Source of the DNA: a virus
Virus record (IMG/VR): IMGVR_UViG_3300048592_000244
Coordinates: 42,114 to 106,113 of that record
Length of the DNA stretch: 64,000 nucleotides
Reading direction: 5' to 3' (one strand)
Each line of letters opens with the position of its first letter. The first letter of the stretch is position 1. A program made the position numbers and the translations under genes. Positions 1 to 64,000 of the stretch are shown here, piece by piece. The notes under the pieces are model-generated. The model was not told where the DNA came from. It did not search any database and worked only from the letters and a program-made list of their open reading frames with translations.

Positions 1-1
1 G

Positions 2-115
2 GAACGATATAGCGCCAGCGTGAATTTCCGCAAGGCGCAGCACGAGTTGAAGGACGAGATCGACAAGAACGTGACGTTGAACGAGAGCGTGTTCATCAAG
101 CCGCAGAAGGCGTAG
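2..115 (+). CDS. 3' end of an unknown phage gene (partial)
   Basis: An open frame runs from the left edge of the window to a TAG at 113-115 and gives 37 residues of a mixed-charge protein ending in KPQKA. The next gene starts 3 bases after this stop, which fits a head-module operon. The position upstream of capsid genes would suit a portal or terminase-proximal gene, but nothing in these residues identifies it. Confidence 0.6.
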   Translation, partial: ERYSASVNFRKAQHELKDEIDKNVTLNESVFIKPQKA

Positions 116-118
116 TAC

Positions 119-577
119 ATGGCCATGACGCCACAGGAGAGGAAGGAAGCTGCGCGGATCGAAGATGATCTGCGCAGTATGGCGTTGAGGATCAACGAGA
201 CCAAGCAGAAGATCGACGTAGCAGAGCAGGAAATTCGTGACTTGCAGAAGGCGATGAAGCCGAAGCAGGTGGCAGTACGACGCAGGCGGTTACAGGTGCT
301 GTACGAGCGCCTGTCTGAAAAGAGCGTTACGAAGGCATCGACATCAGCGGCTCTTTCGGCAGCAGGCATGTCGAGTGTGGCATCAGAAATTGACGCGCTT
401 GAGCGAGAGGTAGAATTGCTTGAGCGCATGAACACTAAGGAAATTCCCGGCAAGGTGCAGACCAAGCGAGCGCAGATACGTCTGGAAAAGCAGGTGCTGG
501 AGCGGCTCTACTCGAAGATCAGGGAAAAGAGCAAACGCCTAGACCGGATCAAGCTGAAATTAGGAACAGAGGACTAA
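119..577 (+). CDS. coiled-coil protein of unknown function
   Basis: 152 residues, almost entirely helical and charged, with heptad-like spacing of Leu, Ile and Val from about residue 10 to 150; no signal peptide, membrane segment or catalytic motif is visible. The ATG at 119 lies 3 bases after the preceding stop and a second in-frame ATG at 125 is an alternative. The next gene, also a coiled coil, begins 2 bases after this stop, so the pair is probably co-translated and may act together. It sits at the left end of the head module. Structural or assembly role is inference only. Confidence 0.8.
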   Translation: MAMTPQERKEAARIEDDLRSMALRINETKQKIDVAEQEIRDLQKAMKPKQVAVRRRRLQVLYERLSEKSVTKASTSAALSAAGMSSVASEIDALEREVELLERMNTKEIPGKVQTKRAQIRLEKQVLERLYSKIREKSKRLDRIKLKLGTED

Positions 578-579
578 CC

Positions 580-1014
580 ATGAGCGCAGCATCTGAACTA
601 CGCGACGTACAGCGCAAACGCAGCGGGCTCAAGAAGCTGATCGCCGGGCACGTCCGTCTGGATAACCAAGGTCAGGCTGCTGAACTGGAGAAGGAATTCA
701 ACAAGCTCACCAATAAGATGCGTGAGCTTGAGCAGCAACTGCTTGAGGAGGAGCGCGAGGCAAAGGAGACAGCAGCACGCGTTGCCAAGGAAGCGGAAAA
801 GAAAAAGAAGGACAAGAAGGCAGCCAACAATGAGTACGAGCGCCTGATGTCCAACGTCAAGGATGTCGAGGGCGCACTGTCTGACGTCCGCAAGGCCCTC
901 TCCCGTGAGAAGGACGACAAGAAGAAGTCCAAGCTCTATCAGGAAGAAGGCAAGCTCAAGAAGCTGTGGTCCCGGCTGGTCATGGAGGCCAAGCACGCGA
1001 GGGACGGGAAATAA
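580..1014 (+). CDS. coiled-coil protein of unknown function
   Basis: 144 residues, Lys- and Glu-rich, with a long continuous coiled coil (about residues 5-140) and a Lys-rich stretch around residues 65-75. It follows the previous coiled-coil gene by 2 bases; the similar composition suggests partners or divergent copies, though I see no clear sequence identity between them. No membrane segment or enzyme motif. The TAA at 1012-1014 is followed by a 72-base gap before the lipoprotein gene. Confidence 0.8.
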   Translation: MSAASELRDVQRKRSGLKKLIAGHVRLDNQGQAAELEKEFNKLTNKMRELEQQLLEEEREAKETAARVAKEAEKKKKDKKAANNEYERLMSNVKDVEGALSDVRKALSREKDDKKKSKLYQEEGKLKKLWSRLVMEAKHARDGK

Positions 1015-1086
1015 TTCCTCGACACCTTTCAGCCTAAAGCTACCATCTCCGTGTTGCCCTGACGGCTCAGGGGGAAATTACCGGAG

Positions 1087-1410
1087 ATGAAGATGAAACG
1101 CACCACACTGTTCCTGCTCCTCGTGTTCACAGCCTGCCTCGCGGTGGGCTGCTCGAACATTCAGGTCCAGCAGGACGTTGCCGAGCAGAACGAAGTCAAC
1201 GTCAACCAAGCGGCGGAAGACGTCGTGACGATGGCCGACCTGCTCGACCGCGCTGCCAAGGGCGACGAAACTTGGAAGGAGGAATGGGACGATCCGAACA
1301 CGACCGACCCGGACCTCAAGGGAGCTATTCGCGGCTCCATCACGGCGAACATCGCTGGATGGAAAAAGACCGCGAAGGAAATTGTGGAGATCGCCAAACT
1401 CAGTGAGTAG
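1087..1410 (+). CDS. small lipoprotein
   Basis: 107 residues. The N-terminus has a basic start (KMKR), a hydrophobic core and the lipobox LAVGC with Cys at about residue 22, so it should be exported and lipid-anchored after signal peptidase II cleavage. The mature part is acidic and polar with no recognisable domain. ATG at 1087 has a purine-rich site (CCGGAG) just upstream; ATG 1093 is a possible alternative. Phage lipoproteins in this size range include Rz1-type spanins and superinfection-exclusion proteins; neither is shown here, as no paired Rz-like membrane protein overlaps it. Confidence 0.85.
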   Translation: MKMKRTTLFLLLVFTACLAVGCSNIQVQQDVAEQNEVNVNQAAEDVVTMADLLDRAAKGDETWKEEWDDPNTTDPDLKGAIRGSITANIAGWKKTAKEIVEIAKLSE

Positions 1411-1448
1411 CTGAGTAGCGACCACAGCGATTCTGAGGGAGAACCCAG

Positions 1449-2459
1449 ATGCCAGAGGACACGCCCAATGCAGAACAGCCAGAAGTCGCCGGAGCAGGAG
1501 GTGCGGGAGACGGTGAAGGAAGTCCGCCGCATCCAACAGAGCAGCCTGCCGGAGAGCAGCCTGCGCCTGACGCCGGAACAGGAAGCCCTGATTCGGGAGC
1601 AGATGGAGCAACCGACTCCGCAGCACCAGCCGGGGAGAGTGAACCCGGAGGCGTTGCCGGAGGAGGAACAGGAGGCGAGAGCCAGCCTGAACCGACGCCA
1701 GCGGAAGGCAGCGGACAAGAAGTTCCTGAAATCGCGGGGAGTGAAGAAACCCCGACTGCGGAAACTCCTGCGCCGGAATCCGCCCCGGTAGTTCCGCCGC
1801 CTCCACCGGCGACACCGCCCGTAGCAGCAGTGCCGACCGTGCCGATGGCGTCTGACGATCCGCGTAAGATGACCATGTTGGGTGCCGGACCCACGACACC
1901 TGATACACCACCGACCGAGGCACCATCCGACCCTACCACGCCGCCATCGTCCGACGTGCAGCCAGCGGTGGGGCTGCCTACCGAGAACGAGAGCGACGAG
2001 AGCGATTCCGATGGTTTGAGTGACGAGGAAAAAAGCATCGGAGAAGAACTCACCGAACTCGGTGGCGAGGCGCTGGACAAGGCGAAGGAAATTGGGCGTG
2101 CCACGCTCAAGTCCGCGCTGAACGAGTCACGCGATTTCATCAAGACCGTGCTGAACAACAAGGACATGACCGAGGCGGAGAAGCACGAAGTCGCCCGGCT
2201 GTATCGCGCTGCCGAGAAGCACGCCCTGATGGGCAAGGTGGCCACAGCACACGCGATGGGCAAGCGTCTCGACAACTTCGTCAAGAGCAGCAGCAAGGTG
2301 CTCAAGAGCCAGAAGGCGCGGGCCTCACAGAATTATCTGACGGGCCTGCTCAAGCTCGCAACCGGCGCTGTGAGCACGTTCTTCGGTGCATTCGGCACCC
2401 CGCTGGTGGACAAGCTCACCGATATTGGCTTGAAAGCCACGGACGAGTTTTTACAGTAA
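1449..2459 (+). CDS. Pro/Gly/Glu-rich protein with amphipathic C-terminus; overlaps a nested frame
   Basis: 336 residues. Residues 1-190 are low-complexity, rich in Pro, Gly, Glu, Ala and Thr; residues 195-300 are charged and helical; residues 300-330 form a hydrophobic helix region around LTGLLKLATGAVSTFFGAF. A good Shine-Dalgarno (GAGGGAG at 1436-1442) precedes the ATG. The first third shares its DNA with a 107-codon frame at 1468-1791, and there this frame uses codons unlike the rest of the genome (many GGA, CCT, GCA), whereas the second half has normal codons. The N-terminal low-complexity part may therefore be an overprinted extension. Function unknown; membrane activity of the C-terminus is possible. 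Confidence 0.75.
   Translation: MPEDTPNAEQPEVAGAGGAGDGEGSPPHPTEQPAGEQPAPDAGTGSPDSGADGATDSAAPAGESEPGGVAGGGTGGESQPEPTPAEGSGQEVPEIAGSEETPTAETPAPESAPVVPPPPPATPPVAAVPTVPMASDDPRKMTMLGAGPTTPDTPPTEAPSDPTTPPSSDVQPAVGLPTENESDESDSDGLSDEEKSIGEELTELGGEALDKAKEIGRATLKSALNESRDFIKTVLNNKDMTEAEKHEVARLYRAAEKHALMGKVATAHAMGKRLDNFVKSSSKVLKSQKARASQNYLTGLLKLATGAVSTFFGAFGTPLVDKLTDIGLKATDEFLQ
1468..1791 (+). CDS. nested reading frame, Gln/Glu-rich basic-tailed protein
   Basis: 107 residues in the +1 frame inside the previous gene. The first 65 residues are rich in Gln and Glu, the last 40 are strongly basic (KKFLKSRGVKKPRLRKLLRR). Its codons look like normal genes of this phage: third positions are mostly G or C (CTG, GAG, CAG, CGC, AAG), in contrast to the overlapping frame. 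An AGAGGA purine tract at 1454-1459 is suitably placed before the ATG. I infer that it is either the older coding frame or a genuine second product; a fortuitous frame cannot be excluded. Confidence 0.5.
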   Translation: MQNSQKSPEQEVRETVKEVRRIQQSSLPESSLRLTPEQEALIREQMEQPTPQHQPGRVNPEALPEEEQEARASLNRRQRKAADKKFLKSRGVKKPRLRKLLRRNPPR

Positions 2460-2510
2460 GGGCACGGACAGGAAAGTGATGGGTTCGCTCCCTGCTTCCT
2501 CATGGCTAAG

Positions 2511-2537
2511 GACGGCTGCTCTCGGGCAGCCGTCTTT
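2511..2537 (+). terminator. intrinsic terminator
   Basis: A perfect 9-bp stem GACGGCTGC / GCAGCCGTC (2511-2519 and 2526-2534) with a 6-base loop is followed by TTT. It closes the 1449-2459 gene and precedes the holin-like gene. Confidence 0.8.
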
Positions 2538-2563
2538 GCGTAGATAAGCCAAGGAGGCTTTAC

Positions 2564-2818
2564 ATGGACAAGCTCATCGAATTGGTTCCTGAGCGCCTGC
2601 GCTCACGCAAGCTGGCACTGACGTCGGTGCTGATGTACGTGCTCTCGCAACTACAGTCGTTCGGCATCGAGATTCCTGCGGAGACGCAGGCGTACTTGAT
2701 CGCCGGTGCCGGTGGGCTCTACGTCACCGTGCAGGGTGTGCAGGACACGATTGAGAAGGCCATCAAGGCGTGGAAGGGCACGCCGACCGAGCCAATCGTA
2801 GATACACCGGAAGGGTAG
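2564..2818 (+). CDS. small membrane protein, holin-like
   Basis: 84 residues. After a short charged start with RSRKLALTS there is one hydrophobic helix (about 17-33) and a second, glycine-rich hydrophobic segment (about 46-62), then a charged tail. The layout RSRK, helix, IPAET-type turn, helix is common in small phage membrane proteins that are often labelled holins, but no endolysin lies nearby, so the lysis role is inferred only. AAGGAGG at 2550-2556 is a strong ribosome site. The gene is bracketed by intrinsic terminators on both sides and so appears to be expressed as its own unit. Confidence 0.7.
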   Translation: MDKLIELVPERLRSRKLALTSVLMYVLSQLQSFGIEIPAETQAYLIAGAGGLYVTVQGVQDTIEKAIKAWKGTPTEPIVDTPEG

Positions 2819-2847
2819 CCACGGCACTGCACTTCCAATCTCCTGAT

Positions 2848-2886
2848 GACCCCGTTGGGAGTCGGTCCCCAGCGGGGTCTTCTTCT
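2848..2886 (+). terminator. intrinsic terminator
   Basis: GACCCCG (2848-2854) pairs with CGGGGTC (2873-2879), extended by inner TGG/CCA pairing, and is followed by TTCTTCT. An ATG at 2846 lies in front of this hairpin in frame with the next gene but is not a credible start for that reason. Confidence 0.75.
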
Positions 2887-2899
2887 GTCTAGGGAGCAG

Positions 2900-3436
2900 A
2901 TGATGAAACGACTGGCACTGTTGCTCCTGCTGTTCCTCGCGGGATGCACGATACCTCTTTACGAGTCAAGAGACCGCGTGGGCATTGACTTGTGGGGCTC
3001 GCCCACCGTCACTGAGGACAGCTACGAATTCCAGATGAAATTCGACTCGCCTACTGATGATCCTTACCTCATCCAGTGGATCGACGTAGGTCCGTACCAC
3101 GGGGTGGAAGCATTCCGTGTGGTCGAGCCCTACAAGAGTCAGGTGGACACGCACTCAGTCAGCGAGACCAATTTCCAGCACAGGCGCATCACCATCGCGC
3201 CGGGTGACATCGAAGGCGCTGATGAGACCTTCTGGGGGTTCTCCATGCTGCCCTCGCAGTGGCCTGACAACTTCAACGCGACCTACCGAGCCAACCACAA
3301 CATTCAGGGCAGGGTCGTCTACCGCAAGCCTGAGCATGAGACTGTCTACTACCTGCACTTCGAGAACGGCGTCCTGACGTGGTGGATAGAAGGCCACGAG
3401 GATGAAAAGCGGGAGTGGCGGGCAGAGGGAAAGTAG
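2900..3436 (+). CDS. lipoprotein
   Basis: 178 residues. Start chosen at ATG 2900 (or the adjacent ATG 2903) because AGGGAG at 2891-2896 is ideally spaced and because the signal peptide then begins properly: MMKRLALLLLLFLAGC, with the lipobox LAGC at residues 13-16. The mature protein is acidic to neutral, beta-rich in appearance, with many aromatic residues, and has no motif I recognise. With the 1087 gene it makes two lipoproteins in the head module, which could act in lysis, superinfection exclusion or envelope change. Confidence 0.85.
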   Translation: MMKRLALLLLLFLAGCTIPLYESRDRVGIDLWGSPTVTEDSYEFQMKFDSPTDDPYLIQWIDVGPYHGVEAFRVVEPYKSQVDTHSVSETNFQHRRITIAPGDIEGADETFWGFSMLPSQWPDNFNATYRANHNIQGRVVYRKPEHETVYYLHFENGVLTWWIEGHEDEKREWRAEGK

Positions 3437-3450
3437 GCTAATCTTTCCGC

Positions 3451-4770
3451 ATGGCACGCACGACAAGCACATCATTCAGCATCAACGACGCAGGCACGTT
3501 CTTTGCCAACAAGTCGCTGCTGCTCGATCTCCAGAAGTTCCAGCAGGAGGTTGAGGAAGACCCCAACAAGTACAACCGGGGCGTACTGCTTGGATTCCAG
3601 ACACAGTTCGACATCTATGGCACCGGGGAGTTCGACCGGATGTACGCGGCGATGGTGCAGCGGGACTTCGGTGACACGCTGGACGGCAGGCAGGAAAGAA
3701 TGCTGGCAGCCATGCTGGACCGCCATAAGGGCCTCTGGACGCAGGCGATCACGAAAGCCTTTTCTGTGGCCGCCAACAGCGTAGAAGGCAGGACACAGTT
3801 CGGTCAGCCGACCATCCTCCAGCGCATTGTCAATTTCTTCACTCAAGAAGACCGACAGCAATCATCGCTGGGCTTCTTCGTGGATGAGCATGATCGTGTG
3901 TTCAGCACACGGAAGCTGGCTACTGCCGCAGCCGAGGAAACGACGATCACGGTGAAAATGTCCGCACTGGATTGGGTGCTCGACGCCAAGGTGATGATAA
4001 TTGAGGTGCCGGGCGAGCCGGACAAGTACGTCACTCCGCGTCAGTTGATTCGGCTGGTGGACACAGGCCAGTACCCAGAGAACGACGTGCAGAATCACGT
4101 GAACAGAACTGCACGCGCCAACTTGAATTTCCCCATTATCATCAGCAAGTGGGGGACTGTAGACGCGACTGTTGTGGATGGAATTCACCGCATACTCAAA
4201 GCCCACCTTCTCGGACGGCGTACCATCAAGGCGCAGGTCTTGCGCGGGGGCGTACCGGAGTCTGCTACAGCAGTGCGATTCAAGATACCCACCGAGGCAC
4301 AGATGAAGCCGCAGCTACTCGGTGTTGCTCGCGCAGCCACACAGGGGAGCAGTAAACGTATCTTCAAACAGCGGTTGGCACCCTTCGTCCAGATGCTTTA
4401 CAAGACGATGGGCATGAATTTCCGCAGGGACTTCGAGATCATGGTGGCCCGGTTTGCTGTCAGCCAGAAGGGCGGCGAACAGCTATTCCTCATCAACAGC
4501 CACGTCTCGCAGGTTAGCAGCAAGACATGCAGATTATGCGCAGGGAGGGTTTTCACCCGTGAATCTCTACGCTATGCTGCGCAGGAGTTGTCACCGAATC
4601 TTTTCCACCCGAACTGTGTTCACTACGTCGTCAGGTCTTTTCAGGAAACGACCGAGACCTACGACGGCAAGCAGGGCGCGGTTGTCACGATGCAGGAGAT
4701 CGGCAGGTGGATTTCATCCGGCAGGACGAAGAAGGCAAAGCGTCAGGCCCCGGTAAGCATAAACGTCTAA
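3451..4770 (+). CDS. minor head (Mu F-like) protein with an inserted ParB-like domain
   Basis: 439 residues. Residues about 190-265 look like a ParB/Srx-type fold: a VTPRQLIRLVDTGQ helix, a PIIISKWG strand and a DGIHRI..A.LLG motif (residues 243-253) matching the DG-HR-x-A signature of that family. The C-terminus (about 355-395) has CRLCAG and HPNCVH, a zinc-ligand pattern typical of phage Mu F-type head morphogenesis or minor capsid proteins. The gene sits immediately before the scaffold and capsid genes, where such proteins are encoded. The combination is unusual; whether the ParB-like part binds DNA, cuts it or hydrolyses CTP cannot be told from sequence. Confidence 0.75.
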   Translation: MARTTSTSFSINDAGTFFANKSLLLDLQKFQQEVEEDPNKYNRGVLLGFQTQFDIYGTGEFDRMYAAMVQRDFGDTLDGRQERMLAAMLDRHKGLWTQAITKAFSVAANSVEGRTQFGQPTILQRIVNFFTQEDRQQSSLGFFVDEHDRVFSTRKLATAAAEETTITVKMSALDWVLDAKVMIIEVPGEPDKYVTPRQLIRLVDTGQYPENDVQNHVNRTARANLNFPIIISKWGTVDATVVDGIHRILKAHLLGRRTIKAQVLRGGVPESATAVRFKIPTEAQMKPQLLGVARAATQGSSKRIFKQRLAPFVQMLYKTMGMNFRRDFEIMVARFAVSQKGGEQLFLINSHVSQVSSKTCRLCAGRVFTRESLRYAAQELSPNLFHPNCVHYVVRSFQETTETYDGKQGAVVTMQEIGRWISSGRTKKAKRQAPVSINV

Positions 4771-4782
4771 GGAGATTGGATC

Positions 4783-5940
4783 ATGGCAGGAGCAGCGCAA
4801 CAGCCGCAAGGCCAGCCGGTGGCGACCGACCCCACCAAGGCACAGGACGGCCAGATTTTCAAAGGTGGTGATGTCAAGGGCGAGGGCTACGACGACTTCG
4901 ACAAAGCCCGCGAGGGCATGAACCAGAAGCTGCGTCAGAAGCAGGAAGCAGACGCCGCTGCTGAACAGGCCAAGATCGCGGAGGGCCAGACAAAGGCCAA
5001 GATCGAGGGCAAGGCCGCAGCCATCGTCGAAGGCATCGACATCAACGCCATCGCTGATGAGGTGGATGCTGATTTCAAGATGGCGGAAAAGATTCGCGCC
5101 TTCCGCAAGCTGTCGCCGGAAAATGAGCAGAAGCTCGCGGCCATTTCCAAAAGTGTCCAGCAGCGCCGACAGGAGCGCATTGACAAGTTGCTCAACGACC
5201 CTGATATGAACAGCGATCTTGACAATGCGCTGGACGCCGCTGGTGCCCAACCGCCGACGCAGCCGCAGAAGCCTGCTGGTCAGCAGGAGCCTGCCGGGCA
5301 ACAGGCACCGGCAGAAGGTACGCCACAGGCACAGCCCGGCCAGCAGCCCCCGGTACAGCAGCCCGATCAGCAACTGGACATCAACCAGTTGTTGGACAGC
5401 AAGTTGGCCGGTGTGCGCAAGGAACTGGAAGACAAGATCAAGAAGACGAACAACGAGCTTGAGCAGGAGCGCATCCGCCGCCAAGAAGCTGAAAACAAGA
5501 TGAAGGAAATGAAGCAGGCGGAAGAAAATCGTGTCCAGCAGGAAGTACGCACGAATTTCAACAGCAATGCTGGCAAGCTGGGTATCCCCGAAGACCTGCT
5601 TGACGTAGCCTTTGGCAAGGCACGCGACATTGTGAACGCCAACCAGCGCCAGATGTCGTGGGACGACATTTTCGCTGCCATGAAGACGCAATTCCCGTCG
5701 CTTTTTCGCGGCAAGCAGGCCACGGCCCCAGCCGAGGGCGGTGGAAACGCTGGCGCAGACGCTGGCGAGGCGGCGAAGAAAGTCACTGTGAAGGCCGGAA
5801 CCGGCACCGGCGCAGGTGGAGCAGGCCCCAAAAATCCGCCCCCGGCAGCAGGCGGAAAGAAGGAGCATGATTCCTTCGACGAAGCCAAGAAAGCCCTGAG
5901 CAAGCGGGCGGAGCAGATGGCAGCAGGTGGTGGGGGATAA
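4783..5940 (+). CDS. scaffold-like capsid assembly protein
   Basis: 385 residues: a charged, helical N-terminal half with coiled coil (about 45-145), a Pro/Gln/Ala-rich linker (about 155-205), a second coiled coil (about 210-260), and a Gly/Ala/Pro-rich C-terminal part with a charged helix near the end. This composition and the location directly upstream of the major capsid gene are typical of scaffolding proteins of HK97-fold phages. AGGAGATTGG precedes the ATG. No protease motif is visible, so head maturation cleavage cannot be inferred. Confidence 0.75.
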   Translation: MAGAAQQPQGQPVATDPTKAQDGQIFKGGDVKGEGYDDFDKAREGMNQKLRQKQEADAAAEQAKIAEGQTKAKIEGKAAAIVEGIDINAIADEVDADFKMAEKIRAFRKLSPENEQKLAAISKSVQQRRQERIDKLLNDPDMNSDLDNALDAAGAQPPTQPQKPAGQQEPAGQQAPAEGTPQAQPGQQPPVQQPDQQLDINQLLDSKLAGVRKELEDKIKKTNNELEQERIRRQEAENKMKEMKQAEENRVQQEVRTNFNSNAGKLGIPEDLLDVAFGKARDIVNANQRQMSWDDIFAAMKTQFPSLFRGKQATAPAEGGGNAGADAGEAAKKVTVKAGTGTGAGGAGPKNPPPAAGGKKEHDSFDEAKKALSKRAEQMAAGGGG

Positions 5941-5968
5941 TTTCGGCCTGACACCCATCGAATAAATT

Positions 5969-6015
5969 CCAGCGGTATTTCTCCCACAGGGGTTGAAATA
6001 CCGCTGGTTTCTTTT
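5969..6015 (+). terminator. strong intrinsic terminator upstream of the capsid gene
   Basis: A perfect 13-bp stem CCAGCGGTATTTC (5969-5981) with GAAATACCGCTGG (5995-6007) is followed by TTTCTTTT. It would reduce read-through from scaffold into capsid unless bypassed, so the capsid gene may have its own promoter. Confidence 0.85.
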
Positions 6016-6083
6016 CCATGCTCAGGGGGCACCGCAGTAACCCCGCTCTGTGCGGGAAATTGTTTTCGGACTAGGAGTAACAC

Positions 6084-7085
6084 ATGCCCGGCGTAGCAGG
6101 CTTCAATTTCGCTGACGCCGCCGTCATGGTGAAAGAGGAGTTCGAGTCCACGTTCTACCGGACTTTCGTCCGCAACAACGTGTTCATGGAACTGCTCAAC
6201 CCCACTCGTGAGGAGTACGTCGAAAAGGACATCCGCTGGAAGCTCTACTACAGCGGAAACCCTGCGGCGGGCTCGTACAGCGAGGACGGCGACATTGGCA
6301 TCAACCGCACCGACCTTGGTGAGCGTTTCACCACGGCCCAGCTTGACTGGAAGCTGAACGGTGTGCCGATCAAAGTGAGCGGTCTGGCGCAGGCCATCAC
6401 CCAGAGCCCCAAGGCGATCATCGACGCCGTGGGGGAAAACACCGAGCAGGCCCTCAAGCAGTTGCAGGCGAACATGAACCTGCAACTCCTGAGCGACGGC
6501 GCTGGCAACCTGAACGGCGTCAACCCGGCCCTCAACGCCGGTCTTGACATCACCGGAATTCAGGCGGCCATCGACGACGGTGGTGACGTAGCGATCTACG
6601 GTGGCATCGACCGCACCGTGGACGTCTACTGGCAGAGCTTCGTGCTCCGCAATCCACTGGCCCCCGGCACCCCGCGCCCGCTGACCGAAGCACTGATGCA
6701 CCAAGTGATGAACGAGCTTCGTCAGGTGCGTCAGGGCCGCGTCACGCACATCCTGTGCAGCCCGAACGTCTTCACGCAGTACGGTCTCCTGCTTCAAGGC
6801 GACCGTCGCTACCCGCTTACGGGCGGTGGCGCGAACCGCTATGTCGGCGGTTTCGAGGCGTTGAAGTTCGACGACGTTGCACTGGTGAGCGTTCCTCTCT
6901 ACGAGGAAGGCCGCATGGACTTCGTGGACATGGACCTGTTGAAGTACAAGATTCTCTTGGACTTCACCATTTCCCCGCGTGACGCAGGCATCCGCGATGC
7001 CAACGTCATGCACGCGAAGACCTACAGCCAGTTCCAGTGCAAGAACAGCTTCGTCATGGGAAGCATCCGCGACCTGATCGTCTAG
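6084..7085 (+). CDS. major capsid protein, HK97 fold
   Basis: 333 residues. The order fits HK97-type major capsid proteins: N-terminal helix (residues 10-40), an E-loop-like region (about 50-95, with GSYSEDGDIG), the spine helix region with Ala/Gln-rich helix about 110-150 and the P and A domains with THILCSPNVFTQY and a C-terminal strand set. Its place after the scaffold and before connector genes supports this. It is isolated by strong terminators at 5969-6015 and 7117-7145 and has a good ribosome site (AGGAG at 6073-6077), as expected for the most abundant virion protein. Confidence 0.9.
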   Translation: MPGVAGFNFADAAVMVKEEFESTFYRTFVRNNVFMELLNPTREEYVEKDIRWKLYYSGNPAAGSYSEDGDIGINRTDLGERFTTAQLDWKLNGVPIKVSGLAQAITQSPKAIIDAVGENTEQALKQLQANMNLQLLSDGAGNLNGVNPALNAGLDITGIQAAIDDGGDVAIYGGIDRTVDVYWQSFVLRNPLAPGTPRPLTEALMHQVMNELRQVRQGRVTHILCSPNVFTQYGLLLQGDRRYPLTGGGANRYVGGFEALKFDDVALVSVPLYEEGRMDFVDMDLLKYKILLDFTISPRDAGIRDANVMHAKTYSQFQCKNSFVMGSIRDLIV

Positions 7086-7116
7086 TAGAGCAGGCGGTCT
7101 GACAAGCTAGGAAAAG

Positions 7117-7145
7117 AGGGCCGTCCTTCGGGGCGGCCCTTGCAT
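7117..7145 (+). terminator. intrinsic terminator after the capsid gene
   Basis: AGGGCCG (7117-7123) pairs with CGGCCCT (7134-7140) around a TTCG-containing loop; the following bases TTGCATTATTT are T-rich. Confidence 0.8.
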
Positions 7146-7204
7146 TATTTATGATGCAAACCACAATGAGGGCCTTGGTTTGAATTTCTCACAGGAGATG
7201 GAAA

Positions 7205-8425
7205 ATGTCAGGACCGACGTCTGGACTCCCTGCTGGTTATCCTGCACCGCCCGCTGCGCCGACAGGGCTGGTTCCGCAGGGACAAGCAGGACCGTATCAG
7301 TACGGGAGAAATCGTGGCCAGAACCGGCCCGACATGAACCCGCTCAACAGCCGACCGGCGATGCTGGTGAAAAACAGCGCCCGCAAACGCCTAAACGAGT
7401 ACCTTCGGGACCAAGGGCTCCAGCCCTTCGCAGAGCACGAGGAAATTCCCGGCCTGTTTATCCTGATCGAACTCATGCACATGACCGTGGAGCCACTGCG
7501 CACAGACGCCAACCGCGCCTTCCGCGACATGCCCGTCAAGCTGTCCACCAGCCAGACTGTCCGCACAGTCTGGCGTCGTCTTCCCTACGAGGCCGTGCCC
7601 TACGAGGCCCGCACATTCCCGCTGCACGTCGCCCGGATGATGCTCCAGCAGATCGAGAATTACAGCTACACGATCTACCCGGAACTCGTTCAGCAGGGCA
7701 ACTTGCAGGTCTGGCAGGCGCGTCCACTGATGCAGGGTGAAGGCGTGCAGATCGCGCCGGTGCGCTGGCGTGCGCCGACCCAGCAGGAATTGAACGCCAT
7801 GAACGCGATGGCGAATCGCCTCAGCCAGTCAGACGGCATTGCCAGTCGTCGTCCGGGCGGAGGTGGTGGCCTGATGGTGTCGCTCAACCCTGAGAAGGAC
7901 AGACGGGTGATGGACGCCACGCAGACAGCAGAGGCGAAGGGAAATCCCGATGTCCACACATTCCAGCAGCCACAGGCACCGCAAGGAGCCCCGGCACCGA
8001 CGCCGGAATATCCGCAGCCGCAGTCAGCACCACCGTCCGCTCCACCGGCGTCGAGCCAGCAGTACGCCCAGACACCACAGGGACAGCAGGTGCAGCAGGG
8101 CCTGCCTCCGCAGCCAGCGCCGCAGATGCAGGTTGACCCGCAGGCGTCACCGCAGCAGGCAGGGCAGAGCACCAGCATGAAGTCCGATCTGCATGAGCCT
8201 GTGAACGCGACCAACGAGATACCTGAGACAGTCCGCCGCAACACCGCTGCCAGCAATGAAGCGACAGCGGAGGAAAATCAGGAAGCTCTGGCGGCGGGCC
8301 ACCGGGAAATCCCCGAGGATGCACCGCCACCGGCGACCAGCAAGGCGCACGTTCCACCGCCGCCAACGACACAGGCGCAAAACCCCGGCAACGTACCACC
8401 TCCGCCTCCGCCACCGACTCGCTAG
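7205..8425 (+). CDS. Pro/Gln-rich protein of the head-connector region
   Basis: 406 residues. The first 200 residues look folded (LFILIELMHMTVEPLR helix, then mixed), while residues about 250-406 are almost entirely Pro, Gln, Ala and Ser with a terminal run of prolines. CAGGAGATGG gives the ribosome site for ATG 7205. No known domain recognised. Located between the major capsid and the gp10-like gene and closed by its own terminator, it could be a decoration, internal head or connector-associated protein. Confidence 0.7.
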   Translation: MSGPTSGLPAGYPAPPAAPTGLVPQGQAGPYQYGRNRGQNRPDMNPLNSRPAMLVKNSARKRLNEYLRDQGLQPFAEHEEIPGLFILIELMHMTVEPLRTDANRAFRDMPVKLSTSQTVRTVWRRLPYEAVPYEARTFPLHVARMMLQQIENYSYTIYPELVQQGNLQVWQARPLMQGEGVQIAPVRWRAPTQQELNAMNAMANRLSQSDGIASRRPGGGGGLMVSLNPEKDRRVMDATQTAEAKGNPDVHTFQQPQAPQGAPAPTPEYPQPQSAPPSAPPASSQQYAQTPQGQQVQQGLPPQPAPQMQVDPQASPQQAGQSTSMKSDLHEPVNATNEIPETVRRNTAASNEATAEENQEALAAGHREIPEDAPPPATSKAHVPPPPTTQAQNPGNVPPPPPPPTR

Positions 8426-8432
8426 AAAAGAC

Positions 8433-8464
8433 ACCGGCCAGCTTCGCGCTGGCCGGTTCTCTTT
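8433..8464 (+). terminator. intrinsic terminator
   Basis: ACCGGCCAGC (8433-8442) pairs perfectly with GCTGGCCGGT (8448-8457) over a 5-base loop and is followed by TCTCTTT. Confidence 0.85.
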
Positions 8465-8477
8465 GTAGGATGCACGC

Positions 8478-8876
8478 ATGGGTGACGGCAGCATTTCCAT
8501 CAACGTGACGAAGAAATTTCCTCTCAGGGCGCTGAGGAAGGGGTTCGCTGCTGCCACTGAGTACGCTCTCAAGCGAGTGGCCGACCGGCTGTTGTCAGAC
8601 TCACGTCAGTTCGTCCCTGTGCTCACCGGCGCGTTGAAGGACAGCGGCTTCGTGGAAGTGATGCCCACGGTCGATCAGGCGTTCGCTATGGTGAAGGTGA
8701 TCTACCCACTGGACTACGCTGAGACACAGCACGAGGATGAGTACCGGCACCCATCCCTTGGATTCAGGGGCGCAGCCAAGTACCTACAGAAACCACTAGA
8801 CCTCTACACTGACTTTTACTTTGAGCTTTTCGCCTTTGAATTCGATGAGTACGTTGAAAGGAACGGCCTCTCGTAG
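8478..8876 (+). CDS. HK97 gp10-like head-tail/tail completion protein
   Basis: 132 residues. The stretch FVPVLTGALKDSG (about 45-57) followed by a Y-AETQHEDEYRHP segment and a C-terminal AKYLQKPL helix is the usual arrangement of HK97 gp10-type neck proteins, in which the V(P/D)TGxLxxS motif is diagnostic. Position between capsid and tail genes agrees. Start at ATG 8478 lies just past the terminator. Confidence 0.7.
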   Translation: MGDGSISINVTKKFPLRALRKGFAAATEYALKRVADRLLSDSRQFVPVLTGALKDSGFVEVMPTVDQAFAMVKVIYPLDYAETQHEDEYRHPSLGFRGAAKYLQKPLDLYTDFYFELFAFEFDEYVERNGLS

Positions 8877-8895
8877 ATAAGGGAAGGAGACGACC

Positions 8896-9582
8896 ATGCC
8901 TGACAAGGTTCTTGAGCACATCTGCTTCGGGGGCACCATTGAAGGTGGCCCGTTTGACCAACACCGACTCCGCGTGAGCGCCAATCGTGAGGGCCGCAAG
9001 TACGTCCCCAGCGTCACTGTCATGGGGCCTGACGGAATGTATCTACCGGCGAATCCGCTGGAAATTCCATCAGCGATCCTGCGCACCAGCAAGGAGAGCC
9101 CGGCTGCCGCGCTGGACGTAGCATTCAAGGCGCTCTACTTCTACCTGAACAACGAAGTCGCTGCTGCCCGCCTCAGTGAAGTGCAGGAGGAGTCCAAGCA
9201 CTGGATTTACCTCGACGAGATGGGCAAGCGCGATTACACGGCCATGCCTGACTACGACACCGAGGAGTACAAAACCTTCCAAGAGGAGGAATTCAACTAC
9301 ACGCCGCCCAACAGCGAAGCCGTGGTTGAAGCAGGGCTGATGACCATTGGCTCCAGCGCCAGCGTTGAGTCTGACGACGGTGTTGACGGCGATGCCGCTG
9401 ATGTCGGCGGCCAGAGCAAAGGCACGGGGGAGGGAGGTGTTGGTGCTGCCCCCGGCTCCGAGTCGTCTGTAGATGGCAACATGGCCGCAGACGAGGGCCT
9501 CCAGAATTTCCTCAAGAGCAATTCCGGCCTCAACCCGGAACTGTCCAGCACGCAGGGAGTAGGCACCGGCGAGAAGGGCTAA
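8896..9582 (+). CDS. unknown head-tail region protein with acidic low-complexity tail
   Basis: 228 residues. Residues 1-135 appear folded, with strands around TIEGGPFDQHRLRVSA and a helix near PAAALDVAFKALYFYL; residues 150-228 are rich in Gly, Ser, Asp and Val and probably disordered. GGAAGGAGACG upstream is a good ribosome site. The next gene begins 3 bases after the stop. No family recognised. Confidence 0.75.
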   Translation: MPDKVLEHICFGGTIEGGPFDQHRLRVSANREGRKYVPSVTVMGPDGMYLPANPLEIPSAILRTSKESPAAALDVAFKALYFYLNNEVAAARLSEVQEESKHWIYLDEMGKRDYTAMPDYDTEEYKTFQEEEFNYTPPNSEAVVEAGLMTIGSSASVESDDGVDGDAADVGGQSKGTGEGGVGAAPGSESSVDGNMAADEGLQNFLKSNSGLNPELSSTQGVGTGEKG

Positions 9583-9585
9583 ACC

Positions 9586-10404
9586 ATGCCAGAGACAGTC
9601 ACGTTCGAGGACAAGGTGATCGACCCGACCACGCTACTCGGCGTGCCGGTGACTGCGTTGACGCTGGAGATCAGGAACCGCAACAAGGCCCTGCAAGAAA
9701 CACTGGTCTTTCCTGCGGGAATTTCCGAGATCATCGGTGCCGGTCCTGACTACAGCTACAAGGTCACGGACTTCGACATCAGCGATCAGGAGAAATTCCC
9801 CGGCACGTTCATCTGCGTGCGGTGGTTCGCCACTACAGCAGCCGGTGTCGTGCGCCCGTGGGATCAGGTCGTGTCCATCACCGGCGCGGCGTCACCCACG
9901 ATCCCTGCCAACCGTGAGCCCTACATCGACATCACCGAGGCGGAGGAATTTTTCCAGACCCGACTCGACTACGTGGATTGGGACCGCTTCGACGCCATCA
10001 CTCAGTTGCGGGCACTCGTCTCCGCCAGCGACTGTCTTGACGGTGAGCGGTACAAGGGTCTGAAAATCCGTTTCTTCGAGACGGACACCACGCGCCAGTG
10101 GCCCCGCACGATGCCGTTTGAGGAAGCGATGGCCAGCTTCTTCCTTGGCATCGACCGCATCCCCACGCGCATCCGCTGGGCGACTGCTGTGCAGGCTTTG
10201 TACCTGCTCAAGCAGATCGAGCGCGGGCACGATTGGGAGGCACGCCGCGACATGCAGTTGAAGGGCCTGACCGGCATCACCCGTGGCGATAACAGTGAGC
10301 AGTGGTCACTGGAGTTCGCCACGCGCCGGTCGATCTGCGAGGAAGCCTACGAACTGATCCATCCGTTCTTGGCTCAGAGCATCGACAGCATGAACGCGTA
10401 TTAG
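9586..10404 (+). CDS. head-tail adaptor protein (gp6 / DnaT-like connector type)
   Basis: 272 residues in two parts. Residues 1-105 form a beta-rich domain; residues about 110-215 are helical and read YIDITEAEEFFQTRL, then LVSASDCLDGERYKG and a TRIRWATAVQALYLL helix, which is the pattern of phage head-tail adaptors often annotated as DnaT-like or gp6-like connectors (trypsin-like W/P-R between helices). The neighbouring gp10-like gene supports a neck role. The N-terminal beta domain is additional to the usual adaptor. Confidence 0.65.
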   Translation: MPETVTFEDKVIDPTTLLGVPVTALTLEIRNRNKALQETLVFPAGISEIIGAGPDYSYKVTDFDISDQEKFPGTFICVRWFATTAAGVVRPWDQVVSITGAASPTIPANREPYIDITEAEEFFQTRLDYVDWDRFDAITQLRALVSASDCLDGERYKGLKIRFFETDTTRQWPRTMPFEEAMASFFLGIDRIPTRIRWATAVQALYLLKQIERGHDWEARRDMQLKGLTGITRGDNSEQWSLEFATRRSICEEAYELIHPFLAQSIDSMNAY

Positions 10405-10412
10405 GAGCAGGC

Positions 10413-11207
10413 GTGGGCATCGAGAGCAAACTACAGGGGTTCGAGCGTGACGCGGAACGCGGCGAGAAGCTGCGTGAGGAAATTGGCAAGAAGCTCGGCC
10501 TCCTCAACCGCGATCTCATGCGGGACATCTCCGAGATGGTCCGTGTGATGTTCCGCTCTGACAAGGAGTTTGAGCGTGCCCTGAAACAGCGCCTTGATGC
10601 AGCCGCTACCAGCAAGAAGGAATTCATCCTCACGCAGAGCGGTCAGAAGTTCAAGGTCAGCGACATCGACCCCAAGCGCGTGATCGCCCAGCGCGAACTC
10701 ACCGGCTTCGAGGAGGAAAAGCTCAAGAAAATCAAAGAGACCATCGGTGAGGTAGAGACCGCTGCCAAGGCCGCCATCGGTGCCGTGCGTCGGGAGCGTG
10801 TGCTGCTGAACGAGTTCTCCAAGGACGCCCGGTCTATCGCCAGCGATCTGCGCCGGGAACTCCGCGACAGTGACGACAAGAGCAAGCTCGAAAGCCAGAT
10901 CAACGATTTCGAGAGTAAGGCCGGAAGAATTTCCTCCGCTGAGTCCGATCTGGAAGGAATGCAGCGTGAGGCGCTCAAGGTGATGCAGACGGCCAAGTCA
11001 GCACAGTCTGTGATCTCCGGTGTGAGCAGCCGGACAGACCTTGAGGAAATTCTTGTGGGCGCAGCAGGTGGCTTTGGCATCACAGCCGCCGTGGCCGCGC
11101 TAGTGGGATCAATGGGCGCTGCCGGTATTCTGGCGATGCCTGCTCTGATAGCATTCGCCCTGTCACGTATCGTGAAGCTGGTGAAAGACGTGGCAGGGGA
11201 CGACTGA
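10413..11207 (+). CDS. coiled-coil protein with C-terminal membrane segments
   Basis: 264 residues from a GTG start at 10413, chosen because AGGAG at 10402-10406 is correctly spaced and because it avoids a 100-base overlap with the adaptor gene. Residues 1-205 are a long charged coiled coil; residues about 212-250 form two adjacent hydrophobic, Gly/Ala-rich helices (ITAAVAALVGSMGAAGILAM and a following one). A membrane-tethered coiled coil between connector and tail genes is unusual. It resembles neither spanins nor a normal neck protein. The next gene overlaps its stop (TGATG). Confidence 0.75.
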   Translation: MGIESKLQGFERDAERGEKLREEIGKKLGLLNRDLMRDISEMVRVMFRSDKEFERALKQRLDAAATSKKEFILTQSGQKFKVSDIDPKRVIAQRELTGFEEEKLKKIKETIGEVETAAKAAIGAVRRERVLLNEFSKDARSIASDLRRELRDSDDKSKLESQINDFESKAGRISSAESDLEGMQREALKVMQTAKSAQSVISGVSSRTDLEEILVGAAGGFGITAAVAALVGSMGAAGILAMPALIAFALSRIVKLVKDVAGDD

Positions 11208-11599
11208 TGTTCTACTATCCGCACATGATTGTCGCGCTCATCAAGCGAGACGCACGCCCCAAGTCCATCTACGAGGGGCTGTGTGAAAACGACTTCATCA
11301 AGTGCCGCATCCCGTGCTCGTGGGACACCAAGCGCCAGTGGATCGGCCCGAGGGAAAAGCGCGTCGAGATCGAGGGCACGCTTTCGGTCAAGCTGAACAA
11401 GACGACAGAGCGGTACATCGCTGTCGTAGGAAATGCTGTGATTCTGCGGCACATCCCCAGCGTTATCTGGGTGATCGAGCAGGTGAACCACAATGACGGC
11501 GTGTTCATCAGCGACGGCACATTCGACCTGTTGTTGAGCCGCCACGGGGTTGAAGTACCGCCCACAGGCGATCTGCGGAAATACTTGGACGAGTTCTAA
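11207..11599 (+). CDS. unknown neck/tail protein
   Basis: 130 residues, beta-rich in appearance (VEIEGTLSVKLN, YIAVVGNAVILRH) with a short C-terminal helix. Start and stop overlap its neighbours by single bases (TGATG and TAATG), so it is translationally coupled on both sides. Size and position between the adaptor and the major tail gene would suit a head-closure or tail-terminator protein, but I see no diagnostic motif. Confidence 0.75.
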   Translation: MFYYPHMIVALIKRDARPKSIYEGLCENDFIKCRIPCSWDTKRQWIGPREKRVEIEGTLSVKLNKTTERYIAVVGNAVILRHIPSVIWVIEQVNHNDGVFISDGTFDLLLSRHGVEVPPTGDLRKYLDEF

Positions 11600-12297
11600 T
11601 GCCTGACTTTGACGACCTGTTCGTAGTGATCGAGGAAGGCGAGGACACCATTGAGGTGCGCCAGCGTGCCCCGGTCCAAGGCATGGACCCGGCTGCCATC
11701 ACACGCCACAGGGTCTACCCAAGGAAATTCCGCATCAGGGCTACCATCGCTCAGGCGCTGGCCGTCTACATGGAATCCATCCAATTTCCAGTGGACATTC
11801 CGCTGGCACCGGGTGTCGCCGCAGCCCTCCCTGCTGGCTCGATCCCGATACCCTCAACGGAAATTCACGACTTCATCCCAGCAAAAATGTTTGAAAATCT
11901 GTTCTGGGGCTTGACTTCGGATGACCTTTTCCAAGACCGTAAGTACGAGGGCAGTTTGGTAGGGTTCCTGTCGGATGCAGGATCGTTCAACCTGAGAGGG
12001 AGGCAAGGTGCCAACCAACAGGTCACGACAGTCGAAGTCGTAGTTGAGTCTTCGCCTGCCCGGACAGCCCTCGATACGGCTATGCGCTTGTGGTCGATGT
12101 TCTTGGAGCCGATTGGTTTCACAGTAGAGTCCGAGTTGCTGGATACACAAACTGGTCAACGGCTGAAAGTCCGACAGCCAGACCTCGCGGTGCAGCGAGT
12201 GGAACCAGCAAACGAACCACGGATACTCGAACGTGTGGGAGCAGGACGCGTCAAGGCAGCTTTCAGGCTCATAGTCAAGTACACACGGTTTATTTAG
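11599..12297 (+). CDS. unknown tail-terminator-region protein
   Basis: 232 residues, mixed alpha/beta, no recognised motif. It overlaps the previous gene by one base and is followed 9 bases later by the major tail gene, the usual place of a tail terminator. A local drop in GC3 from about 11880 to 12290 (AAT, TTT, GTA codons) sets the 3' two thirds apart from its neighbours. Confidence 0.7.
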   Translation: MPDFDDLFVVIEEGEDTIEVRQRAPVQGMDPAAITRHRVYPRKFRIRATIAQALAVYMESIQFPVDIPLAPGVAAALPAGSIPIPSTEIHDFIPAKMFENLFWGLTSDDLFQDRKYEGSLVGFLSDAGSFNLRGRQGANQQVTTVEVVVESSPARTALDTAMRLWSMFLEPIGFTVESELLDTQTGQRLKVRQPDLAVQRVEPANEPRILERVGAGRVKAAFRLIVKYTRFI

Positions 12298-12306
12298 GGA
12301 GCACTC

Positions 12307-13542
12307 ATGCCACAGATCGGTCGTTCGGTGGTGAGCCCTTTCAACCCGCAGAACCTCGTGCTGCCGTCACGAATTTCTGTGTGGTTCGCGCCTTTCGACG
12401 CGCAGGGCCGCCAGTCCGACTACTTCGAGCTTGGCGATGTCTCGGACATTGAAATCAACATCGCTGAAACCTTTGCTGAAAAGAAGTCAGCGCGACAGGG
12501 CACCTTCCAGACCATCAAGCGCCTCATCAACGACCTCGTTGGCGAGATCACGATGAACCTCTCGGAAGTCGTCGGTCGCAACCTCGAACTTCTTTTCCGC
12601 CCAGCCCAAGTCCTCCTCCGCGACGGCGTAGCAAACGCTCTCAGTGTGTGGCACGAGAGCACTCGTCCTCGCCTGACCGGAACCACACCGTCCGACGTAG
12701 CACCCGGCATCGCGCAGGAGCGCGTTGACGGCGGCGCGTTGAACGAGCAGGACTTGACCATCCTGAGCGTCACGAACCTCGCGGGCAACGTCCAGTACAT
12801 TTCCGGCACGGACTACACGTTCGTGCAGGCAGTGACTGGCGTGTTCGACTCGGCCACGCTGACGTTCGCCACGTTCACCACGGCAGTCGGTGACGAAATC
12901 ATCCTCACCGAAGACGACGGCACCATCACGACTCTGACGGCAGGTACGGAGTTCGAGGATGGCGCAACCGCAGGTTCAGTAGGTGCTCTGGCGGCGGGAG
13001 TGGCGGAAGCCATCAACGCTTACAGCAGCAGCTACCACGCCACGGCGGCTGCTGGCGTCGTCACGATCAACCACAACAGCCTCAGTGCGGCGGCCCCGGC
13101 TGCCATCACTGTGACTGGCGCGGCCCTGATCGTGGACGTCGGTGCAGGCCCGTTTGCCTTCGCTGGCTTCGTCGCCACGGTCCCGGCCACCATCGCACGC
13201 ATCAGCACCGGAGCCATTCCGAACGGTGCCGAAGTGAAGGTGACGTTCACCTTCGAGCGTGCAGCGGTCGAGTACCAGTTGCAGTCGGGGCAGGTCTTGG
13301 AGGGAGCGATGAAGCTCCAGATTCTCTCCACGTCCGGCCCGCAGGGGTTCTACGAGTTCTACCGCGTGAACCTCGAAATCGGCGGCAACATCACCGTCAA
13401 CCCGCAGGAATTTATGATGGCCCCTCTCAAGGCCACCATTCTGACGGGCGGCGACGGACGCCGAGGCCGCTTCGTGCAGGCGTGCAACTTCGCTGACTTC
13501 TTCGTGCAGTCCAGCGTCACGACCTGCTCGGCAGTTGCGTAA
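12307..13542 (+). CDS. major tail (tube) protein
   Basis: 411 residues. The N-terminus (VVSPFNPQNLVLPSRISVWF and FELGDVSDIEINIAE) and the C-terminus (GFYEFYRVNLEIGG) are beta-rich and separated by an Ala/Thr/Val-rich insertion (about 185-300) that looks like an extra surface domain. Placement directly before the frameshifting chaperone and tape measure is the standard position of the tail tube protein. A strong terminator follows, as with the capsid gene, consistent with high, separate expression. Confidence 0.75.
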   Translation: MPQIGRSVVSPFNPQNLVLPSRISVWFAPFDAQGRQSDYFELGDVSDIEINIAETFAEKKSARQGTFQTIKRLINDLVGEITMNLSEVVGRNLELLFRPAQVLLRDGVANALSVWHESTRPRLTGTTPSDVAPGIAQERVDGGALNEQDLTILSVTNLAGNVQYISGTDYTFVQAVTGVFDSATLTFATFTTAVGDEIILTEDDGTITTLTAGTEFEDGATAGSVGALAAGVAEAINAYSSSYHATAAAGVVTINHNSLSAAAPAAITVTGAALIVDVGAGPFAFAGFVATVPATIARISTGAIPNGAEVKVTFTFERAAVEYQLQSGQVLEGAMKLQILSTSGPQGFYEFYRVNLEIGGNITVNPQEFMMAPLKATILTGGDGRRGRFVQACNFADFFVQSSVTTCSAVA

Positions 13543-13580
13543 GCAGCAGCCTTGCAGTAAAAATCCGACATGGATAGACT

Positions 13581-13616
13581 CAGCCCCGGTGCTCCTAGCC
13601 GGGGCTGTTTCTTTTT
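13581..13616 (+). terminator. strong intrinsic terminator after the tail tube gene
   Basis: CAGCCCCGG (13581-13589) pairs with CCGGGGCTG (13599-13607), followed by TTTCTTTTT. Confidence 0.85.
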
Positions 13617-13631
13617 CAGCAGGAGGAAATT

Positions 13632-14165
13632 ATGGCACGCAAGATCGACACTGCCGAGACGCGGGAAATCACCCTACGAGGTGGCACCGTGCTCGTCGTG
13701 CAGGAGTTCGCGTCCTTTGGCTTCATGCAGGCCGTGGGCTCGATCAGGAAAATCGTCACCAGAATCCGTGAGTCCGGTGACTTGGAGGCCATGTTCCGTG
13801 GCCTCTGGGACGCGGCCCCAGATGAGGGCGGCGACCGCAAGGTGAACATCAACCAGCTTGTGGAATTGCTGGAGATGGTCATGGGGGCAATGGGCGATGA
13901 CCCGGACCCGCTGTTCAAGATCATCGAACTCAGTGTGCGCGACGGCGACAAGAAATTCACCGCTGATGACGCGCACAACCTCATGGTTGAAGACGTCGTG
14001 GGCATCCTCAAGGCCATCTACGAGTTGAATTTCACCAAACTAAAAAAGGCTCTGACCAAGGCGGGGTTGGTCAAGGAGACCAGCGACGAAAATCCCTCGC
14101 CGAGTCCCTCGACCAGCTTGCCGACGACGCCGAGCGAGCCCTCGACGACGCCCGCAGCGAGCTAG
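13632..14165 (+). CDS. tail assembly chaperone, short form (gpG-like)
   Basis: 177 residues in frame 0. Residues 1-140 are helical; the last 35 are a Pro/Ser/Thr-rich tail. Start ATG 13632 has AGGAGGAAA in front. It lies between the tail tube and tape-measure genes, the conserved position of lambda G-type chaperones, and contains the frameshift site at codons 137-139. The short form is the product when no shift occurs. Confidence 0.85.
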   Translation: MARKIDTAETREITLRGGTVLVVQEFASFGFMQAVGSIRKIVTRIRESGDLEAMFRGLWDAAPDEGGDRKVNINQLVELLEMVMGAMGDDPDPLFKIIELSVRDGDKKFTADDAHNLMVEDVVGILKAIYELNFTKLKKALTKAGLVKETSDENPSPSPSTSLPTTPSEPSTTPAAS

Positions 14166-14755
14166 ATGCACGACGTGCAGAGCACCAGCTAATCGCTGCG
14201 GGTTTCGACCCGGAGTTCATTCGCTGGGGCTGCACGATCAAGGACTTCAAGGCGTACCTGCTGTCCGTGATGAAGGACCGGATGGAGCGGCAGCGGGAAC
14301 AGAGCATGGCGCTTTCGCTGGCGGTGGCTTCCTTGTTCGACCCGAAGGTAGGCAAGGAAGCCTCCACAGCAATCCAGAAGGCCATCGAAGCTCTTGAAGA
14401 CCAGCAAGAGGGGCTGTACGGATTACAGGAATTCGCCAGAACAGGAGAACGACCAGTCCGGCAGACCAAGCAGGAACGTCGGGCGCAGGAAAATCAGAAG
14501 GACGAGTCGGGGCTCACCAAGAAGCAGGTGGACACTTGGAAGGACGCAGGGAAAATCGACCTGCTGATGGCTAAGATGACCGGCAGGCCCACAGGGGCGC
14601 TCTGGTCGGGTGTCACTGACGGCAACCTCCAGATGAATGCTGACGGCCTGAATTCTATGGTCGAAGGCGTTACAGGAGCCCAGATCGTAAGTAAGATGCA
14701 GAACATCCACCAACGGATGAGAAGCAGCGTTAGGGCCGGACCACGGAAAAAGTAA
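13632..14755 (+). CDS. tail assembly chaperone, long form made by programmed -1 frameshift (gpGT-like)
   Basis: If ribosomes slip back one base at 14042-14048, 139 residues of the short form are joined to 235 residues of the -1 frame, giving about 374 residues. The -1 frame is open from the slip site to the TAA at 14753-14755 and, from 14102 on, reads like a real protein (ESLDQLADDAERALDDARSE, then AGFDPEFIRWG, then a charged helical tail) although it has no start codon before 14267. The tape-measure ATG follows the stop directly. In lambda-like phages the GT form binds tube subunits and the G part coats the tape measure. Confidence 0.85.
14042..14073 (+). promoter_or_regulatory. -1 ribosomal frameshift site with downstream stem-loop
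   Basis: The heptamer A AAA AAG (14042-14048) is in the correct phase of the zero frame (CTA AAA AAG). Four bases downstream TGACCAA (14053-14059) can pair with TTGGTCA (14067-14073) over a 7-base loop. A AAA AAG is the classic bacterial -1 slippery sequence, and the order slippery site, short spacer, stem-loop is the usual stimulatory design. Confidence 0.85.
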
Positions 14756-17700
14756 ATGGCGCTGTCAGTCGGTGAAGTAGCAGTCGATTTCGTCGCTAAC
14801 CTCGACGACCTTTTCAAGAGCTTGGAGAAGCTCGGGGAAAAGTTGGACGAGGCTCTCAGCGGCAAGCAGGAGATCAAGGTCTCCTTCGATGAGCGCATTA
14901 TTGCTCAGATCGACAAGATGGCCGATGGGGTTGAAAAGATTTCCAACCTCACTGAGCGCGTCCGCACCGTGGCAGAAGGCGTCTTCGATTCACTGGACGG
15001 TCGCATTGGCAACACCAGTGAGCAGATCGAGAAGTCATTCGGTGGCGCGGTCAAGAACATCGAAGGCCAGACAGACGACTTCATCACCACGTTCATCAAC
15101 AAAGTCACCAAGGGGGTCTCGCGCCTGAGCCCCTTGGTGCTTGGACAGTTGTTCGGTGCCACGCTGCTGATCGAGCGGCTTGTCGCCGGTGGGTTCAAGC
15201 TCACATCCATCCTGCCGAAATTCCTTGTGTCTGGCACCGGCGCTGTCGGGATCATGCAGGGACTTGTGCAGGCAGTGAAGACATTGAATTTCCCGTTCCT
15301 GCTCGGCTTCCTTGTGGATGTGTCGCAGTCCCTGCTGTCGGTGACGACAGTGGTGGCGTTGTTGACTACAGGGCTCCGTGGATTGACAGGTCTGGCTTTG
15401 CGCTTCCTTGGCAAACGCCCAGAATCGCAGGTGCAGAAATTCGTCGTCCTGCTGGAAACTCTGAACGCCGGTCTGACGGACATGCTGGCCAAGACGCGCA
15501 TCTTCATTGAGCGCATGTTCTTCATCACGTCCGGCCTGACGTCCATCGCAGGCTTGCTCACGATTCTCGGCACAGGCGTTACCGGCCTGACAGCCGTGGT
15601 CAGCCCGTTCCTCGCTGCGGTCTTCGTCGGAATTTCCGGCATCAGGCTGGCCGCTGCTCGTGTGTCGGACATGCTGCTGCGCTTCCGTGCCTCAGCCGGT
15701 GACGGTCGTGCCCAGACCACTTTGTTCCTGCGTGCGCTTCGTAGCCTGTTCCCGATCCTTGACGCCATCGCTCGCAACGCCAAGCCGATTGCGAAGATGA
15801 TAAACGAGTTCGCAAAGGGCGGGTTCGCCAAGCGCATGAAGCAGGTGATCGGTGAATTCCAGAAGGCACTGAGCGGAATTTCCCGCATCGAAGACGCCAT
15901 CAACCGTCTTGCTGCCACGATGGAGAAGACGTCGAAGCAGGTGATGAAGCAGATGGGCCAGTTCATCAGCAAGGCTGATGAGTTGTTCAAGAAAATTGGG
16001 CGTCAGGGTGCCCGTGATGCTCTCGCATCAATCGAGCGCGTCCGTTCGTCGGCCACCAGTGCGACGAAGGAAGTCCAGCAGAGCGTGGCCCAGATCGCGC
16101 CCGCAGCCGACAAGGCAGAGAAATCTGCAACGAGGCTGGGGGCGCGTCTCGTTGAGATGGGCAAGCGGACTCTCGGACTGATCGGACGCACTGGTGTTGC
16201 TGGCACCGGGTCGCTGCTCGGCCTCATGTTGTTCGGCACGTCCGGTAATATCGCACCGTTCCTCGCTCCTCTCGCACAATTCCGTGACCGGCTGCTTGGT
16301 GGATTTTCCGAAGTCAGCAAGGGCGCACGTCAGGTAGGCGACACAGTAGCTGAATCGTTCGGCTCTGGCGCGGCAGTAGAAGCTGCGACAGGCTTCCTTG
16401 ACGCAATGTTCTCCACGCTGGGCGGGCTGCTCGACGTCGGCGTTGAACTCAGCAAGAAATTCTGGGGCGTCTTCGTTGACCCCGCGACACTAACCAGCGC
16501 ATTCGCTTTTGCCGGTCAGACGGTCGCAGGATTGGCCCCGCTTCTAGCGACAGGGGCTGGTGCTGTCCTCACGCCCTTGGTGTTGCGCGGCGTAAAGAAC
16601 CTGACTGTCGCCAGCGCCGGTGTGATTCGTGACGCTGCCTCGGGCGTCTGGCCGGTCGTCCGTAAGAGTCTTGTCGAGCCGGTGAAGGATTTCCTCCTTT
16701 TCCTGCCACGGCAGACCAAACGCTTCGCTACGCAGACCGTACCTGATATGGTCAACCGTCTCACTGCTCGTGTCTTCAAGGGCACGGTTGCTGTGGGAGA
16801 GCGCGTCAAGCAGTTCTTCGGCCTCGCTGAACTCACCGAAGAACAGGCGAATGAAAAAGCGATAGCGGCCATCCAAGAGCGCACCGCAGGGATGCGTGAG
16901 CAGCGTTCCGCTCTCAAGGAGCAACTCAACCTGCTCCAGCGCAGTAAGGACTTCGGTGAGGATGAAGTTGCCCGGCGTGCCAAGCTCAAGCAGGTCGAAG
17001 ATCAGCTAACCACGGCACGGTCCAAGGCGGCGGAGCTTGAACGCAAACTCAAGGGCGATCTGACGGTTGACCCGGAAGGCGCGAAGAAAAAGCTCGCTGC
17101 TACACGTGAGGAAATAAAGCGACTGGCGCAGGAAGCCAGCACGCTCGACGCGCCGTTTACCGAAGTGCAACAGCGCATCATTGAGGCGGAGACACAACTT
17201 CGTTCTCTGACCGATGCGCTGTCCAAAGAACTGTCGCAGGAAGCCATCGAGAAGCTGACTGCGGACATCAAGGCGAACAGCAGGCCGATCCGCTCTGCCA
17301 TTGCCAACGTCGGCATTGACGCAGGAAAATCATTCGCCTCCGGCATGAAGGCTGCAACATCGTTGGTCCGCGCTGTACTGGTGTCTCCATTCTCGTCTGC
17401 GGCCACCAAGCGCAACATTCAGGCAGCGGCCAGTAACTTGTCCAAGTCGTTCCGGTCGGCATTTTCCGCAGCCTTCCGCATCGGTGGTGGCATCCTCGGC
17501 CTGATCCCCGGCCTCAAGGGAATTGGTGAGCGGCTCAAGGCACGCGCTGGCACCACAGCCGGGCTCACTGCTGGTACGCCGGAAGAAGAAGCTGCCAAGC
17601 GCAAAGCGGCGGCTGACGTCAAGGCTGCCAAGGCACAGGACGAACTCACGCAGGTGCTGCGTGCGGAAAAGGTCGTAGCCGAAGCGGCTATCAGACAGAA

Positions 17701-20700
17701 GGAACTTGAGAAGGCTGCCAGCGAACTCCAGATCAACAACCAGATGCTCATGTCTGGTCAACTGGAGAAGACCGAAAACGTCATGCGGGAAATGACCGGC
17801 TCGTTCCTCGGGCTGGCGAATCTCGCCGGGCGGCTAGAGGAGACAACAAACGAAACTGCCACCAGTGCTCGTCTGTTGTCTAAAAATCTGCGGGCCGCTG
17901 ATTTCCAGCCAGCGATTGATCTTGCCCGGCAGATCGACCAGTCGATGCCGTCGTTGCAGGACATGCGCTCACAATTCGAGCGGCTGGCCGATGCGGTTGG
18001 TATGGATGTAAAGACGCGGGAAGCGGCCCGCGCTCAACTGGATGCTGCCGAAGACAAGATCACTTCTGTATTGGGTGAGCGTGCAGAAGCCCTCGTCAAA
18101 CTTACCGGCTCCGACAGCTTGCAGATTGAAGCTGCCCAGAAGGAATTGAAGGCGCTTGAAGCCAAGGCTGCCTCTGACTTGGGCACGGTGCAGGATCAGG
18201 AAGCTGTCGTCGCACAGCGCGTCAAAGTAGCCAAGATGGTACAGGCTGCTGAGACCAAGCTGATTCAGGAATTGAAAGACGCGGAAGAAGCAGTGAACGT
18301 CAACTCGGCGGCATTCGCCAAGTGGACGAAGGAAATTGATAAGCAGCAAGCGATCATCGACACGTCCGGTAAGTCTTCCAAGGCTGGTAAGGAGGCGCAG
18401 GAAAAACTTACGCGGGCGATGGAAAACCGCCAGAAGGTGGCGGCCACGGCAGAAAATGAACTCACCAAGCGTGTAGACGAAGTGCAGCAGGTGATGCTGG
18501 CTTCGCGGGCAGCGTTGAACAAGCTGCCGAATGCGGTGAAGGATTTTGCGGCCACGTTCAACCGGATCACTAATGTTGAGGGCGTGCAGACGCTGGCATC
18601 ATTGGCTGCTCAGGAAGCCGCTGGTGAAGAACTACGTATCTTCACAGATCAGTATGCGAACTCTCTCAAGGAGCAGGCTGCGGAAATTGAATTGCAGCAG
18701 CAGGTGCTCAAGGAAGAAGAAGCTGCTGCCCGCGCTCTGTTGAAGGAAAAGCGTTCGTCCGCTGTGATCCAGAAGGAATTGGACGCTGCGCTCAAGCTGT
18801 CCACCATCCGCGAGGAACAACTTGCTGTGGCTGCCAAGGGCGCACAGCTTGCGATGGAAGACATCAAGGTCGCCGAGGAAGAAACAGCGGACGCGGCCAC
18901 AAAGCATGAAAAAGCACTCCAGCAGGGAACATCAGCCACGAAGGAAATGTCCACGCAGGCGCTGCGAGTCGCCGGTGCGCTGGAGAAGGCCAAGCTCGCC
19001 ATTGACGAGGGCGGCCAGTCCATGAAGGAACTGGCTGTCGCCGCTGATGAAACTGCGACAGGTACTGGTACAGCGAAGCCACCACGTTCAGGCGCACGCA
19101 TTGGCCAAGGACAGACTGGTCAGCTTGCCGATCTGGCCGCTGTGCTGCTTTCCGGGGCGACAGCAAAAGACATCGAAAAGGCACCACTCACGCCGATCCG
19201 CGAGCGCATGAAGAATGCACCGGAAGTTCAGGCGATCCAAGCCTTGGTTGGAACTGAGGACGCTCTTGAGCGCGTGCTGGCCATCCTCAATCAGATCACG
19301 CAGCAGCCTGTTCAGCGCCTCAAGAAATTGAGCGACGGGTTCTCGAACTTGCTGACGTTGCTCAAGCGGTTGGAGGCGAGCCCCGAGCGGTTGGAGAAGT
19401 TCACCCAGCAGTTCTCTGGTGAGGTGATCGGCGATATGTCGCGCATGGTCGGCCTGATGGACAAGATGGTCGCCAATGTGAAAAAGCTCAAGGTGCCCGG
19501 TGGTGCGGGAGCCCGTGGGCAGTTGAAGGGTTTCGAGTCTTTTGCTTTGCGCACACAAGCGCAGCTTATGCAAAAGGCTATGGAAGGCGCTATTGATTGG
19601 TCTACGGTAATTGAACGCTGGATGGCAGCACTCCGAGCGGAATTTCCGAATGTCAAGATAGACTTGAGCGCGGGGCAGCAAGTATTAGCGACCGAACTTG
19701 AACTTGCTGCTAGAAATGCTCTCAAGCAGGTCATGGGGCGTCTGTCTGCTCGTGGTAATCAGGGCGAAAAACTGGTTGCCATGATTTTCGACGGTGCTCG
19801 TGCTGCAAAATCCAAAGCAGGCAAAGCTGGCGAAGAAGTAGCTGATGAATTCGCCGCCAATTTCCCGCAGTCGATGCCAAGGCGTGGTCCTCTGCGTGAA
19901 ATGCTGACCAAGCTGCCGATGCTCGGCCAGATGATCGGGCAGCGTATGCTTGCTGGCATTGGTGTGCTCAAGGAGCTTACCAGCCAGTTCATGCGTCAGG
20001 GCTTCGAGGGGTTCCTGCCCGCTGCATTCAACATGGGTGCGAGCGTAGCTGAGAAGTTCTTTGGTGGCCTCGGCAGTGGGCTCAACAAGATTGGTGACGC
20101 GCTCCGCAAGATTCCGGTCATCGGCATCCTTGGTGAAATTCCTCTCAAGGTAGCAGGCTTCATCGCTAAGGGTCTCGGCGTCATCACCGCAGGCATCGCC
20201 AAGATGGCGGCGCAGGTCAGCGGTGCTGTCACCAACCTCGTCAAAGAGACGAGCACGAAATTGTTGAAGCTCGGTCTGGACGCTACCCGGCTGCGTCTCG
20301 ATCCGAATAACCTCCAACGCTTCAATGAGGCGATGGGGATTCTCGGTGGGTCTGCATCTGATGCGGAGGCCGGGCTTCAACAGCTTACCCAGAGCATTGA
20401 GCAAGTGGCGCGTGGTTCCGCACCGGAACTGGAAGCGGCCTTTGCCGATGCTGGCCTGTCGATGCAGGACTTGAGCAAGCTCGGTTCTGACGAGATTTTC
20501 CTGCGCATCGCCAAGGCAGCCAACGAAGCAACCGGGGATATTCGCAAGCAGAGCGATCTCCTGCGCCTGATCGGTGCGGATTTCAGCAGCCTGCGTGGCG
20601 TGGTGCTCTCAGGTAGCGAAGCCATTGCTGACGCCTTCACCCGCGCCAACAAGAACCCGCCGATCAGCCAGAAGACGCTGGAGCTTGCCTCCAAGTTCAC

Positions 20701-23131
20701 CGGCGTGATGTCGCAGATCGAACAGACCATCGAGCGCATCAAGATCATCGTGTTCGAGGAACTCGCGCCGGTACTCAACGACGCGCTGGAGACGTTCGGC
20801 AAGGACAGCCGCACGCAGATCGACTTCATTCTGGAGAACGTCCGCACAGCCGTCCGCATCGTCATCAACACGATCATGCTCGTGGCGGATTTCATCAACA
20901 AGCGGTACATCCAAGCAGGCAACGGCGCGGAGCAGTTGTTCGCGGACATTGTGGTGGCCGGACGCATCGCATGGAATGCTATCGGCGATCTGCTCGGCAT
21001 TGCGATGGAGCATGGCGTGCGTCTGGCTGGCGCTGTCCTCGATGCAGCGTGGAATTCACTTGAAGGAAAAAGCAAGAGCAAGCTGTTTGGGGTGTTAGTT
21101 TGGTTTGGTGGTTTGCTAGGAAAAGCAGGCGCGTCCATCATTGCTTTGGTAGGTGCTACTTTTGAAAGTGCTCTTGTCGTAGGCGGAAATTGGGTCGATG
21201 AAGTCAAGATCATTGCCTTGAAATTAGGGGCATGGCTGTTGGAGCAGTCCGAAGGGCTCATCAATAAAATCGGCGGTGGTGTCTTCGACGTCATCAATGC
21301 AGTTCGTGCGTTCTTCGGCGAAGAAGCCCTCGATATACCGGGGCTAGATAAGTTGGTTCAGGGGCGTCTTGCGATAGAGAAGTCCATCGCCTCTATCGCG
21401 GCTGAAAACGCGAAGGAAAATAAAAAGTCCCTATCGTTTGCAGAGCAGTTCTCCAAGATTTTTGGAGACATTAGTAAGAAGGTAGACGAGGGCGGCGCGT
21501 CTTTACAAAAGATGTTCGATACTTCGCTCGCTACAGACGAAGTAAACGCGTTTCTTGAAAGCATCGAAGGAGCAAGCGATGAAGCAGAACGTCTTAGTGG
21601 CGTAATCGACCGCCTGAATAAAGATGGCACGCTAGATTTCGCCCTCTCCGGTGAGGAAAGTGTTGAACGTCTGCGCAGTGTGCTTGTTGATTTTGCTGAA
21701 CGGGGCATCATCCCACCGGGTGCTGTTTCGGAAGGCACAGAACGTCTGCGTAAAGAAGCCATCAAGGCGCTGGGCGACGTCGCCGACGAAACTGGTCAGG
21801 CACTCAAGACGGCGTTCGAGGTTGGCTTTGACAAGCTGGCAGATGAATTTCCCGAAGTCGTCGAACTGCTCAAGCAGATCGGCATTGAAGGACAGCGCGA
21901 GTTGGACGCCACGGCTGTTCGGTTGGCGAACCTGCGGAAAGAGCAGGAGAAAAACACTAAGGAGGTAAAGAAGAACCTCGCGGCGCAGCACGCTGTCACG
22001 TTGGAACTTATCGAACAGCGGCGGGTATTGGATGCGTTGCGAAAGGGTTTCGACCTACGGCGTGAATTGCGAAGTCTGACCGACAGTTTTGTTGGTCCGT
22101 TTGAAGAAGCCGCACGTAAGGTCGAAGAACTAAAACTCCAGATGCAGGAAAAGATTCTGGAGTTGCAGGAGACGTTTGCTGAGTTCTCTAAAAACTTCGA
22201 TCTCGACGACCAGCTTGCGGCCACAATCGCAATGGCAGAGGGCCTTGGCCTAGCTACTACAAAAGCAACGTCTGACTTTGACGCGCTAACTACTGCCACG
22301 TTCAATCTTGTAACGGCGCTACAGGCGCTCTCGTCAGCAGACACGCCGGAAAAACGAGCGAAGGCCGAGCAAGATGTGCTCAATGCTAGGGCTGCGCTCG
22401 CTAATGCCCAAGCAAACGCGAAAAAGTCTCTTGGTGATCTGCAAGGTAAAATCACTAAGGATGTGAAAAAGGGCTTTGAAGACGGAATCCGTGTAGCCGG
22501 TGGAAAGCCCATCGTCGATATTCTGCGGAACAACCTTATTGTGCCAGTGCTCGGTGCCTTCAAGGAAACCATCAAGGGGTTGGTTGATGGCACTCTTGTC
22601 GAAGCCGCACGTGAGGCTGAAAAAGTCGCCGAGATAACAGGCCAGAAATTCAGCCGTGCGCTGTTCATTATCGCGGACTTCGGAAAGAGGATTTTCGAGA
22701 CGGCGTTCGACAGTCTGCTTGAAAGCACTTTCAACAATCTGACCGAAGGGCTGTCTGCTTCGATTCAGGACGCGTTCAAGGACGCAGAGGGCTCGGCCTC
22801 CACGCTGGGTGACGCTGCTGGTGCAGCCATCGCCGCTGCCATCCAAGCGGCCATCGCTCTTGCCGGTCTGATCCTGTCGCGCTTGCAGGGTGAAATTAGC
22901 GCCACGGAAGAAGCAGTCGAGAGCATCGTTGATTCCAGTGAGGCTATCCGGGGCGTGATCTCTGGTTCGACCACAGTGGCTATCAAGGAGGCGGAGGATG
23001 CTTTCCGTGACGCCCAGAGGCCGATTGTAGTGCGTCTGGACACCATCATTGGACTGATGCGCTCGGCCATCGCTGGTGGTAGCATACCGACGATCCCACT
23101 TTCAGGCGCAGGTGGCACAGCCATACCCTAA
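14756..23131 (+). CDS. tape measure protein
   Basis: 2791 residues. The protein is dominated by long helices and coiled coil, with hydrophobic helix clusters at about residues 120-300, 580-610, 1780-1830, 2105-2145 and 2680-2715, as expected for a protein that fixes tail length and is ejected into the cell envelope. ATG directly follows the stop of the chaperone fusion. At roughly 1.5 angstrom per residue the tail would be about 0.4 micrometre. Codon use shifts towards A/T third positions at about 19540-19830 and 21060-22760, which suggests replaced segments. I see no clear peptidase or muramidase motif, but a protein this long could hide one. Confidence 0.9.
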   Translation: MALSVGEVAVDFVANLDDLFKSLEKLGEKLDEALSGKQEIKVSFDERIIAQIDKMADGVEKISNLTERVRTVAEGVFDSLDGRIGNTSEQIEKSFGGAVKNIEGQTDDFITTFINKVTKGVSRLSPLVLGQLFGATLLIERLVAGGFKLTSILPKFLVSGTGAVGIMQGLVQAVKTLNFPFLLGFLVDVSQSLLSVTTVVALLTTGLRGLTGLALRFLGKRPESQVQKFVVLLETLNAGLTDMLAKTRIFIERMFFITSGLTSIAGLLTILGTGVTGLTAVVSPFLAAVFVGISGIRLAAARVSDMLLRFRASAGDGRAQTTLFLRALRSLFPILDAIARNAKPIAKMINEFAKGGFAKRMKQVIGEFQKALSGISRIEDAINRLAATMEKTSKQVMKQMGQFISKADELFKKIGRQGARDALASIERVRSSATSATKEVQQSVAQIAPAADKAEKSATRLGARLVEMGKRTLGLIGRTGVAGTGSLLGLMLFGTSGNIAPFLAPLAQFRDRLLGGFSEVSKGARQVGDTVAESFGSGAAVEAATGFLDAMFSTLGGLLDVGVELSKKFWGVFVDPATLTSAFAFAGQTVAGLAPLLATGAGAVLTPLVLRGVKNLTVASAGVIRDAASGVWPVVRKSLVEPVKDFLLFLPRQTKRFATQTVPDMVNRLTARVFKGTVAVGERVKQFFGLAELTEEQANEKAIAAIQERTAGMREQRSALKEQLNLLQRSKDFGEDEVARRAKLKQVEDQLTTARSKAAELERKLKGDLTVDPEGAKKKLAATREEIKRLAQEASTLDAPFTEVQQRIIEAETQLRSLTDALSKELSQEAIEKLTADIKANSRPIRSAIANVGIDAGKSFASGMKAATSLVRAVLVSPFSSAATKRNIQAAASNLSKSFRSAFSAAFRIGGGILGLIPGLKGIGERLKARAGTTAGLTAGTPEEEAAKRKAAADVKAAKAQDELTQVLRAEKVVAEAAIRQKELEKAASELQINNQMLMSGQLEKTENVMREMTGSFLGLANLAGRLEETTNETATSARLLSKNLRAADFQPAIDLARQIDQSMPSLQDMRSQFERLADAVGMDVKTREAARAQLDAAEDKITSVLGERAEALVKLTGSDSLQIEAAQKELKALEAKAASDLGTVQDQEAVVAQRVKVAKMVQAAETKLIQELKDAEEAVNVNSAAFAKWTKEIDKQQAIIDTSGKSSKAGKEAQEKLTRAMENRQKVAATAENELTKRVDEVQQVMLASRAALNKLPNAVKDFAATFNRITNVEGVQTLASLAAQEAAGEELRIFTDQYANSLKEQAAEIELQQQVLKEEEAAARALLKEKRSSAVIQKELDAALKLSTIREEQLAVAAKGAQLAMEDIKVAEEETADAATKHEKALQQGTSATKEMSTQALRVAGALEKAKLAIDEGGQSMKELAVAADETATGTGTAKPPRSGARIGQGQTGQLADLAAVLLSGATAKDIEKAPLTPIRERMKNAPEVQAIQALVGTEDALERVLAILNQITQQPVQRLKKLSDGFSNLLTLLKRLEASPERLEKFTQQFSGEVIGDMSRMVGLMDKMVANVKKLKVPGGAGARGQLKGFESFALRTQAQLMQKAMEGAIDWSTVIERWMAALRAEFPNVKIDLSAGQQVLATELELAARNALKQVMGRLSARGNQGEKLVAMIFDGARAAKSKAGKAGEEVADEFAANFPQSMPRRGPLREMLTKLPMLGQMIGQRMLAGIGVLKELTSQFMRQGFEGFLPAAFNMGASVAEKFFGGLGSGLNKIGDALRKIPVIGILGEIPLKVAGFIAKGLGVITAGIAKMAAQVSGAVTNLVKETSTKLLKLGLDATRLRLDPNNLQRFNEAMGILGGSASDAEAGLQQLTQSIEQVARGSAPELEAAFADAGLSMQDLSKLGSDEIFLRIAKAANEATGDIRKQSDLLRLIGADFSSLRGVVLSGSEAIADAFTRANKNPPISQKTLELASKFTGVMSQIEQTIERIKIIVFEELAPVLNDALETFGKDSRTQIDFILENVRTAVRIVINTIMLVADFINKRYIQAGNGAEQLFADIVVAGRIAWNAIGDLLGIAMEHGVRLAGAVLDAAWNSLEGKSKSKLFGVLVWFGGLLGKAGASIIALVGATFESALVVGGNWVDEVKIIALKLGAWLLEQSEGLINKIGGGVFDVINAVRAFFGEEALDIPGLDKLVQGRLAIEKSIASIAAENAKENKKSLSFAEQFSKIFGDISKKVDEGGASLQKMFDTSLATDEVNAFLESIEGASDEAERLSGVIDRLNKDGTLDFALSGEESVERLRSVLVDFAERGIIPPGAVSEGTERLRKEAIKALGDVADETGQALKTAFEVGFDKLADEFPEVVELLKQIGIEGQRELDATAVRLANLRKEQEKNTKEVKKNLAAQHAVTLELIEQRRVLDALRKGFDLRRELRSLTDSFVGPFEEAARKVEELKLQMQEKILELQETFAEFSKNFDLDDQLAATIAMAEGLGLATTKATSDFDALTTATFNLVTALQALSSADTPEKRAKAEQDVLNARAALANAQANAKKSLGDLQGKITKDVKKGFEDGIRVAGGKPIVDILRNNLIVPVLGAFKETIKGLVDGTLVEAAREAEKVAEITGQKFSRALFIIADFGKRIFETAFDSLLESTFNNLTEGLSASIQDAFKDAEGSASTLGDAAGAAIAAAIQAAIALAGLILSRLQGEISATEEAVESIVDSSEAIRGVISGSTTVAIKEAEDAFRDAQRPIVVRLDTIIGLMRSAIAGGSIPTIPLSGAGGTAIP

Positions 23132-23142
23132 CGAGGTTGAAC

Positions 23143-23721
23143 ATGCCGAGGGCAGAGAGCTACAACCAGACGTTCCAACTACACACCTTCACCAAGGTGC
23201 AGTTGAACAAACCCACTCTCATCATCTACCCGGACCCCGCGTTCGGTGCCGGTGGTGGGACAGCATGGTCATGGGAAATTTACGACGTGGCAGCCGCCAC
23301 GATTATTTCCTCCGGTGTCGAGACCTTCGGGCCGGTCACGTTCAACAACTACCGCGAAGTGCTGATCGACGACGTGACCTACGTGCTGGGGAAAATCTAC
23401 CGAGTGCGGATTTTCAACAACGCGCTGGCGCTGGTGGACGAGTGGTACTTCATCACCTACTCCAGCGACTTCGCTGGCACGGCACCGATCAACCTCGCGC
23501 TCATCAACGGCAACATCGCACGTATCGCTGGCCTGCTGGGGCTCAATCAGGTCATCACGCACGACGAACACGACAAGGGCGTGCCGACGAAGACAACCAT
23601 CGACCTGTACGACGGCGACCCGAACGATCCGGGCTCGACCGTGATCTACCAGTACGAACAGAGGAAATTCGTTGACCCGCAGTACCGGGTTGACGGGGAA
23701 ATCAGCAAGAGGGTTCTCTAA
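23143..23721 (+). CDS. tail-tip protein, unknown
   Basis: 192 residues, mostly beta. ATG 23143 preferred because CGAGG lies 6 bases upstream; an upstream TTG at 23137 would add two residues. Contains PTLIIYPDPAFGAGGGTAW and a conserved-looking TYVLGKIYRVRIFN segment. First gene after the tape measure, where distal tail proteins are found, but not recognisable as a Dit family member. It overlaps the next start by one base (TAATG). Confidence 0.75.
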   Translation: MPRAESYNQTFQLHTFTKVQLNKPTLIIYPDPAFGAGGGTAWSWEIYDVAAATIISSGVETFGPVTFNNYREVLIDDVTYVLGKIYRVRIFNNALALVDEWYFITYSSDFAGTAPINLALINGNIARIAGLLGLNQVITHDEHDKGVPTKTTIDLYDGDPNDPGSTVIYQYEQRKFVDPQYRVDGEISKRVL

Positions 23722-24386
23722 TGGCGCTGCTCGACCATCCGAAGCTCGATCCGCAGAACGTCCACTACAATGACGTGATCGCTCTGCCCATCGCTTCCGG
23801 CTACAACTTCGTGAACCCCGGTGCCACGCACGAGGTTCGCATCAAGCGCGTGAACCCGGCGCACGCAATCAACCCCGGTCATCTGGTGATGACCGAAGGC
23901 CCTGCTGGCGAATGGACAGTGCCAGCGTGGGACTTGGCTTTGCAGATCGACGGCAACCCTGATCTCATCAACTTCGATGTGAACAACGATCTGCTTTACA
24001 TCAACCCAACGACGTTTCCTGTCGAAGACGAGTTCTACCTCGTTGGAGTCGTGGAACTTGCCACGGGCAGAGCCGTGGACATCAAGTTTCTGTTTCTTGA
24101 AAAGCAGAACCTCGACATCTTCGACGTCACGGTGGCTACGGTGGACACGGATACTCTGGAGGTGGCATTGGGATTAGCGGGCGACAATGTGAAGCAGCGT
24201 AAGTCCGAATATCTCGCAGGCCAGATTTCCGCGTTCGAGGTAGCGATTTTCAACAGCGGTGCCGTCTTGTCGCTGGACGAAGCAGACATCGACAGCGACG
24301 TAGGACTGGAGAAGGTGATCGAGGCCGCCCACATCGTGGACAACATGGGAGACGTGAAAACGAGCACAACCGTAAGGACACTGTGA
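23721..24386 (+). CDS. tail-tip protein, unknown
   Basis: 221 residues, beta-rich N-terminal 135 residues with HEVRIKRVNPAHAI and VVELATGRAVDIKFLFL, then an acidic helical C-terminus. Translationally coupled to the preceding gene (TAATG). The homing-endonuclease insertion begins exactly at its stop codon, so part of the original downstream spacing may be lost. No known domain. Confidence 0.75.
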   Translation: MALLDHPKLDPQNVHYNDVIALPIASGYNFVNPGATHEVRIKRVNPAHAINPGHLVMTEGPAGEWTVPAWDLALQIDGNPDLINFDVNNDLLYINPTTFPVEDEFYLVGVVELATGRAVDIKFLFLEKQNLDIFDVTVATVDTDTLEVALGLAGDNVKQRKSEYLAGQISAFEVAIFNSGAVLSLDEADIDSDVGLEKVIEAAHIVDNMGDVKTSTTVRTL

Positions 24387-24568
24387 TGCCACGAGAGAGG
24401 AAATTCACCGACGAGGAAGTACGCAACATTCGGGAGAATCCAAAGGGCCTGTCGCAGCGAGAATTGGCGAAGGTTCACAAGTGCTCCCAGCAGGCAATCT
24501 ACAGGATTCAGAAAAAGAAGTCGTACAAGGACGTGGAAGATGGAATGGAAAAGCGTTCAAAACTTTGA
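24386..24568 (+). CDS. small helix-turn-helix protein linked to the HNH nuclease
   Basis: 60 residues from ATG 24386 (a GTG at 24383 is possible). KFTDEEVRNIRENPK followed by SQRELAKVHKCSQQAIYRI is a helix-turn-helix that closely parallels the C-terminal DNA-binding part of the next gene (KLTDDQVREIRRR and LAEEFHLSDVAVGKLVRR). It overlaps the HNH gene by 29 bases. It may be a detached or duplicated targeting domain of the homing nuclease, or a small regulator of it. Confidence 0.7.
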   Translation: MPRERKFTDEEVRNIRENPKGLSQRELAKVHKCSQQAIYRIQKKKSYKDVEDGMEKRSKL

Positions 24569-25028
24569 GGGCCGTTACGAGGTGTCCGATGAGGGCATGG
24601 TTCGTAATTGTTCTGGAAAAGTATTGAGCCCGCGAGTCTGCCGAAAAGGGGGACATCTTCGCGTTGCTTTGTTCAAGGACGGCGTGCGCTCTGATTTCAT
24701 GGTGCATCGTCTTGTTCTTGAAGCCTTTGTAGGGCCATGTCCAGATGGTATGGAAGGCTGCCACAACGACGGCGATCCGGCGAACAACCGAGAAACGAAC
24801 TTGCGTTGGGGTACGCGAAGTGAAAATCAGTTGGACAGGCACCTACACGGCACGATGCTAACTGGCGAAAATCATCCGAACTCAAAACTTACAGACGATC
24901 AGGTGCGTGAAATTCGCCGTCGTGTTGCTAACGGCGAACAGAAGCAGACCCTTGCGGAAGAATTTCACTTGAGTGATGTAGCCGTGGGTAAATTGGTACG
25001 CCGCCAGACATACAGGAGCGTAGCATGA
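24540..25028 (+). CDS. HNH homing endonuclease (NUMOD4-HNH-HTH)
   Basis: 162 residues. Residues 3-23 (WKSVQNFEGRYEVSDEG) match NUMOD4; residues about 55-105 hold the HNH_3 core (VHRLVLEAFVG, GCHNDGDPANNR, NLRWGTRSENQ); residues 115-157 form a helix-turn-helix module. Such enzymes cut a cognate intron- or intein-less or vacant site and spread by homing. Here it is free-standing between two tail genes and overlaps both neighbours (29 bases upstream, ATGA downstream). AT-richer codons than the flanking tail genes fit recent arrival. Confidence 0.9.
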   Translation: MEWKSVQNFEGRYEVSDEGMVRNCSGKVLSPRVCRKGGHLRVALFKDGVRSDFMVHRLVLEAFVGPCPDGMEGCHNDGDPANNRETNLRWGTRSENQLDRHLHGTMLTGENHPNSKLTDDQVREIRRRVANGEQKQTLAEEFHLSDVAVGKLVRRQTYRSVA

Positions 25029-25669
25029 GCGGGCGCACTTTTGGACGGATCGGCCACGGATACGGTGGCGCAAAGTTCGGGGCGCACCTCGGCTCCTACT
25101 GGTCTGTTTACTCACCGTCGAACATCTGGACGCGTCTGCTGTTTCATTCCGGGCTGGACCCGCAGCATCAGGAATGTCTGTACCCGTACACACCGGAGGA
25201 GACGGAATTTTTCACCTTCGACGTGCTCGGCCATCGTGACGTAGCGTTTGCAAAGACGCTGACCGGAAACGTCACCAGCAAGTGGCCACGGGTTCTGGAA
25301 GACACGATCATCAAGGAGATTTTCCGGCCTATCGGCGGACTCGCTGTATCGTGGGCGTTTTTCCACTGCGTTGAGCGCATGTACCTAAAAGACCCGGATT
25401 GGGATGAAGGTGAATTTCTGATCTGGCGTCCGTTCGACAGGACATGGAAGGTCTACTCGGTGGAAATTGTGAACCTGCTGCTCAACGGTGAGGAGTGGGG
25501 GCCGGAGCACGCAGGTTGGACCGGCAATCAAGACCATCAGGCCATCAATGAGATGCAGATATGGCTGAAAATCCGCCCAGAGGAAGCGCCACAGGCCGCC
25601 CTCTTTATGACTGGTGGTAGCGAGACGCCTGAGTTCTCGTTGTTCTCGAATAACGGAGAGCCTGCTTGA
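25025..25669 (+). CDS. tail-tip protein, unknown
   Basis: 214 residues, rich in aromatic residues (GSYWSVYSPSNIWTRLLFH, VSWAFFHCVERMYL). N-terminal Gly/His-rich start SGRTFGRIGHGYGG. The ATG overlaps the HNH stop (ATGA) and the stop overlaps the next TTG start. No domain recognised; position among distal tail genes suggests a baseplate or adhesin role. Confidence 0.7.
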   Translation: MSGRTFGRIGHGYGGAKFGAHLGSYWSVYSPSNIWTRLLFHSGLDPQHQECLYPYTPEETEFFTFDVLGHRDVAFAKTLTGNVTSKWPRVLEDTIIKEIFRPIGGLAVSWAFFHCVERMYLKDPDWDEGEFLIWRPFDRTWKVYSVEIVNLLLNGEEWGPEHAGWTGNQDHQAINEMQIWLKIRPEEAPQAALFMTGGSETPEFSLFSNNGEPA

Positions 25670-26499
25670 CCCTCGTCTACGGCTACAACACGCAGACGGT
25701 CGGAAATCCGTTTTGGGCAGACCGCCCTCCTCGCAACCAGTCACGCACGGACGTCGCAGAACTCAACCTCTACGACGGAGGACACGGAAATCAGGCCATC
25801 ACCAAGAACCCGATCTTCGCGGGTCTTGGTCTCACGCTGCGTATGGCGCTCAACCAGTTCGCCCAGAGCTTCGTGGTGGAAATTACCGACGTCGAGGCCG
25901 ACGTCACCGTGGACATCAGCAATCAGTTTGAGCGCATCGGCACTACCCGCGTCTACGAGCTTCGCGGGCGTGCTGGCTTCGGTGCGCTGAACCCGGCTGC
26001 TCGTCCTCCCGGCGACTACACCACGACCCGGACATTCAAGGTGGTGGTCACGACGACTAACGTGACAATTTCCAACAGGATTGAGTACCTGCTCTACATC
26101 GGCTATGAAGCCGACGTGCGTTCGTGCTCGGAGCCGCGCCTTGACGACCTGACGATGCTCCAGTGTCTGCGAGAGAATTTCATCCACATCTGGAAGGATC
26201 ACATCGTTCCGCTCAGGCAGCCCGGCGATTCACCGAACCAGCCGCTGTACTTGTTCTTCGATCAGGCCGACCAGTTGGCCAAGATGGTTCCCTGCATGTG
26301 CGAGTGCTTCAACTGGTATCAAGTCGTCACCACGGCCTTCAAGTTCTTCGTGGTGGGCGACGGCGCTGCTGCGGACGCTGCGGCATTCCCGAATGCTGCT
26401 GGCTGCAACCCGTGGGATGAAATTACCCAGATTCCTGATGACGGCGCTGGCGGGCAATGCACGTTGCCGCCCGGCTACCAGACGACGGGGTGCCCCTAA
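25666..26499 (+). CDS. tail adhesin-like beta protein (paralogue of the next gene)
   Basis: 277 residues. TTG start at 25666 because GGAGAG is 5 bases upstream and no ATG occurs nearby. An immunoglobulin-like first half contains NPIFAGLGLTLRMALN and TRTFKVVVTTT, which parallels NPIQLGLGVTLRVNTN and TRTFNFWVAEG in the next protein. The second half is Cys-rich (CMCECF, several more Cys). The next gene overlaps its stop (TAATG). Confidence 0.7.
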   Translation: MTLVYGYNTQTVGNPFWADRPPRNQSRTDVAELNLYDGGHGNQAITKNPIFAGLGLTLRMALNQFAQSFVVEITDVEADVTVDISNQFERIGTTRVYELRGRAGFGALNPAARPPGDYTTTRTFKVVVTTTNVTISNRIEYLLYIGYEADVRSCSEPRLDDLTMLQCLRENFIHIWKDHIVPLRQPGDSPNQPLYLFFDQADQLAKMVPCMCECFNWYQVVTTAFKFFVVGDGAAADAAAFPNAAGCNPWDEITQIPDDGAGGQCTLPPGYQTTGCP

Positions 26500-28508
26500 T
26501 GGCCAGCCCCACCACAATGCGAGGAGAACTGCTGCGTGAACGGAAGACGTTCAACGACAAGTTTTTCCTCACCCTTGGAGACAGCACAGCAGGCATGTCT
26601 CCGTACAACCCGATCCAGCTTGGATTGGGCGTGACTTTACGCGTCAACACCAACAACCACGTCAACTCGGTTAGGATGACGCTCAGGCGTGTCACCGATG
26701 GCCCCTCTGAAACACCCGGAACCATTACGGTCACGAAAGTGTCCGATACTGAATGGAAAGCAGAAGGGGCCATCGGTGGTGCAAAGTTAGGATTTCCGCA
26801 GCCGCCACCGGACTACCACGTTCCGCAGTGCTTCGAGTTGACCATGCTGGTCAGGAATCGTGGCCGCACGATCACGCGCACTTTCAACTTCTGGGTAGCC
26901 GAGGGTCCGGTCGGCACCATCGTGGATTGCATCGACAGGGAAATGATCGGCGCGAAACCGCTGGTGTGCTGCTTTGACGGTCTCAGCTTCCGTGACCCGC
27001 TGTTCGCATGGCCTGATGAGTTCGCTGCGTTCTTTGCGAATAATTTCAGCCCGGCGATGGCGTGCCTTGAGGATGAGGGCGAAGCACTGCCACCAGACCC
27101 CGCGCTGGGTGTGTACGTCGTTGGTCTACCCGAGCCTCTGTTCGGGGCTCCTGCGCCGGAAAATCCGTGGGCGCGTGGGGCGGAGCCGTCGCCGACAGGA
27201 CTGGACTACCCGTTCGAGCCGGGCTCGCCGGAGTACACGGTCAACGCCATCGACAACACTGGCACGCCGGTGGTTGGATCAATCTGGGGATTCGATTTTC
27301 CGACTGTAAGCTCGCTCTTGACGCGTCCAGTGTCGCTGTTCAACGACAAAGCATGGGTGCTTACGCCACGCGAGCCGTACACGGCCACGACGTTCACATG
27401 GGTCGTGAGCCCCCTGTTGGATTTCAGCAACTACCAGAATGCCAAAGTCGAGTTTTACCTCTGGGATGATGTCGAGTTCGATGGTGGCGTGAAGCTCCAG
27501 TACAGCCAAGATGAAGGAAATACGTGGACAGACTTTGCCCCCGGTGACTACTCGTCACCGCTGATATTCGGCGGCCCCCCGATGGGCGTGTTTGGCGGGC
27601 TTCCTGACAAGATCGACATTCCGCAGCAGACGCTCACGCGAGTTGAAGTAGACCTGAGCCAGTTCGACGGCCAGCGCGTGCGTGTACGCTGGTGCCACGG
27701 TCTTGACGGCGGCGTTCCTGTTGACGGAGTAGGCTCCGTAGTTTCCGGCATCAAGTATTTCGCTCAGGCTGGTCCGATCATTCAGATGGAACAGGACATG
27801 GACCGGCTGCGTGCTGGTCATGGCGACCAGTGGAAATACCCGCGCCCGAGTGCAGTAGAACTCTGGCAGCACGGCACCATCCAGAAGGCACGCCGTGGTG
27901 CCCCTGCGGGCGTTCACCCGACACTCGGCACCGGCGTACCGAATACGTTGCTCGCTAACCCGCAGGTAGGAAATGACATCGGCGGTGGACCCGGTGGACC
28001 GAACATCGGATTTCCTCGCGGCGTGGACGGCGTGCGAATTGAATATGTGAGCGGCGAAAGCTGGGGTCCGAGCGGCAGTGACGACTTCGTGTTCGATCTC
28101 GTGCTCGACTCGTGGGCTGGCGCTGGCTACCACATCCTGTTTGGTGCCGCCGCTGATTGGGTTGGCGTGCAGGGCGGCTTTGTTCATCTGGCTGGCGCAC
28201 AGCCTGCCCACCTGATGTGTTCGATTGACCAAGCGGCTGCTTACTACGACGCGCTCACAGGAGCCGTGGCATGGCCTGCGGCAAACACGTTGGGCGCGAC
28301 CATCGGTGTAGCGGTGCCGGGCACCACGAGGATCACGTTGCGCCGGTCTACGAGCGGTATCGGCTTCCTGAACGGAGTGACGTTCGCTGTGCAGGTCATC
28401 GTCCATACACCGGGCATCTTGCCAGCCGGTGGTGCGGGATATTTCACAACGCTGTTCCCTGCTGATACACTGCGCTCGAATGTGCTGCGGCTAGTGACGG
28501 TGCCATAG
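26499..28508 (+). CDS. large tail protein with lectin/jelly-roll-like domains
   Basis: 669 residues from ATG 26499 (an upstream in-frame ATG at 26457 lies inside the previous gene and is not needed). Residues about 25-145 are an Ig-like domain related to the previous protein. Residues about 290-430 (WVVSPLLDFSNYQNAKVEFY, DEGNTWTDF, VEVDLSQFDGQRVRVRW) resemble MAM/jelly-roll carbohydrate-binding domains seen in secreted proteins. The C-terminal 160 residues form another beta region. These features suggest host-surface binding at the tail tip; no catalytic residues stand out. Confidence 0.75.
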   Translation: MASPTTMRGELLRERKTFNDKFFLTLGDSTAGMSPYNPIQLGLGVTLRVNTNNHVNSVRMTLRRVTDGPSETPGTITVTKVSDTEWKAEGAIGGAKLGFPQPPPDYHVPQCFELTMLVRNRGRTITRTFNFWVAEGPVGTIVDCIDREMIGAKPLVCCFDGLSFRDPLFAWPDEFAAFFANNFSPAMACLEDEGEALPPDPALGVYVVGLPEPLFGAPAPENPWARGAEPSPTGLDYPFEPGSPEYTVNAIDNTGTPVVGSIWGFDFPTVSSLLTRPVSLFNDKAWVLTPREPYTATTFTWVVSPLLDFSNYQNAKVEFYLWDDVEFDGGVKLQYSQDEGNTWTDFAPGDYSSPLIFGGPPMGVFGGLPDKIDIPQQTLTRVEVDLSQFDGQRVRVRWCHGLDGGVPVDGVGSVVSGIKYFAQAGPIIQMEQDMDRLRAGHGDQWKYPRPSAVELWQHGTIQKARRGAPAGVHPTLGTGVPNTLLANPQVGNDIGGGPGGPNIGFPRGVDGVRIEYVSGESWGPSGSDDFVFDLVLDSWAGAGYHILFGAAADWVGVQGGFVHLAGAQPAHLMCSIDQAAAYYDALTGAVAWPAANTLGATIGVAVPGTTRITLRRSTSGIGFLNGVTFAVQVIVHTPGILPAGGAGYFTTLFPADTLRSNVLRLVTVP

Positions 28509-28517
28509 GAGAGGAAA

Positions 28518-31016
28518 ATGTCGGGTACACCCGGTCTTGGAGTAAATGACCCAGAGGGATTCGCCAGTATTCTGACGCCCGATCTGCCGTTGACCATCGC
28601 GGTAGATCAGTCGGCTGGCGACGTACCTATTCCTTTGTCGGTTCTGCCCTTCTGGCGCAACGACGGAGGCTTCCGCAGCTACGGTGGTGCCACGGTAATT
28701 TCCATCTTTGACGCCGCTGGCGTTGAGGGTGTGAGCACGCCTGACATCCCGGCGATTACTGACCAGCCGATCTCGGCGCAGGGCACGTTCCAAGTCTCGA
28801 ACCCGGATGCCCAGAAGCTGTACCGCATCATAGTCCGTATCCGTTCGGCAGCCAACGACCCTAATTTCCGCGACTTCATCTGCGTGTTCCGTTTGATCCT
28901 GCCGTTGGAAGTACCCATTGAGTACACCACGCACCTCGATGGCGACATTCCGACGCCGACGTACACAGGCGTGGATTTCTTCTGGGACATGGACGCGCCT
29001 GTGGTGGAAATTCGTCTACGTGACGGCACAGGCGGCATTCAGCTTCCAAACCTCGCGGCGTCGGCGTGGCCTGCTGCGGCCAAGGCGTACATGCTGCGCC
29101 AGCTACAGAATCTGCGCGACGGCGTGCTCATGGTGGACTTCTACGCCGGTGGTGGAATTTCCGCGTCTACTCGCCGCCAGTTGTACCACTACTATTGGGA
29201 CGGTGCAGCGTGGCAATTCGCCAAGATCAGGCACCGTGATTTCCCTGCATTCGACCCGTACTCCGGCTCGGACCTTGGCGTGGCGCAGGCAACCATCGAC
29301 ATCGGCGGCGGCAGTGCGCAGTTGGACTTCAATTACAACGCCTACGTCTACGGCCAGCGGTTTGAGAGCTTCATTGTTGTTGGCCCAACTGGATTTCTCA
29401 ACGTGGACCCGAAAGCCATCTTGGCTGGCGGCACGATTGACATTTCCTCCATCATGGACTTCTCGATCCAGAACCTGTTCCATCGCTTCAACCAGACGGA
29501 TCAGTACGTCACGATCATTGCCACGACCGAAGAAAAGATCGTCTACCGCCAGATTCCGATATGGCCGACCAGCACTGATCTCGTCACCATCGACAACGAC
29601 AAGCTCGTGCCCGGCACCACGACGCCGGTTCCCACAGACATCCTGCGGGCGCGGTTGGTTACATGGCCGTGGATTGAGTTCCCGAATCTTTTGAATTTCC
29701 TCACCGTGCCTCCGGGCGGCGTGGGTGCAGACCCGGCAGGTACGATCTACCCGGACCTACTGACGATCAATCTCTACGACGGGCTCAACCCCGTCCCCGT
29801 GGCTACCTACACCGACGAGGTTGATCTGTGGAACAACATGGTCGAGCTACAGCTACCGAATCAGGGCTTGACCATCCCTGTGCTGGACGTGCGGGCGCTG
29901 CTCACACCGACCAGTCCGTTTTTCCGCATTGAAGCAGATGTCAGGACTGCACTCAGCGCCCCCGGCACAGCGTACAAGTACATCGCGGATTTTCCGCTCA
30001 ACGCGAACGGCGAGCCCGAGGTTTGGGAGCGCGATGACGTGGTGCTGTCCACGATCTTCCCGACGTTCGAGTTTGACGAATGGGGCAAGGTCAAGGTCAC
30101 ATGGCCGGGCACCGTGGTCTCGTTCAGCACACCGATCACTTTCACCGGCGACGTGGGCTCGATGGACTTCGCGGCTCCGGCTGGACCGTTCCCTGTCACT
30201 GTGGAGTACGACTTGCGCAATGCGGTAATTTCCCGCGAGGCGGCGTACTTCAACATCAATTTCAACGCTGACGATGGCGGCGGCGATATTCCCTATGAGT
30301 TCAGGGTGCCGACCAACGTGAAGCACCAGCAGTTGATCGGCCCGACCGACATCAACGTCTTCTTCGCTGGCAACGTGATTGTCTTCCCGACAGGCTCGCT
30401 GGCCGTGATCGACCCGGCGTTCCCGGTGACGTTCATCGGCGACGTCGGGCAGATCGAATTGAACGACCCATCGGAAAATGTCCCGTACTTCACCGGGCAG
30501 CTTGGAGATGGTGGTGAACGTATTTTCTCGAATCCGCTCCATCCCTATGTGGATGTTGATTTCACTAATGCTGGTGCTGTGCCGTGTCGGGTTCGTATCC
30601 CGAATACTTTTTTCGACATTCGCCAAGCTACTAAGGAGACGTTCGCGGTAGCTTCGCGTGCTCACGGCCCGACAGCCGGTGGTCTGGCATCGTCGGCGTT
30701 CGATTTCTCGGTGCCCAATGCCAAGATCAACCTCGGCACCGGCGAGATCGAGTTTGAGGATGACGGCTCCGGCTTTGCATGGAATTTCGCAAGCTGGCAG
30801 GTCATCTTGGGCAAGACCCTGCGCAGGCAGAAATTCACAGGCACGATCACGGCAGCCACGCCCTACAATATTTCCAGCATCCTGCCCACGGTGGCGCTCA
30901 ATGAGTACGTCTTCGTGGTCTTCAAACACAGGAATGGATTCCAGCGCGTGGGTGCGTATAAGATAACCAACGACTTCGAGAAGGCACTCAGGGTAGAGAT
31001 CGACGCGTTCGTATGA
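28518..31016 (+). CDS. large tail protein with internal repeats
   Basis: 832 residues, almost all beta. Two copies of a repeat of about 110-120 residues lie near residues 535-730: STPITFTGDVGSMDF and FPVTFIGDVGQIEL open the copies and FNINFNADD / VDVDFTNAG with VPTNV / IPNTF close them. GAGAGG precedes the ATG. Probably a tail-tip or side-fibre protein built by duplication. The next gene overlaps it by 4 bases (ATGA). Confidence 0.75.
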   Translation: MSGTPGLGVNDPEGFASILTPDLPLTIAVDQSAGDVPIPLSVLPFWRNDGGFRSYGGATVISIFDAAGVEGVSTPDIPAITDQPISAQGTFQVSNPDAQKLYRIIVRIRSAANDPNFRDFICVFRLILPLEVPIEYTTHLDGDIPTPTYTGVDFFWDMDAPVVEIRLRDGTGGIQLPNLAASAWPAAAKAYMLRQLQNLRDGVLMVDFYAGGGISASTRRQLYHYYWDGAAWQFAKIRHRDFPAFDPYSGSDLGVAQATIDIGGGSAQLDFNYNAYVYGQRFESFIVVGPTGFLNVDPKAILAGGTIDISSIMDFSIQNLFHRFNQTDQYVTIIATTEEKIVYRQIPIWPTSTDLVTIDNDKLVPGTTTPVPTDILRARLVTWPWIEFPNLLNFLTVPPGGVGADPAGTIYPDLLTINLYDGLNPVPVATYTDEVDLWNNMVELQLPNQGLTIPVLDVRALLTPTSPFFRIEADVRTALSAPGTAYKYIADFPLNANGEPEVWERDDVVLSTIFPTFEFDEWGKVKVTWPGTVVSFSTPITFTGDVGSMDFAAPAGPFPVTVEYDLRNAVISREAAYFNINFNADDGGGDIPYEFRVPTNVKHQQLIGPTDINVFFAGNVIVFPTGSLAVIDPAFPVTFIGDVGQIELNDPSENVPYFTGQLGDGGERIFSNPLHPYVDVDFTNAGAVPCRVRIPNTFFDIRQATKETFAVASRAHGPTAGGLASSAFDFSVPNAKINLGTGEIEFEDDGSGFAWNFASWQVILGKTLRRQKFTGTITAATPYNISSILPTVALNEYVFVVFKHRNGFQRVGAYKITNDFEKALRVEIDAFV

Positions 31017-32788
31017 TTACAAGCCTGATTGGTACGAAGCTGGATCAGCGGACGCAGAGCCTTCAACAGAAGCCTGCGTACCAAGTCCTGCTATTTTCCC
31101 GCTGGCTCGACACGGACAGCGACATCGTGCGGGGCACCTACACGCAGACTCCGATGGACGTGACTGAGCAGGTGCAGTCAGCGTCCATCAACCTCGACAT
31201 GGAGACGGACGCGTCGTCAGCCTCCGTCACCTTCGCCATCGACAAGTTGCCGCTGGGTATTTTCTACAACAGCATCATCGTCATCCGCGAGGGCGACGAA
31301 CTGGTGGACATCGCAAACTGGCCCACGACGTTCACCGGCTGGCGCATCGGGCAGCCCGGCTCATCGGAAACACTCAAGCCGTTCGCAGCTACACCGGCGC
31401 AAGGTCAGGGCAAGCGCGGCGGAGTCAGACAGGTGACAGTGAATTTCGTTTCACGCGAGCGCCAGTTCGCTGACTTCGAGATCACCAGCGACGGTGTGTG
31501 GCTGCCGAACAGCAAGCCGAACCCGCAGCCGAACTCACCACGCGACGACTACGACGACGTAGGTCTGATTGCGAAGGAAATTGCCACAGACTCAAGTTGG
31601 GGCATGGGGCTCCAGCCTGATGAAGTGCAGATTGGGCCACTGCCGTATCGCATCGAGAAGCAGCTACAGTTTGTGCAGATTCCCGTGTGGGAAGCCCTGA
31701 TGGAGCTTCTACAGGTGCTGCATTTCGTTCCCGGCGTCAATGGTGAGGGGCGCGTCGTTGTCCGCGACCGGAATATCACCAAGGCGTCCGTGCGCCAGTA
31801 CCGCAGCACGCACATCGCGGCGATTTCCCAGCCTGACGCCAGCTTCACTCAGGTGAACGCTGTCATCGTCAAGGGCTTGGCTAAAGACCTGACCGAAGTC
31901 ATCAAGCCTGACCAGAAGCTGGTGTCCATCGACGGCACGTTCGGCTTCTTCGACCCGCACATGCAGTTCGAGTCGAATTGGGGCAATGACGAGCAGCAGA
32001 CATACCGCGTGAAAATCGGCGGCGCGGTCACTGATGGTAACGGAAAGACACATGAATCGCCGCGCATCAGGAAATTCCAGACAGAGGGGTTCATCACCTC
32101 TGTGTTTCCGCCTGACATCACTGACGCGAATGAGTTCTACTACAAGGTCGAGATCGAGAACGACACACTGCTGGTGATTGGTCTGCTGGCCGCCACGTTC
32201 GCCGGGTACGTCGCGGGCATGACCATCGCCGCCCTGCTGACCCCGTTCGAGACCGGCACCCCCGGCAACCGGACCACGGTGGACCCGTTGCAGGTGGTGG
32301 CGCAGACGGCGGCATCGCTCCTTCTTCTCGGCGGTCTATTCGTGCTCCAGCAGATCGCCAATTTCCAGTTTGAAATCTGGGGCGTTCCTTTTGAAACGGT
32401 CTATGAAGAACTCAGGCACGACGCCATCCTCGCGCAGTTCTCGCAGATTTCCGGTGGGCAGCCCTTCCGTGAGTGGGAACGCAAAGACATCGAAATCAAG
32501 AACTACATTTTCAGCACTCTCGCTGATTCGCCGGTTCCTGCGTCGGGTACAGAACCGGCAGTGACAAACCCCGGCATCGAGACCTTCGCTGTAACTGAGC
32601 TTGCTATTCAGCTTGCCCAGCAGGGATCGCGTGAACTGGAGATGGTGCGGGATATTCTTCTGGAGCCAGCCGACATCATCACCGATCAGGACTCTGGCTT
32701 CCGTTACTTTGTCAAGTCGATCACCCGTGAACTGATTCGCGGGGAGTCGCCGAGCACGCAGCAGATCACTGCGTTCAGGGTGCCGTAA
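31013..32788 (+). CDS. baseplate hub-like tail protein with two hydrophobic helices
   Basis: 591 residues. The first 300 residues look like a phage hub (gp27/late-control-D type) protein: an early beta barrel with MDVTEQVQSASINLDMETDA and later TQVNAVIVKGLAKDL, followed by C-terminal RDILLEPADIITDQDS. Within it, residues about 382-403 (LLVIGLLAATFAGYVAGMTI) and 424-445 (QTAASLLLLGGLFVLQQI) are two strong hydrophobic helices, not normal for a hub. They could be a membrane-inserting hairpin used at DNA entry. Family assignment is tentative. Confidence 0.65.
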   Translation: MITSLIGTKLDQRTQSLQQKPAYQVLLFSRWLDTDSDIVRGTYTQTPMDVTEQVQSASINLDMETDASSASVTFAIDKLPLGIFYNSIIVIREGDELVDIANWPTTFTGWRIGQPGSSETLKPFAATPAQGQGKRGGVRQVTVNFVSRERQFADFEITSDGVWLPNSKPNPQPNSPRDDYDDVGLIAKEIATDSSWGMGLQPDEVQIGPLPYRIEKQLQFVQIPVWEALMELLQVLHFVPGVNGEGRVVVRDRNITKASVRQYRSTHIAAISQPDASFTQVNAVIVKGLAKDLTEVIKPDQKLVSIDGTFGFFDPHMQFESNWGNDEQQTYRVKIGGAVTDGNGKTHESPRIRKFQTEGFITSVFPPDITDANEFYYKVEIENDTLLVIGLLAATFAGYVAGMTIAALLTPFETGTPGNRTTVDPLQVVAQTAASLLLLGGLFVLQQIANFQFEIWGVPFETVYEELRHDAILAQFSQISGGQPFREWERKDIEIKNYIFSTLADSPVPASGTEPAVTNPGIETFAVTELAIQLAQQGSRELEMVRDILLEPADIITDQDSGFRYFVKSITRELIRGESPSTQQITAFRVP

Positions 32789-33565
32789 ATGCCTACACGA
32801 TTCGTTGGCGGCCCAATCACTGACAAAGAAGCCCGCAGGCTTTGGAAGGTCATTCGTGGCCTAGCCAAGAAGGAAATAAAGTCGGGGCGGCAATTCACCA
32901 CCGGCGTCACGGTCGGCTCGATCCGACGCAAGGTGTTCCCCGTGGATGCTGGCCCCGGCGATCCAACGCAGATCGGCTTTGTCGTCAACGTGCGCCTGAT
33001 CGAATTTCCCGGTCAGCCGCTGGCTGTTGACGTGCTGGTTGCGAACCAAGCCCGACAGCTTGTCTCAGACGCCGCTGACGAGACCAACACGCCGGTCATG
33101 GTGCAGATCGACACCAGCGGCAACCTGACGGTCACTGGCAGGGCTCTCATCAATACCAGTGACGTGTTCACCCGCAGCTATCACGAGATTGACGACGTGG
33201 ACGGTCTCGACCTGAGTTTCCTCATGGGTCTGGAGACGTGCCTGTTTAGTGATCTCAGCGCGGATGTGCAGGCAGGGCTCAATGCGTACAGGGCGGCGTT
33301 GGCAATTCCTCTGCCGCCTCTGGCACCGGGCGACACGATCATCAAAGACCCGGTGATCTACTTCCACGGCCCGAATTACTGGCCGGGGTACATCGACCCG
33401 CTGAACAGCCACAGGTTCGGGGGTTTTGGCTCGATCACCTGCAAGCAGTCTTCGGCTTTGGTGCCGTGGAATGACCCGCGTTGGGTGTGGGGCGGACCAC
33501 CTACCGGATGGGGCGTCGGTGTTGTATCGTGGGGCTTGACCGAAACTACAACTGTTTGCGTATAG
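32789..33565 (+). CDS. tail/baseplate protein, unknown
   Basis: 258 residues beginning directly after the preceding stop. First 60 residues basic and helical (KEARRLWKVIRGLAKKEIK), then a beta region, and a Trp/Gly-rich C-terminus (PRWVWGGPPTGWGVGVVSWG). No known domain. The position after the hub-like gene suits a baseplate wedge or fibre-attachment protein. Confidence 0.7.
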   Translation: MPTRFVGGPITDKEARRLWKVIRGLAKKEIKSGRQFTTGVTVGSIRRKVFPVDAGPGDPTQIGFVVNVRLIEFPGQPLAVDVLVANQARQLVSDAADETNTPVMVQIDTSGNLTVTGRALINTSDVFTRSYHEIDDVDGLDLSFLMGLETCLFSDLSADVQAGLNAYRAALAIPLPPLAPGDTIIKDPVIYFHGPNYWPGYIDPLNSHRFGGFGSITCKQSSALVPWNDPRWVWGGPPTGWGVGVVSWGLTETTTVCV

Positions 33566-33571
33566 GAAATT

Positions 33572-33859
33572 ATGTCTGGCGAAGAACCGAAAACACCGAA
33601 TCTGGATGAGCAGATCGCCGAGGCGATGAAGCGGGCGCAGCAACACCCGAACATCATGGGTCAGGCCATGCAGATGACGAACATGGCCTATGCGTTTCAA
33701 TTCGCGCAACACGCGAAGCCGCTGGCTGAGATCGTTCCGCTGGCGGAAGTGAATGAAAACCTCAACCGCCTGCACAATGACAAGGCGCTGATAATTTCCG
33801 TCAGCGTGATTGCTCCGAAAATGGATGTGCTCATCACGTATTACAAGATGGAGAGTTAG
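33572..33859 (+). CDS. small tail-region protein, unknown
   Basis: 95 residues, helical and Met/Gln-rich (IMGQAMQMTNMAYAFQFAQH) with a hydrophobic C-terminal strand (ALIISVSVIAPKMDVLITYY). GGAAATT rather than a clear GGAGG precedes the ATG. Short spacing to both neighbours shows it belongs to the tail operon. Confidence 0.7.
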   Translation: MSGEEPKTPNLDEQIAEAMKRAQQHPNIMGQAMQMTNMAYAFQFAQHAKPLAEIVPLAEVNENLNRLHNDKALIISVSVIAPKMDVLITYYKMES

Positions 33860-33862
33860 ACG

Positions 33863-34858
33863 ATGGCGAACGATCCTCCGTTCTCTGGTGTAGGAAATGA
33901 CCTTGTTCTCCCGATCACACCGGGTGATTATGTCAATGAAATCCAAGACAACTTTGCCAAGTGCAAAGATGAAATCATCGGTGTAGACACACGGCTCAAG
34001 GCTGCAACCGGCCCTAGTGCCTCGTCCTTCATCGAGGTGCAGAAGAATGGCGTCGTCGTTCCTCAGTCTCCGTTCAAGATTCTGAATTTCCGTGGCAGCG
34101 GCGTAAACGCTGTAGACATTTCTGCCGACCAAGTGGACCTGACCATTGAGACCGGCACGCTGGTCAATCAAGTGGCTCACGGGTTCATCGTGCGTGATGT
34201 CCTGCGTGCTACGGCTGCTGGTTGGGTGTTGGCGCTGGGTGATGCGCTGGCGAACTCGGCTGATGCCATCGTTGTAGCCGTGATCGACCCGGATAACTTT
34301 ATCGTTTCTCGCAGTGGTCTGGTGCAGGAAATTGCTCACGGTCTTACTGCGAACACTCCGTACTTCCTGTCGAACACCATTGCAGGTGCGGTGCAGACGG
34401 CGAAGTCTGGTATCGGTCAAGGCATCCTCAAGGCGCTCGACGCGAATCACTGGTATGCTGCGCTGGATAACCTACGCACTGGTGTCTGGGGCGACGACTA
34501 CCAGTCAGCAGTCTCAGCCGCACGAAGCACAACGACTTCCGCGATCTTCCAGACCAAGACCGCGTTGGTCACGCCCGCGCTGACCGGCACGTACCGTATT
34601 CAATGGTCGGCTGTAATTGACCAAGATAACACCGGCGACAGTGTGGAAGCCCAGCTATACAACGTCACTGATGCAGTCGTGGTAGGTGCTGTTGTGATTC
34701 ACGAACCGAAGGATGTGGCCAATCGGTTCTATGCAGGTCAGGTGGATGAAATTGTCTTCGCAGGCGCTCCGAAGACCTTCGAGATTCAATATCGCCAGCA
34801 GGGCGGTAACACAGCAGGCATCGAGAACGCCCGCATTGAAATCTGGAGAGTGGCATGA
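33863..34858 (+). CDS. tail fibre / receptor-binding protein
   Basis: 331 residues. Residues 1-90 are a fibre N-terminus; residues about 105-200 contain AHGF and EIAHGLTANTPYFLSNTIAG followed by GQGILKALDANHWYAAL, the typical pattern of phage fibre repeat/collar domains; residues 215-331 form a beta-sandwich tip ending in a TAGIENARIEIWRVA strand, typical of trimeric fibre heads. The next gene overlaps the stop (ATGA). Confidence 0.8.
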   Translation: MANDPPFSGVGNDLVLPITPGDYVNEIQDNFAKCKDEIIGVDTRLKAATGPSASSFIEVQKNGVVVPQSPFKILNFRGSGVNAVDISADQVDLTIETGTLVNQVAHGFIVRDVLRATAAGWVLALGDALANSADAIVVAVIDPDNFIVSRSGLVQEIAHGLTANTPYFLSNTIAGAVQTAKSGIGQGILKALDANHWYAALDNLRTGVWGDDYQSAVSAARSTTTSAIFQTKTALVTPALTGTYRIQWSAVIDQDNTGDSVEAQLYNVTDAVVVGAVVIHEPKDVANRFYAGQVDEIVFAGAPKTFEIQYRQQGGNTAGIENARIEIWRVA

Positions 34859-35457
34859 TCTACACGTACAGCATCGGCACCTATTTTCCAGAGGGCAACC
34901 TCGACACGCGCATCCTGCACGACACGATTGGAAATTCCTCAATCACGGGTGTGCTCATTGGCCTCCACACCGAAGGCGACGACCTCAAGGTGGAATTTCA
35001 AGACGCGCTCTCTGTACCAGACAAAGACCTCCTCGACGGTTTGATTGAAGCTGCGCCAAACTCAATGGGCTTACTCATCAAGGCTAAGGAAAAGAGGTAC
35101 GTCGAGATCGACGAACGCACCTCCGAACTGATCGGAGAGGGGTTTACTTACGACGGCAAGATTTTCAGCTTGTCACGACAGGCGCAGTCAAACATGCTGG
35201 GTGTCAGGGCCGCCATCGCTGACTACCGGGCCTCAGGTACGCTGTCAGCCTTTGAGGCGGCGTTCTTTCCGCTGAAATTCAACACGCTCGACGACACCGA
35301 TTCTACCGGGCTGGCCCTCGTAGATGATTTCCTCACGTTCTATGACACCGCGATGGGCACTGTGCGTGCCTACTTGGACGGTGGCACCGCTCTCAAGGCA
35401 GCCATACGCGCAGCCGTAGATATAGCAGGAGTGGATGCGGTCGTAGACGAAAGGTGA
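34855..35457 (+). CDS. tail fibre-associated protein, DUF4376-like
   Basis: 200 residues. The second half (FSLSRQAQSNMLGVRAAI, NTLDDTDSTGLALVDDFL, MGTVRAYLDGGTALKAAIRA) matches the general form of the domain (DUF4376-like) that accompanies fibre or fibre-assembly proteins. It is coupled to the fibre gene by a 4-base overlap, so a fibre chaperone or accessory subunit is likely. Confidence 0.65.
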   Translation: MIYTYSIGTYFPEGNLDTRILHDTIGNSSITGVLIGLHTEGDDLKVEFQDALSVPDKDLLDGLIEAAPNSMGLLIKAKEKRYVEIDERTSELIGEGFTYDGKIFSLSRQAQSNMLGVRAAIADYRASGTLSAFEAAFFPLKFNTLDDTDSTGLALVDDFLTFYDTAMGTVRAYLDGGTALKAAIRAAVDIAGVDAVVDER

Positions 35458-35461
35458 CACC

Positions 35462-36337
35462 ATGAGAGCACTGGTACTGGCTGGCGGCGGGTCGAAGGGA
35501 AGCTGGCAGGCCGGTGTGCTCAAGGCACTCGCTCATCACCCGGAATATCACTCAGGCTTTCACTACGTTGCGGGCACCTCTGTGGGTGCCCTCAATGCTG
35601 CTGCGGTGGCGATGAACACCAAGCACGACTTCCCAGAGAGCATCCATCTGCTGGAGGAAATCTGGCACAGCAAGCTGAACATCTGGAAGCTGAAATTCCC
35701 GCCGTACATCTCCGGCCTGTGGTCGAACTCCTTGGGCACCAACAAGGGGCTCAAGGACTTGCTCAACGTCTACATCGACTGCGAGCAGATCGCCCGGTCG
35801 AACGTCACGCTCAACATCACGGCTGTGAGCCTACAGTCCGGCAAGGTGCGTAGGTTCAGCGGAAAAGACCCGCTGTTGGTAGACGGCCTGCTGGCAAGCT
35901 CCTGCTTCCCCATCGCGTTCCCGCCACAGAACATCGAAGGGGAACTCTACACGGACGGCGGAGTCCGCGACGTCGCTCCACTGAGCCCGGCTATCAAGTC
36001 GGGTGCCACGGAGATCGTGGTTGTCCTGTGCAGTGACCCGGACGCTTTGGAGCACAACCCACTTTCCGCAGACCGGCTCAACCGCGTCTACAAGGTCGCC
36101 ATGCAGGTCGTGGAGATCATGGCGGCGGAAGTCCTGATGAACGACATCAAGAAGTGCAATGCGATGAACGCTGAGATCGAGGAAGGTGGGGCACCGGGTA
36201 AGCGCCGGATCAAGCTGCACCTGTATTTCCCGCAGCGCCCGCTGGGAGACTCACTGGACTTCTCGCCCAATCTCATGCGCAGCCAGTACGCAATGGGATA
36301 CGCTGACGGCATGGCCAAGCTGCGCGAACTCTACTAG
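35462..36337 (+). CDS. patatin-like phospholipase
   Basis: 291 residues with the complete patatin signature: oxyanion loop GGGSKG (residues 8-13), nucleophile elbow GTSVG with Ser40, and catalytic Asp in DGG (Asp165), so it should hydrolyse acyl ester bonds of phospholipids. No signal peptide or membrane helix. It is the last gene of the tail block, 4 bases after the fibre-associated gene. It may be carried in the virion to breach membranes, act in lysis or act on lipids during infection. Its stop overlaps the stop of the convergent sigma-like gene in the tetramer CTAG. Confidence 0.85.
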   Translation: MRALVLAGGGSKGSWQAGVLKALAHHPEYHSGFHYVAGTSVGALNAAAVAMNTKHDFPESIHLLEEIWHSKLNIWKLKFPPYISGLWSNSLGTNKGLKDLLNVYIDCEQIARSNVTLNITAVSLQSGKVRRFSGKDPLLVDGLLASSCFPIAFPPQNIEGELYTDGGVRDVAPLSPAIKSGATEIVVVLCSDPDALEHNPLSADRLNRVYKVAMQVVEIMAAEVLMNDIKKCNAMNAEIEEGGAPGKRRIKLHLYFPQRPLGDSLDFSPNLMRSQYAMGYADGMAKLRELY

Positions 36338-37188
36338 CGGAATCCCTGCGTGGTGTGATCCATAATTTCCTTCGCGGTGGGCACTTTGACGGACATGCCA
36401 CCTAGAAGGAAAATGGTGAGCGCGGCACGCTTGGTGCCGATGTAGTGCTTGAGGGCGCGGATGGCACCAAGGCGTGGGTAGGTTTCGATGCGCCTGACGA
36501 TCTCGGCCTGATGCTCCTCGTTGTGCATGAACAGCCAGCCACGGATCATCGCCACGAGAAACTGAGCGACGTCCACAGGCCGACCGGCTGCACTGGTGTC
36601 CACTTCCTCTTTGCCCAAGATCGAATCGACGCGACGGATCACAGCCGGGCTGATGGTGAATCCACTGCGCTCCACAGCCTCGTACAGCAGGGCGAACAAC
36701 CGGCTGGAGCAGTAGAAGGGGAAGAAGGCGCGTAGCTCGGTGAAGAACTCTGTGTCCAGCAGCTTGTCAACCGTACCCTCGTGCATCAATTCCAGCGTGT
36801 CGTGATCCACATACTCTGTGCGCTGGCGGCGGAAAAAGTCGATGCAGAGGTTCTTGATGATCGCCGTCGCCCACGAATGCAGCTTGCCGTTCTTCCGGTT
36901 GAAGCTGTCAATGGCGGCGTCGATTTTCAGCAGGCTGTCCTGCACCAAGTCTTCTCTGGTGTGGCTGTCCGCGCTCTTGGCGAAGGTATTCACCGTGGCC
37001 ACCACCATCGGGTGCATGATGGTGTAGAAATCCCCCTGCGTATCAGGGCTGGGCTTCTTCTGGAGCTTGACCGCTAATTCCTCGGCGGCGTCGTTGTCGA
37101 ACGGGTGCCTAGCGGAAGGTGCGGGTTGCTTCCTCGTGGAACGAGTAGGTCTCTTTGAGTTCTTCGATTTTCCCGCGCTGCTTGGCAT
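36334..37188 (-). CDS. sigma-70 region 2-type sigma factor
   Basis: 284 residues. Residues about 60-125 (TREDLVQDSLLKIDAAIDSF, LHSWATAIIKNLCIDFFRR) match sigma-70 region 2 as in ECF factors, which contacts core RNA polymerase and the -10 element. The C-terminal 150 residues show no clear region 4; one hydrophobic turn (LTIFLLGG) is seen near the end. Residues 1-27 are basic and overlap the previous gene by 80 bases; ATG at about residue 58 is an alternative that keeps region 2. Last gene of the minus operon; a late-gene sigma factor is the natural inference. Confidence 0.75.
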   Translation of the reverse strand: MPSSAGKSKNSKRPTRSTRKQPAPSARHPFDNDAAEELAVKLQKKPSPDTQGDFYTIMHPMVVATVNTFAKSADSHTREDLVQDSLLKIDAAIDSFNRKNGKLHSWATAIIKNLCIDFFRRQRTEYVDHDTLELMHEGTVDKLLDTEFFTELRAFFPFYCSSRLFALLYEAVERSGFTISPAVIRRVDSILGKEEVDTSAAGRPVDVAQFLVAMIRGWLFMHNEEHQAEIVRRIETYPRLGAIRALKHYIGTKRAALTIFLLGGMSVKVPTAKEIMDHTTQGFR

Positions 37189-37891
37189 TCAGTCGTTCCA
37201 TCAGGCCGGGGTAGACGAAAGCCGTCATCCCGATGAGGGACATTACCATAGAGTCCCCGGCGTGAGCAAGCCAGCTTGCTTTGGCCGTTCGTTTAGGGGG
37301 TTTCTTCCCCAGCCACTCGACCTGATGAAATTCAGACTCGATCTCGCAGACGCTGGGGTGAACCAGATCAGGCCATAGATGCTGAATGAATCGTAGGACG
37401 CCGGGCACGCTGCCGTCGTAGACGTCGTGGGGCACGTTCTTGTTGAATGGCTTGCCCTTCTTATTGACGCTTGGCCGCGAAACCATGATTTTCGAGAACA
37501 GGTGGACGAGAGACGGGTGTACGGTGATGGCAAACCTGAATAACCGAGCCAACCTCTCACGGAATAGGGCGTCGTAAAAGGCGCGGTTGTAGATCACGCC
37601 GGGGCTCGTCTTTTGGCCGCCAGAGACCCTGTACTCCTCCAACACCAGCAGGCAGTTCAGTGGCACGTTGCCGCGCTGGCCAAGCCAGCTAAGGACGTCT
37701 CTGACACGCTGGAACTGCCACTCGACCCGGCCCCAGATGTCGGTGTTGCTGTCAGTGACCGTGGCCTTCGACATCATCAACTGCGGCACCGGCCCGCGAT
37801 TATCCCACACGTTGATCCCCTGCGTGGCGTAGCCGGGGTCAATGCCGATGGTGAAATCAACGGGTAGGTCTTTGTTGAATGTGTTTGACAT
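37109..37891 (-). CDS. RuvC/RNase H-fold Holliday junction resolvase-like protein
   Basis: 260 residues. FTIGIDPGYATQGINVWD (Asp18) matches the first acidic strand of RuvC, LLVLEEYRVSGG supplies Glu85/86, and LAHAGDSMVM (His210, Asp213) the last acidic motif. Together these are the metal-binding residues of RuvC-type enzymes that cut Holliday junctions or branched DNA. The neighbours are recombination genes. Phage packaging also needs a debranching nuclease. It overlaps both neighbouring genes. Confidence 0.75.
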   Translation of the reverse strand: MSNTFNKDLPVDFTIGIDPGYATQGINVWDNRGPVPQLMMSKATVTDSNTDIWGRVEWQFQRVRDVLSWLGQRGNVPLNCLLVLEEYRVSGGQKTSPGVIYNRAFYDALFRERLARLFRFAITVHPSLVHLFSKIMVSRPSVNKKGKPFNKNVPHDVYDGSVPGVLRFIQHLWPDLVHPSVCEIESEFHQVEWLGKKPPKRTAKASWLAHAGDSMVMSLIGMTAFVYPGLMERLNAKQRGKIEELKETYSFHEEATRTFR

Positions 37892-38372
37892 GGATGTCCA
37901 AGTTAGCCCAGAGCGACGTGAAATGCACGACGCGATTCAAGTTCACCAGCGCGGTGTCCAGCATGACGAACACCGAGTCCTTGAATTTCAGCCGGTGTGA
38001 TGTTTTCAGATTGAAGCGGTGCGCTGTGGTGAGCGACCGTCCGTTGTCGAAGACGAACTCGAACACCCAGCCCATCGGTGCGCCCTCAATATCGTAGCCT
38101 TGGTCCGTCAGCCACTGGAGCGCGTAGGGATGCTCGGTGTTGACCTTGCGGGCAAGGTAGTAGCAGTCACCCATTTTCCAGCCGTTGCCGTCGAAGTGAA
38201 GGATGTCAGTCTCGGCGTCGTAGTTCTTGTTGTGCTCTTGCTTGAGGGCGTGCCACGCGTGCAGGATAATGTCGTTGTGGGACTCGAAGACATTGCCGTC
38301 TGGCTGCGGCTCCACAAACTCGTGGTAAACCACGAACAGTGGGTTCTTGTGCATCATCGGTGGTACGGCCAC
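37857..38372 (-). CDS. unknown protein in recombination operon
   Basis: 171 residues. GTG start at 38372 directly abuts the TAA of the gp46-like gene, with GGAGA 6 bases upstream. Mixed alpha/beta, many His and aromatic residues, no recognised motif. It overlaps the resolvase gene by 35 bases, so the three are tightly co-translated. Confidence 0.75.
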   Translation of the reverse strand: MAVPPMMHKNPLFVVYHEFVEPQPDGNVFESHNDIILHAWHALKQEHNKNYDAETDILHFDGNGWKMGDCYYLARKVNTEHPYALQWLTDQGYDIEGAPMGWVFEFVFDNGRSLTTAHRFNLKTSHRLKFKDSVFVMLDTALVNLNRVVHFTSLWANLDIHVKHIQQRPTR

Positions 38373-40355
38373 TTAGGTCTCCTGCACGGACACCAGCGAC
38401 GAAATTCCATCGGCCATCGTGCAGCGGTATCCGTGAGCCACAGAAGCTACCAGTTCCCGCTTGTTGGTCAACAGAAGGCAGGAGACGCCGTACTGCTGGC
38501 AGAAGAATTCCAGCACCTCGACCACGGCCTGCTGGCCGGTGTCGTCCATGAAGTCAGCGATCTCGTCAAGGAACAGGACGCCGGAGTTGAAGACGTGCTT
38601 GGACGCCATGAGGTGCAGGGTGAGGAAAATGCAGAAGTCGATGCGCCTGCGCTCACCACCACTGAGGTCTCCGTAGCCTGTGGTCTGGTCTCCCTTGCTG
38701 GCCTCGACGTAGAATCCCTCGACGGTCTTGCTGCCCTTTTTCTTGTGGGACTTGAACGCCACACGCAATTCGTCCTTGGAGAACAGGCTCAGGCACATCT
38801 GGGCCGTGGCCGTCATCTCTGGCAGCAGGGCCTCAAACATGAAGTGCTGTAGGCTACCCTTGCCGCCGCCGAACATGCTGGCCACGTTGTCCCACAGGGT
38901 CTTTTCACCGGCCCACTGCTCTTGGTTGTTGGCAGACGCCTTGCGGTCTTCCTTGAGGCGACGTGTTTCATTTTCCAGCCGGTCTATGTCCTTGGCGATC
39001 TGCTCGATGGCCTCTGTGTCCGGCTTGAGCGCGGCTTCCAGATCGACCTTCACGGCTTCGCCTCTTTCGATCTGTTCCTTGTTGGACTCGACACGGTTGG
39101 CGAGATCGCGGTCCTGCCTTATCAAGTCGCTTTGCTGCTGTTCAAGAGACTTCATGTGGGCGTGAGCAGCTTTATAGTCCACGAGCAGTTTGGCAGCGGT
39201 CTCCTCGTTGAGTCCGGTTTTCGTTTGCCGGGCTAAGTAGTGCTGCTGTGTCTTGTCGTAGCTGCGGATAATGTCCAGCTTCTTTTCGTTCAGGCGCTTC
39301 AATTCATTCTGTGTGCTGGCCAGCGCCTTCTGTAGAGCTTCTTCGCCGAGAGGTTGACCGCATGTGTGGCAGAGTCTGCCTTCGGAATCTTGCTGGAGAC
39401 GCTGGTTCTCGTTGGTGATGTCACGGTCAACCCACTCAAGAGCGTTTTTCCTCTCTGTCTCTTGACGCGTCAACATCTCCGTGGCTGCGTTGAATTCAAT
39501 CCAGCGGTCCTTGGCTTCCTCGAACTGTTGTATCACTGGCTTGTATTTCTCGACGGCATCGTTGGTGGCATCCATCTTGGGGCGGAGTTCCCTGCGCTCG
39601 TGTTCTGCGCTGGTGACAGCGAGTCGGTACGTGGCGAGGTGCTCATCCAGCGTGTGGATTTTCTCCCAGATGTCATCTTCATCCTCGCCGCGAATTTCTG
39701 TCCTGCGCTGGTCGAGTTCAAGCATCGCGGTTTCGTTCTTGGCGATCCACGCGTCAATGGCTTTGCTCACGCCGTTGCATTCGATCTCCGTCTCCATTGC
39801 GAATTTCCACTTCGCCTTCGCTCGCTCATGGAGGCCGGAAAAGTCGAACGGCACGATGGTGTCCAGCAGCGACTTCTGCTCCTTGTCGGTCATCAGGGCG
39901 AAGGTCTGGGATTCCGCGCCGGTAAACACCATCGTCCGCACGAAAGTCTCGTAGTTCATGCCGAGGATATTCTCCACGGCCTCGTTCATCACCTTGAGGT
40001 CGCCGCTCTGGATGCCGTCCTTGTCCGGCCTGCGGATAAACACGTTGTTGCCGTGCTCCGAATGCTTGCGATACCGGCTGATGGTGTAGACTCCGCCCGG
40101 CTTGGTGATCCAGACGGAGCCCGAGCAGTCTTTGTTCACCGGCTGGCGCACGCAGGAGTCTGCGTTCTCCATCCCCGGCCATTTTCCGAACAAGGTCCAG
40201 AGGACGAGGTACATCAGGCTGGTTTTTCCGGTGCCGTTGCTGTCCGCGTAGTCGCTCTGGCTGTCGCCAAAGACCACAGACACCCTGTGGGTGCCGAATT
40301 CCATCTTCACGTTCTGGTAGGAACGGAAATTCGTGCCATGAACCATCTGTAACAT
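38373..40355 (-). CDS. SbcC/Rad50-like ATPase subunit of recombination nuclease (T4 gp46-like)
   Basis: 660 residues. Walker A SNGTGKTS (residues 39-46) lies after FRSYQNVKMEF and VSVVFGD; a long coiled coil (about 165-500) is split by a zinc-hook CHTCGQPL (about 328); the ABC signature LSGGERRR (about 563) and Walker B VLFLDE (about 590) follow. This is the order in SbcC/Rad50/gp46. With the next gene it should form the nuclease that resects DNA ends for recombination. The insertion DSQSDYAD just before the P-loop is unusual. Start overlaps the preceding stop by one base. Confidence 0.9.
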   Translation of the reverse strand: MLQMVHGTNFRSYQNVKMEFGTHRVSVVFGDSQSDYADSNGTGKTSLMYLVLWTLFGKWPGMENADSCVRQPVNKDCSGSVWITKPGGVYTISRYRKHSEHGNNVFIRRPDKDGIQSGDLKVMNEAVENILGMNYETFVRTMVFTGAESQTFALMTDKEQKSLLDTIVPFDFSGLHERAKAKWKFAMETEIECNGVSKAIDAWIAKNETAMLELDQRRTEIRGEDEDDIWEKIHTLDEHLATYRLAVTSAEHERRELRPKMDATNDAVEKYKPVIQQFEEAKDRWIEFNAATEMLTRQETERKNALEWVDRDITNENQRLQQDSEGRLCHTCGQPLGEEALQKALASTQNELKRLNEKKLDIIRSYDKTQQHYLARQTKTGLNEETAAKLLVDYKAAHAHMKSLEQQQSDLIRQDRDLANRVESNKEQIERGEAVKVDLEAALKPDTEAIEQIAKDIDRLENETRRLKEDRKASANNQEQWAGEKTLWDNVASMFGGGKGSLQHFMFEALLPEMTATAQMCLSLFSKDELRVAFKSHKKKGSKTVEGFYVEASKGDQTTGYGDLSGGERRRIDFCIFLTLHLMASKHVFNSGVLFLDEIADFMDDTGQQAVVEVLEFFCQQYGVSCLLLTNKRELVASVAHGYRCTMADGISSLVSVQET

Positions 40356-41419
40356 TAGCGTGCCCCCGGCGCGTTGGCAGGACGAAGAATTTCCATCACA
40401 GCCCGCAGTATCTTGGCCTTCCTGTCCTGCACCAGCAGCCCCTGATTGACCTGATAGGTCAGGTAGCGTTCGATGGATTCACCAAGGCTGGCGTTGGATA
40501 GCTGAATGCGTGGTGCGCCCTGCTCCTCCAGCGACCGGGCGATTACCGTAGCCGGTTTTTCCCGCATGTAGTCGTTGCCCGGCGTCTCGTAGCGTTGCTC
40601 GACCGTGTAGAACTCAGGAGCGGTAGTGGGGAGGCGGGCTATGGTGACGGCGGTGGGGTCGTTCCCCCACAGACCGAGTGCCCACCAGCCGTACTTGTAG
40701 CCCTCCTCCCCGAACGTGTTCTGATGCGTGCAGCCAAGGTGGTAAGCCTTCTCGCTCACCGGCTGTGCCTTGTGGATGTCGTTGAAAAGCAGCGCCTCGA
40801 ATTGCGCCGGGCGGAAATCCTCCAGCTTGATACCGAAGTGTGGCTTGACGCCATTCACCTCGGCACCATCGACCGGGTAGTGGCCGACGAAGACCAGAGT
40901 TTCCCCTGTCGGCACCTGTTCCCACAGCTTATGCAGGTCGATGTCAACCATCGCCTGCTTGTGGTTGTAGTAGAACGGCACCAGCATGACGTTCAGCTTC
41001 AATGATGAGCCGTGGCGCTCCAGACGGATCAGGTGGGGCTCCGAAGCAATGAGATCAACCACGGGCTCGAAGCACTTGAGCGTGTGCAGGTTGTGGTACT
41101 TCTCAGTGCGCTCATGGTTGCCGACGTTGAGGATAATCCTGCTGCCGTTGGCTTTTTCCTGCGTGAACAAGTCCATGAGTTCCGATGTCACCACCGGGTT
41201 CAGGTTGTTCTTGTCGTGCGTCAGGTCGCCGTTGATTATCAGCGGCACGTCCATCGCTCGGGCTGCTTGAATTCCTTGCAGCAGCACATGCACGCTGGAC
41301 ATGATGCGCGTCTCGGGGTCAGGTTGCTTCCACGCGTGGATATGGTGGTCCCCGCCCACGACCGCGAAGGGCGTGAACTGAGATTTATCGGCGGTGGGGT
41401 CGTCGATCACATAGAGCAT
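40355..41419 (-). CDS. SbcD/Mre11-like nuclease subunit (T4 gp47-like)
   Basis: 354 residues from ATG 41419, which follows the upstream TAA by 2 bases; an in-frame ATG at 41467 would overlap that gene by 46 bases. Calcineurin-like phosphoesterase motifs in order: GGDHHIH, INGDLTHD, NVGNHE, VGHYP and CTHQN. These bind two metal ions in Mre11, SbcD and gp47. Paired with the adjacent gp46-like gene. GNHE in place of GNHD is a known variation. Confidence 0.85.
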   Translation of the reverse strand: MLYVIDDPTADKSQFTPFAVVGGDHHIHAWKQPDPETRIMSSVHVLLQGIQAARAMDVPLIINGDLTHDKNNLNPVVTSELMDLFTQEKANGSRIILNVGNHERTEKYHNLHTLKCFEPVVDLIASEPHLIRLERHGSSLKLNVMLVPFYYNHKQAMVDIDLHKLWEQVPTGETLVFVGHYPVDGAEVNGVKPHFGIKLEDFRPAQFEALLFNDIHKAQPVSEKAYHLGCTHQNTFGEEGYKYGWWALGLWGNDPTAVTIARLPTTAPEFYTVEQRYETPGNDYMREKPATVIARSLEEQGAPRIQLSNASLGESIERYLTYQVNQGLLVQDRKAKILRAVMEILRPANAPGAR

Positions 41420-41421
41420 GT

Positions 41422-42438
41422 TTAGTAACTCGGCAGTTTGTCGTAGGGACTTGAGAGTTTTCTGCACAAAGGCGAGCTTTCCAGTTTGGATAGAAGGCTG
41501 CCGCTGCTGTCGGAAAATTCATGCCACGCCATCCACTGCTTGATCCAGTCAATGTTGGCGGAGCCCACGGCACAGAGCGGGTTGCCCATGTCGAGCTTGT
41601 CCGGTCCCTGCGGTGGGTTCAGGCGCATCAGGTGAGCATTGAGGGCGTAGACGCGCTGGCTATTTTCACTCGCCAGCTTCTCCAGTGTCTTCGTGACCTT
41701 CTCACCGACCGACATCTTCGTGTGGATCAAGTTGCAGAAATTGTTGTAGCCGCCGTACTCACGCAAAATCATCAAGGCCCGCTTTTCCGCACAGCTTGGC
41801 AGGCCGGGGATCATGTCGGACTTATCGCCTTGCAGCCAGCGGTATTCCGCCCACTGATCGAGCGTCAGCTTGATCTGCTTGTCGGCTGGCAGCTTCTTGT
41901 TCTCTTTGAAAAAGTGGGCGCTCTGTTCGTAGAAATTGTCGTGGGTCAACCAGCGCGGCGGTTTGCCGGGGTAGTAGATGGTGAAATTCGGCGAGATCAG
42001 CGGGAACATATCCTTGTCGGTAGACACGCAGATGATCGGCGTGTCGGCATACATCATGCGCAGGTGCCCGATGATGTCGTCTGCTTCCATCTTCGCCTGC
42101 TCGAACCAGAATACGTTCAGTTGCAGCAGCGCCGTGCGGAGTTCAGGTAACTGTGCCTGAATAGCTTGATATTGTTTTTCCTCCTCGGGGGTGCGTTTCT
42201 TTTGCCGTTGTTTGTAGTCCGGCAGGTACTGAGTTCTCCAACAGCCTTTGTTGGAGTAGTCATTCGGATCGCTGACGAGCCACACATGCTCCGGCTTCAA
42301 GTCGTTCACCAGCTTCACCAGCATGTTGAACATGCCGTAGTAGAGCCCGGTGAACTGGCCGCTGTTCTTCGACCAGAGTTCACGGTGCGAATGGGCACCA
42401 CGGTGCGCCATGTTGTGGACGTCGATCAGCAGGATCAT
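41422..42438 (-). CDS. FEN-type 5'-3' exonuclease (T4 RNase H / Pol I N-domain-like)
   Basis: 338 residues. MILLIDVHN start, YLPDYKQRQKKRTPEE (71-86), EADDIIG (118-124), STDKDM (139-144) and GDKSDMIPGLP (204-214) are the acidic, basic and helix-hairpin-helix motifs of flap endonucleases. It should remove RNA primers and 5' flaps in lagging-strand synthesis. The stop lies 2 bases before the gp47-like start; its own start overlaps the next upstream gene by 4 bases. Confidence 0.9.
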   Translation of the reverse strand: MILLIDVHNMAHRGAHSHRELWSKNSGQFTGLYYGMFNMLVKLVNDLKPEHVWLVSDPNDYSNKGCWRTQYLPDYKQRQKKRTPEEEKQYQAIQAQLPELRTALLQLNVFWFEQAKMEADDIIGHLRMMYADTPIICVSTDKDMFPLISPNFTIYYPGKPPRWLTHDNFYEQSAHFFKENKKLPADKQIKLTLDQWAEYRWLQGDKSDMIPGLPSCAEKRALMILREYGGYNNFCNLIHTKMSVGEKVTKTLEKLASENSQRVYALNAHLMRLNPPQGPDKLDMGNPLCAVGSANIDWIKQWMAWHEFSDSSGSLLSKLESSPLCRKLSSPYDKLPSY

Positions 42439-43112
42439 TTCTTTTCCTTGAGGCGGCTGCGTTCGCGTGAGAGGTTTACTTCGTAGGCTTCGCGGTAGAG
42501 CGTAATCAGCCTGTCCTTCAATTCAGACAGCACGCGCTCCCGCTTTGCAATCCACAGCTTCGGGATTGTGAACAGGGCGATGTACGGCATGACGGGGATG
42601 AAATTCTGCACGCCGGGGGTCTTGTTGCAGTACAGCGAAGTCTTGACGCGTAAAGAGTTGTTCACCTGATCGTCCTTCTCGGGCTTCTCAGGGAACCAGA
42701 ATGGATGGCTGACGTGGCAGACCATGCGCTGGAAGCCAAGCTGCTTGCCACGGAAGATCAGCGAGCCGGAGTCCATTGCAGTCGGGTCGTTGGCGCTGTA
42801 ACGCTGGTCATCCCATTCATCGGCGTCCAGTTCCTCGAACACAATCGTGGGGTCAGCGAACGCGAGTTCCGTGTTGGCGTCGATCACCAGTTCAGCGCCA
42901 AGGTCGCGGCACAACTCGGCAATCACCTGATCGTCAGGGATGCAGGATATTTCCTGATTCTTCACCATCTGGGCGATGATCTGGGCGTTGGGGCTCACGG
43001 CGTCCACAATGCCCGGATGGTCGCCAAGGGAGTTCGCGGGAATAAAAATCCTGCGGCCCTTGTAGAACAGATCGGTCGGTCTAACGGAATGCTGGGTTGG
43101 TGCCTTGTGCAT
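42435..43112 (-). CDS. unknown protein between recombinase and FEN nuclease genes
   Basis: 225 residues, mixed alpha/beta with an acidic centre (FEELDADEWDDQRY) and a basic C-terminal helix (LSRERSRLKEKK). Overlaps the recombinase gene by 32 bases and the FEN gene by 4. No motif recognised. The setting suggests a replication or recombination accessory such as a mediator or single-strand binding protein, but no OB-fold pattern or acidic tail is evident. Confidence 0.7.
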   Translation of the reverse strand: MHKAPTQHSVRPTDLFYKGRRIFIPANSLGDHPGIVDAVSPNAQIIAQMVKNQEISCIPDDQVIAELCRDLGAELVIDANTELAFADPTIVFEELDADEWDDQRYSANDPTAMDSGSLIFRGKQLGFQRMVCHVSHPFWFPEKPEKDDQVNNSLRVKTSLYCNKTPGVQNFIPVMPYIALFTIPKLWIAKRERVLSELKDRLITLYREAYEVNLSRERSRLKEKK

Positions 43113-44394
43113 CGTCGGTCTTCTTTCCGTAGATAATTTCCTGCTTCCACTTGTTCAGCGCCTTCCAGATTTCAGCGCCGACTTCGCAGTAGATGTTGTA
43201 CCAGCTTTCGATCTTGAAGTTCTCCGGCCAGCAGGCGTGAAAATCCCCCTGTAGTGCCCACCATCCACCGGACGTGTGTTTGACGAAGCCGCGTTGGTGG
43301 AAGAATTCCCACAGCGAGTTCACCGGGTCAGTGCCGGTAGCCCCCAGCATGAACAGCGGCACGTCCATCTGCAACGAGTCGAGGTTCTTCTTGATCGAGC
43401 AGGAGACGATGTTGCCAAGCTGGTAGAGCCGGTCGCTCGTGGCGACCAGCTTGTCCGCCTTGAGGATGCCGTCGCTGCGTGGGTCACGGTACAGCACCGA
43501 GCCCGAACCACCGGCGAATATCTGCAAGCGTACCGTGTTGTAGAATTCTTGTGACGACGTGACAGCCGGGCGCTTGTAGGCGTTGCCCTTGCCCATGATG
43601 CCAGCGGTCCTGATCTGGGCGAGTTGCAGCATGGCGACACGCTCGTCCATGAACAGGCAGTTGCGTAGCTGGTGACTCCACGAGCGTGCCTGCAACGCTG
43701 GCTGAGGGCTCGTGTTGGCCAGTCCTGTCTTCGGGTCGAATGCTTCCTCGCGTGACGGCACCGCAGTGGTGGAGTCAACGACGATCAGGATGAGCGACTT
43801 GTCTTCCTGACGAAGCTGATTGGGCGAGGCAAAGTTCTTGCCGTCTTTTCCTGCGATGGCAGCGCACTGGCCTTCTTTGTCCTTGCGCGTCTCCCACTGC
43901 TTGCCGCAGTCGAGAGTCCTGCCGTAGTATTCAATTTCCTTCTTCGTGGCCACTCCGCTGAGGAACCTTTCGCGCACTTTCCGCAGATCGTCTTCACGGA
44001 TCACCTTGTGGATGCGCGTGCAGTCCTCGAACATGCGCTCGACGTTGATGATGTCGTCAGGCTTTTCCGCTGGCACAAGGTCTTTGAAGTACCAGAAGAA
44101 CGGGTTGTCTTTGTTGGCCTTGTTGATGCCGAGTGTCTTGAACCTGCTCTCGGTCATTTTCCGCTCTTTGTCGAACACGATGGCGTGGCCACCGAGATCG
44201 AGCACGGCACCGACGACTTCGCAGGCGAGCGTGGACTTGAACATCGAAGGGTTGCCGGAAATTTCCGTGATGAACCCGCACTGGATACCCCCGGTCATCA
44301 GGTTCAGAATATCCGACTTGAACGGAATGTACCCCGGCGTTGCCGGATCACCTGCACGCATCGACTGGCGAAGTTCTGCTGGCGTCATTGTCAT
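43081..44394 (-). CDS. RecA/UvsX-like recombinase
   Basis: 437 residues. FITEISGNPSMFKSTLACEV (41-60) contains the P-loop G-NPSMFKS; LILIVVDST (201-209) is Walker B; a DNA-binding loop region around QLAQIRTAG follows. The layout resembles T4 UvsX more than bacterial RecA. It should form the strand-exchange filament. It is encoded directly downstream of the UvsW-like helicase (ATGA overlap), as part of a T4-like recombination set. Confidence 0.85.
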   Translation of the reverse strand: MTMTPAELRQSMRAGDPATPGYIPFKSDILNLMTGGIQCGFITEISGNPSMFKSTLACEVVGAVLDLGGHAIVFDKERKMTESRFKTLGINKANKDNPFFWYFKDLVPAEKPDDIINVERMFEDCTRIHKVIREDDLRKVRERFLSGVATKKEIEYYGRTLDCGKQWETRKDKEGQCAAIAGKDGKNFASPNQLRQEDKSLILIVVDSTTAVPSREEAFDPKTGLANTSPQPALQARSWSHQLRNCLFMDERVAMLQLAQIRTAGIMGKGNAYKRPAVTSSQEFYNTVRLQIFAGGSGSVLYRDPRSDGILKADKLVATSDRLYQLGNIVSCSIKKNLDSLQMDVPLFMLGATGTDPVNSLWEFFHQRGFVKHTSGGWWALQGDFHACWPENFKIESWYNIYCEVGAEIWKALNKWKQEIIYGKKTDDAQGTNPAFR

Positions 44395-45794
44395 AGTTGT
44401 CCACTCCGAAGGGCTTGGGAAAATCCACGGTCATCCATGAAGGTCGTCTGTGCCCAGCCCTCGTTGTCCAGACAGTCCCTTCTCTTATCGGCCCATCGCC
44501 GCAACATCTTTACACCGAAATCGTCAATATCTACCCAAAGGAACGGTCGCCCGTCTGCCTTGGGGATCAGACCACGCCCGAGCTTCTGCACCGTCACATG
44601 GTCAGCCTGCATGGCCTCAGCGTTGATGGCGAAGTCGCACTGGAAGGTCACGCCCTCGCGCCACTTTTTGGTGCAGCACACGCAGGAAATCTCCCCGGCG
44701 TTGAACAGCTTCTTGATGTGGTCAGCCTCGCTCTGACTGATGAGCTTGCTGGCGACCACGTAGCAGCCGGGGATGTCATTGGCGATGCGCTGGCCCTGCT
44801 CGGAGTAGTTGACGAAAATCAGACCCTGCTTGCCGGTCTCGGTCAACTGCCGGGCGAGCCACGCGATCATCAGGTTACGCTCGCGGTTCTGAACGATGGA
44901 CGACTTGTACTTGTCGTCGAAATTCTCCGTGGGTAATTCACCGTGATGGAAAAACGGCAGCCACACTGCATTGACCGGCGCGATGATCCCGTGGGCGGCA
45001 GCGGCGGCAGCGGTGACTTCAACGCGCTTGGGTCCGTGCCAGCCGATCAGGGCGTAGTCCTTGTATTCTTTTCCTACCAGCGGAGTAGCTGACGAGCCCC
45101 ACGACCAGATGCAGTTGGGCATGTACTGGTAAATCAGCATCTGCCTGTCGCCTGCCTTGTGGCACTCGTCGCGGATGCGAGCCTCGCAGGCCGCAAGGTA
45201 GGGAATTACCTCCGGCTTGACGCCACCGCCTTTTCCTTCGCACAGAGAGTTCTCGATGCAGATGGTGATATTCTGCCAGTCGTGTTCCTTCTGGACCGTG
45301 GCCGCGACCATGCCGATTGGTTCGTCTGTCACCGTGCGCCAGTCTTCACGCATCTGTCCGGCGATGTCTGCGGTGGGAGCGAAGACCAGTGTGCGCGGCC
45401 TGCCTGCGCGGAAATACCACTGGAGGTAGACGAAGGACTTACCGAAGCGAGTGGCGATGTCGATGATGCCGTAGCGGTGCTTGAGCATCTCGTCCACGAC
45501 CCAATCTTGCAGGGGCCGACCGAACGTCACCTCACGCGGGCTGTAGTTGTTCTGCTGGCGTGGCCGCTGGTGCCACTCGGTGTGGACACCGTAGCGGAAA
45601 AGTTCTTGCACGACAAACGGAGTGAGCCCACGAAGGAAATATGGATAACCGGGCTGAAAGAACGGAGGATATTCCCCGTCCTGATCCGGTGCGACCGTGA
45701 GGATGCGTTCTATGATGTCATGGATAAGGCTCACGTCGTACCCGGTGACGTGTACCTCTGTCCAGTTTGTATCTTCCACCAACATCACAGGCAT
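44391..45794 (-). CDS. superfamily 2 helicase, UvsW-like
   Basis: 467 residues. Q-motif/P-loop IDIATRFGKSF (112-121), DECH box (209-212), SATP (about 235), and the motif V/VI region KLGRGLIPK near residue 415 identify a DExH helicase. The N-terminal 100 residues correspond to the substrate-recognition domain of UvsW. T4 UvsW unwinds R-loops and branched DNA and controls the switch to recombination-dependent replication. A 172-base non-coding region with repeats lies upstream of its start. Confidence 0.85.
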   Translation of the reverse strand: MPVMLVEDTNWTEVHVTGYDVSLIHDIIERILTVAPDQDGEYPPFFQPGYPYFLRGLTPFVVQELFRYGVHTEWHQRPRQQNNYSPREVTFGRPLQDWVVDEMLKHRYGIIDIATRFGKSFVYLQWYFRAGRPRTLVFAPTADIAGQMREDWRTVTDEPIGMVAATVQKEHDWQNITICIENSLCEGKGGGVKPEVIPYLAACEARIRDECHKAGDRQMLIYQYMPNCIWSWGSSATPLVGKEYKDYALIGWHGPKRVEVTAAAAAAHGIIAPVNAVWLPFFHHGELPTENFDDKYKSSIVQNRERNLMIAWLARQLTETGKQGLIFVNYSEQGQRIANDIPGCYVVASKLISQSEADHIKKLFNAGEISCVCCTKKWREGVTFQCDFAINAEAMQADHVTVQKLGRGLIPKADGRPFLWVDIDDFGVKMLRRWADKRRDCLDNEGWAQTTFMDDRGFSQALRSGQL

Positions 45795-45833
45795 GAGCGA
45801 AGCTCCGTGGGCGACCGGCGAAGCCGGGCTGCC

Positions 45834-45857
45834 CTAGTAGTTCGTAAGAACTACTAG
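45834..45857. repeat. perfect inverted repeat upstream of the helicase gene
   Basis: CTAGTAGTTC and GAACTACTAG flank GTAA. On the minus strand it would lie in the 5' leader of the helicase mRNA; the run of T precedes rather than follows the hairpin there, so it is not an intrinsic terminator. Possible mRNA-stabilising hairpin or protein site. Confidence 0.6.
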
Positions 45858-45888
45858 AAAAAAACCTTTGTTTATATAGCTATACTTC

Positions 45889-45970
45889 ATCGGCCATTTT
45901 GGCCTTTAGCAGAGTGCGAGTTTCTATCGGCCATTTTGGCCTTTAGGCTTTAGGCCATTTTGGCCTTTAG
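45889..45970. repeat. three direct repeats with GGCCATTTTGGCC palindrome (candidate iterons/operator)
   Basis: Copies at 45889-45909, 45926-45946 and 45951-45970 share GGCCATTTTGGCCTTTAG; the first two are identical over 21 bases. An AT-rich tract (45870-45887, TTTATATAGCTATACTT) adjoins the first copy. The third copy carries the stop codon of the winged-helix gene. Each unit contains an interrupted palindrome of 13 bases. Arrangement next to an initiator-like winged-helix gene suggests an origin or autoregulatory operator. Confidence 0.7.
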
Positions 45971-46368
45971 AGACTCTCGATTTCCTGTGGTTTCCAGTTC
46001 CCTTCAAGGTGCCCCACACGGAGTTCTAGGTCTTCTGGTGGGATGACGTTCACGCTGTAGAGGTTGGATGTGCGCCTCTGTTTATTCCTGCGCTGCTGTC
46101 TGGTGATGGCCCCCACGACTTCGAGAACAGACAGATGGCGGCTGATCGACCGGACGCTGACGTGGGTTTCCTTTGAGATCGTGACGTACTCAGGGAAAAC
46201 ATTGTCGTTGTACTTCATCGCCATGCTGTGCAGGAAAATGTAGACGATCTTAGCGTCACCGGAGATCGGTAGCGCCATGATCCAGTTGGGTAGTTGCCCA
46301 TAAGGAACGACGCCCTTCTTGGCGGCAGCATGACCGGCGACGACGCCGATGGATGATTTCTTCTTCAT
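45967..46368 (-). CDS. winged-helix DNA-binding protein, replication-initiator-like
   Basis: 133 residues. Residues about 28-110 read LPNWIMALPISGDAKIVYIF, then VTISKETHVSVRSISRHLSV and LEVVGAITRQQRRNKQRRTS, a winged helix with a clear recognition helix (VSVRSISRHL) like those of plasmid/phage replication proteins and MarR-type regulators. It is encoded next to three repeats that are good candidate targets. It overlaps the HNH gene by 4 bases. Confidence 0.75.
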   Translation of the reverse strand: MKKKSSIGVVAGHAAAKKGVVPYGQLPNWIMALPISGDAKIVYIFLHSMAMKYNDNVFPEYVTISKETHVSVRSISRHLSVLEVVGAITRQQRRNKQRRTSNLYSVNVIPPEDLELRVGHLEGNWKPQEIESL

Positions 46369-46703
46369 CTGTATTCTCCGTGGAAAATCACACGAGGTAG
46401 GAATGGTGCTTGTAGTGATGACCGATATTCTTCGAGTGTCTGGTCTGACTTTTTGAGATTGCAGTCTGGGCAGGAGGGGGCGCGGTTGCTTTTTGCGTGC
46501 GACCCGTTTCGGCTTCTAGGCACGACATGATCCATGTGCCGGAAATTCAATTCCTCACCGCAATAGAAGCAGTGATTGGGGCTGATATTTTCAGGCAATG
46601 GCGGCAGCGGTAGGAATTTCCCGTGACTGTTGACAGTCACGTCTACGCCGACGATGAGTTCTCGTCGCTCGCGTGCGGCATGGCCGCCTTGAGATTGTCG
46701 CAT
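46365..46703 (-). CDS. HNH endonuclease, zinc-knuckle type
   Basis: 112 residues from ATG 46703, chosen because AAGGAAAGG lies just upstream and the promoter at 46734-46763 is a suitable distance away. CFYCGEE (C45, C48), MDHVVPRS (D58, H59), a SNRAPSCPDCN segment (N73, C78, C81) are the HNH/McrA-like catalytic and zinc residues. It is the first gene of the minus operon. It may be a homing nuclease or a host-DNA-directed nuclease. It has no attached DNA-binding module. Confidence 0.85.
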   Translation of the reverse strand: MRQSQGGHAARERRELIVGVDVTVNSHGKFLPLPPLPENISPNHCFYCGEELNFRHMDHVVPRSRNGSHAKSNRAPSCPDCNLKKSDQTLEEYRSSLQAPFLPRVIFHGEYR

Positions 46704-46733
46704 GGAGTTCACCTTTCCTTGTTGGCGGCACGC

Positions 46734-46763
46734 ACTATAAGGTCGGCAGATGATGGGTGTCAA
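46734..46763 (-). promoter_or_regulatory. near-consensus sigma-70 promoter for the minus operon
   Basis: On the minus strand TTGACA (46758-46763) is followed after 18 bases by TATAGT (46734-46739). Transcription would start near 46727, about 25 bases before the HNH start codon and its ribosome site. This is the clearest host-type promoter in the window and should drive recombination genes early. Confidence 0.8.
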
Positions 46764-46794
46764 CAAAAGAGAAAACCCCAGCTTGCGCCGGGGT
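46764..46794 (-). terminator. minus-strand intrinsic terminator (insulator) upstream of the promoter
   Basis: ACCCC / GGGGT with inner GC pairs (46775-46794) is followed on the minus strand by TTTTCTCTTTTG. It would stop antisense transcription coming from the right before it reaches the minus promoter. Confidence 0.6.
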
Positions 46795-46874
46795 CTCTCT
46801 GCCAAACCAAGGAAAGAAGATTGAAGCAGCCGAAGTCGTGATCTTGTGGTGTTGCACCCTTCGACCACGACGGC

Positions 46875-46883
46875 TGGTATTGT
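46875..46883 (+). promoter_or_regulatory. possible extended -10 promoter for the helicase-primase operon
   Basis: TGG followed by TATTGT is an extended -10 type element about 100 bases before the 46981 start codon. No good -35 is at standard spacing; TTGCAC is 20 bases upstream. Weak evidence. Confidence 0.3.
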
Positions 46884-46980
46884 GCAGAGGATGTGGGGTA
46901 AACTTCAAGAGGGAACTAAAGTTTCCGCTGGAAAGTTCCGACTAAGGAAGGTGTCATCGACACAGCCAAGGAAGGAACCC

Positions 46981-47631
46981 ATGAACCCCACACTTGATGA
47001 ACCGCCTGCACAGGCGGCCCGAAGCGACGACGAAGCCATTGCGCTGATGCTGCTCTACCAGCAGGTCTCCTGCGAGATCACCGGCAAGACCCGGTGGCTG
47101 GGCAACCAGCAGAAGCTGAAAGACGGTGGATGTCGTTGGATGGCAGCGTTTGTCACGCTGGCGAACAAGCTACGCATCTGGAAGTTCGACGCAGAAGCAT
47201 TCATGCGCTGGGCGATCTCGACGAACGAGATGGTGTTGGACCGCCCAAACGTAATCAACGCGGACTGGCTGCTCGGAAAGTACAGCCAGTACCGTGTTGA
47301 TTCGATGGCTGATGCTGTCGTGCAGGACAGGACCGTCAGAGGTGATCTCGACTTGATCCGCACTTCTATGGAAGCGGACGTCGAGAACCTCGCCCGCTGG
47401 CGGAAATTCATGCCGGACTACAAGCAGCGCCTGTTGAGCCAGTACCAGTCGCTTTCGCCTCACTTCCTTGCCACGGATGTCGTGTTCCTCGATCTGGTCA
47501 AAGCCAACCAGATCGAGCAGGCCACCGTGTTGAAGGTGGGTGAGGTGTTGCGGCAACTGAACGGCGACAAGAGGTTCTACCAACAGGTGAGGCAAGCTCG
47601 TGATACAGCCATCATGGACGCCGGAGAATAA
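46981..47631 (+). CDS. unknown protein encoded ahead of the replicative helicase
   Basis: 216 residues from ATG 46981 with AAGGAAGGAA upstream; the frame is open further left but without a ribosome site. All-helical appearance with WLGNQQKLKDGGCRWMAAFV and repeated Leu/Arg helices. It overlaps the helicase gene by 32 bases. Position is that of helicase loaders in other phages, but I see no P-loop or gp59-like signature. Confidence 0.75.
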   Translation: MNPTLDEPPAQAARSDDEAIALMLLYQQVSCEITGKTRWLGNQQKLKDGGCRWMAAFVTLANKLRIWKFDAEAFMRWAISTNEMVLDRPNVINADWLLGKYSQYRVDSMADAVVQDRTVRGDLDLIRTSMEADVENLARWRKFMPDYKQRLLSQYQSLSPHFLATDVVFLDLVKANQIEQATVLKVGEVLRQLNGDKRFYQQVRQARDTAIMDAGE

Positions 47632-49030
47632 TTTCCCCGGCAGCTTTCAAGAAGCGATTGTAAAACTGATGGTCCGCGACCCGCAATTCATGCGGGTCGT
47701 TCGGCCTCATCTACCGCTGGAGTTCTACAGCCAGCAGGAGCAGGGCGCTGAGTACATGATGGCGGCCATCAGGGTCGTCTATGGGTACTACGACCAGCAT
47801 CACACGCCACCGACGAAGATGATATTCGATACGTGGGCGGCCCATCAGCTATCCGGCGTCAAGACCGAGTGGCAGTCCTACTACAAGCAGGGCTACGACT
47901 ACTATGGCTGGAAATTCTACGACGAGCCTGTGGTCCCCAAGGAAGCGGAGTACGTCAGGGACAACACCTTCCAGTGGGTGCGTAAGCGTGCGGAAATGTC
48001 TCTGCTGGTTGAGGCGAAGAACGCCATCGACCAAGGCAAAGACCTACAGCAGATCAACCTCGTCAAGAAGGCGCAGGAAATTTCACAGATCGGGTTCGCT
48101 GGCACGGACCTTGGTATCGAGTTATTCACTGACCCGCAGGCGTCGTGGGCCACGATCTGGACGCCGGTGGTACGTGAAGCAATCCCTGTGGGCAAGCCGG
48201 GGCTCGACAGGGTGATGGGCGGCGGCGTCGGCGTTAAGGAACTCACGGTCGTCGGCGCTCCGCCCAATACAGGCAAGACCACGGTGATGTGTGACTTCGC
48301 CGCTGGTTTCCTCCAGCAGTGCGAGCCGGTCATCTACATCACCTGTGAGCAGAGCGCCTTGCTCATCATGCAGAAGGTAATTTCCAACATCGTCCGCATG
48401 ATCCCGACCAAGTGGCACGAGTTGAACAACCCTGCTGTGATCTGGCAGTGGGTGCAATACTTCGCCAGCAACGCGGCTCCGCTGTTCATCAAGCAGTTCC
48501 CGTCAGGCCGGGCAACCATCCATGATATTGAGGCATACGTGCTGGCAGTACAGGCACGGACTCAGCGGAAAATCAAGTGCGTGCTGGTGGACTACGCCGA
48601 CCTTCTGCGCCCGGCGTTCACTCAGCAGGAGCGCAGGCACCAGTTGCAGGAAATTTACACCGACCTGCGTGCGCTGGCTGTGGACATGAACCTCGCGGTA
48701 GTGACGGCCACGCAGACCAACCGTGAGTCGGTCGGTCAGGAACGCATCAACCTCGACAAGCTGGCCGAGGACTTCGGCAAGGCAGGCATCGCCGACATCA
48801 TCATGTTCCTCTGCCAGACTGAGCTTGAGCAGGCGAACAACCGTGGCCGCATCTTCTTCGCCAAGAACCGTAACCAGCGGAAATTCATTGAGGTGGGCTT
48901 CAACATGCTGTACGAGTTGTCCCGCCTTGAGGAAGACGAGCGCATGATGGGACCGGGTGCGGCAGAGGCGCAGGCCGAGCAGGTGATGAACACGATGCAG
49001 AGATTCCTCCCGAGTGCTGCACATGGCTAG
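47600..49030 (+). CDS. replicative DNA helicase, DnaB/gp41-like
   Basis: 476 residues from GTG 47600 (AGGTGAGG upstream). N-terminal helical domain about 1-170; RecA-like ATPase from 185: GLDRVMGGGVGVKELTVVGA, P-loop GAPPNTGKTT (219-228), Walker B CVLVDYADLL (327-336), then a conserved TQTNRES and FAKNRNQ. These are DnaB-family hexameric helicase motifs. It is followed by the primase gene with an 8-17 base overlap, matching a gp41/gp61-type primosome. Confidence 0.9.
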   Translation: MIQPSWTPENNFPGSFQEAIVKLMVRDPQFMRVVRPHLPLEFYSQQEQGAEYMMAAIRVVYGYYDQHHTPPTKMIFDTWAAHQLSGVKTEWQSYYKQGYDYYGWKFYDEPVVPKEAEYVRDNTFQWVRKRAEMSLLVEAKNAIDQGKDLQQINLVKKAQEISQIGFAGTDLGIELFTDPQASWATIWTPVVREAIPVGKPGLDRVMGGGVGVKELTVVGAPPNTGKTTVMCDFAAGFLQQCEPVIYITCEQSALLIMQKVISNIVRMIPTKWHELNNPAVIWQWVQYFASNAAPLFIKQFPSGRATIHDIEAYVLAVQARTQRKIKCVLVDYADLLRPAFTQQERRHQLQEIYTDLRALAVDMNLAVVTATQTNRESVGQERINLDKLAEDFGKAGIADIIMFLCQTELEQANNRGRIFFAKNRNQRKFIEVGFNMLYELSRLEEDERMMGPGAAEAQAEQVMNTMQRFLPSAAHG

Positions 49031-50033
49031 ATGGTTCAACCAGAGCAAGCTGATGGATTTCGTCTACGACGATCTCTCCTTCCGGTACAGCGCCGGGGAT
49101 GAGATGGTCTGCGACTGCTGCTACTGCGGGCACGACTCCACGCTGTGGGTGAATAAGGAGAGCGGGCAGTTCATCTGCTACCGCTGTCTGGAGCACGGCA
49201 GTGTCTACCTGCTGGTCGAGTCTGTGAAGGGAGTCGAGCGCGGGCAAGCCCGCATCATCTTGGGCGTGGCCGCAGGTGAAATCATCCAGCCAGCAGACGC
49301 GTTGAAGGAAGTCTTCGCCGGTCTCGCGCAGAGATTTTCCGGCCCTCCAGTCGTGCAGGAAAGTAACCAGATCGTGCCGGAAAATACTCAGTTCTTCGGC
49401 TGGGGAAAACCTGTTTATAAGGTCGAGGAGGAAATGGTAATTTCCATGATCCAAGCACTGGAGGCGAGAGGTTTTCCTTACCAACAGATTGTGGAAAATA
49501 GGGCGGGCTGGGGGTTCGGTGGCAGGTGGGATCACCGGGTAGTCCTGCCGGTGTATTTCCGCAACGAACTGGTCTGGTGGCAGGCATGGGACTACACCAA
49601 GACGCAGAGCATCAAGTACAACAACCCTCGCAATGACGAGGTGAAGATTTCCCGCAAGGCTCTGGTCTACAACATTGAGAAGCACGCTGATGCCAAGGCC
49701 CTGTGTGTGACCGAGGGTGTCTTCAACTCGTGGGCCTGCGACCAGATCGGTGTGGCTGGCGTGGCTACCTTCGGAAAAGGCGTCACGCCTCTACAGATTT
49801 TCCAGCTTGTCACGCACCGGGCAGAACGCATCTATATTGGGCTGGACCCCGATGCACGAGACAAAGCCGTTGGGCTCTACAACACACTGCGGGCGCTGGG
49901 CAAAGAGACACTTCTTTGCACCATGCCATCGAAGGCTGACTGGAATGACCTCACTCCTGCCGACAGGCAACGGGTCATCGACAGCGCCGGGCACCCGGAC
50001 TGGTTCTGGGACAGCCACAAAGGATCGAACTGA
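49023..50033 (+). CDS. DNA primase with zinc finger and TOPRIM domain
   Basis: 336 residues from ATG 49023 (GTG 49014 is an alternative; ribosome site is weak for both). Zinc ribbon CDCCYCG and FICYRC (residues 30-55), then a linker, then TOPRIM: LCVTEGVFNSWA (Glu near residue 228) and YIGLDPDA. It should make RNA primers for the adjacent helicase-driven lagging strand. The structure is closer to bacterial DnaG than to T4 gp61. It ends the replication pair and is followed by the 325-base control region. Confidence 0.85.
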   Translation: MARWFNQSKLMDFVYDDLSFRYSAGDEMVCDCCYCGHDSTLWVNKESGQFICYRCLEHGSVYLLVESVKGVERGQARIILGVAAGEIIQPADALKEVFAGLAQRFSGPPVVQESNQIVPENTQFFGWGKPVYKVEEEMVISMIQALEARGFPYQQIVENRAGWGFGGRWDHRVVLPVYFRNELVWWQAWDYTKTQSIKYNNPRNDEVKISRKALVYNIEKHADAKALCVTEGVFNSWACDQIGVAGVATFGKGVTPLQIFQLVTHRAERIYIGLDPDARDKAVGLYNTLRALGKETLLCTMPSKADWNDLTPADRQRVIDSAGHPDWFWDSHKGSN

Positions 50034-50089
50034 TTTCAACTTTTTTGTCTGCTGGCCCCCGACGACAAACTGAATTTTTGGGCCTGCTC

Positions 50090-50101
50090 TTGACCCGTCA
50101 A
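50090..50101. promoter_or_regulatory. palindromic operator TTGACCCGTCAA
   Basis: One of five TTGAC-NN-GTCAA sites in the window, 8 bases upstream of TATACA. The left half also reads as a -35 box. Confidence 0.55.
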
Positions 50102-50140
50102 TAATTGCATATACAACGACCTTTTTTGTGCCCCAAAAAC

Positions 50141-50152
50141 TTGACGCGTCAA
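50141..50152. promoter_or_regulatory. palindromic operator TTGACGCGTCAA
   Basis: Perfect 12-base palindrome ending 2 bases before a perfect TATAAT (50155-50160), so a bound protein would block or contact RNA polymerase. Confidence 0.6.
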
Positions 50153-50358
50153 TATATAATGCCGTAATGACTAGGAATTTTACCCCAAAAAAAGTGCCCA
50201 AAAGGGCTCTACGGTGCGGGTTCTGGGCCGTTTGAAAAACTTTTGCCTAAAAATTTTGTTGATTTTTTGGGGCGAAAAGCCGTAAAATGCTTGCGTCGCC
50301 GCCGATGGCATAGGGCTACCGGGGCAGACAGAGAGTCCCCAAAATTGGGAGAGTTACC

Positions 50359-50538
50359 ATGAAGAACTGCAAAGTGACAGTCAAGGGCAACAAGGCAATC
50401 ATCGAAGTCGATCTGACTCAGGACTTCGGCCCATCCTCCTCTGGCAAGACCGTCATCATCGCATCCTCTGAGGGCAACCAGTCTCTGCCCGGAAAGCCTG
50501 AGATCAAGCTGGGTCTCAACGTCTACAAGAAGCCGTAG
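50359..50538 (+). CDS. conserved-type small protein, unknown
   Basis: 59 residues, below common length cut-offs. MKNCKVTVKGNKAIIEVDL, then SSSGKTVIIASSEGN and a closing LGLNVYKKP strand: a small all-beta protein. The pattern of two strands, SSGKT-VIAS-GN and LGLNxYxK is one I associate with small proteins found in many phages and plasmids, function unknown. GGGAGAG ribosome site. First gene after the control region and followed by heavily structured RNA, so probably strongly expressed early. Confidence 0.8.
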   Translation: MKNCKVTVKGNKAIIEVDLTQDFGPSSSGKTVIIASSEGNQSLPGKPEIKLGLNVYKKP

Positions 50539-50550
50539 GCAGACTAGGCA

Positions 50551-50642
50551 GGCTGGCCCGATCATGGGCCAGCCTTGCCCCTTGCCCACTGCTGGCCTAG
50601 TGCGGGCCGTGGGCAAGGGGCAAGGCTTGTTGCCTTGTTTTT
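50551..50642 (+). terminator. array of three strong hairpins ending in an intrinsic terminator
   Basis: GGCTGGCCC/GGGCCAGCC (50551-50574), then a perfect 15-bp stem TTGCCCCTTGCCCAC/GTGGGCAAGGGGCAA (50575-50589, 50609-50623) with its own small inner hairpin, then CAAGGC/GCCTTG (50621-50637) followed by TTTTT. The last two share bases and cannot form fully together. Confidence 0.75.
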
Positions 50643-50683
50643 GTGTCCAGTGGGCCGTGTGGCCTGCTGGAATTTCCGTTTGT

Positions 50684-50736
50684 CTGTCCGGGCATTCTGT
50701 CCGGCCAGTTTTGTCCGCCCGGTCTATCCGGGCACA
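50684..50736 (+). repeat. four short direct repeats, period 13-14 bases
   Basis: CTGTCCG, CTGTCCG, TTGTCCG and CTATCCG begin at 50684, 50697, 50711 and 50724, three of them followed by GGCA or similar. They fill the leader just before the 50752 ribosome site. Regularly spaced units suggest protein binding on DNA or RNA. Confidence 0.5.
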
Positions 50737-50751
50737 GTGGAGGCTATTGCC

Positions 50752-51033
50752 ATGAGTGAGAAGACCAACAAGAAGCCCGTGGATGCTCGCAGCAAGATCG
50801 ACGCCCTGTTCGCCACGTCCCCGGCGAAGGTCCGTGTCCGGGCCGCCGACGACGGCAAGGTCTATTCCGGCGTGGTCGGTTCGGCCCTTGTCGAGAAGTT
50901 CGCCGCTGCCGGTCAGGACGACGCCTTTGTGGCGCTCGGTCTGGTCAACGCCGAGACCCTCAAGCGGTCCAGCAAGACGATGGACGCCAACGCCAACACC
51001 GTCAGCTTGACGCAGGACGCCATCGCCAAGTAG
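50752..51033 (+). CDS. small unknown protein
   Basis: 93 residues from ATG 50752 (GTGGAGG upstream). Lys-rich start, then VRVRAADDGKVYSGVVGSAL and a helical middle, ending in a Thr/Asn/Ala-rich tail. No motif. A frame reading from 50575 is open but lies across hairpins. Long structured gaps separate it from both neighbours. Confidence 0.8.
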   Translation: MSEKTNKKPVDARSKIDALFATSPAKVRVRAADDGKVYSGVVGSALVEKFAAAGQDDAFVALGLVNAETLKRSSKTMDANANTVSLTQDAIAK

Positions 51034-51040
51034 GCCCACA

Positions 51041-51111
51041 GGGGCTGGCCGGAATTTCCTCCGGCCAGCCCCACCGTGGTCTACCGTCGCTGCTCCGTGG
51101 AGCGGCAACGG
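51041..51111 (+). promoter_or_regulatory. two hairpins in the leader of the 51134 gene
   Basis: A perfect 13-bp stem GGGGCTGGCCGGA/TCCGGCCAGCCCC (51041-51053, 51060-51072) with no T-tract, followed by an imperfect hairpin CCGT..GCTC/GAGC..ACGG at 51084-51111. They fill the 100-base gap before the GGGAG site at 51122. Confidence 0.5.
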
Positions 51112-51133
51112 CAGGTCACTTGGGAGCAAGGCA

Positions 51134-51631
51134 ATGCCAGTCAACAAGGCCAGTCTAAAGCGGCACGTAGTCCGAAAGACAGCAACCCGGCACGTCTACC
51201 GGGACAAGCTGACGGTACTGCGTGAAGCCAAACACCCCGGTGTCGCCGCTGTCCGTGGCTACGTCACCGACAAGGCTGGCAACCGGACCACCATGCCGTG
51301 GCAGCTAATTTCCGACAATGCCGCTGCCCACTTGCCCACTGAGCAGGTCTTCACCGAACGCTATGCCCCGATGCGACAAGCCGTGTTCTTCCGCTTCCGG
51401 GCTTGGAAAACTCTGACCGGCAAGACCAACGGAAAGAAGCGGGCAAGGGCCATCCTTCGCCGCGTCAAGGAACTGCTGGACCTGCCGGAACTGAACAACC
51501 CGGACAACCCCGACAGAATCGACAACGGGGTTTTCCGCTTGCTGCCCCGGACTGAGCGGCACTTGGAATTGCTGCAAGCCATCGTCGCCGACAATGACGA
51601 TTGCTTGCTGCCGCTGTCCGATACGCTTTGA
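51134..51631 (+). CDS. basic unknown protein
   Basis: 165 residues, strongly basic in the first 115 (LKRHVVRKTATRHVYRDKL, KTNGKKRARAILRRVKELL) with an acidic C-terminal tail. Its charge suggests nucleic-acid binding, but I see no defined fold. GGGAG at 51122 precedes the ATG. Confidence 0.75.
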   Translation: MPVNKASLKRHVVRKTATRHVYRDKLTVLREAKHPGVAAVRGYVTDKAGNRTTMPWQLISDNAAAHLPTEQVFTERYAPMRQAVFFRFRAWKTLTGKTNGKKRARAILRRVKELLDLPELNNPDNPDRIDNGVFRLLPRTERHLELLQAIVADNDDCLLPLSDTL

Positions 51632-51824
51632 CCCCTTGACGGGTCAACACTGCCTTACGCTGCCTTCACTGTGCGGCTCGGCGGTTTCCGAAAGCGGAGA
51701 TAATCCGCCCACGGTCTAACGTCGCTTCTCAGCGCGAGACGCGACGTGAGCCCGTGGCTCAGTCCATACAATTTCACTCACGCCAGCCCCACTCTGTGGG
51801 GCTGGTCTGCATTGGAGACCAGCC
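51632..51824 (+). ncRNA. candidate structured leader RNA with alternative hairpins
   Basis: 193 bases without a gene. After TTGACGGGTCAA (51636-51647) come hairpin P1 (51680-51709: GGCGG, TCCG/CGGA, CCGCC), hairpin P2 (51709-51757: CCACGG/CCGTGG, a 4x4 internal loop, ACGTCGC/GCGACGT, TCTC/GAGA), hairpin A (51783-51792 with 51796-51805) and a competing hairpin B (GCTGGTCT 51801-51808 with AGACCAGC 51816-51823). A and B share GCTGG; B covers the GGAGA ribosome site of the next gene. This is the design of a translational switch. Confidence 0.6.
51636..51647. promoter_or_regulatory. palindromic operator TTGACGGGTCAA
   Basis: Third intergenic copy of the TTGAC-NN-GTCAA word, right after the 51134 gene stop and before the structured leader. 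Confidence 0.5.
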
Positions 51825-52001
51825 ATGAACCCATACGCTGTCCTGCTCGAAATGGCCGTGAACCAACGGCGCACCGTCCGTGAGGAAATGGCTGAGGCCC
51901 TGCGCAACCGGCATCTCAAGAAGTACGCCGTGCTGGAAAAAGACCACACCAAGCTGTCCGACAAGATCACTGACTACCAGTCGAAATTGAAGGCGGCATA
52001 A
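51825..52001 (+). CDS. small helical protein
   Basis: 58 residues, helical, basic/amphipathic with an REEMAEALRNRHLKK centre. GGAGA at 51814-51818 is the ribosome site, and it lies inside a predicted alternative hairpin, so translation may be regulated by the leader. No family recognised. Confidence 0.75.
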   Translation: MNPYAVLLEMAVNQRRTVREEMAEALRNRHLKKYAVLEKDHTKLSDKITDYQSKLKAA

Positions 52002-52019
52002 CCCGGAGGATATTCCCGT

Positions 52020-52244
52020 ATGAAGGAAATCGCTCTTTTCCGTCGTCTCGCCGTCTATGGTGTCCACGACCGCAACTTCGTCTGCTTCCGTCGCGTTGAC
52101 GGCAGCTACGGGGTGTACGACAAGCTCACCAACGAGCAGTTGTTCACCATCGCTGAGGACGAAGCCTACAACACGTTCTACCTCGGGCGTGAGACCGCTG
52201 CCAAGTTCACCTTCTTGGACAGCCCATTCCGCAAGTCGGCCTAA
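52020..52244 (+). CDS. small unknown protein
   Basis: 74 residues, beta-rich and aromatic (NFVCFRRVDGSYGVYDKL, AYNTFYLGRETAAKF). GGAGGATATTCCCGT gives a strong ribosome site 10 bases before ATG. Function unknown. Confidence 0.75.
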   Translation: MKEIALFRRLAVYGVHDRNFVCFRRVDGSYGVYDKLTNEQLFTIAEDEAYNTFYLGRETAAKFTFLDSPFRKSA

Positions 52245-52351
52245 GACCGGCCAGCAATCAGCGCACTGAGCGCATCGAGCGGGAGCTACGACGATGCCGG
52301 GCTTCGTGTGCTGTCTGCTGTTCGTTCCTAACCCACCAAGGAGGAAAAGCT

Positions 52352-52591
52352 ATGCACGCAACAAAACTCGAAGCACGCAAGAAGTTCGACGCTCTGTTCT
52401 CCCAGAAGCAGCCGACGCGGGAGGAAATGTTCATGCGTCCTGACTTCCGGGTGCTGGCCGCGATGGTCGGCATGAATTTCGGCCAGTGCTGGGATGCGTT
52501 GGTCAACAAGGCCAGTGCCACGAAGTACGGCGGCAACATCCTGCTGGCCGCCGAAGACTGGTACGGCGAAGTCTCGGCTCCCCGCTTCTAG
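52352..52591 (+). CDS. small unknown protein
   Basis: 79 residues: a Lys-rich helical start, a Met-rich hydrophobic centre (FRVLAAMVGMNFGQCWDALV) and a WYGEV ending. AAGGAGGAAAAGC precedes the ATG. No motif recognised. Confidence 0.75.
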   Translation: MHATKLEARKKFDALFSQKQPTREEMFMRPDFRVLAAMVGMNFGQCWDALVNKASATKYGGNILLAAEDWYGEVSAPRF

Positions 52592-52599
52592 GAGGAGCC

Positions 52600-52794
52600 A
52601 TGTCGGAAAAACAGCGTCATATCCGTTTGCGCGTCGAAGTCCGTGACGCGCTGGGCGCGTTGGTACTCACCTACGCATTCTGGCTGGACGATCACGTCGC
52701 ACGCCGGGCATTCGCTGCCCGGTGTCCTGACGCGTGGTTGGCTGGCCAACGCATCACCACGTTCAAGGAGAACGCCGATGGCAGTGAACTATGA
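52600..52794 (+). CDS. small unknown protein
   Basis: 64 residues from ATG 52600 with GGAGGAG upstream; alpha/beta with IRLRVEVRDALGALVLTY and a WLDDHVARRAFAAR helix. It overlaps the next gene by 17 bases, so the two are co-translated. Confidence 0.75.
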   Translation: MSEKQRHIRLRVEVRDALGALVLTYAFWLDDHVARRAFAARCPDAWLAGQRITTFKENADGSEL

Positions 52795-53386
52795 TTTCAC
52801 CCGGATAGACCGGGACATCTGGCTGAGTCTGTTTTTCGGGCTTACTCAGGAGCGCATCGACAGCGACAACGACCACTATGGGCTCGAACCGGAATTGCCG
52901 ATCAAGCCCGATGAGTGGGTTGACGCGGTACACTCGCCGTGGTTCAAGCCAGACCCGGAGAGCGACAAGCCTCTGGACAAGCACGGTGTTGAGCAGGGCT
53001 GGGTCATCATGGCCCAGCACAGTTTCGTCCACAACGTGATGATGGCGCTGATCCCCTGTATGCCAGCGCCGGGCTGGGGCCTGTCGGATAAGAACATCGA
53101 CGAGGCTGTCCGCCGCGTTCTGATCTATCAGGAAGTCACCGGCCCCTTGGGCAGTAAATTCGTCGGCCCGTGGATTCTGCCGCAGAAGAAACAGCGCAAC
53201 TTCTGGGAGCCGTACTACGTCACTGAGGAGGAAATTCGCAAACTGAACGGCTTGTCCGTGAATTTCTCCACGGTGAACATCTCCACGTTCCGCAAGACCG
53301 TCGAGCGGTGCCTTGAGGAAAAGGTCGCCCAGCGTGCCTACCGGGCGAAGAAGGAGGCAGAGGAGAAGATGGCCAAGACCGGGTAA
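52778..53386 (+). CDS. unknown protein, 202 residues
   Basis: From ATG 52778 (AAGGAGAACG upstream). N-terminal aromatic segment FTRIDRDIWLSLFFGL, a His-containing helix AQHSFVHNVMMALIP, Trp-rich centre, and a basic/acidic coiled C-terminus from about residue 165. One of the longer proteins of the accessory block; no known motif. Confidence 0.75.
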   Translation: MAVNYDFTRIDRDIWLSLFFGLTQERIDSDNDHYGLEPELPIKPDEWVDAVHSPWFKPDPESDKPLDKHGVEQGWVIMAQHSFVHNVMMALIPCMPAPGWGLSDKNIDEAVRRVLIYQEVTGPLGSKFVGPWILPQKKQRNFWEPYYVTEEEIRKLNGLSVNFSTVNISTFRKTVERCLEEKVAQRAYRAKKEAEEKMAKTG

Positions 53387-53408
53387 TCTCACTCCTCGGT
53401 TGAGGCCA

Positions 53409-53444
53409 GTGCCCCGACGTGGAATTCGGTGGGCGTCGGGGCAC
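53409..53444 (+). terminator. strong hairpin after the 52778 gene
   Basis: Perfect 11-bp stem GTGCCCCGACG (53409-53419) with CGTCGGGGCAC (53434-53444). No T-run follows, so termination would be Rho-assisted or the stem may protect the 3' end. Confidence 0.5.
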
Positions 53445-53460
53445 GCATCTCAACTGACGA

Positions 53461-53484
53461 AGGAGGTGCCCTATGAAACGCTAA
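53461..53484 (+). other. three-codon minigene MKR with strong ribosome site
   Basis: AGGAGGTG at 53461-53468 (AAGGAGGTG including the preceding base) is followed by ATG AAA CGC TAA (53473-53484). No longer frame uses this start. It may be a leader peptide, a ribosome-stalling element or the remnant of a deleted gene. CTCAACT (53449-53455) can pair with AGTTGAG (53505-53511) around it. Confidence 0.5.
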
Positions 53485-53536
53485 CACAGACATTGCTTTG
53501 GAAAAGTTGAGTACACAAAAGGTGGAGTACCGAAGC

Positions 53537-53568
53537 ACGGGCCATCGGCGATCACGCCTTTGGCCCGT
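53537..53568 (+). terminator. nested hairpin before the 53597 gene
   Basis: ACGGGCCA (53537-53544) pairs with TGGCCCGT (53561-53568) and encloses GGCG/CGCC. TGTTCGTTTCTC follows. Terminator or leader attenuator. Confidence 0.5.
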
Positions 53569-53596
53569 TGTTCGTTTCTCCCCGTGAGGAAATTCC

Positions 53597-54055
53597 ATGA
53601 CCAACCATCCGCCCTTCCAGCGGCCTGATCGTTTCGTGCCTTGGGACAGCGAAATGATCGCCCAGCTTCCATCCGGCCAGAGCCGGGCGTGGTTCGTCAC
53701 GCTTGACCAGCACGGTGAAGTCAGCACTGGCCGGGTGCTGAACATAGACACCCGCCGTGAGTACGTCTGGTTTGTCGCAGCCAACGGTAAGATCACTGTC
53801 GAGGCAGAGGTGCCGAAGCATGTGGTCAAGACTGTGCGGAGTCTGCTGGTGCGTCCGAAGCGAGACGAACTGACTGAGGCAGCCAAGCGGGAAATTTCCT
53901 GCATGACCACGCTGATCTACGATCTGGCCGCGACTCTCGACCAGAAGGTGGACATCGTGAAGGACACCAAGTGGTTCATCCGTCGAGTCGAGGACCGGCT
54001 CATCGGTGAGTGCAAACAGTTTTCCCATCTGGCCCCAAACTACAAGGAGAAGTGA
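53597..54055 (+). CDS. unknown protein, 152 residues
   Basis: First half is beta-rich (SRAWFVTLDQHGEVSTGRVL, YVWFVAANGKITVEAEV), second half helical and charged. GAGGAAATTCC precedes ATG. The tail is KEK, formed by the AAGGAGAAG ribosome site of the next gene. Function unknown. Confidence 0.75.
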   Translation: MTNHPPFQRPDRFVPWDSEMIAQLPSGQSRAWFVTLDQHGEVSTGRVLNIDTRREYVWFVAANGKITVEAEVPKHVVKTVRSLLVRPKRDELTEAAKREISCMTTLIYDLAATLDQKVDIVKDTKWFIRRVEDRLIGECKQFSHLAPNYKEK

Positions 54056-54294
54056 TGATGACCGCAGAACACCGCGACGTCCGTGACGTCACACCGGCTG
54101 ACGTCCGCCGCAAGCAGCAGGCCCGCGACATGCACAACCAGAAGGTTCGCATCTTGAAGGCGAAGATCGAACGCATCGAGCGGACCATCACTGATCTGGC
54201 CAAGAAGCCGGAGACGTCGGACGAACTGTTGTCCAAGTGGCGTCAGTCGTGGGACTGGCACAACGCGGAACTCAAGAAGCTGGAAGGAAAATAG
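54055..54294 (+). CDS. small coiled-coil protein
   Basis: 79 residues from ATG 54055 (overlapping the TGA of the previous gene) or ATG 54058. Helical and basic with KVRILKAKIERIERTITDL and a DWHNAELKKLE end. Co-translated with its neighbours. Unknown function. Confidence 0.75.
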   Translation: MMTAEHRDVRDVTPADVRRKQQARDMHNQKVRILKAKIERIERTITDLAKKPETSDELLSKWRQSWDWHNAELKKLEGK

Positions 54295-54296
54295 CC

Positions 54297-54530
54297 ATGA
54301 GTGAGGTGACGCTCGAACAGTGGCTGGAAGACCACTGGAACGATGACACGACGGAGTACCGCACGGGGCTGATGCTCCGTGATCTGGGCTTCGACGAAAG
54401 CGAGTACGATGAGGAGGACGAACGCTGGCGTGTCCGGTGCAGCCAGTGTGAAGCTCTCTGCATCAACGGTCATCCGACACACGAGCACGGCTGCCCTAAC
54501 AAAAACCGACGCCGGGATGAGGAGGAATAG
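54297..54530 (+). CDS. small acidic zinc-binding protein
   Basis: 77 residues. The first 50 are acidic; CSQCEALCINGHPTHEHGCP (about 49-68) has a C-x2-C, C, H, H-x-H, C set that can bind zinc. Starts two bases after the previous TAG. Such acidic zinc-finger proteins are common among phage host-takeover genes, but no target can be given. Confidence 0.75.
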   Translation: MSEVTLEQWLEDHWNDDTTEYRTGLMLRDLGFDESEYDEEDERWRVRCSQCEALCINGHPTHEHGCPNKNRRRDEEE

Positions 54531-54532
54531 CT

Positions 54533-54817
54533 GTGGGCTACTACCTGAAATACGTCGTCATCTGGTTCAACACCAGAGAGTACGGCGGCCCGGAGGAAGG
54601 CGGCTGGTGGTTTGACACTGGCGAGCCCCAGAAGGTCTACACCTGCAAGTCGCCCGCCGAGCGTGCGGTCTGTGAGGAGTTGGCCAACAAGCAGGTGGAA
54701 AAACAGAACGAGGGGCGCAGGCCGCTCTCGTCGGTGTTGTCCACCGGCAGATATTCCGTGTCCATTGAGGACGAGAAGCCGGTGCCGTATCCGGCTGTCG
54801 CACCTCACTACGAGTAG
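54533..54817 (+). CDS. small unknown protein (GTG start)
   Basis: 94 residues, GTG start two bases after the previous TAG with GAGGAGG upstream inside that gene. Aromatic beta start YYLKYVVIWFNTREY, then a helical AERAVCEELANKQVEKQ. No motif. Confidence 0.75.
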   Translation: MGYYLKYVVIWFNTREYGGPEEGGWWFDTGEPQKVYTCKSPAERAVCEELANKQVEKQNEGRRPLSSVLSTGRYSVSIEDEKPVPYPAVAPHYE

Positions 54818-54830
54818 GGAGGAAAAGCTC

Positions 54831-55064
54831 ATGTTCGAGCGCATCAAAGCAGCGGCGGAAAAGCAGGGCTGCGTCGTCGAAGGCTTCTGTTCCTACGCCA
54901 ACCCCGGCGACAGCCATCTGGCTGTTGTGCTGTGCCGTCGTGAAGACGACAGCATGGTGTCGTGGGTCTGGAATGACTCCAGCGGCGGCTTTGTCTGGGG
55001 CCGTTACCACGATGAAGCACGTCCGGCGTTCGCCGAGCGTGTCCAATACTACTGCGTGAAATAA
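54831..55064 (+). CDS. small unknown protein
   Basis: 77 residues from ATG 54831, GGGAGGAAAAG upstream. Alpha start then a beta-rich, Trp-containing centre (SMVSWVWNDSSGGFVWGRY). Unknown function. Confidence 0.75.
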   Translation: MFERIKAAAEKQGCVVEGFCSYANPGDSHLAVVLCRREDDSMVSWVWNDSSGGFVWGRYHDEARPAFAERVQYYCVK

Positions 55065-55073
55065 GGAGCAGTC

Positions 55074-55256
55074 ATGTACGGTGACTTCAAACGGTGCGTG
55101 GCTTGTCGCTCGGCGTTTTGCGAGAGCACGCTGCCGACAGACCTTCTTCCTGACAAGTGCCCCAAGCACATGACCGCAGAAGAAACCGAGACGTGGCTGG
55201 CTTCGTTGCCAGTCCAGTACAACCGGAAATCATTGGCCGACGCTGAAAAGGAGTAG
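55074..55256 (+). CDS. small zinc-ribbon-like protein
   Basis: 60 residues with CVACRSAFC and later CPKH, a C-x2-C ... C-x2-H pattern. It ends in EKE encoded by the AAGGAG that serves the next gene. Unknown function. Confidence 0.75.
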   Translation: MYGDFKRCVACRSAFCESTLPTDLLPDKCPKHMTAEETETWLASLPVQYNRKSLADAEKE

Positions 55257-55258
55257 CC

Positions 55259-55747
55259 ATGTCGGAAGGCGATGAAATGTTTGTCAAGGACACCGAGTGG
55301 GCGCAGCAGCGCATCAGCCACGGTGAGATGACTTTCCTTGAAGTGCTTTGGGAGAACGGAAAAGTCGGTCTGGATTTTCCGTACAAGCACACACCAGAGT
55401 ACAAGCGCATGTCTGACCTGCTGCTGGTGGAGTCGTTCACTGGCTCCCGTGGAGTGAACGCTATCCGGTTCACGGACACAGGTGCGAAATTCGCTCTCAG
55501 GTATTTTCCTCGTGCCCAGAAGGAAAATCCGTGGTGGAGACTGACGCCACCAGACAGGTTTGTTTCTGGCCAGCGTGACGTGGTTGTCGCGTGGGAATTG
55601 CTGTTGCAGTTCATCGTCAAGCTGGAGTTCATGGGTCTGGCAGAGCGCAGAGCGTTTCTGAGGTCTGTCCCTAACATCGACGATGAACACCGGGAACACA
55701 CGGTCGCCTTTGTGAACGCTGTCTTTGCGACTTACGACAAGGAGTAG
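55259..55747 (+). CDS. unknown protein, 162 residues
   Basis: Mixed alpha/beta with MTFLEVLWENGKVGLDF, a charged centre and a hydrophobic helix VVVAWELLLQFIVKLEFMGL. Starts two bases after the previous TAG. Local GC3 is lower than in neighbours. No motif. Confidence 0.75.
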   Translation: MSEGDEMFVKDTEWAQQRISHGEMTFLEVLWENGKVGLDFPYKHTPEYKRMSDLLLVESFTGSRGVNAIRFTDTGAKFALRYFPRAQKENPWWRLTPPDRFVSGQRDVVVAWELLLQFIVKLEFMGLAERRAFLRSVPNIDDEHREHTVAFVNAVFATYDKE

Positions 55748-55749
55748 CT

Positions 55750-55962
55750 ATGGCGACGAAATCGCCGCCGTTCATTCGGTACATGGTGCCGATTACCGAT
55801 GAGGCAGAAGCACAGATGCGAGAAAATGATTCTCTGCCTCCGTGGTACAGGCCCACGCCTCACTACTTCAATGAACGTCAGCGTGCAAAGGCCGAGGACT
55901 GTGCTCGTCGCACAGGCTCTCGTGTCATTGATATGTTCAAAGAGTACGACCGGAGGAAATAG
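55750..55962 (+). CDS. small unknown protein
   Basis: 70 residues, Pro/Arg-rich first half (PPWYRPTPHYFNERQR) and a basic helix. Start two bases after the previous TAG; its own end carries GGAGGAAA for the next gene. Confidence 0.75.
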   Translation: MATKSPPFIRYMVPITDEAEAQMRENDSLPPWYRPTPHYFNERQRAKAEDCARRTGSRVIDMFKEYDRRK

Positions 55963-55964
55963 CC

Positions 55965-56291
55965 ATGCCAGACACACTTGAAAACCTGACCAACGTGGCG
56001 GGCCGTCTTGTAGCGTTGCGTAAGCTCAAGAAGAAGGCTGACCCCGCCAGCGGTATTTCCATCAAGGTGCGCTTCGGCGTGCTCTCCGACAGGCTGGAGG
56101 ATGAAGACCCCAGCCGTACTCCACGGGAGTACATCGGACTGGAATGCTGCCGGTACTACAACGAAATTATAGACCTGCTCATCAAGGAGCAGGAGGAGAG
56201 CCTTGCGTTCTGGATCAAGAACGCGAGAGAACTGTCCGCCCAGCTAACTGTGGCCGTTGAGAAATTCCAGCATTTTCAAACCAAGGAGTAG
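55965..56291 (+). CDS. small helical protein
   Basis: 108 residues, largely helical: LENLTNVAGRLVALRKLKKK, then IDLLIKEQEESLAFWIKNAR. Unknown function. Ends in TKE from the ribosome site of the next gene. Confidence 0.75.
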   Translation: MPDTLENLTNVAGRLVALRKLKKKADPASGISIKVRFGVLSDRLEDEDPSRTPREYIGLECCRYYNEIIDLLIKEQEESLAFWIKNARELSAQLTVAVEKFQHFQTKE

Positions 56292-56293
56292 CC

Positions 56294-56710
56294 ATGAGCA
56301 GAGACGTCCGCACCAAGAAGGAGTACGAAGAATACTGCGCCGCCGTGGAGGAGTTCTTCAAGACTGAGGGAATTACCAACCTCAGCGGCGGGCACTTGAC
56401 GTGTCAAAACTGTGGCTTCGACGACGAAGAAGTTGACGGGCACACCGTCAATTTCACTGACGAGGAGAAGTGCATCAAGTGCGGCGCGAGCCGTGAGATG
56501 ATGGACGAGCCGTACTTCTCGTGGCGTTCTTGCGAATGCTGTGGCGGTATGCTGGGCGGCAACCGCGAGCACGCTACCGGGTACAACCCGACGACGAAGG
56601 AAATTCAGGAGTACGAGGTCTGCTCGAACTGCATCTACTTCGCTGAGTACGGCAAGCTGGACGACATGACCATGATGGAAATTGGCGAGCACGATGACGA
56701 GGAGGAGTAG
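56294..56710 (+). CDS. acidic zinc-finger protein
   Basis: 138 residues with four Cys pairs: CQNC, CIKC, CECC and CSNC, enough for two zinc ribbons, in a strongly acidic protein ending DDEEE. The TTGACGTGTCAA palindrome (56396-56407) lies within the gene. Probably binds a host protein or nucleic acid; role unknown. Confidence 0.8.
   Translation: MSRDVRTKKEYEEYCAAVEEFFKTEGITNLSGGHLTCQNCGFDDEEVDGHTVNFTDEEKCIKCGASREMMDEPYFSWRSCECCGGMLGGNREHATGYNPTTKEIQEYEVCSNCIYFAEYGKLDDMTMMEIGEHDDEEE
56396..56407. promoter_or_regulatory. intragenic TTGACGTGTCAA palindrome
   Basis: Fourth copy of the TTGAC-NN-GTCAA word, inside the zinc-finger gene. Could be an internal operator. Confidence 0.35.
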
Positions 56711-56712
56711 CG

Positions 56713-56952
56713 ATGGAGATGGCGTGGACCTGTCATTTCGAGTACGTCTTGCTGAACGATGGCAAAGCTATCGCTGGTGGGGATGCCGAAGCAATGGCCG
56801 CTGTGGTGAATGCGTTCGGCATTACGGACAACAATTTCCGTCTACTCAAGTGGTATGAATGGATGGAATGGCAGGTGGAAGAACTCCGCCACCAGCAGAA
56901 AAAGGAAAACGAAGAACTCATGCGGGAAATTGGCCACGATGACGAGGAGTAG
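56713..56952 (+). CDS. small acidic protein
   Basis: 79 residues, Trp-rich (WTCHFEYV, LLKWYEWMEWQVEEL) with a charged helical tail ending DDEE. Start two bases after the previous TAG. Unknown function. Confidence 0.75.
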   Translation: MEMAWTCHFEYVLLNDGKAIAGGDAEAMAAVVNAFGITDNNFRLLKWYEWMEWQVEELRHQQKKENEELMREIGHDDEE

Positions 56953-56954
56953 CC

Positions 56955-57173
56955 ATGTCGCAGTTCTACATCGACCCGGACTACTCTACGGAGACGTCAT
57001 TGCCAAACGCTGAGACGTTCTTCGTCGGCCCGCGTGAAATTCTGGGCGTGAGAACCGGATGGTATTGGTGGGCGTGCTTCCCCGGCTGCCTACCTGATGG
57101 TGAAGCCAGCGGTCCGTTCCGTACTGAGGCCGGGGCAATCAAGGACGCAAGGAGCCTGAACCATGTCTGGTAG
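56955..57173 (+). CDS. small unknown protein
   Basis: 72 residues, with aromatic WYWWACFPGC centre and a GPFRTEAGAIKDAR helix like that of small DUF-type phage proteins. It overlaps the next gene by 11 bases. Confidence 0.75.
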   Translation: MSQFYIDPDYSTETSLPNAETFFVGPREILGVRTGWYWWACFPGCLPDGEASGPFRTEAGAIKDARSLNHVW

Positions 57174-57438
57174 AATCGGACCCAACCAGCAGTGCGACTG
57201 CGGCTCCGGCAAGAAATTCAAGAAGTGCTGCGGTGCCCGTGGTCGCATCACCGACCCGGTGCAGGCAGAGCAGCAGGCCCACAACGAAGAACGCTGGCGG
57301 GAACAGCGCAAGAAACCCAAGAGCAAGGACGCTGCGTTGATACCGTTCCTTTTCGCCGGGATGCTGGGCGCGGACTTGTCTGGCCCCGGCCCTGCTCCAC
57401 CGAAACCCAAGCGACGTAACCGGAGGAAACCGCAATGA
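57163..57438 (+). CDS. SEC-C motif zinc-binding protein
   Basis: 91 residues. Residues 11-24, CDCGSGKKFKKCCG, are the SEC-C zinc motif known from the C-terminus of SecA, where it binds SecB and ribosomes. The rest is a charged helix, a short hydrophobic stretch and a basic Pro/Arg tail. A phage might use it to contact the translocation or translation machinery; that is inference. It overlaps both neighbours. Confidence 0.8.
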   Translation: MSGRIGPNQQCDCGSGKKFKKCCGARGRITDPVQAEQQAHNEERWREQRKKPKSKDAALIPFLFAGMLGADLSGPGPAPPKPKRRNRRKPQ

Positions 57439-57635
57439 AGACCAAGCACCTGTTCAACAGCAATCGTGGTGACGCTGAGATCGAACTCAGCATCACCAAT
57501 TACTGCGTCCAGATGGACGTGACGAAAATGAACGCGGCCAACGAGCCGCAGGCCATCATGTCGCCGCAGGCTGCGCGGATATTCGCTGCCAACCTCAACG
57601 CCTACGCCGACGAGATCGACCGGAGGACAGCATGA
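57435..57635 (+). CDS. small unknown protein
   Basis: 66 residues: a beta first half (AEIELSITNYCVQMDVTK) and an Ala-rich helix. ATGA overlap at both ends shows tight coupling. Unknown function. Confidence 0.7.
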   Translation: MKTKHLFNSNRGDAEIELSITNYCVQMDVTKMNAANEPQAIMSPQAARIFAANLNAYADEIDRRTA

Positions 57636-57832
57636 ATGCGGTCTTCTGCTTCGCTCTAAAGCACACACCCGGTAGCAGGCTACGGTCAGCAATAGTCTTC
57701 GCTCGTTGGGGTGTTGACGACGTTGTGCTGCTGTCGCTGGAAGCTAAATGGAAAAACGCCAAGGGCGGCTACACAGTCCCGGTGGCGTGCATCGAGGAGG
57801 CAGCAAGATATGTCGAACGAGACGGGAAGTGA
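57632..57832 (+). CDS. small unknown protein
   Basis: 66 residues, beta-rich (SAIVFARWGVDDVVLLSLEA), no motif. Overlaps the previous gene by 4 bases and the next by 23. Confidence 0.7.
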   Translation: MNAVFCFALKHTPGSRLRSAIVFARWGVDDVVLLSLEAKWKNAKGGYTVPVACIEEAARYVERDGK

Positions 57833-58070
57833 ACCTACTCGTGAACGTGCGGAGCGTCTTGTCCAACTGGATATGGGCAACACGCCGTGGGCAACGCCAA
57901 AGCAGTACCTCGAACTGCTGGATGTAATCAAGGACTTGAGTCTGTGCCTTGACGAGCACGGCCAGCACCAAGGCACGCATTACATCCGCGATGGCAAGAT
58001 TGAGCCCAAGGGCAGCTTCATTGCTTTGGTTCACAAGGCGCAGGAAATTACGGAGAGAACCGATGGGTGA
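57810..58070 (+). CDS. small helical protein
   Basis: 86 residues from ATG 57810 (GAGGAGG upstream). Helical, with TPKQYLELLDVIKDLSLCLD and a His-rich turn. Overlaps the next gene by 8 bases. Unknown. Confidence 0.7.
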   Translation: MSNETGSEPTRERAERLVQLDMGNTPWATPKQYLELLDVIKDLSLCLDEHGQHQGTHYIRDGKIEPKGSFIALVHKAQEITERTDG

Positions 58071-58464
58071 ATTACGCAACCGCCTTGAGAGGCGAGGAAA
58101 AGTCTGGCGTCCCGAGGGCTACCCCAGCATCACCGGACATCAGTTGGGCATCCTGCTCAAGATGTGGTTCCACTCCAAGGGGCGAGTCGATTGTCCAGTG
58201 GCCGGTGAGCCCTGCTGGTGGCAGTCGGCACGGTCCTTGACACGTAAAGAGGTGATCCGTCAGGTCGATTACAAACTGAAACACCCGAAGTGGCCGTGGC
58301 AGCGTGGCAAGCCGGACGCTGACTACAGAGGCACTGGCTACGCTTTGACTCCGATGGGCTGGCATCTATGCAAGCGCATCGTCACAGCATTTCCGCGAGA
58401 AGCTGCTGAGGCCGAAGCTGAGGCAGCGGCGTATTTCCGCATGTTCAAAGGAGAAGCAGCATGA
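58063..58464 (+). CDS. possible winged-helix protein
   Basis: 133 residues. ITGHQLGILLKMWFHSKG and the later YALTPMGWHLCKRI suggest two helices and a wing as in MarR/PadR-like domains; basic centre KLKHPKWPWQRGK; Ala/Glu tail. DNA binding is a guess from this pattern. Confidence 0.6.
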   Translation: MGELRNRLERRGKVWRPEGYPSITGHQLGILLKMWFHSKGRVDCPVAGEPCWWQSARSLTRKEVIRQVDYKLKHPKWPWQRGKPDADYRGTGYALTPMGWHLCKRIVTAFPREAAEAEAEAAAYFRMFKGEAA

Positions 58465-59174
58465 GCAAGCGCAGGAGAAGGGACTGGCCGTGGCCGTCTG
58501 GCATGACATTCGACCAGATCATTGACGGGCTCGGTGCCAGCAACGTCGCAGACCGCTCGACGAACTACAACTTCGGCGAGAACTACGACATGGACGGCAT
58601 GGGCCATGATGGAAAATGGTCGAATGTCTTTCCGGTGTTTGATGACGTAGCCGGGGCGAAGAATTTCTTCACGTCCAATGGTTACGACGTGCCGCTGGAA
58701 AAACCGGCCCATGAGTACGACGAGGACGAGTATCTCGAATTCCTGAACGAGAGCATCAGGGAAATCTGTCAGGAGAACGACTACTACTCGCCGATGATGA
58801 ACTACTACTACGAGATAGACCTGCGCAGTGAAGACGCTGAGGCCATGCAGGCACGCATCGACCGCTATGGCGGTTGCTGCATCCTCGTGATGCTTGGCGA
58901 CGAGCCCAAGCTCTGTCTGGCCGGTGGCGGCATGAACCTGACGTGGGACATCGTGTGGTCGTACATCCTCTGTGGCCAGTTGCCGCCGACGAAGTATTGC
59001 GAACTACCTGAGTTCGCTGGACACTCCCTCAGCAGGAAAAACCGCCTCATCATCAAGGCGTGCAGGAAATCCCTCAAAGTCCATCAGCGGTGGCTAGATG
59101 GCACCCGCCGCAATCTGGAATGTGCCGTCACTAACATCTACAACGCGAGGAAAAAGAAACATGCGAATGCGTGA
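58461..59174 (+). CDS. unknown protein, 237 residues
   Basis: Acidic, Tyr- and Asn-rich in the first 125 residues (FGENYDMDGMGHDGKW, ENDYYSPMMNYYYEIDL), then a basic helical C-terminus (RKNRLIIKACRKSLKVHQRW). Overlaps neighbours at both ends. No motif. Confidence 0.75.
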   Translation: MSKRRRRDWPWPSGMTFDQIIDGLGASNVADRSTNYNFGENYDMDGMGHDGKWSNVFPVFDDVAGAKNFFTSNGYDVPLEKPAHEYDEDEYLEFLNESIREICQENDYYSPMMNYYYEIDLRSEDAEAMQARIDRYGGCCILVMLGDEPKLCLAGGGMNLTWDIVWSYILCGQLPPTKYCELPEFAGHSLSRKNRLIIKACRKSLKVHQRWLDGTRRNLECAVTNIYNARKKKHANA

Positions 59175-59328
59175 TTTCATCAAGGACAACCGGGAGGAGT
59201 TGAAGCGGCTTATCCGCGACTACCTCAAGCAGCCCGATTTTCCGCTGAACACTGCCGATCTCGAACAATGGATCGCCAACGATGAGGGCCTCTATAATTG
59301 GGCTCGAAGCGAAGGCGTCAGCGTCTAA
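59161..59328 (+). CDS. small unknown protein
   Basis: 55 residues from ATG 59161 (GAGGAAAAAG upstream, inside the previous gene, which it overlaps by 14 bases). Charged helix with DNREELKRLIRDYLKQ. Unknown. Confidence 0.65.
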   Translation: MRMRDFIKDNREELKRLIRDYLKQPDFPLNTADLEQWIANDEGLYNWARSEGVSV

Positions 59329-59337
59329 GGAGACAAC

Positions 59338-59574
59338 TTGAACAGAGGTGAACAGAAGACGTTTGTCCGCGAACTGGCGGATGCCTTGGTGCGTGAAGTC
59401 TGTGAGAAAATCGACGAGGGGAAAATCCCTGAGCATTGGGACGGGCACGAACTGCGTGTCCTGATGTCGGAGAAATTCGAGCAGTCAGCCAAGGCATCCG
59501 TGATCCGCACGAGTCCACGACATAGCCGGGCTCGTGATTACCACAACACCGTACTGACCAAGTACCTTACATAA
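59338..59574 (+). CDS. small unknown protein (TTG start)
   Basis: 78 residues, TTG start with AAGGAGACAAC directly upstream and no ATG nearby. Helical with FVRELADALVREVCEKIDEG. Unknown function. Confidence 0.7.
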   Translation: MNRGEQKTFVRELADALVREVCEKIDEGKIPEHWDGHELRVLMSEKFEQSAKASVIRTSPRHSRARDYHNTVLTKYLT

Positions 59575-59585
59575 GGAGACGCGCC

Positions 59586-60308
59586 GTGGAGTACACTGAC
59601 CAGCAGCAGATTGAGAAGACGTTCAAGTTCTTCGACATGGCCGCCATCGGCAGGATGATGTCGCACAGCAACGACATGGAGAATCTCGTTGAGTGTGACG
59701 ACGCGGAAATTATCGAGGATGAGGAAGGCATCCGTCTGGTATTTTCCTTCTCCCGTATGGCGATGGACGGCAATGGCTACCACGTCGGCACCGAGACTTG
59801 CGTGGTGACGTTCGAGACCTTCGACGCCAGCAAGATGATGTACGTCCATCCGAACAAGCTGGAGGACTACCCACTCCACGGCACCGGCGTCACGCTGGAC
59901 TTGCGTGAAGCGAACTTCGACATGGCACCCGCTCGTGAGGAAATCCCGTGGGAGGAAATCTACCGCGAGAATGCCGACCCGGAGCATCAGCAACTGCTGG
60001 ATGAGTACAAAGCCTCGCTCTACACACCGGCGTTTGTCAATCAAGACGACCCGGACCCCATCGACGAGGAAGACTTCTGTGCGTGGATGCAGGAGGAGCA
60101 CGACATCGACGTAGACCGCGAGGCTTACTTCGACGCCTACAACCCACCGGACGACGACTTCTGGTTCCAAGAGGTTGAGTACAAGTTCGACAAGCTCAAG
60201 GATCACCTGCGTTCGCTGGTGTGGAAATTCAACCCTGACCATGAGAAGGAGGAGAGCGAGCCGTGGTATCTCGAAACAAAGTCCGAATCATCGTCATTGA
60301 CCCCGTGA
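59586..60308 (+). CDS. acidic unknown protein, 240 residues (GTG start)
   Basis: GTG at 59586 after AAGGAGACGCGCC. Strongly acidic, with MGYHVGTETCVVTFETF-type beta centre and DDPDPIDEEDFCAWMQEEHD. Acidic proteins of this kind may mimic DNA, but no fold can be shown. Overlaps the next gene by 46 bases. Confidence 0.7.
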   Translation: MEYTDQQQIEKTFKFFDMAAIGRMMSHSNDMENLVECDDAEIIEDEEGIRLVFSFSRMAMDGNGYHVGTETCVVTFETFDASKMMYVHPNKLEDYPLHGTGVTLDLREANFDMAPAREEIPWEEIYRENADPEHQQLLDEYKASLYTPAFVNQDDPDPIDEEDFCAWMQEEHDIDVDREAYFDAYNPPDDDFWFQEVEYKFDKLKDHLRSLVWKFNPDHEKEESEPWYLETKSESSSLTP

Positions 60309-60634
60309 ACAAGGCGGTGCGGGAGCACTACGTCAACCCGCAGAATTTCCGCGACTACCATGCTCTGCTCGATACCGTCACGTTGGAGTCGTTCGTCCGC
60401 ACTCCGGTTGACTTCGACGAGGCGGCGTTCTTTTACATCGACGAGCTTGGTGGGTTCACCAACAAGCCCCGTTTCATTGTCAAAGCCAAGCACGGGAACG
60501 AGTTCGTCATCGGCCCGGCAGCTTTGATTGGAGAGCCCACAAGGGAAGGAGACGAGACCGACTGTCCGTGGGCGGTAGAAGACGTGCTGAAATTCATTGC
60601 CTTTGAACCCGTTGCACAAGGATTCTTCCAATGA
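60263..60634 (+). CDS. unknown protein, DUF3846-like
   Basis: 123 residues from GTG 60263. KVRIIVIDPVNKAVREHYVN followed by a beta/helix region and NEFVIGPAALIGEP resembles small phage proteins with the DUF3846 layout; the match is tentative. GAAGGAGGAGAGC upstream. Overlaps both neighbours. Confidence 0.6.
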   Translation: MVSRNKVRIIVIDPVNKAVREHYVNPQNFRDYHALLDTVTLESFVRTPVDFDEAAFFYIDELGGFTNKPRFIVKAKHGNEFVIGPAALIGEPTREGDETDCPWAVEDVLKFIAFEPVAQGFFQ

Positions 60635-61806
60635 CAGAAACGACCGAACTGACCATCTACAAAGCGGGAACACCCGAAGCCAAGAAGTGCATGACGCGGC
60701 ACTGCGTGCTGTACGGCAGCAGCGGCCAGCCGATGGCGTCTGTGTACTTCGTGTTCCCGCGTTTCCTGACGTTCGAGCACGAGCACTTCATCAAGAAGAA
60801 GGTCGATGAGGACGACCTCAAGGAGATGGAGAAACTCGTCAAGGAACTTGCGCCGGTCATCATGTCGAAGGTCGCCGACAAAATCCACGCGGTGCTGGAG
60901 CCGTGGGATGAATTCCTCAACGATCTGGATGACGAGGAAATCTGCGCCGTCTTCAACGAGGCCCTTGAGCGTGACGTGGAAGAAAACCCACGCGGTGAAT
61001 TCATCGGCCATCCTGTCGGCACCTCGATCTTCAAGGCGCTCCAGAAGCTGGACGACAAGTACGGCGGCCACGTCTGCGGGCCGTACTACACCTACAACGA
61101 CCCGGACAGCTACTGCGGCCAGCACGACATCCAGTTCACCTTCCCCTCGAAGTCAGGAGACCCGTGGACGCCGACGATGTTCGACGTCGTGTTCCTCCAG
61201 ATTCACCCCGGTGGTGATGCTCGCAACATGGCGGAGGGCAGGTTCTACGTGCCGGAAGGTATCGACGAGACGACGAACCTGTACGACACGCTGGGCGCAA
61301 ACATCGGTGATCTCGGCACGCTGGTGGAAATCCCTGTCGAATTTCCGCTGGAGCAGTGGCTGCGCCAGAACGATCAGGATGCGTGGGATTCCATCTACCG
61401 CGAGGAAAAGCCTGACGCCGAAGGCCGCTACTATAAGAGTGAGCTACTGGATTGGTTCCAAGACTTCAAGGACGGCATGTGCCGCATCTACCTGACGCCG
61501 GAGGGCGACAACGGTGCTGGCGTGGATGTCTACCGAGTGTACGACGCTATCCAGTACAAGGGCCGCGACCTTTGGACGTGGGTGCCGGAGGGTGAGATCG
61601 TCGGAGAGAAACGGTCACAGGTCGGAATTTCTGCCACGCCGTACATCCCTGCGGTGTTCGAGTATTCCACTGGCGGGTACTTCAAGTGGGATGGCCCAAT
61701 GCCCGGCACCGATGAGTGGGAAGCGATGATGACGGAAAATGCGATGCACCCCATCTCGCCGCGCAAGGAAAAGGACGAAACCAAGGACGCCTTCAAGGAG
61801 GAGTAG
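60631..61806 (+). CDS. large unknown accessory protein, 391 residues
   Basis: Mixed alpha/beta, acidic. YGSSGQPMASVYFVFPRF near the start, a helical acidic region, YGGHVCGPYYTYNDPDSYCG, and a Lys/Glu-rich tail ending KEE. It shares with the 62176 product the general plan of a long acidic, aromatic-rich protein. No catalytic motif seen. Confidence 0.75.
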   Translation: MTETTELTIYKAGTPEAKKCMTRHCVLYGSSGQPMASVYFVFPRFLTFEHEHFIKKKVDEDDLKEMEKLVKELAPVIMSKVADKIHAVLEPWDEFLNDLDDEEICAVFNEALERDVEENPRGEFIGHPVGTSIFKALQKLDDKYGGHVCGPYYTYNDPDSYCGQHDIQFTFPSKSGDPWTPTMFDVVFLQIHPGGDARNMAEGRFYVPEGIDETTNLYDTLGANIGDLGTLVEIPVEFPLEQWLRQNDQDAWDSIYREEKPDAEGRYYKSELLDWFQDFKDGMCRIYLTPEGDNGAGVDVYRVYDAIQYKGRDLWTWVPEGEIVGEKRSQVGISATPYIPAVFEYSTGGYFKWDGPMPGTDEWEAMMTENAMHPISPRKEKDETKDAFKEE

Positions 61807-61808
61807 TC

Positions 61809-62165
61809 ATGCGGAAATTCAAGCCGTGCCAGTTCGTCACGCCGAAGGAAGCCACAGACGCTGACCGGCGTCTGGTTTACTACGCTCGCTACTACTTCGA
61901 TGGCACCTACGTCGAGTTCTACCGTGGCAAGCGCATCAGGATGGAGCCGGGCATGGTGGGTATCGTGCGGTCGATTGCCCCGAGCGTGATGACATCGGCA
62001 CCGCATGTGGAATTTCTCGTCATTGACTTCTGCCATCCGATCACCGGCAAAGTGGAGCGGGCGGCGTTGCATCACAGTGAAGTGGAGGAAGCGGAGCCTC
62101 CTGAGTATGAAATCCCCCGCAACGGCTGGAAAAGTCCAGAGGCAGCATTCACCTACGTTCGCTAA
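61809..62165 (+). CDS. unknown protein, 118 residues
   Basis: From ATG 61809, two bases after the previous TAG with AAGGAGGAG inside that gene. Beta-rich: ADRRLVYYARYYFDGTYVEF, RIRMEPGMVGIVRSIA. Unknown function. Confidence 0.75.
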   Translation: MRKFKPCQFVTPKEATDADRRLVYYARYYFDGTYVEFYRGKRIRMEPGMVGIVRSIAPSVMTSAPHVEFLVIDFCHPITGKVERAALHHSEVEEAEPPEYEIPRNGWKSPEAAFTYVR

Positions 62166-62175
62166 GGAGTAAGCC

Positions 62176-63183
62176 ATGACTGAGAGAACTAAAATCCATG
62201 AGAAGTTTCTTGAGTACCCAGAGCTTGTTGAGGCACGAGAGCGTGCGGAGAACGCCATCATCGCGTTCGACAAGCTCGGCGCTACCCGCTGCACCAACCG
62301 CAGCTACGGCCCGTGGCATCTGTGCGTCAACGTCAAGGTCCGCGAGTACCCGCTGAACTGTGCGCCGGAAATTCGTGAGAGCATGTCCGAGCGGTGGTAC
62401 GACTATCAGCAGGACGACTTCTGGAACCTTGACTTCGACGGCGACTGCATCGTCCGTGAGGAGTGCCCGCTGCCATTCCCGAAGTTTTTCAGTGACGGTC
62501 GCAGCGGTGGCTACTTCGTCTTTGACGGCAACGATTCCAAGCGAGCCGCTCCTGCGCTGAACGCCTACAACCAGCAGGCCAGCAATTACGGCGGTAGCGG
62601 GCAGACACCAAGGCCGGAAGGCAACATCGACATTGCACTCTCTCAGTTCGATGACGTGGTGGACCCGTTCAAGTGGATCACCGAGGTCAGGGACTTCGAG
62701 GGCGATGAGGAAAAAGAGAAGGCGTGGGTGCAGGAGGACGTGGACGGTGTGACCGCCGCGTATGCCGAGATGGCCGAGGTGTTCGAGGCAGCGACGGAGT
62801 GGGCGCAGTCCGTGCTGGACATCAAGAAGTACCGATTGAGCGTCTTCACCGGCAAGGAATATGAGGCGCTGAACTCTCTGGCCGATCAAGAGCAGTATGA
62901 CTTCTTCGACTTCGAGCACTGCACGATTGTGACTGACGGTGACGAGACCACGGTGTCGTGGCCGCAGCACGCTCGTCAGTTTCAGGACTGCGGAAAATGG
63001 GAGACCTGCGAGAAGGACGACGAAGGTGCTCGTGAATGGCACGACGGCACGTTCAAGAAGTTCATTCCTGACGAGCCCAAGGTGTTCAGCTTCACGATGC
63101 CGCGAGACTCTCTGATCGAGCAACTCAATGAGGAACTGCACGACGCCGTAGCAGCCATACGGAAGCGTGCTCTGAAATCATAG
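62176..63183 (+). CDS. large unknown accessory protein, 335 residues
   Basis: AAGGAG precedes ATG 62176. Acidic, mixed fold with CTNRSYGPWHLCVNVKVREY, a GRSGGYFVFDGNDSKRAAPA segment and a helical C-terminus. No motif recognised. AGGGAGGGAAA ends the gap to the next gene. Confidence 0.75.
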   Translation: MTERTKIHEKFLEYPELVEARERAENAIIAFDKLGATRCTNRSYGPWHLCVNVKVREYPLNCAPEIRESMSERWYDYQQDDFWNLDFDGDCIVREECPLPFPKFFSDGRSGGYFVFDGNDSKRAAPALNAYNQQASNYGGSGQTPRPEGNIDIALSQFDDVVDPFKWITEVRDFEGDEEKEKAWVQEDVDGVTAAYAEMAEVFEAATEWAQSVLDIKKYRLSVFTGKEYEALNSLADQEQYDFFDFEHCTIVTDGDETTVSWPQHARQFQDCGKWETCEKDDEGAREWHDGTFKKFIPDEPKVFSFTMPRDSLIEQLNEELHDAVAAIRKRALKS

Positions 63184-63192
63184 GGAGGGAAA

Positions 63193-63573
63193 ATGCAGAC
63201 GACGCTGACAGACGAACAGATCGAGGCCGCGATTGAGGACGCCTGTTCGGAGTACGAGACTGCCAAGGATGACGCTCTCAAGCAGGTCGATGACGAAGAC
63301 CTGTGCCGCTTCCGTGGGATGCAGGTAGTCATGGGCGACAACGAGCGCGGGTGTCGTCTGGGCGACCCGATAGATTACCCTCCTGACCCACCGGACACCC
63401 TGACGGTCGAGCAAGTGCGCAAGTGGATCGAAGAAGCCATCAAGGAAGGCGCGGACGATCTCGTCCTGCAAGGCGGATTCGACACTGCGGGGGACGCCGA
63501 TGACTTCGACAACGGAAATTACAACCCCGAGGCTTCGTTCTTTGAAGTCACTCTCTGGGAAAGGAAGGAATAG
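63193..63573 (+). CDS. small acidic protein
   Basis: 126 residues, very acidic. Helical first third (LTDEQIEAAIEDACSEYETA), then DYPPDPPDTLTVEQVRKWIE and an Asp/Asn-rich stretch. Ends in RKE from the next gene's ribosome site. Unknown. Confidence 0.75.
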   Translation: MQTTLTDEQIEAAIEDACSEYETAKDDALKQVDDEDLCRFRGMQVVMGDNERGCRLGDPIDYPPDPPDTLTVEQVRKWIEEAIKEGADDLVLQGGFDTAGDADDFDNGNYNPEASFFEVTLWERKE

Positions 63574-63577
63574 CGTC

Positions 63578-63949
63578 ATGTTGACCAACAAGCAGAAGAA
63601 GACCTTGCTGGAAATTGGAAGCAAGGTGGTGTGCCGAATCCCCACGTCATCGAAGCATTGGGACGCAGGCTGCTACCTTGTACCGGATGGCGAGCAGATC
63701 AACGGGCACGCAGTGGGCTGGCTGATCCGCAAGGGCTGGCTGGAAATGACCAAGTGCCCGGAGAAGAAGCCCCCTCCACACGCCATGTACTACAAACGCA
63801 CCAAGCTGAAATTCAGCGAGGGCTACGACAACAACAAGGGCTTTACCTGCTGGTGTGGTCATCACACAGGCCCGAGCATGTACCGGCGCACGCTGTCGGA
63901 GCCGCGAAGAAAACAGGCGTGTTCAGGTCCGGCAATACGGACCCGGTGA
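63578..63949 (+). CDS. small protein with zinc-type Cys/His pair
   Basis: 123 residues from ATG 63578 (GGAAGGAA upstream). VVCRIPTSSKHWDAGCYLVP and FTCWCGHHTG have Cys/His that may bind zinc. After GHHTG the residues become basic and low-quality in appearance while the -1 frame looks coding, so the real C-terminus may be affected by a frameshift or overlap. Confidence 0.65.
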   Translation: MLTNKQKKTLLEIGSKVVCRIPTSSKHWDAGCYLVPDGEQINGHAVGWLIRKGWLEMTKCPEKKPPPHAMYYKRTKLKFSEGYDNNKGFTCWCGHHTGPSMYRRTLSEPRRKQACSGPAIRTR

Positions 63950-64000
63950 AGTACGACGTTGCCACCATTGACGAGTGGCTGGAGGAAAAAGGCCATGTCG
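63919..64000 (+). CDS. start of an unknown gene cut by the window edge
   Basis: In the frame one base behind the previous gene, GTG 63919 opens a frame VFRSGNTDPVKYDVATIDEW that continues to the end of the window with typical codons of this phage. The frame is open upstream too, so the true start is uncertain and it may instead continue the previous protein after a frameshift. Confidence 0.45.
   Translation, partial: MFRSGNTDPVKYDVATIDEWLEEKGHV

Follow-up and report, generated by a model that had tools for sequence, protein, structure and literature searches.

The PeSL cassettes of T4-like phages consist of repeated stem-loops in the gaps that flank small genes. In phage lambda, RNase III relieves an inhibitory structure in the leader of the cIII gene (PMC2777011, PMC5371410), and both T7 and lambda contain RNase III sites, which in T7 are located between the early genes (PMC5371410). 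The T4 genes e, soc, 49 and I-TevI have a helix over the ribosome site that forms in some of their transcripts only (PMC3014915). Finally, the ESAS of cluster K mycobacteriophages are repeated inverted repeats upstream of gene starts, defined together with a 13-bp SAS (GGGATAGGAGCCC) beside the start codon (PMC3203893). The 193-base intergenic region analyzed here (hereinafter gap D) is a well-formed leader of a familiar kind, with a putative function, and by analogy may work like the leaders of lambda cIII and of T4 e, soc, 49 and I-TevI. What is new is that gap D and the two gaps that precede it all rank among the four most structured of the genome, and that the main hairpin of gap D is duplicated.

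The window, i.e., the whole stretch of 64,000 nucleotides that was analyzed, spans positions 42114-106113 of a virus record of 106,113 bp, and the phage is unclassified. A plus-strand ORF that likely encodes the major capsid protein (6084-7085) has its sole match among 50,697 phage records in Myxococcus phage Mx9 (24.5% identity, E 5e-7), so that the phage seems to come from an undescribed lineage. On the minus strand, the window encodes an HNH-type endonuclease-like ORF (46365-46868; CFYCGEEL...HMDHVVPRSRNGSHAKSNRAPSCPDCN) adjoined by a strong two-sided terminator-like hairpin (46772-46797). Gap D belongs to a series of small plus-strand ORFs that have no known relatives and lie to the right of the genes for a DnaB-like helicase and a primase. 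The features discussed below are as follows, with gene starts and gap limits given as the output of a simple, crude gene caller:

50359-50538, plus strand: 59-aa ORF, preceded by gap A
50539-50751, plus strand: gap B, the most structured gap in the genome and the first of three in a row
50752-51033, plus strand: 93-aa ORF, preceded by gap B
51041-51072, plus strand: 13-bp perfect hairpin after the 93-aa ORF, in gap C
51076-51119, plus strand: C element, a hairpin homologous to the D element, located in gap C upstream of the 165-aa ORF
51134-51631, plus strand: 165-aa ORF (ATG 51134), preceded by gap C
51632-51824, plus strand: gap D, structured intergenic leader (folding z -5.9), second most structured of 43 gaps
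51636-51647, strandless: palindrome TTGACGGGTCAA at the start of gap D, an exact TTGACNNGTCAA, possible DNA operator
51680-51708, plus strand: upstream hairpin, in which 51680-51691 may pair either with nearby bases or with 51812-51824 at the ribosome site
51709-51757, plus strand: D element, the main imperfect hairpin, with 22-nt arms 86% complementary, homologous to 51076-51119
51783-51805, plus strand: hp1, 10-bp perfect stem (51783-51792/51796-51805) with loop TCT, predicted dominant state
51800-51824, plus strand: hp2, 9-bp perfect stem (51800-51808/51816-51824) with loop GCATTGG, abutting ATG 51825
51814-51817, plus strand: Shine-Dalgarno GGAG, recognized by its sequence
51825-52001, plus strand: 58-aa ORF (ATG 51825), preceded by gap D
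52020-52244, plus strand: 74-aa ORF

The 58-aa product is predicted to form a helical hairpin (mean pLDDT 96), for which fold matches were not significant, and the model of the 165-aa protein (pLDDT 41) is too poor for use. When the proteins of the ORFs starting at 50752, 51134, 51825 and 52020, the helicase and a UvsX-like protein were searched against IMG/VR, the sole match was contig IMGVR_UViG_3300048591_000280, which is 100% identical to the window over 21.3 kb, gap D included. The 165-aa ORF produced no match among phages or GTDB genomes, the 59-, 93- and 58-aa ORFs produced none among phages, and a DNA-level search of phage records detected no relative.

An earlier note on this DNA, made from the sequence alone, described two upstream hairpins in a gap of 193 bases within a genome whose genes are packed end to end. 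Both hairpins are present, at 51680-51708 and 51709-51757, but the packing does not hold locally because the three preceding gaps, A, B and C, comprise 325, 213 and 100 bases. RNA folding, which had been proposed as a check, bears out the structure: in a thermodynamic model that excludes proteins and kinetics, gap D, extended by the initial 16 bases of the ORF, has a folding energy of -90.9 kcal/mol compared to a shuffle mean of -66.6 (z -5.9), a stability reached by none of its 200 shuffles. Two of the three gaps preceding gap D are as strongly structured as gap D itself. In a ranking of the 43 gaps of 50-400 bases by folding z-score, first place falls to gap B (-8.3), second to gap D (-5.2) and fourth to gap C (-4.8), and strong structure is therefore a property of the small-gene cluster rather than of gap D alone. 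A terminator scan detected no terminator-like site or T tract in 51632-51824, and hp1 is followed by TCTGCATTGG, not by the T tract of an intrinsic terminator. A potential leader peptide in gap D (GTG 51673, 10 codons) is without a Shine-Dalgarno and was dismissed by eye. Gap B contains an 18-bp stem (about 50573-50622) and a terminator-like hairpin (50617-50636) followed by TTTTT, with a shared 3' arm; these stems look like an antiterminator/terminator pair, which would make gap B a better switch candidate than gap D.

Next to the start of the 58-aa gene, the block GGCTGG is common to hp1 and hp2, which makes the two stems mutually exclusive. The earlier note had GCTGG (51801-51805) pairing either with CCAGC at 51783-51787, in a 10-bp stem, or with CCAGC at 51819-51823, and both pairings are present; the second stem, however, has 9 bp rather than the 8 reported and ends at 51824, directly against ATG 51825. 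This stem had further been described as covering GGAGA, which is correct for the AG of GGAG, which is paired, but not for the GG, which is left in the loop, such that the Shine-Dalgarno (51814-51817) lies half in the hp2 loop and half in the hp2 stem. Among 20,000 dinucleotide shuffles of gap D, hp1-like stems (10 bp) were found in 34 and hp2-like stems (9 bp, ending at the start codon) in 7, whereas an overlapping pair of the two was found in none. A perfect stem of at least 7 bp ending within four bases of the start is unique to 51825 among 121 crudely predicted starts. With about a hundred gaps open to picking, the occurrence of hp2 is by itself a modest surprise, and that of the overlapping pair a clear one.

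At 37 C, the modelled ensemble of 51632-51865 assigns a probability of 0.999 to hp1 and of 0.0001 to hp2, and forcing hp2 in the full leader costs about 7 kcal/mol in the model. The state of the two stems in the modelled full leader is constant from 10 to 50 C, and the Shine-Dalgarno is closed throughout this range, which is not the behavior of a thermosensor. Transcripts modelled from 51775 divide between hp1 and hp2 at 0.74/0.23 at 37 C and 0.56/0.42 at 25 C, and those modelled from 51796 or later have the AG of GGAG closed. The share of hp2 rises only in transcripts lacking the 5' part, and therefore the leader cannot switch by itself but needs a different 5' end, a cut or a protein to do so. 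With nearly all modelled molecules in one state, the leader looks like an mRNA processing and translation-control leader and not like a riboswitch. In the full leader, the Shine-Dalgarno is predicted to pair instead with 51680-51691 (12 bp, one bulge), but this long-range closing varies with the chosen 5' end and was discarded as unremarkable here (70 of 5000 shuffles; 10th among 121 genes).

The homolog of the D element, the C element, is located 635 bp upstream. The 5' arm sequence GGTCTANCGTCGCTNCTC has two exact occurrences in the 106 kb, at 51078 in gap C and at 51713 in gap D, and both are followed by a matching 3' arm. Across 20 aligned pairs, the two elements differ at four positions of the 5' arm, and all four differences are matched in the 3' arm (G-C/A-U, U-A/C-G, C-G/A-U and G-C/U-A), compared to zero matched changes in slid registers; when the 3' letters were shuffled 500 times, the same count was reached in 30. 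Furthermore, the three mismatches of the D element coincide with non-Watson-Crick pairs in the C element, and with 17-18 of the 20 pairs formed, both elements have the size of an RNase III hairpin, i.e., an imperfect intergenic duplex of ~20 bp. These matched changes, which come from one pair of copies inside one genome, support selection on an imperfect hairpin. There is no strand preference, the stems pairing about equally well on the minus strand, and therefore the matched-change test cannot tell RNA from DNA. Searches of IMG/VR with patterns of the repeated hairpin yielded matches in reading frames or, as judged by eye, over tRNA, and none in a comparable gap; in GTDB, there was one match, inside an archaeal reading frame. 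We judged all these matches to be due to chance.

The palindrome TTGACNNGTCAA at the start of gap D occurs in 5 exact copies in the window (39462, 50090, 50141, 51636 and 56396) versus 0.06 expected, and in 6 in the 106 kb, the sixth at -16062, outside the window. Several copies are located in gaps and two precede a TATAAT-like box in gap A; the palindrome is probably the operator of some regulator. The window contains 45 copies of GGAAATTC where 2.0 would be expected, and the 106 kb contain 157 copies of GGAAATT where about 9 would be, the latter spread over both strands, all frames and the gaps (window examples of GGAAATT(C): 439, 7441, 11045, 50670, 51052 and 53588). The density of GGAAATT is 1.0-2.1 per kb here versus 0-0.17 in unrelated viral loci, and one possibility is that GGAAATT(C) is recognized as a word by a DNA system of the phage or its host.

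The non-random hairpins, the stem at the start codon and the duplicated main hairpin with its compensatory differences support the view of gap D as a leader that is structured and probably acts in cis. What the analysis yields directly is that the pairings exist and exceed chance expectation, that the main hairpin is duplicated with matched changes and that hp1 is predicted to dominate. The reading that we prefer, and to which we assign almost an even chance, takes gap D for an intergenic mRNA element with several hairpins that acts in cis on processing, stability and translation initiation. It would be one of three consecutive structured gaps (B, C and D) of a rightward phage mRNA, around small orphan genes, and its main hairpin, repeated in gap C, would be a ~20-bp imperfect duplex that resembles, in size and type, the intergenic targets of RNase III in phages. 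Upon transcription, hp1 would fold, sequester GGCUGGUCU in its own stem and thereby keep the start of the 58-aa gene from being covered by hp2, so that in the default read-through transcript hp1 would be formed and hp2 absent. Hp2, the likely off state, would be expected mainly in molecules in which hp1 has lost its 5' arm, through a transcript start inside the arm or a cut in it, or in which a protein holds this arm open. We infer transcription through gap D, cleavage, and effects on stability and translation.

As in gap D, the start of lambda cIII is located within a leader that bears an inhibitory structure, and a long imperfect duplex serving as an RNase III target is plausible in gap D. 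There is, however, no known sequence relation between the two leaders, and the model of gap D has the inhibitory stem as the minor state. The helices of T4 e, soc, 49 and I-TevI, like hp2 (51800-51824), are able to cover the Shine-Dalgarno and the start region, but T4 has a closed long transcript and an open short one, the reverse of the gap D model, and no late promoter was recognized. The early-gene RNase III sites of T7 are, like those proposed here from the sequence, imperfect hairpins of ~20 bp in consecutive operon gaps. The C and D elements share with the ESAS an imperfect inverted repeat with a short spacer, repeated upstream of the starts of small non-structural genes, but the 13-bp SAS is absent before both ATG 51825 and ATG 51134, there are two copies instead of many, and the sequence differs. 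They also resemble the PeSL cassettes in being repeated stem-loops in gaps beside small genes, but there are only two copies, and the repeated unit contains no recognized promoter.

A true two-state translational switch of the sort that the earlier note proposed, passing during infection from hp1 (on) to hp2 (off) through a protein of the phage (possibly the 58-aa product itself) or of the host, a second promoter or a cut, is consistent with the overlap of hp1 and hp2 far above chance and with their near balance in the transcript from 51775. We nevertheless consider it unlikely: hp2 amounts to about 0.01% of the full leader and shows no response to temperature, the promoter scan of gap D was negative with no convincing sigma-70 promoter near 51775, and the predicted fold of the 58-aa product is a simple helical hairpin in which no known RNA-binding family was recognized. 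The earlier note had proposed the logic of a riboswitch or a thermosensor, and the alternative pairings at the ribosome site are what would be expected of a metabolite riboswitch or RNA thermosensor. The modelled leader, about 99.9% of it as hp1 irrespective of temperature, does not support this proposal; the families of Rfam 15, including its riboswitches, leaders and thermometers, gave 0 matches in the window at the gathering score and none in gap D even at E <= 5, and there is no metabolic gene downstream of gap D, so that this explanation appears extremely improbable.

Alternatively, the palindromes might act at the DNA level, as regulator sites, replication-linked structure or gene-exchange linkers similar to the T4 PeSL cassettes, with the RNA fold as a by-product. 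The positions of the mismatches, common to both copies of the hairpin and unlike a perfect operator, and the setting of hp2 exactly against the start codon make this rather unlikely, even though the repeated hairpin is a direct repeat flanking the 165-aa gene, the TTGACNNGTCAA palindrome is strongly enriched and located at the start of gap D, both strands fold equally well, and the region comes after the helicase and primase genes. That the hairpins are functionless and arose by chance in a GC-rich gap is very improbable given the shuffle tests and the duplicated element with matched changes, although the long-range occlusion of the ribosome site, taken alone, is as unremarkable as this explanation would predict. 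We also regard as quite improbable an extended proposal, whereby one phage-specific RNA element in consecutive operon gaps coordinates several small genes and, before the 58-aa gene, is joined to a bistable ribosome-site switch thrown by a phage or host factor during infection.

If gap D is indeed a cis-acting element for mRNA processing, stability and translation initiation, this orphan phage would join those that control small genes via structured, possibly processed intergenic mRNA. It would also provide a compact case, testable with reporters, of a single sequence block that can either protect the ribosome site or close it, and the repeated hairpin would mark co-regulated genes in related, still undiscovered phages.
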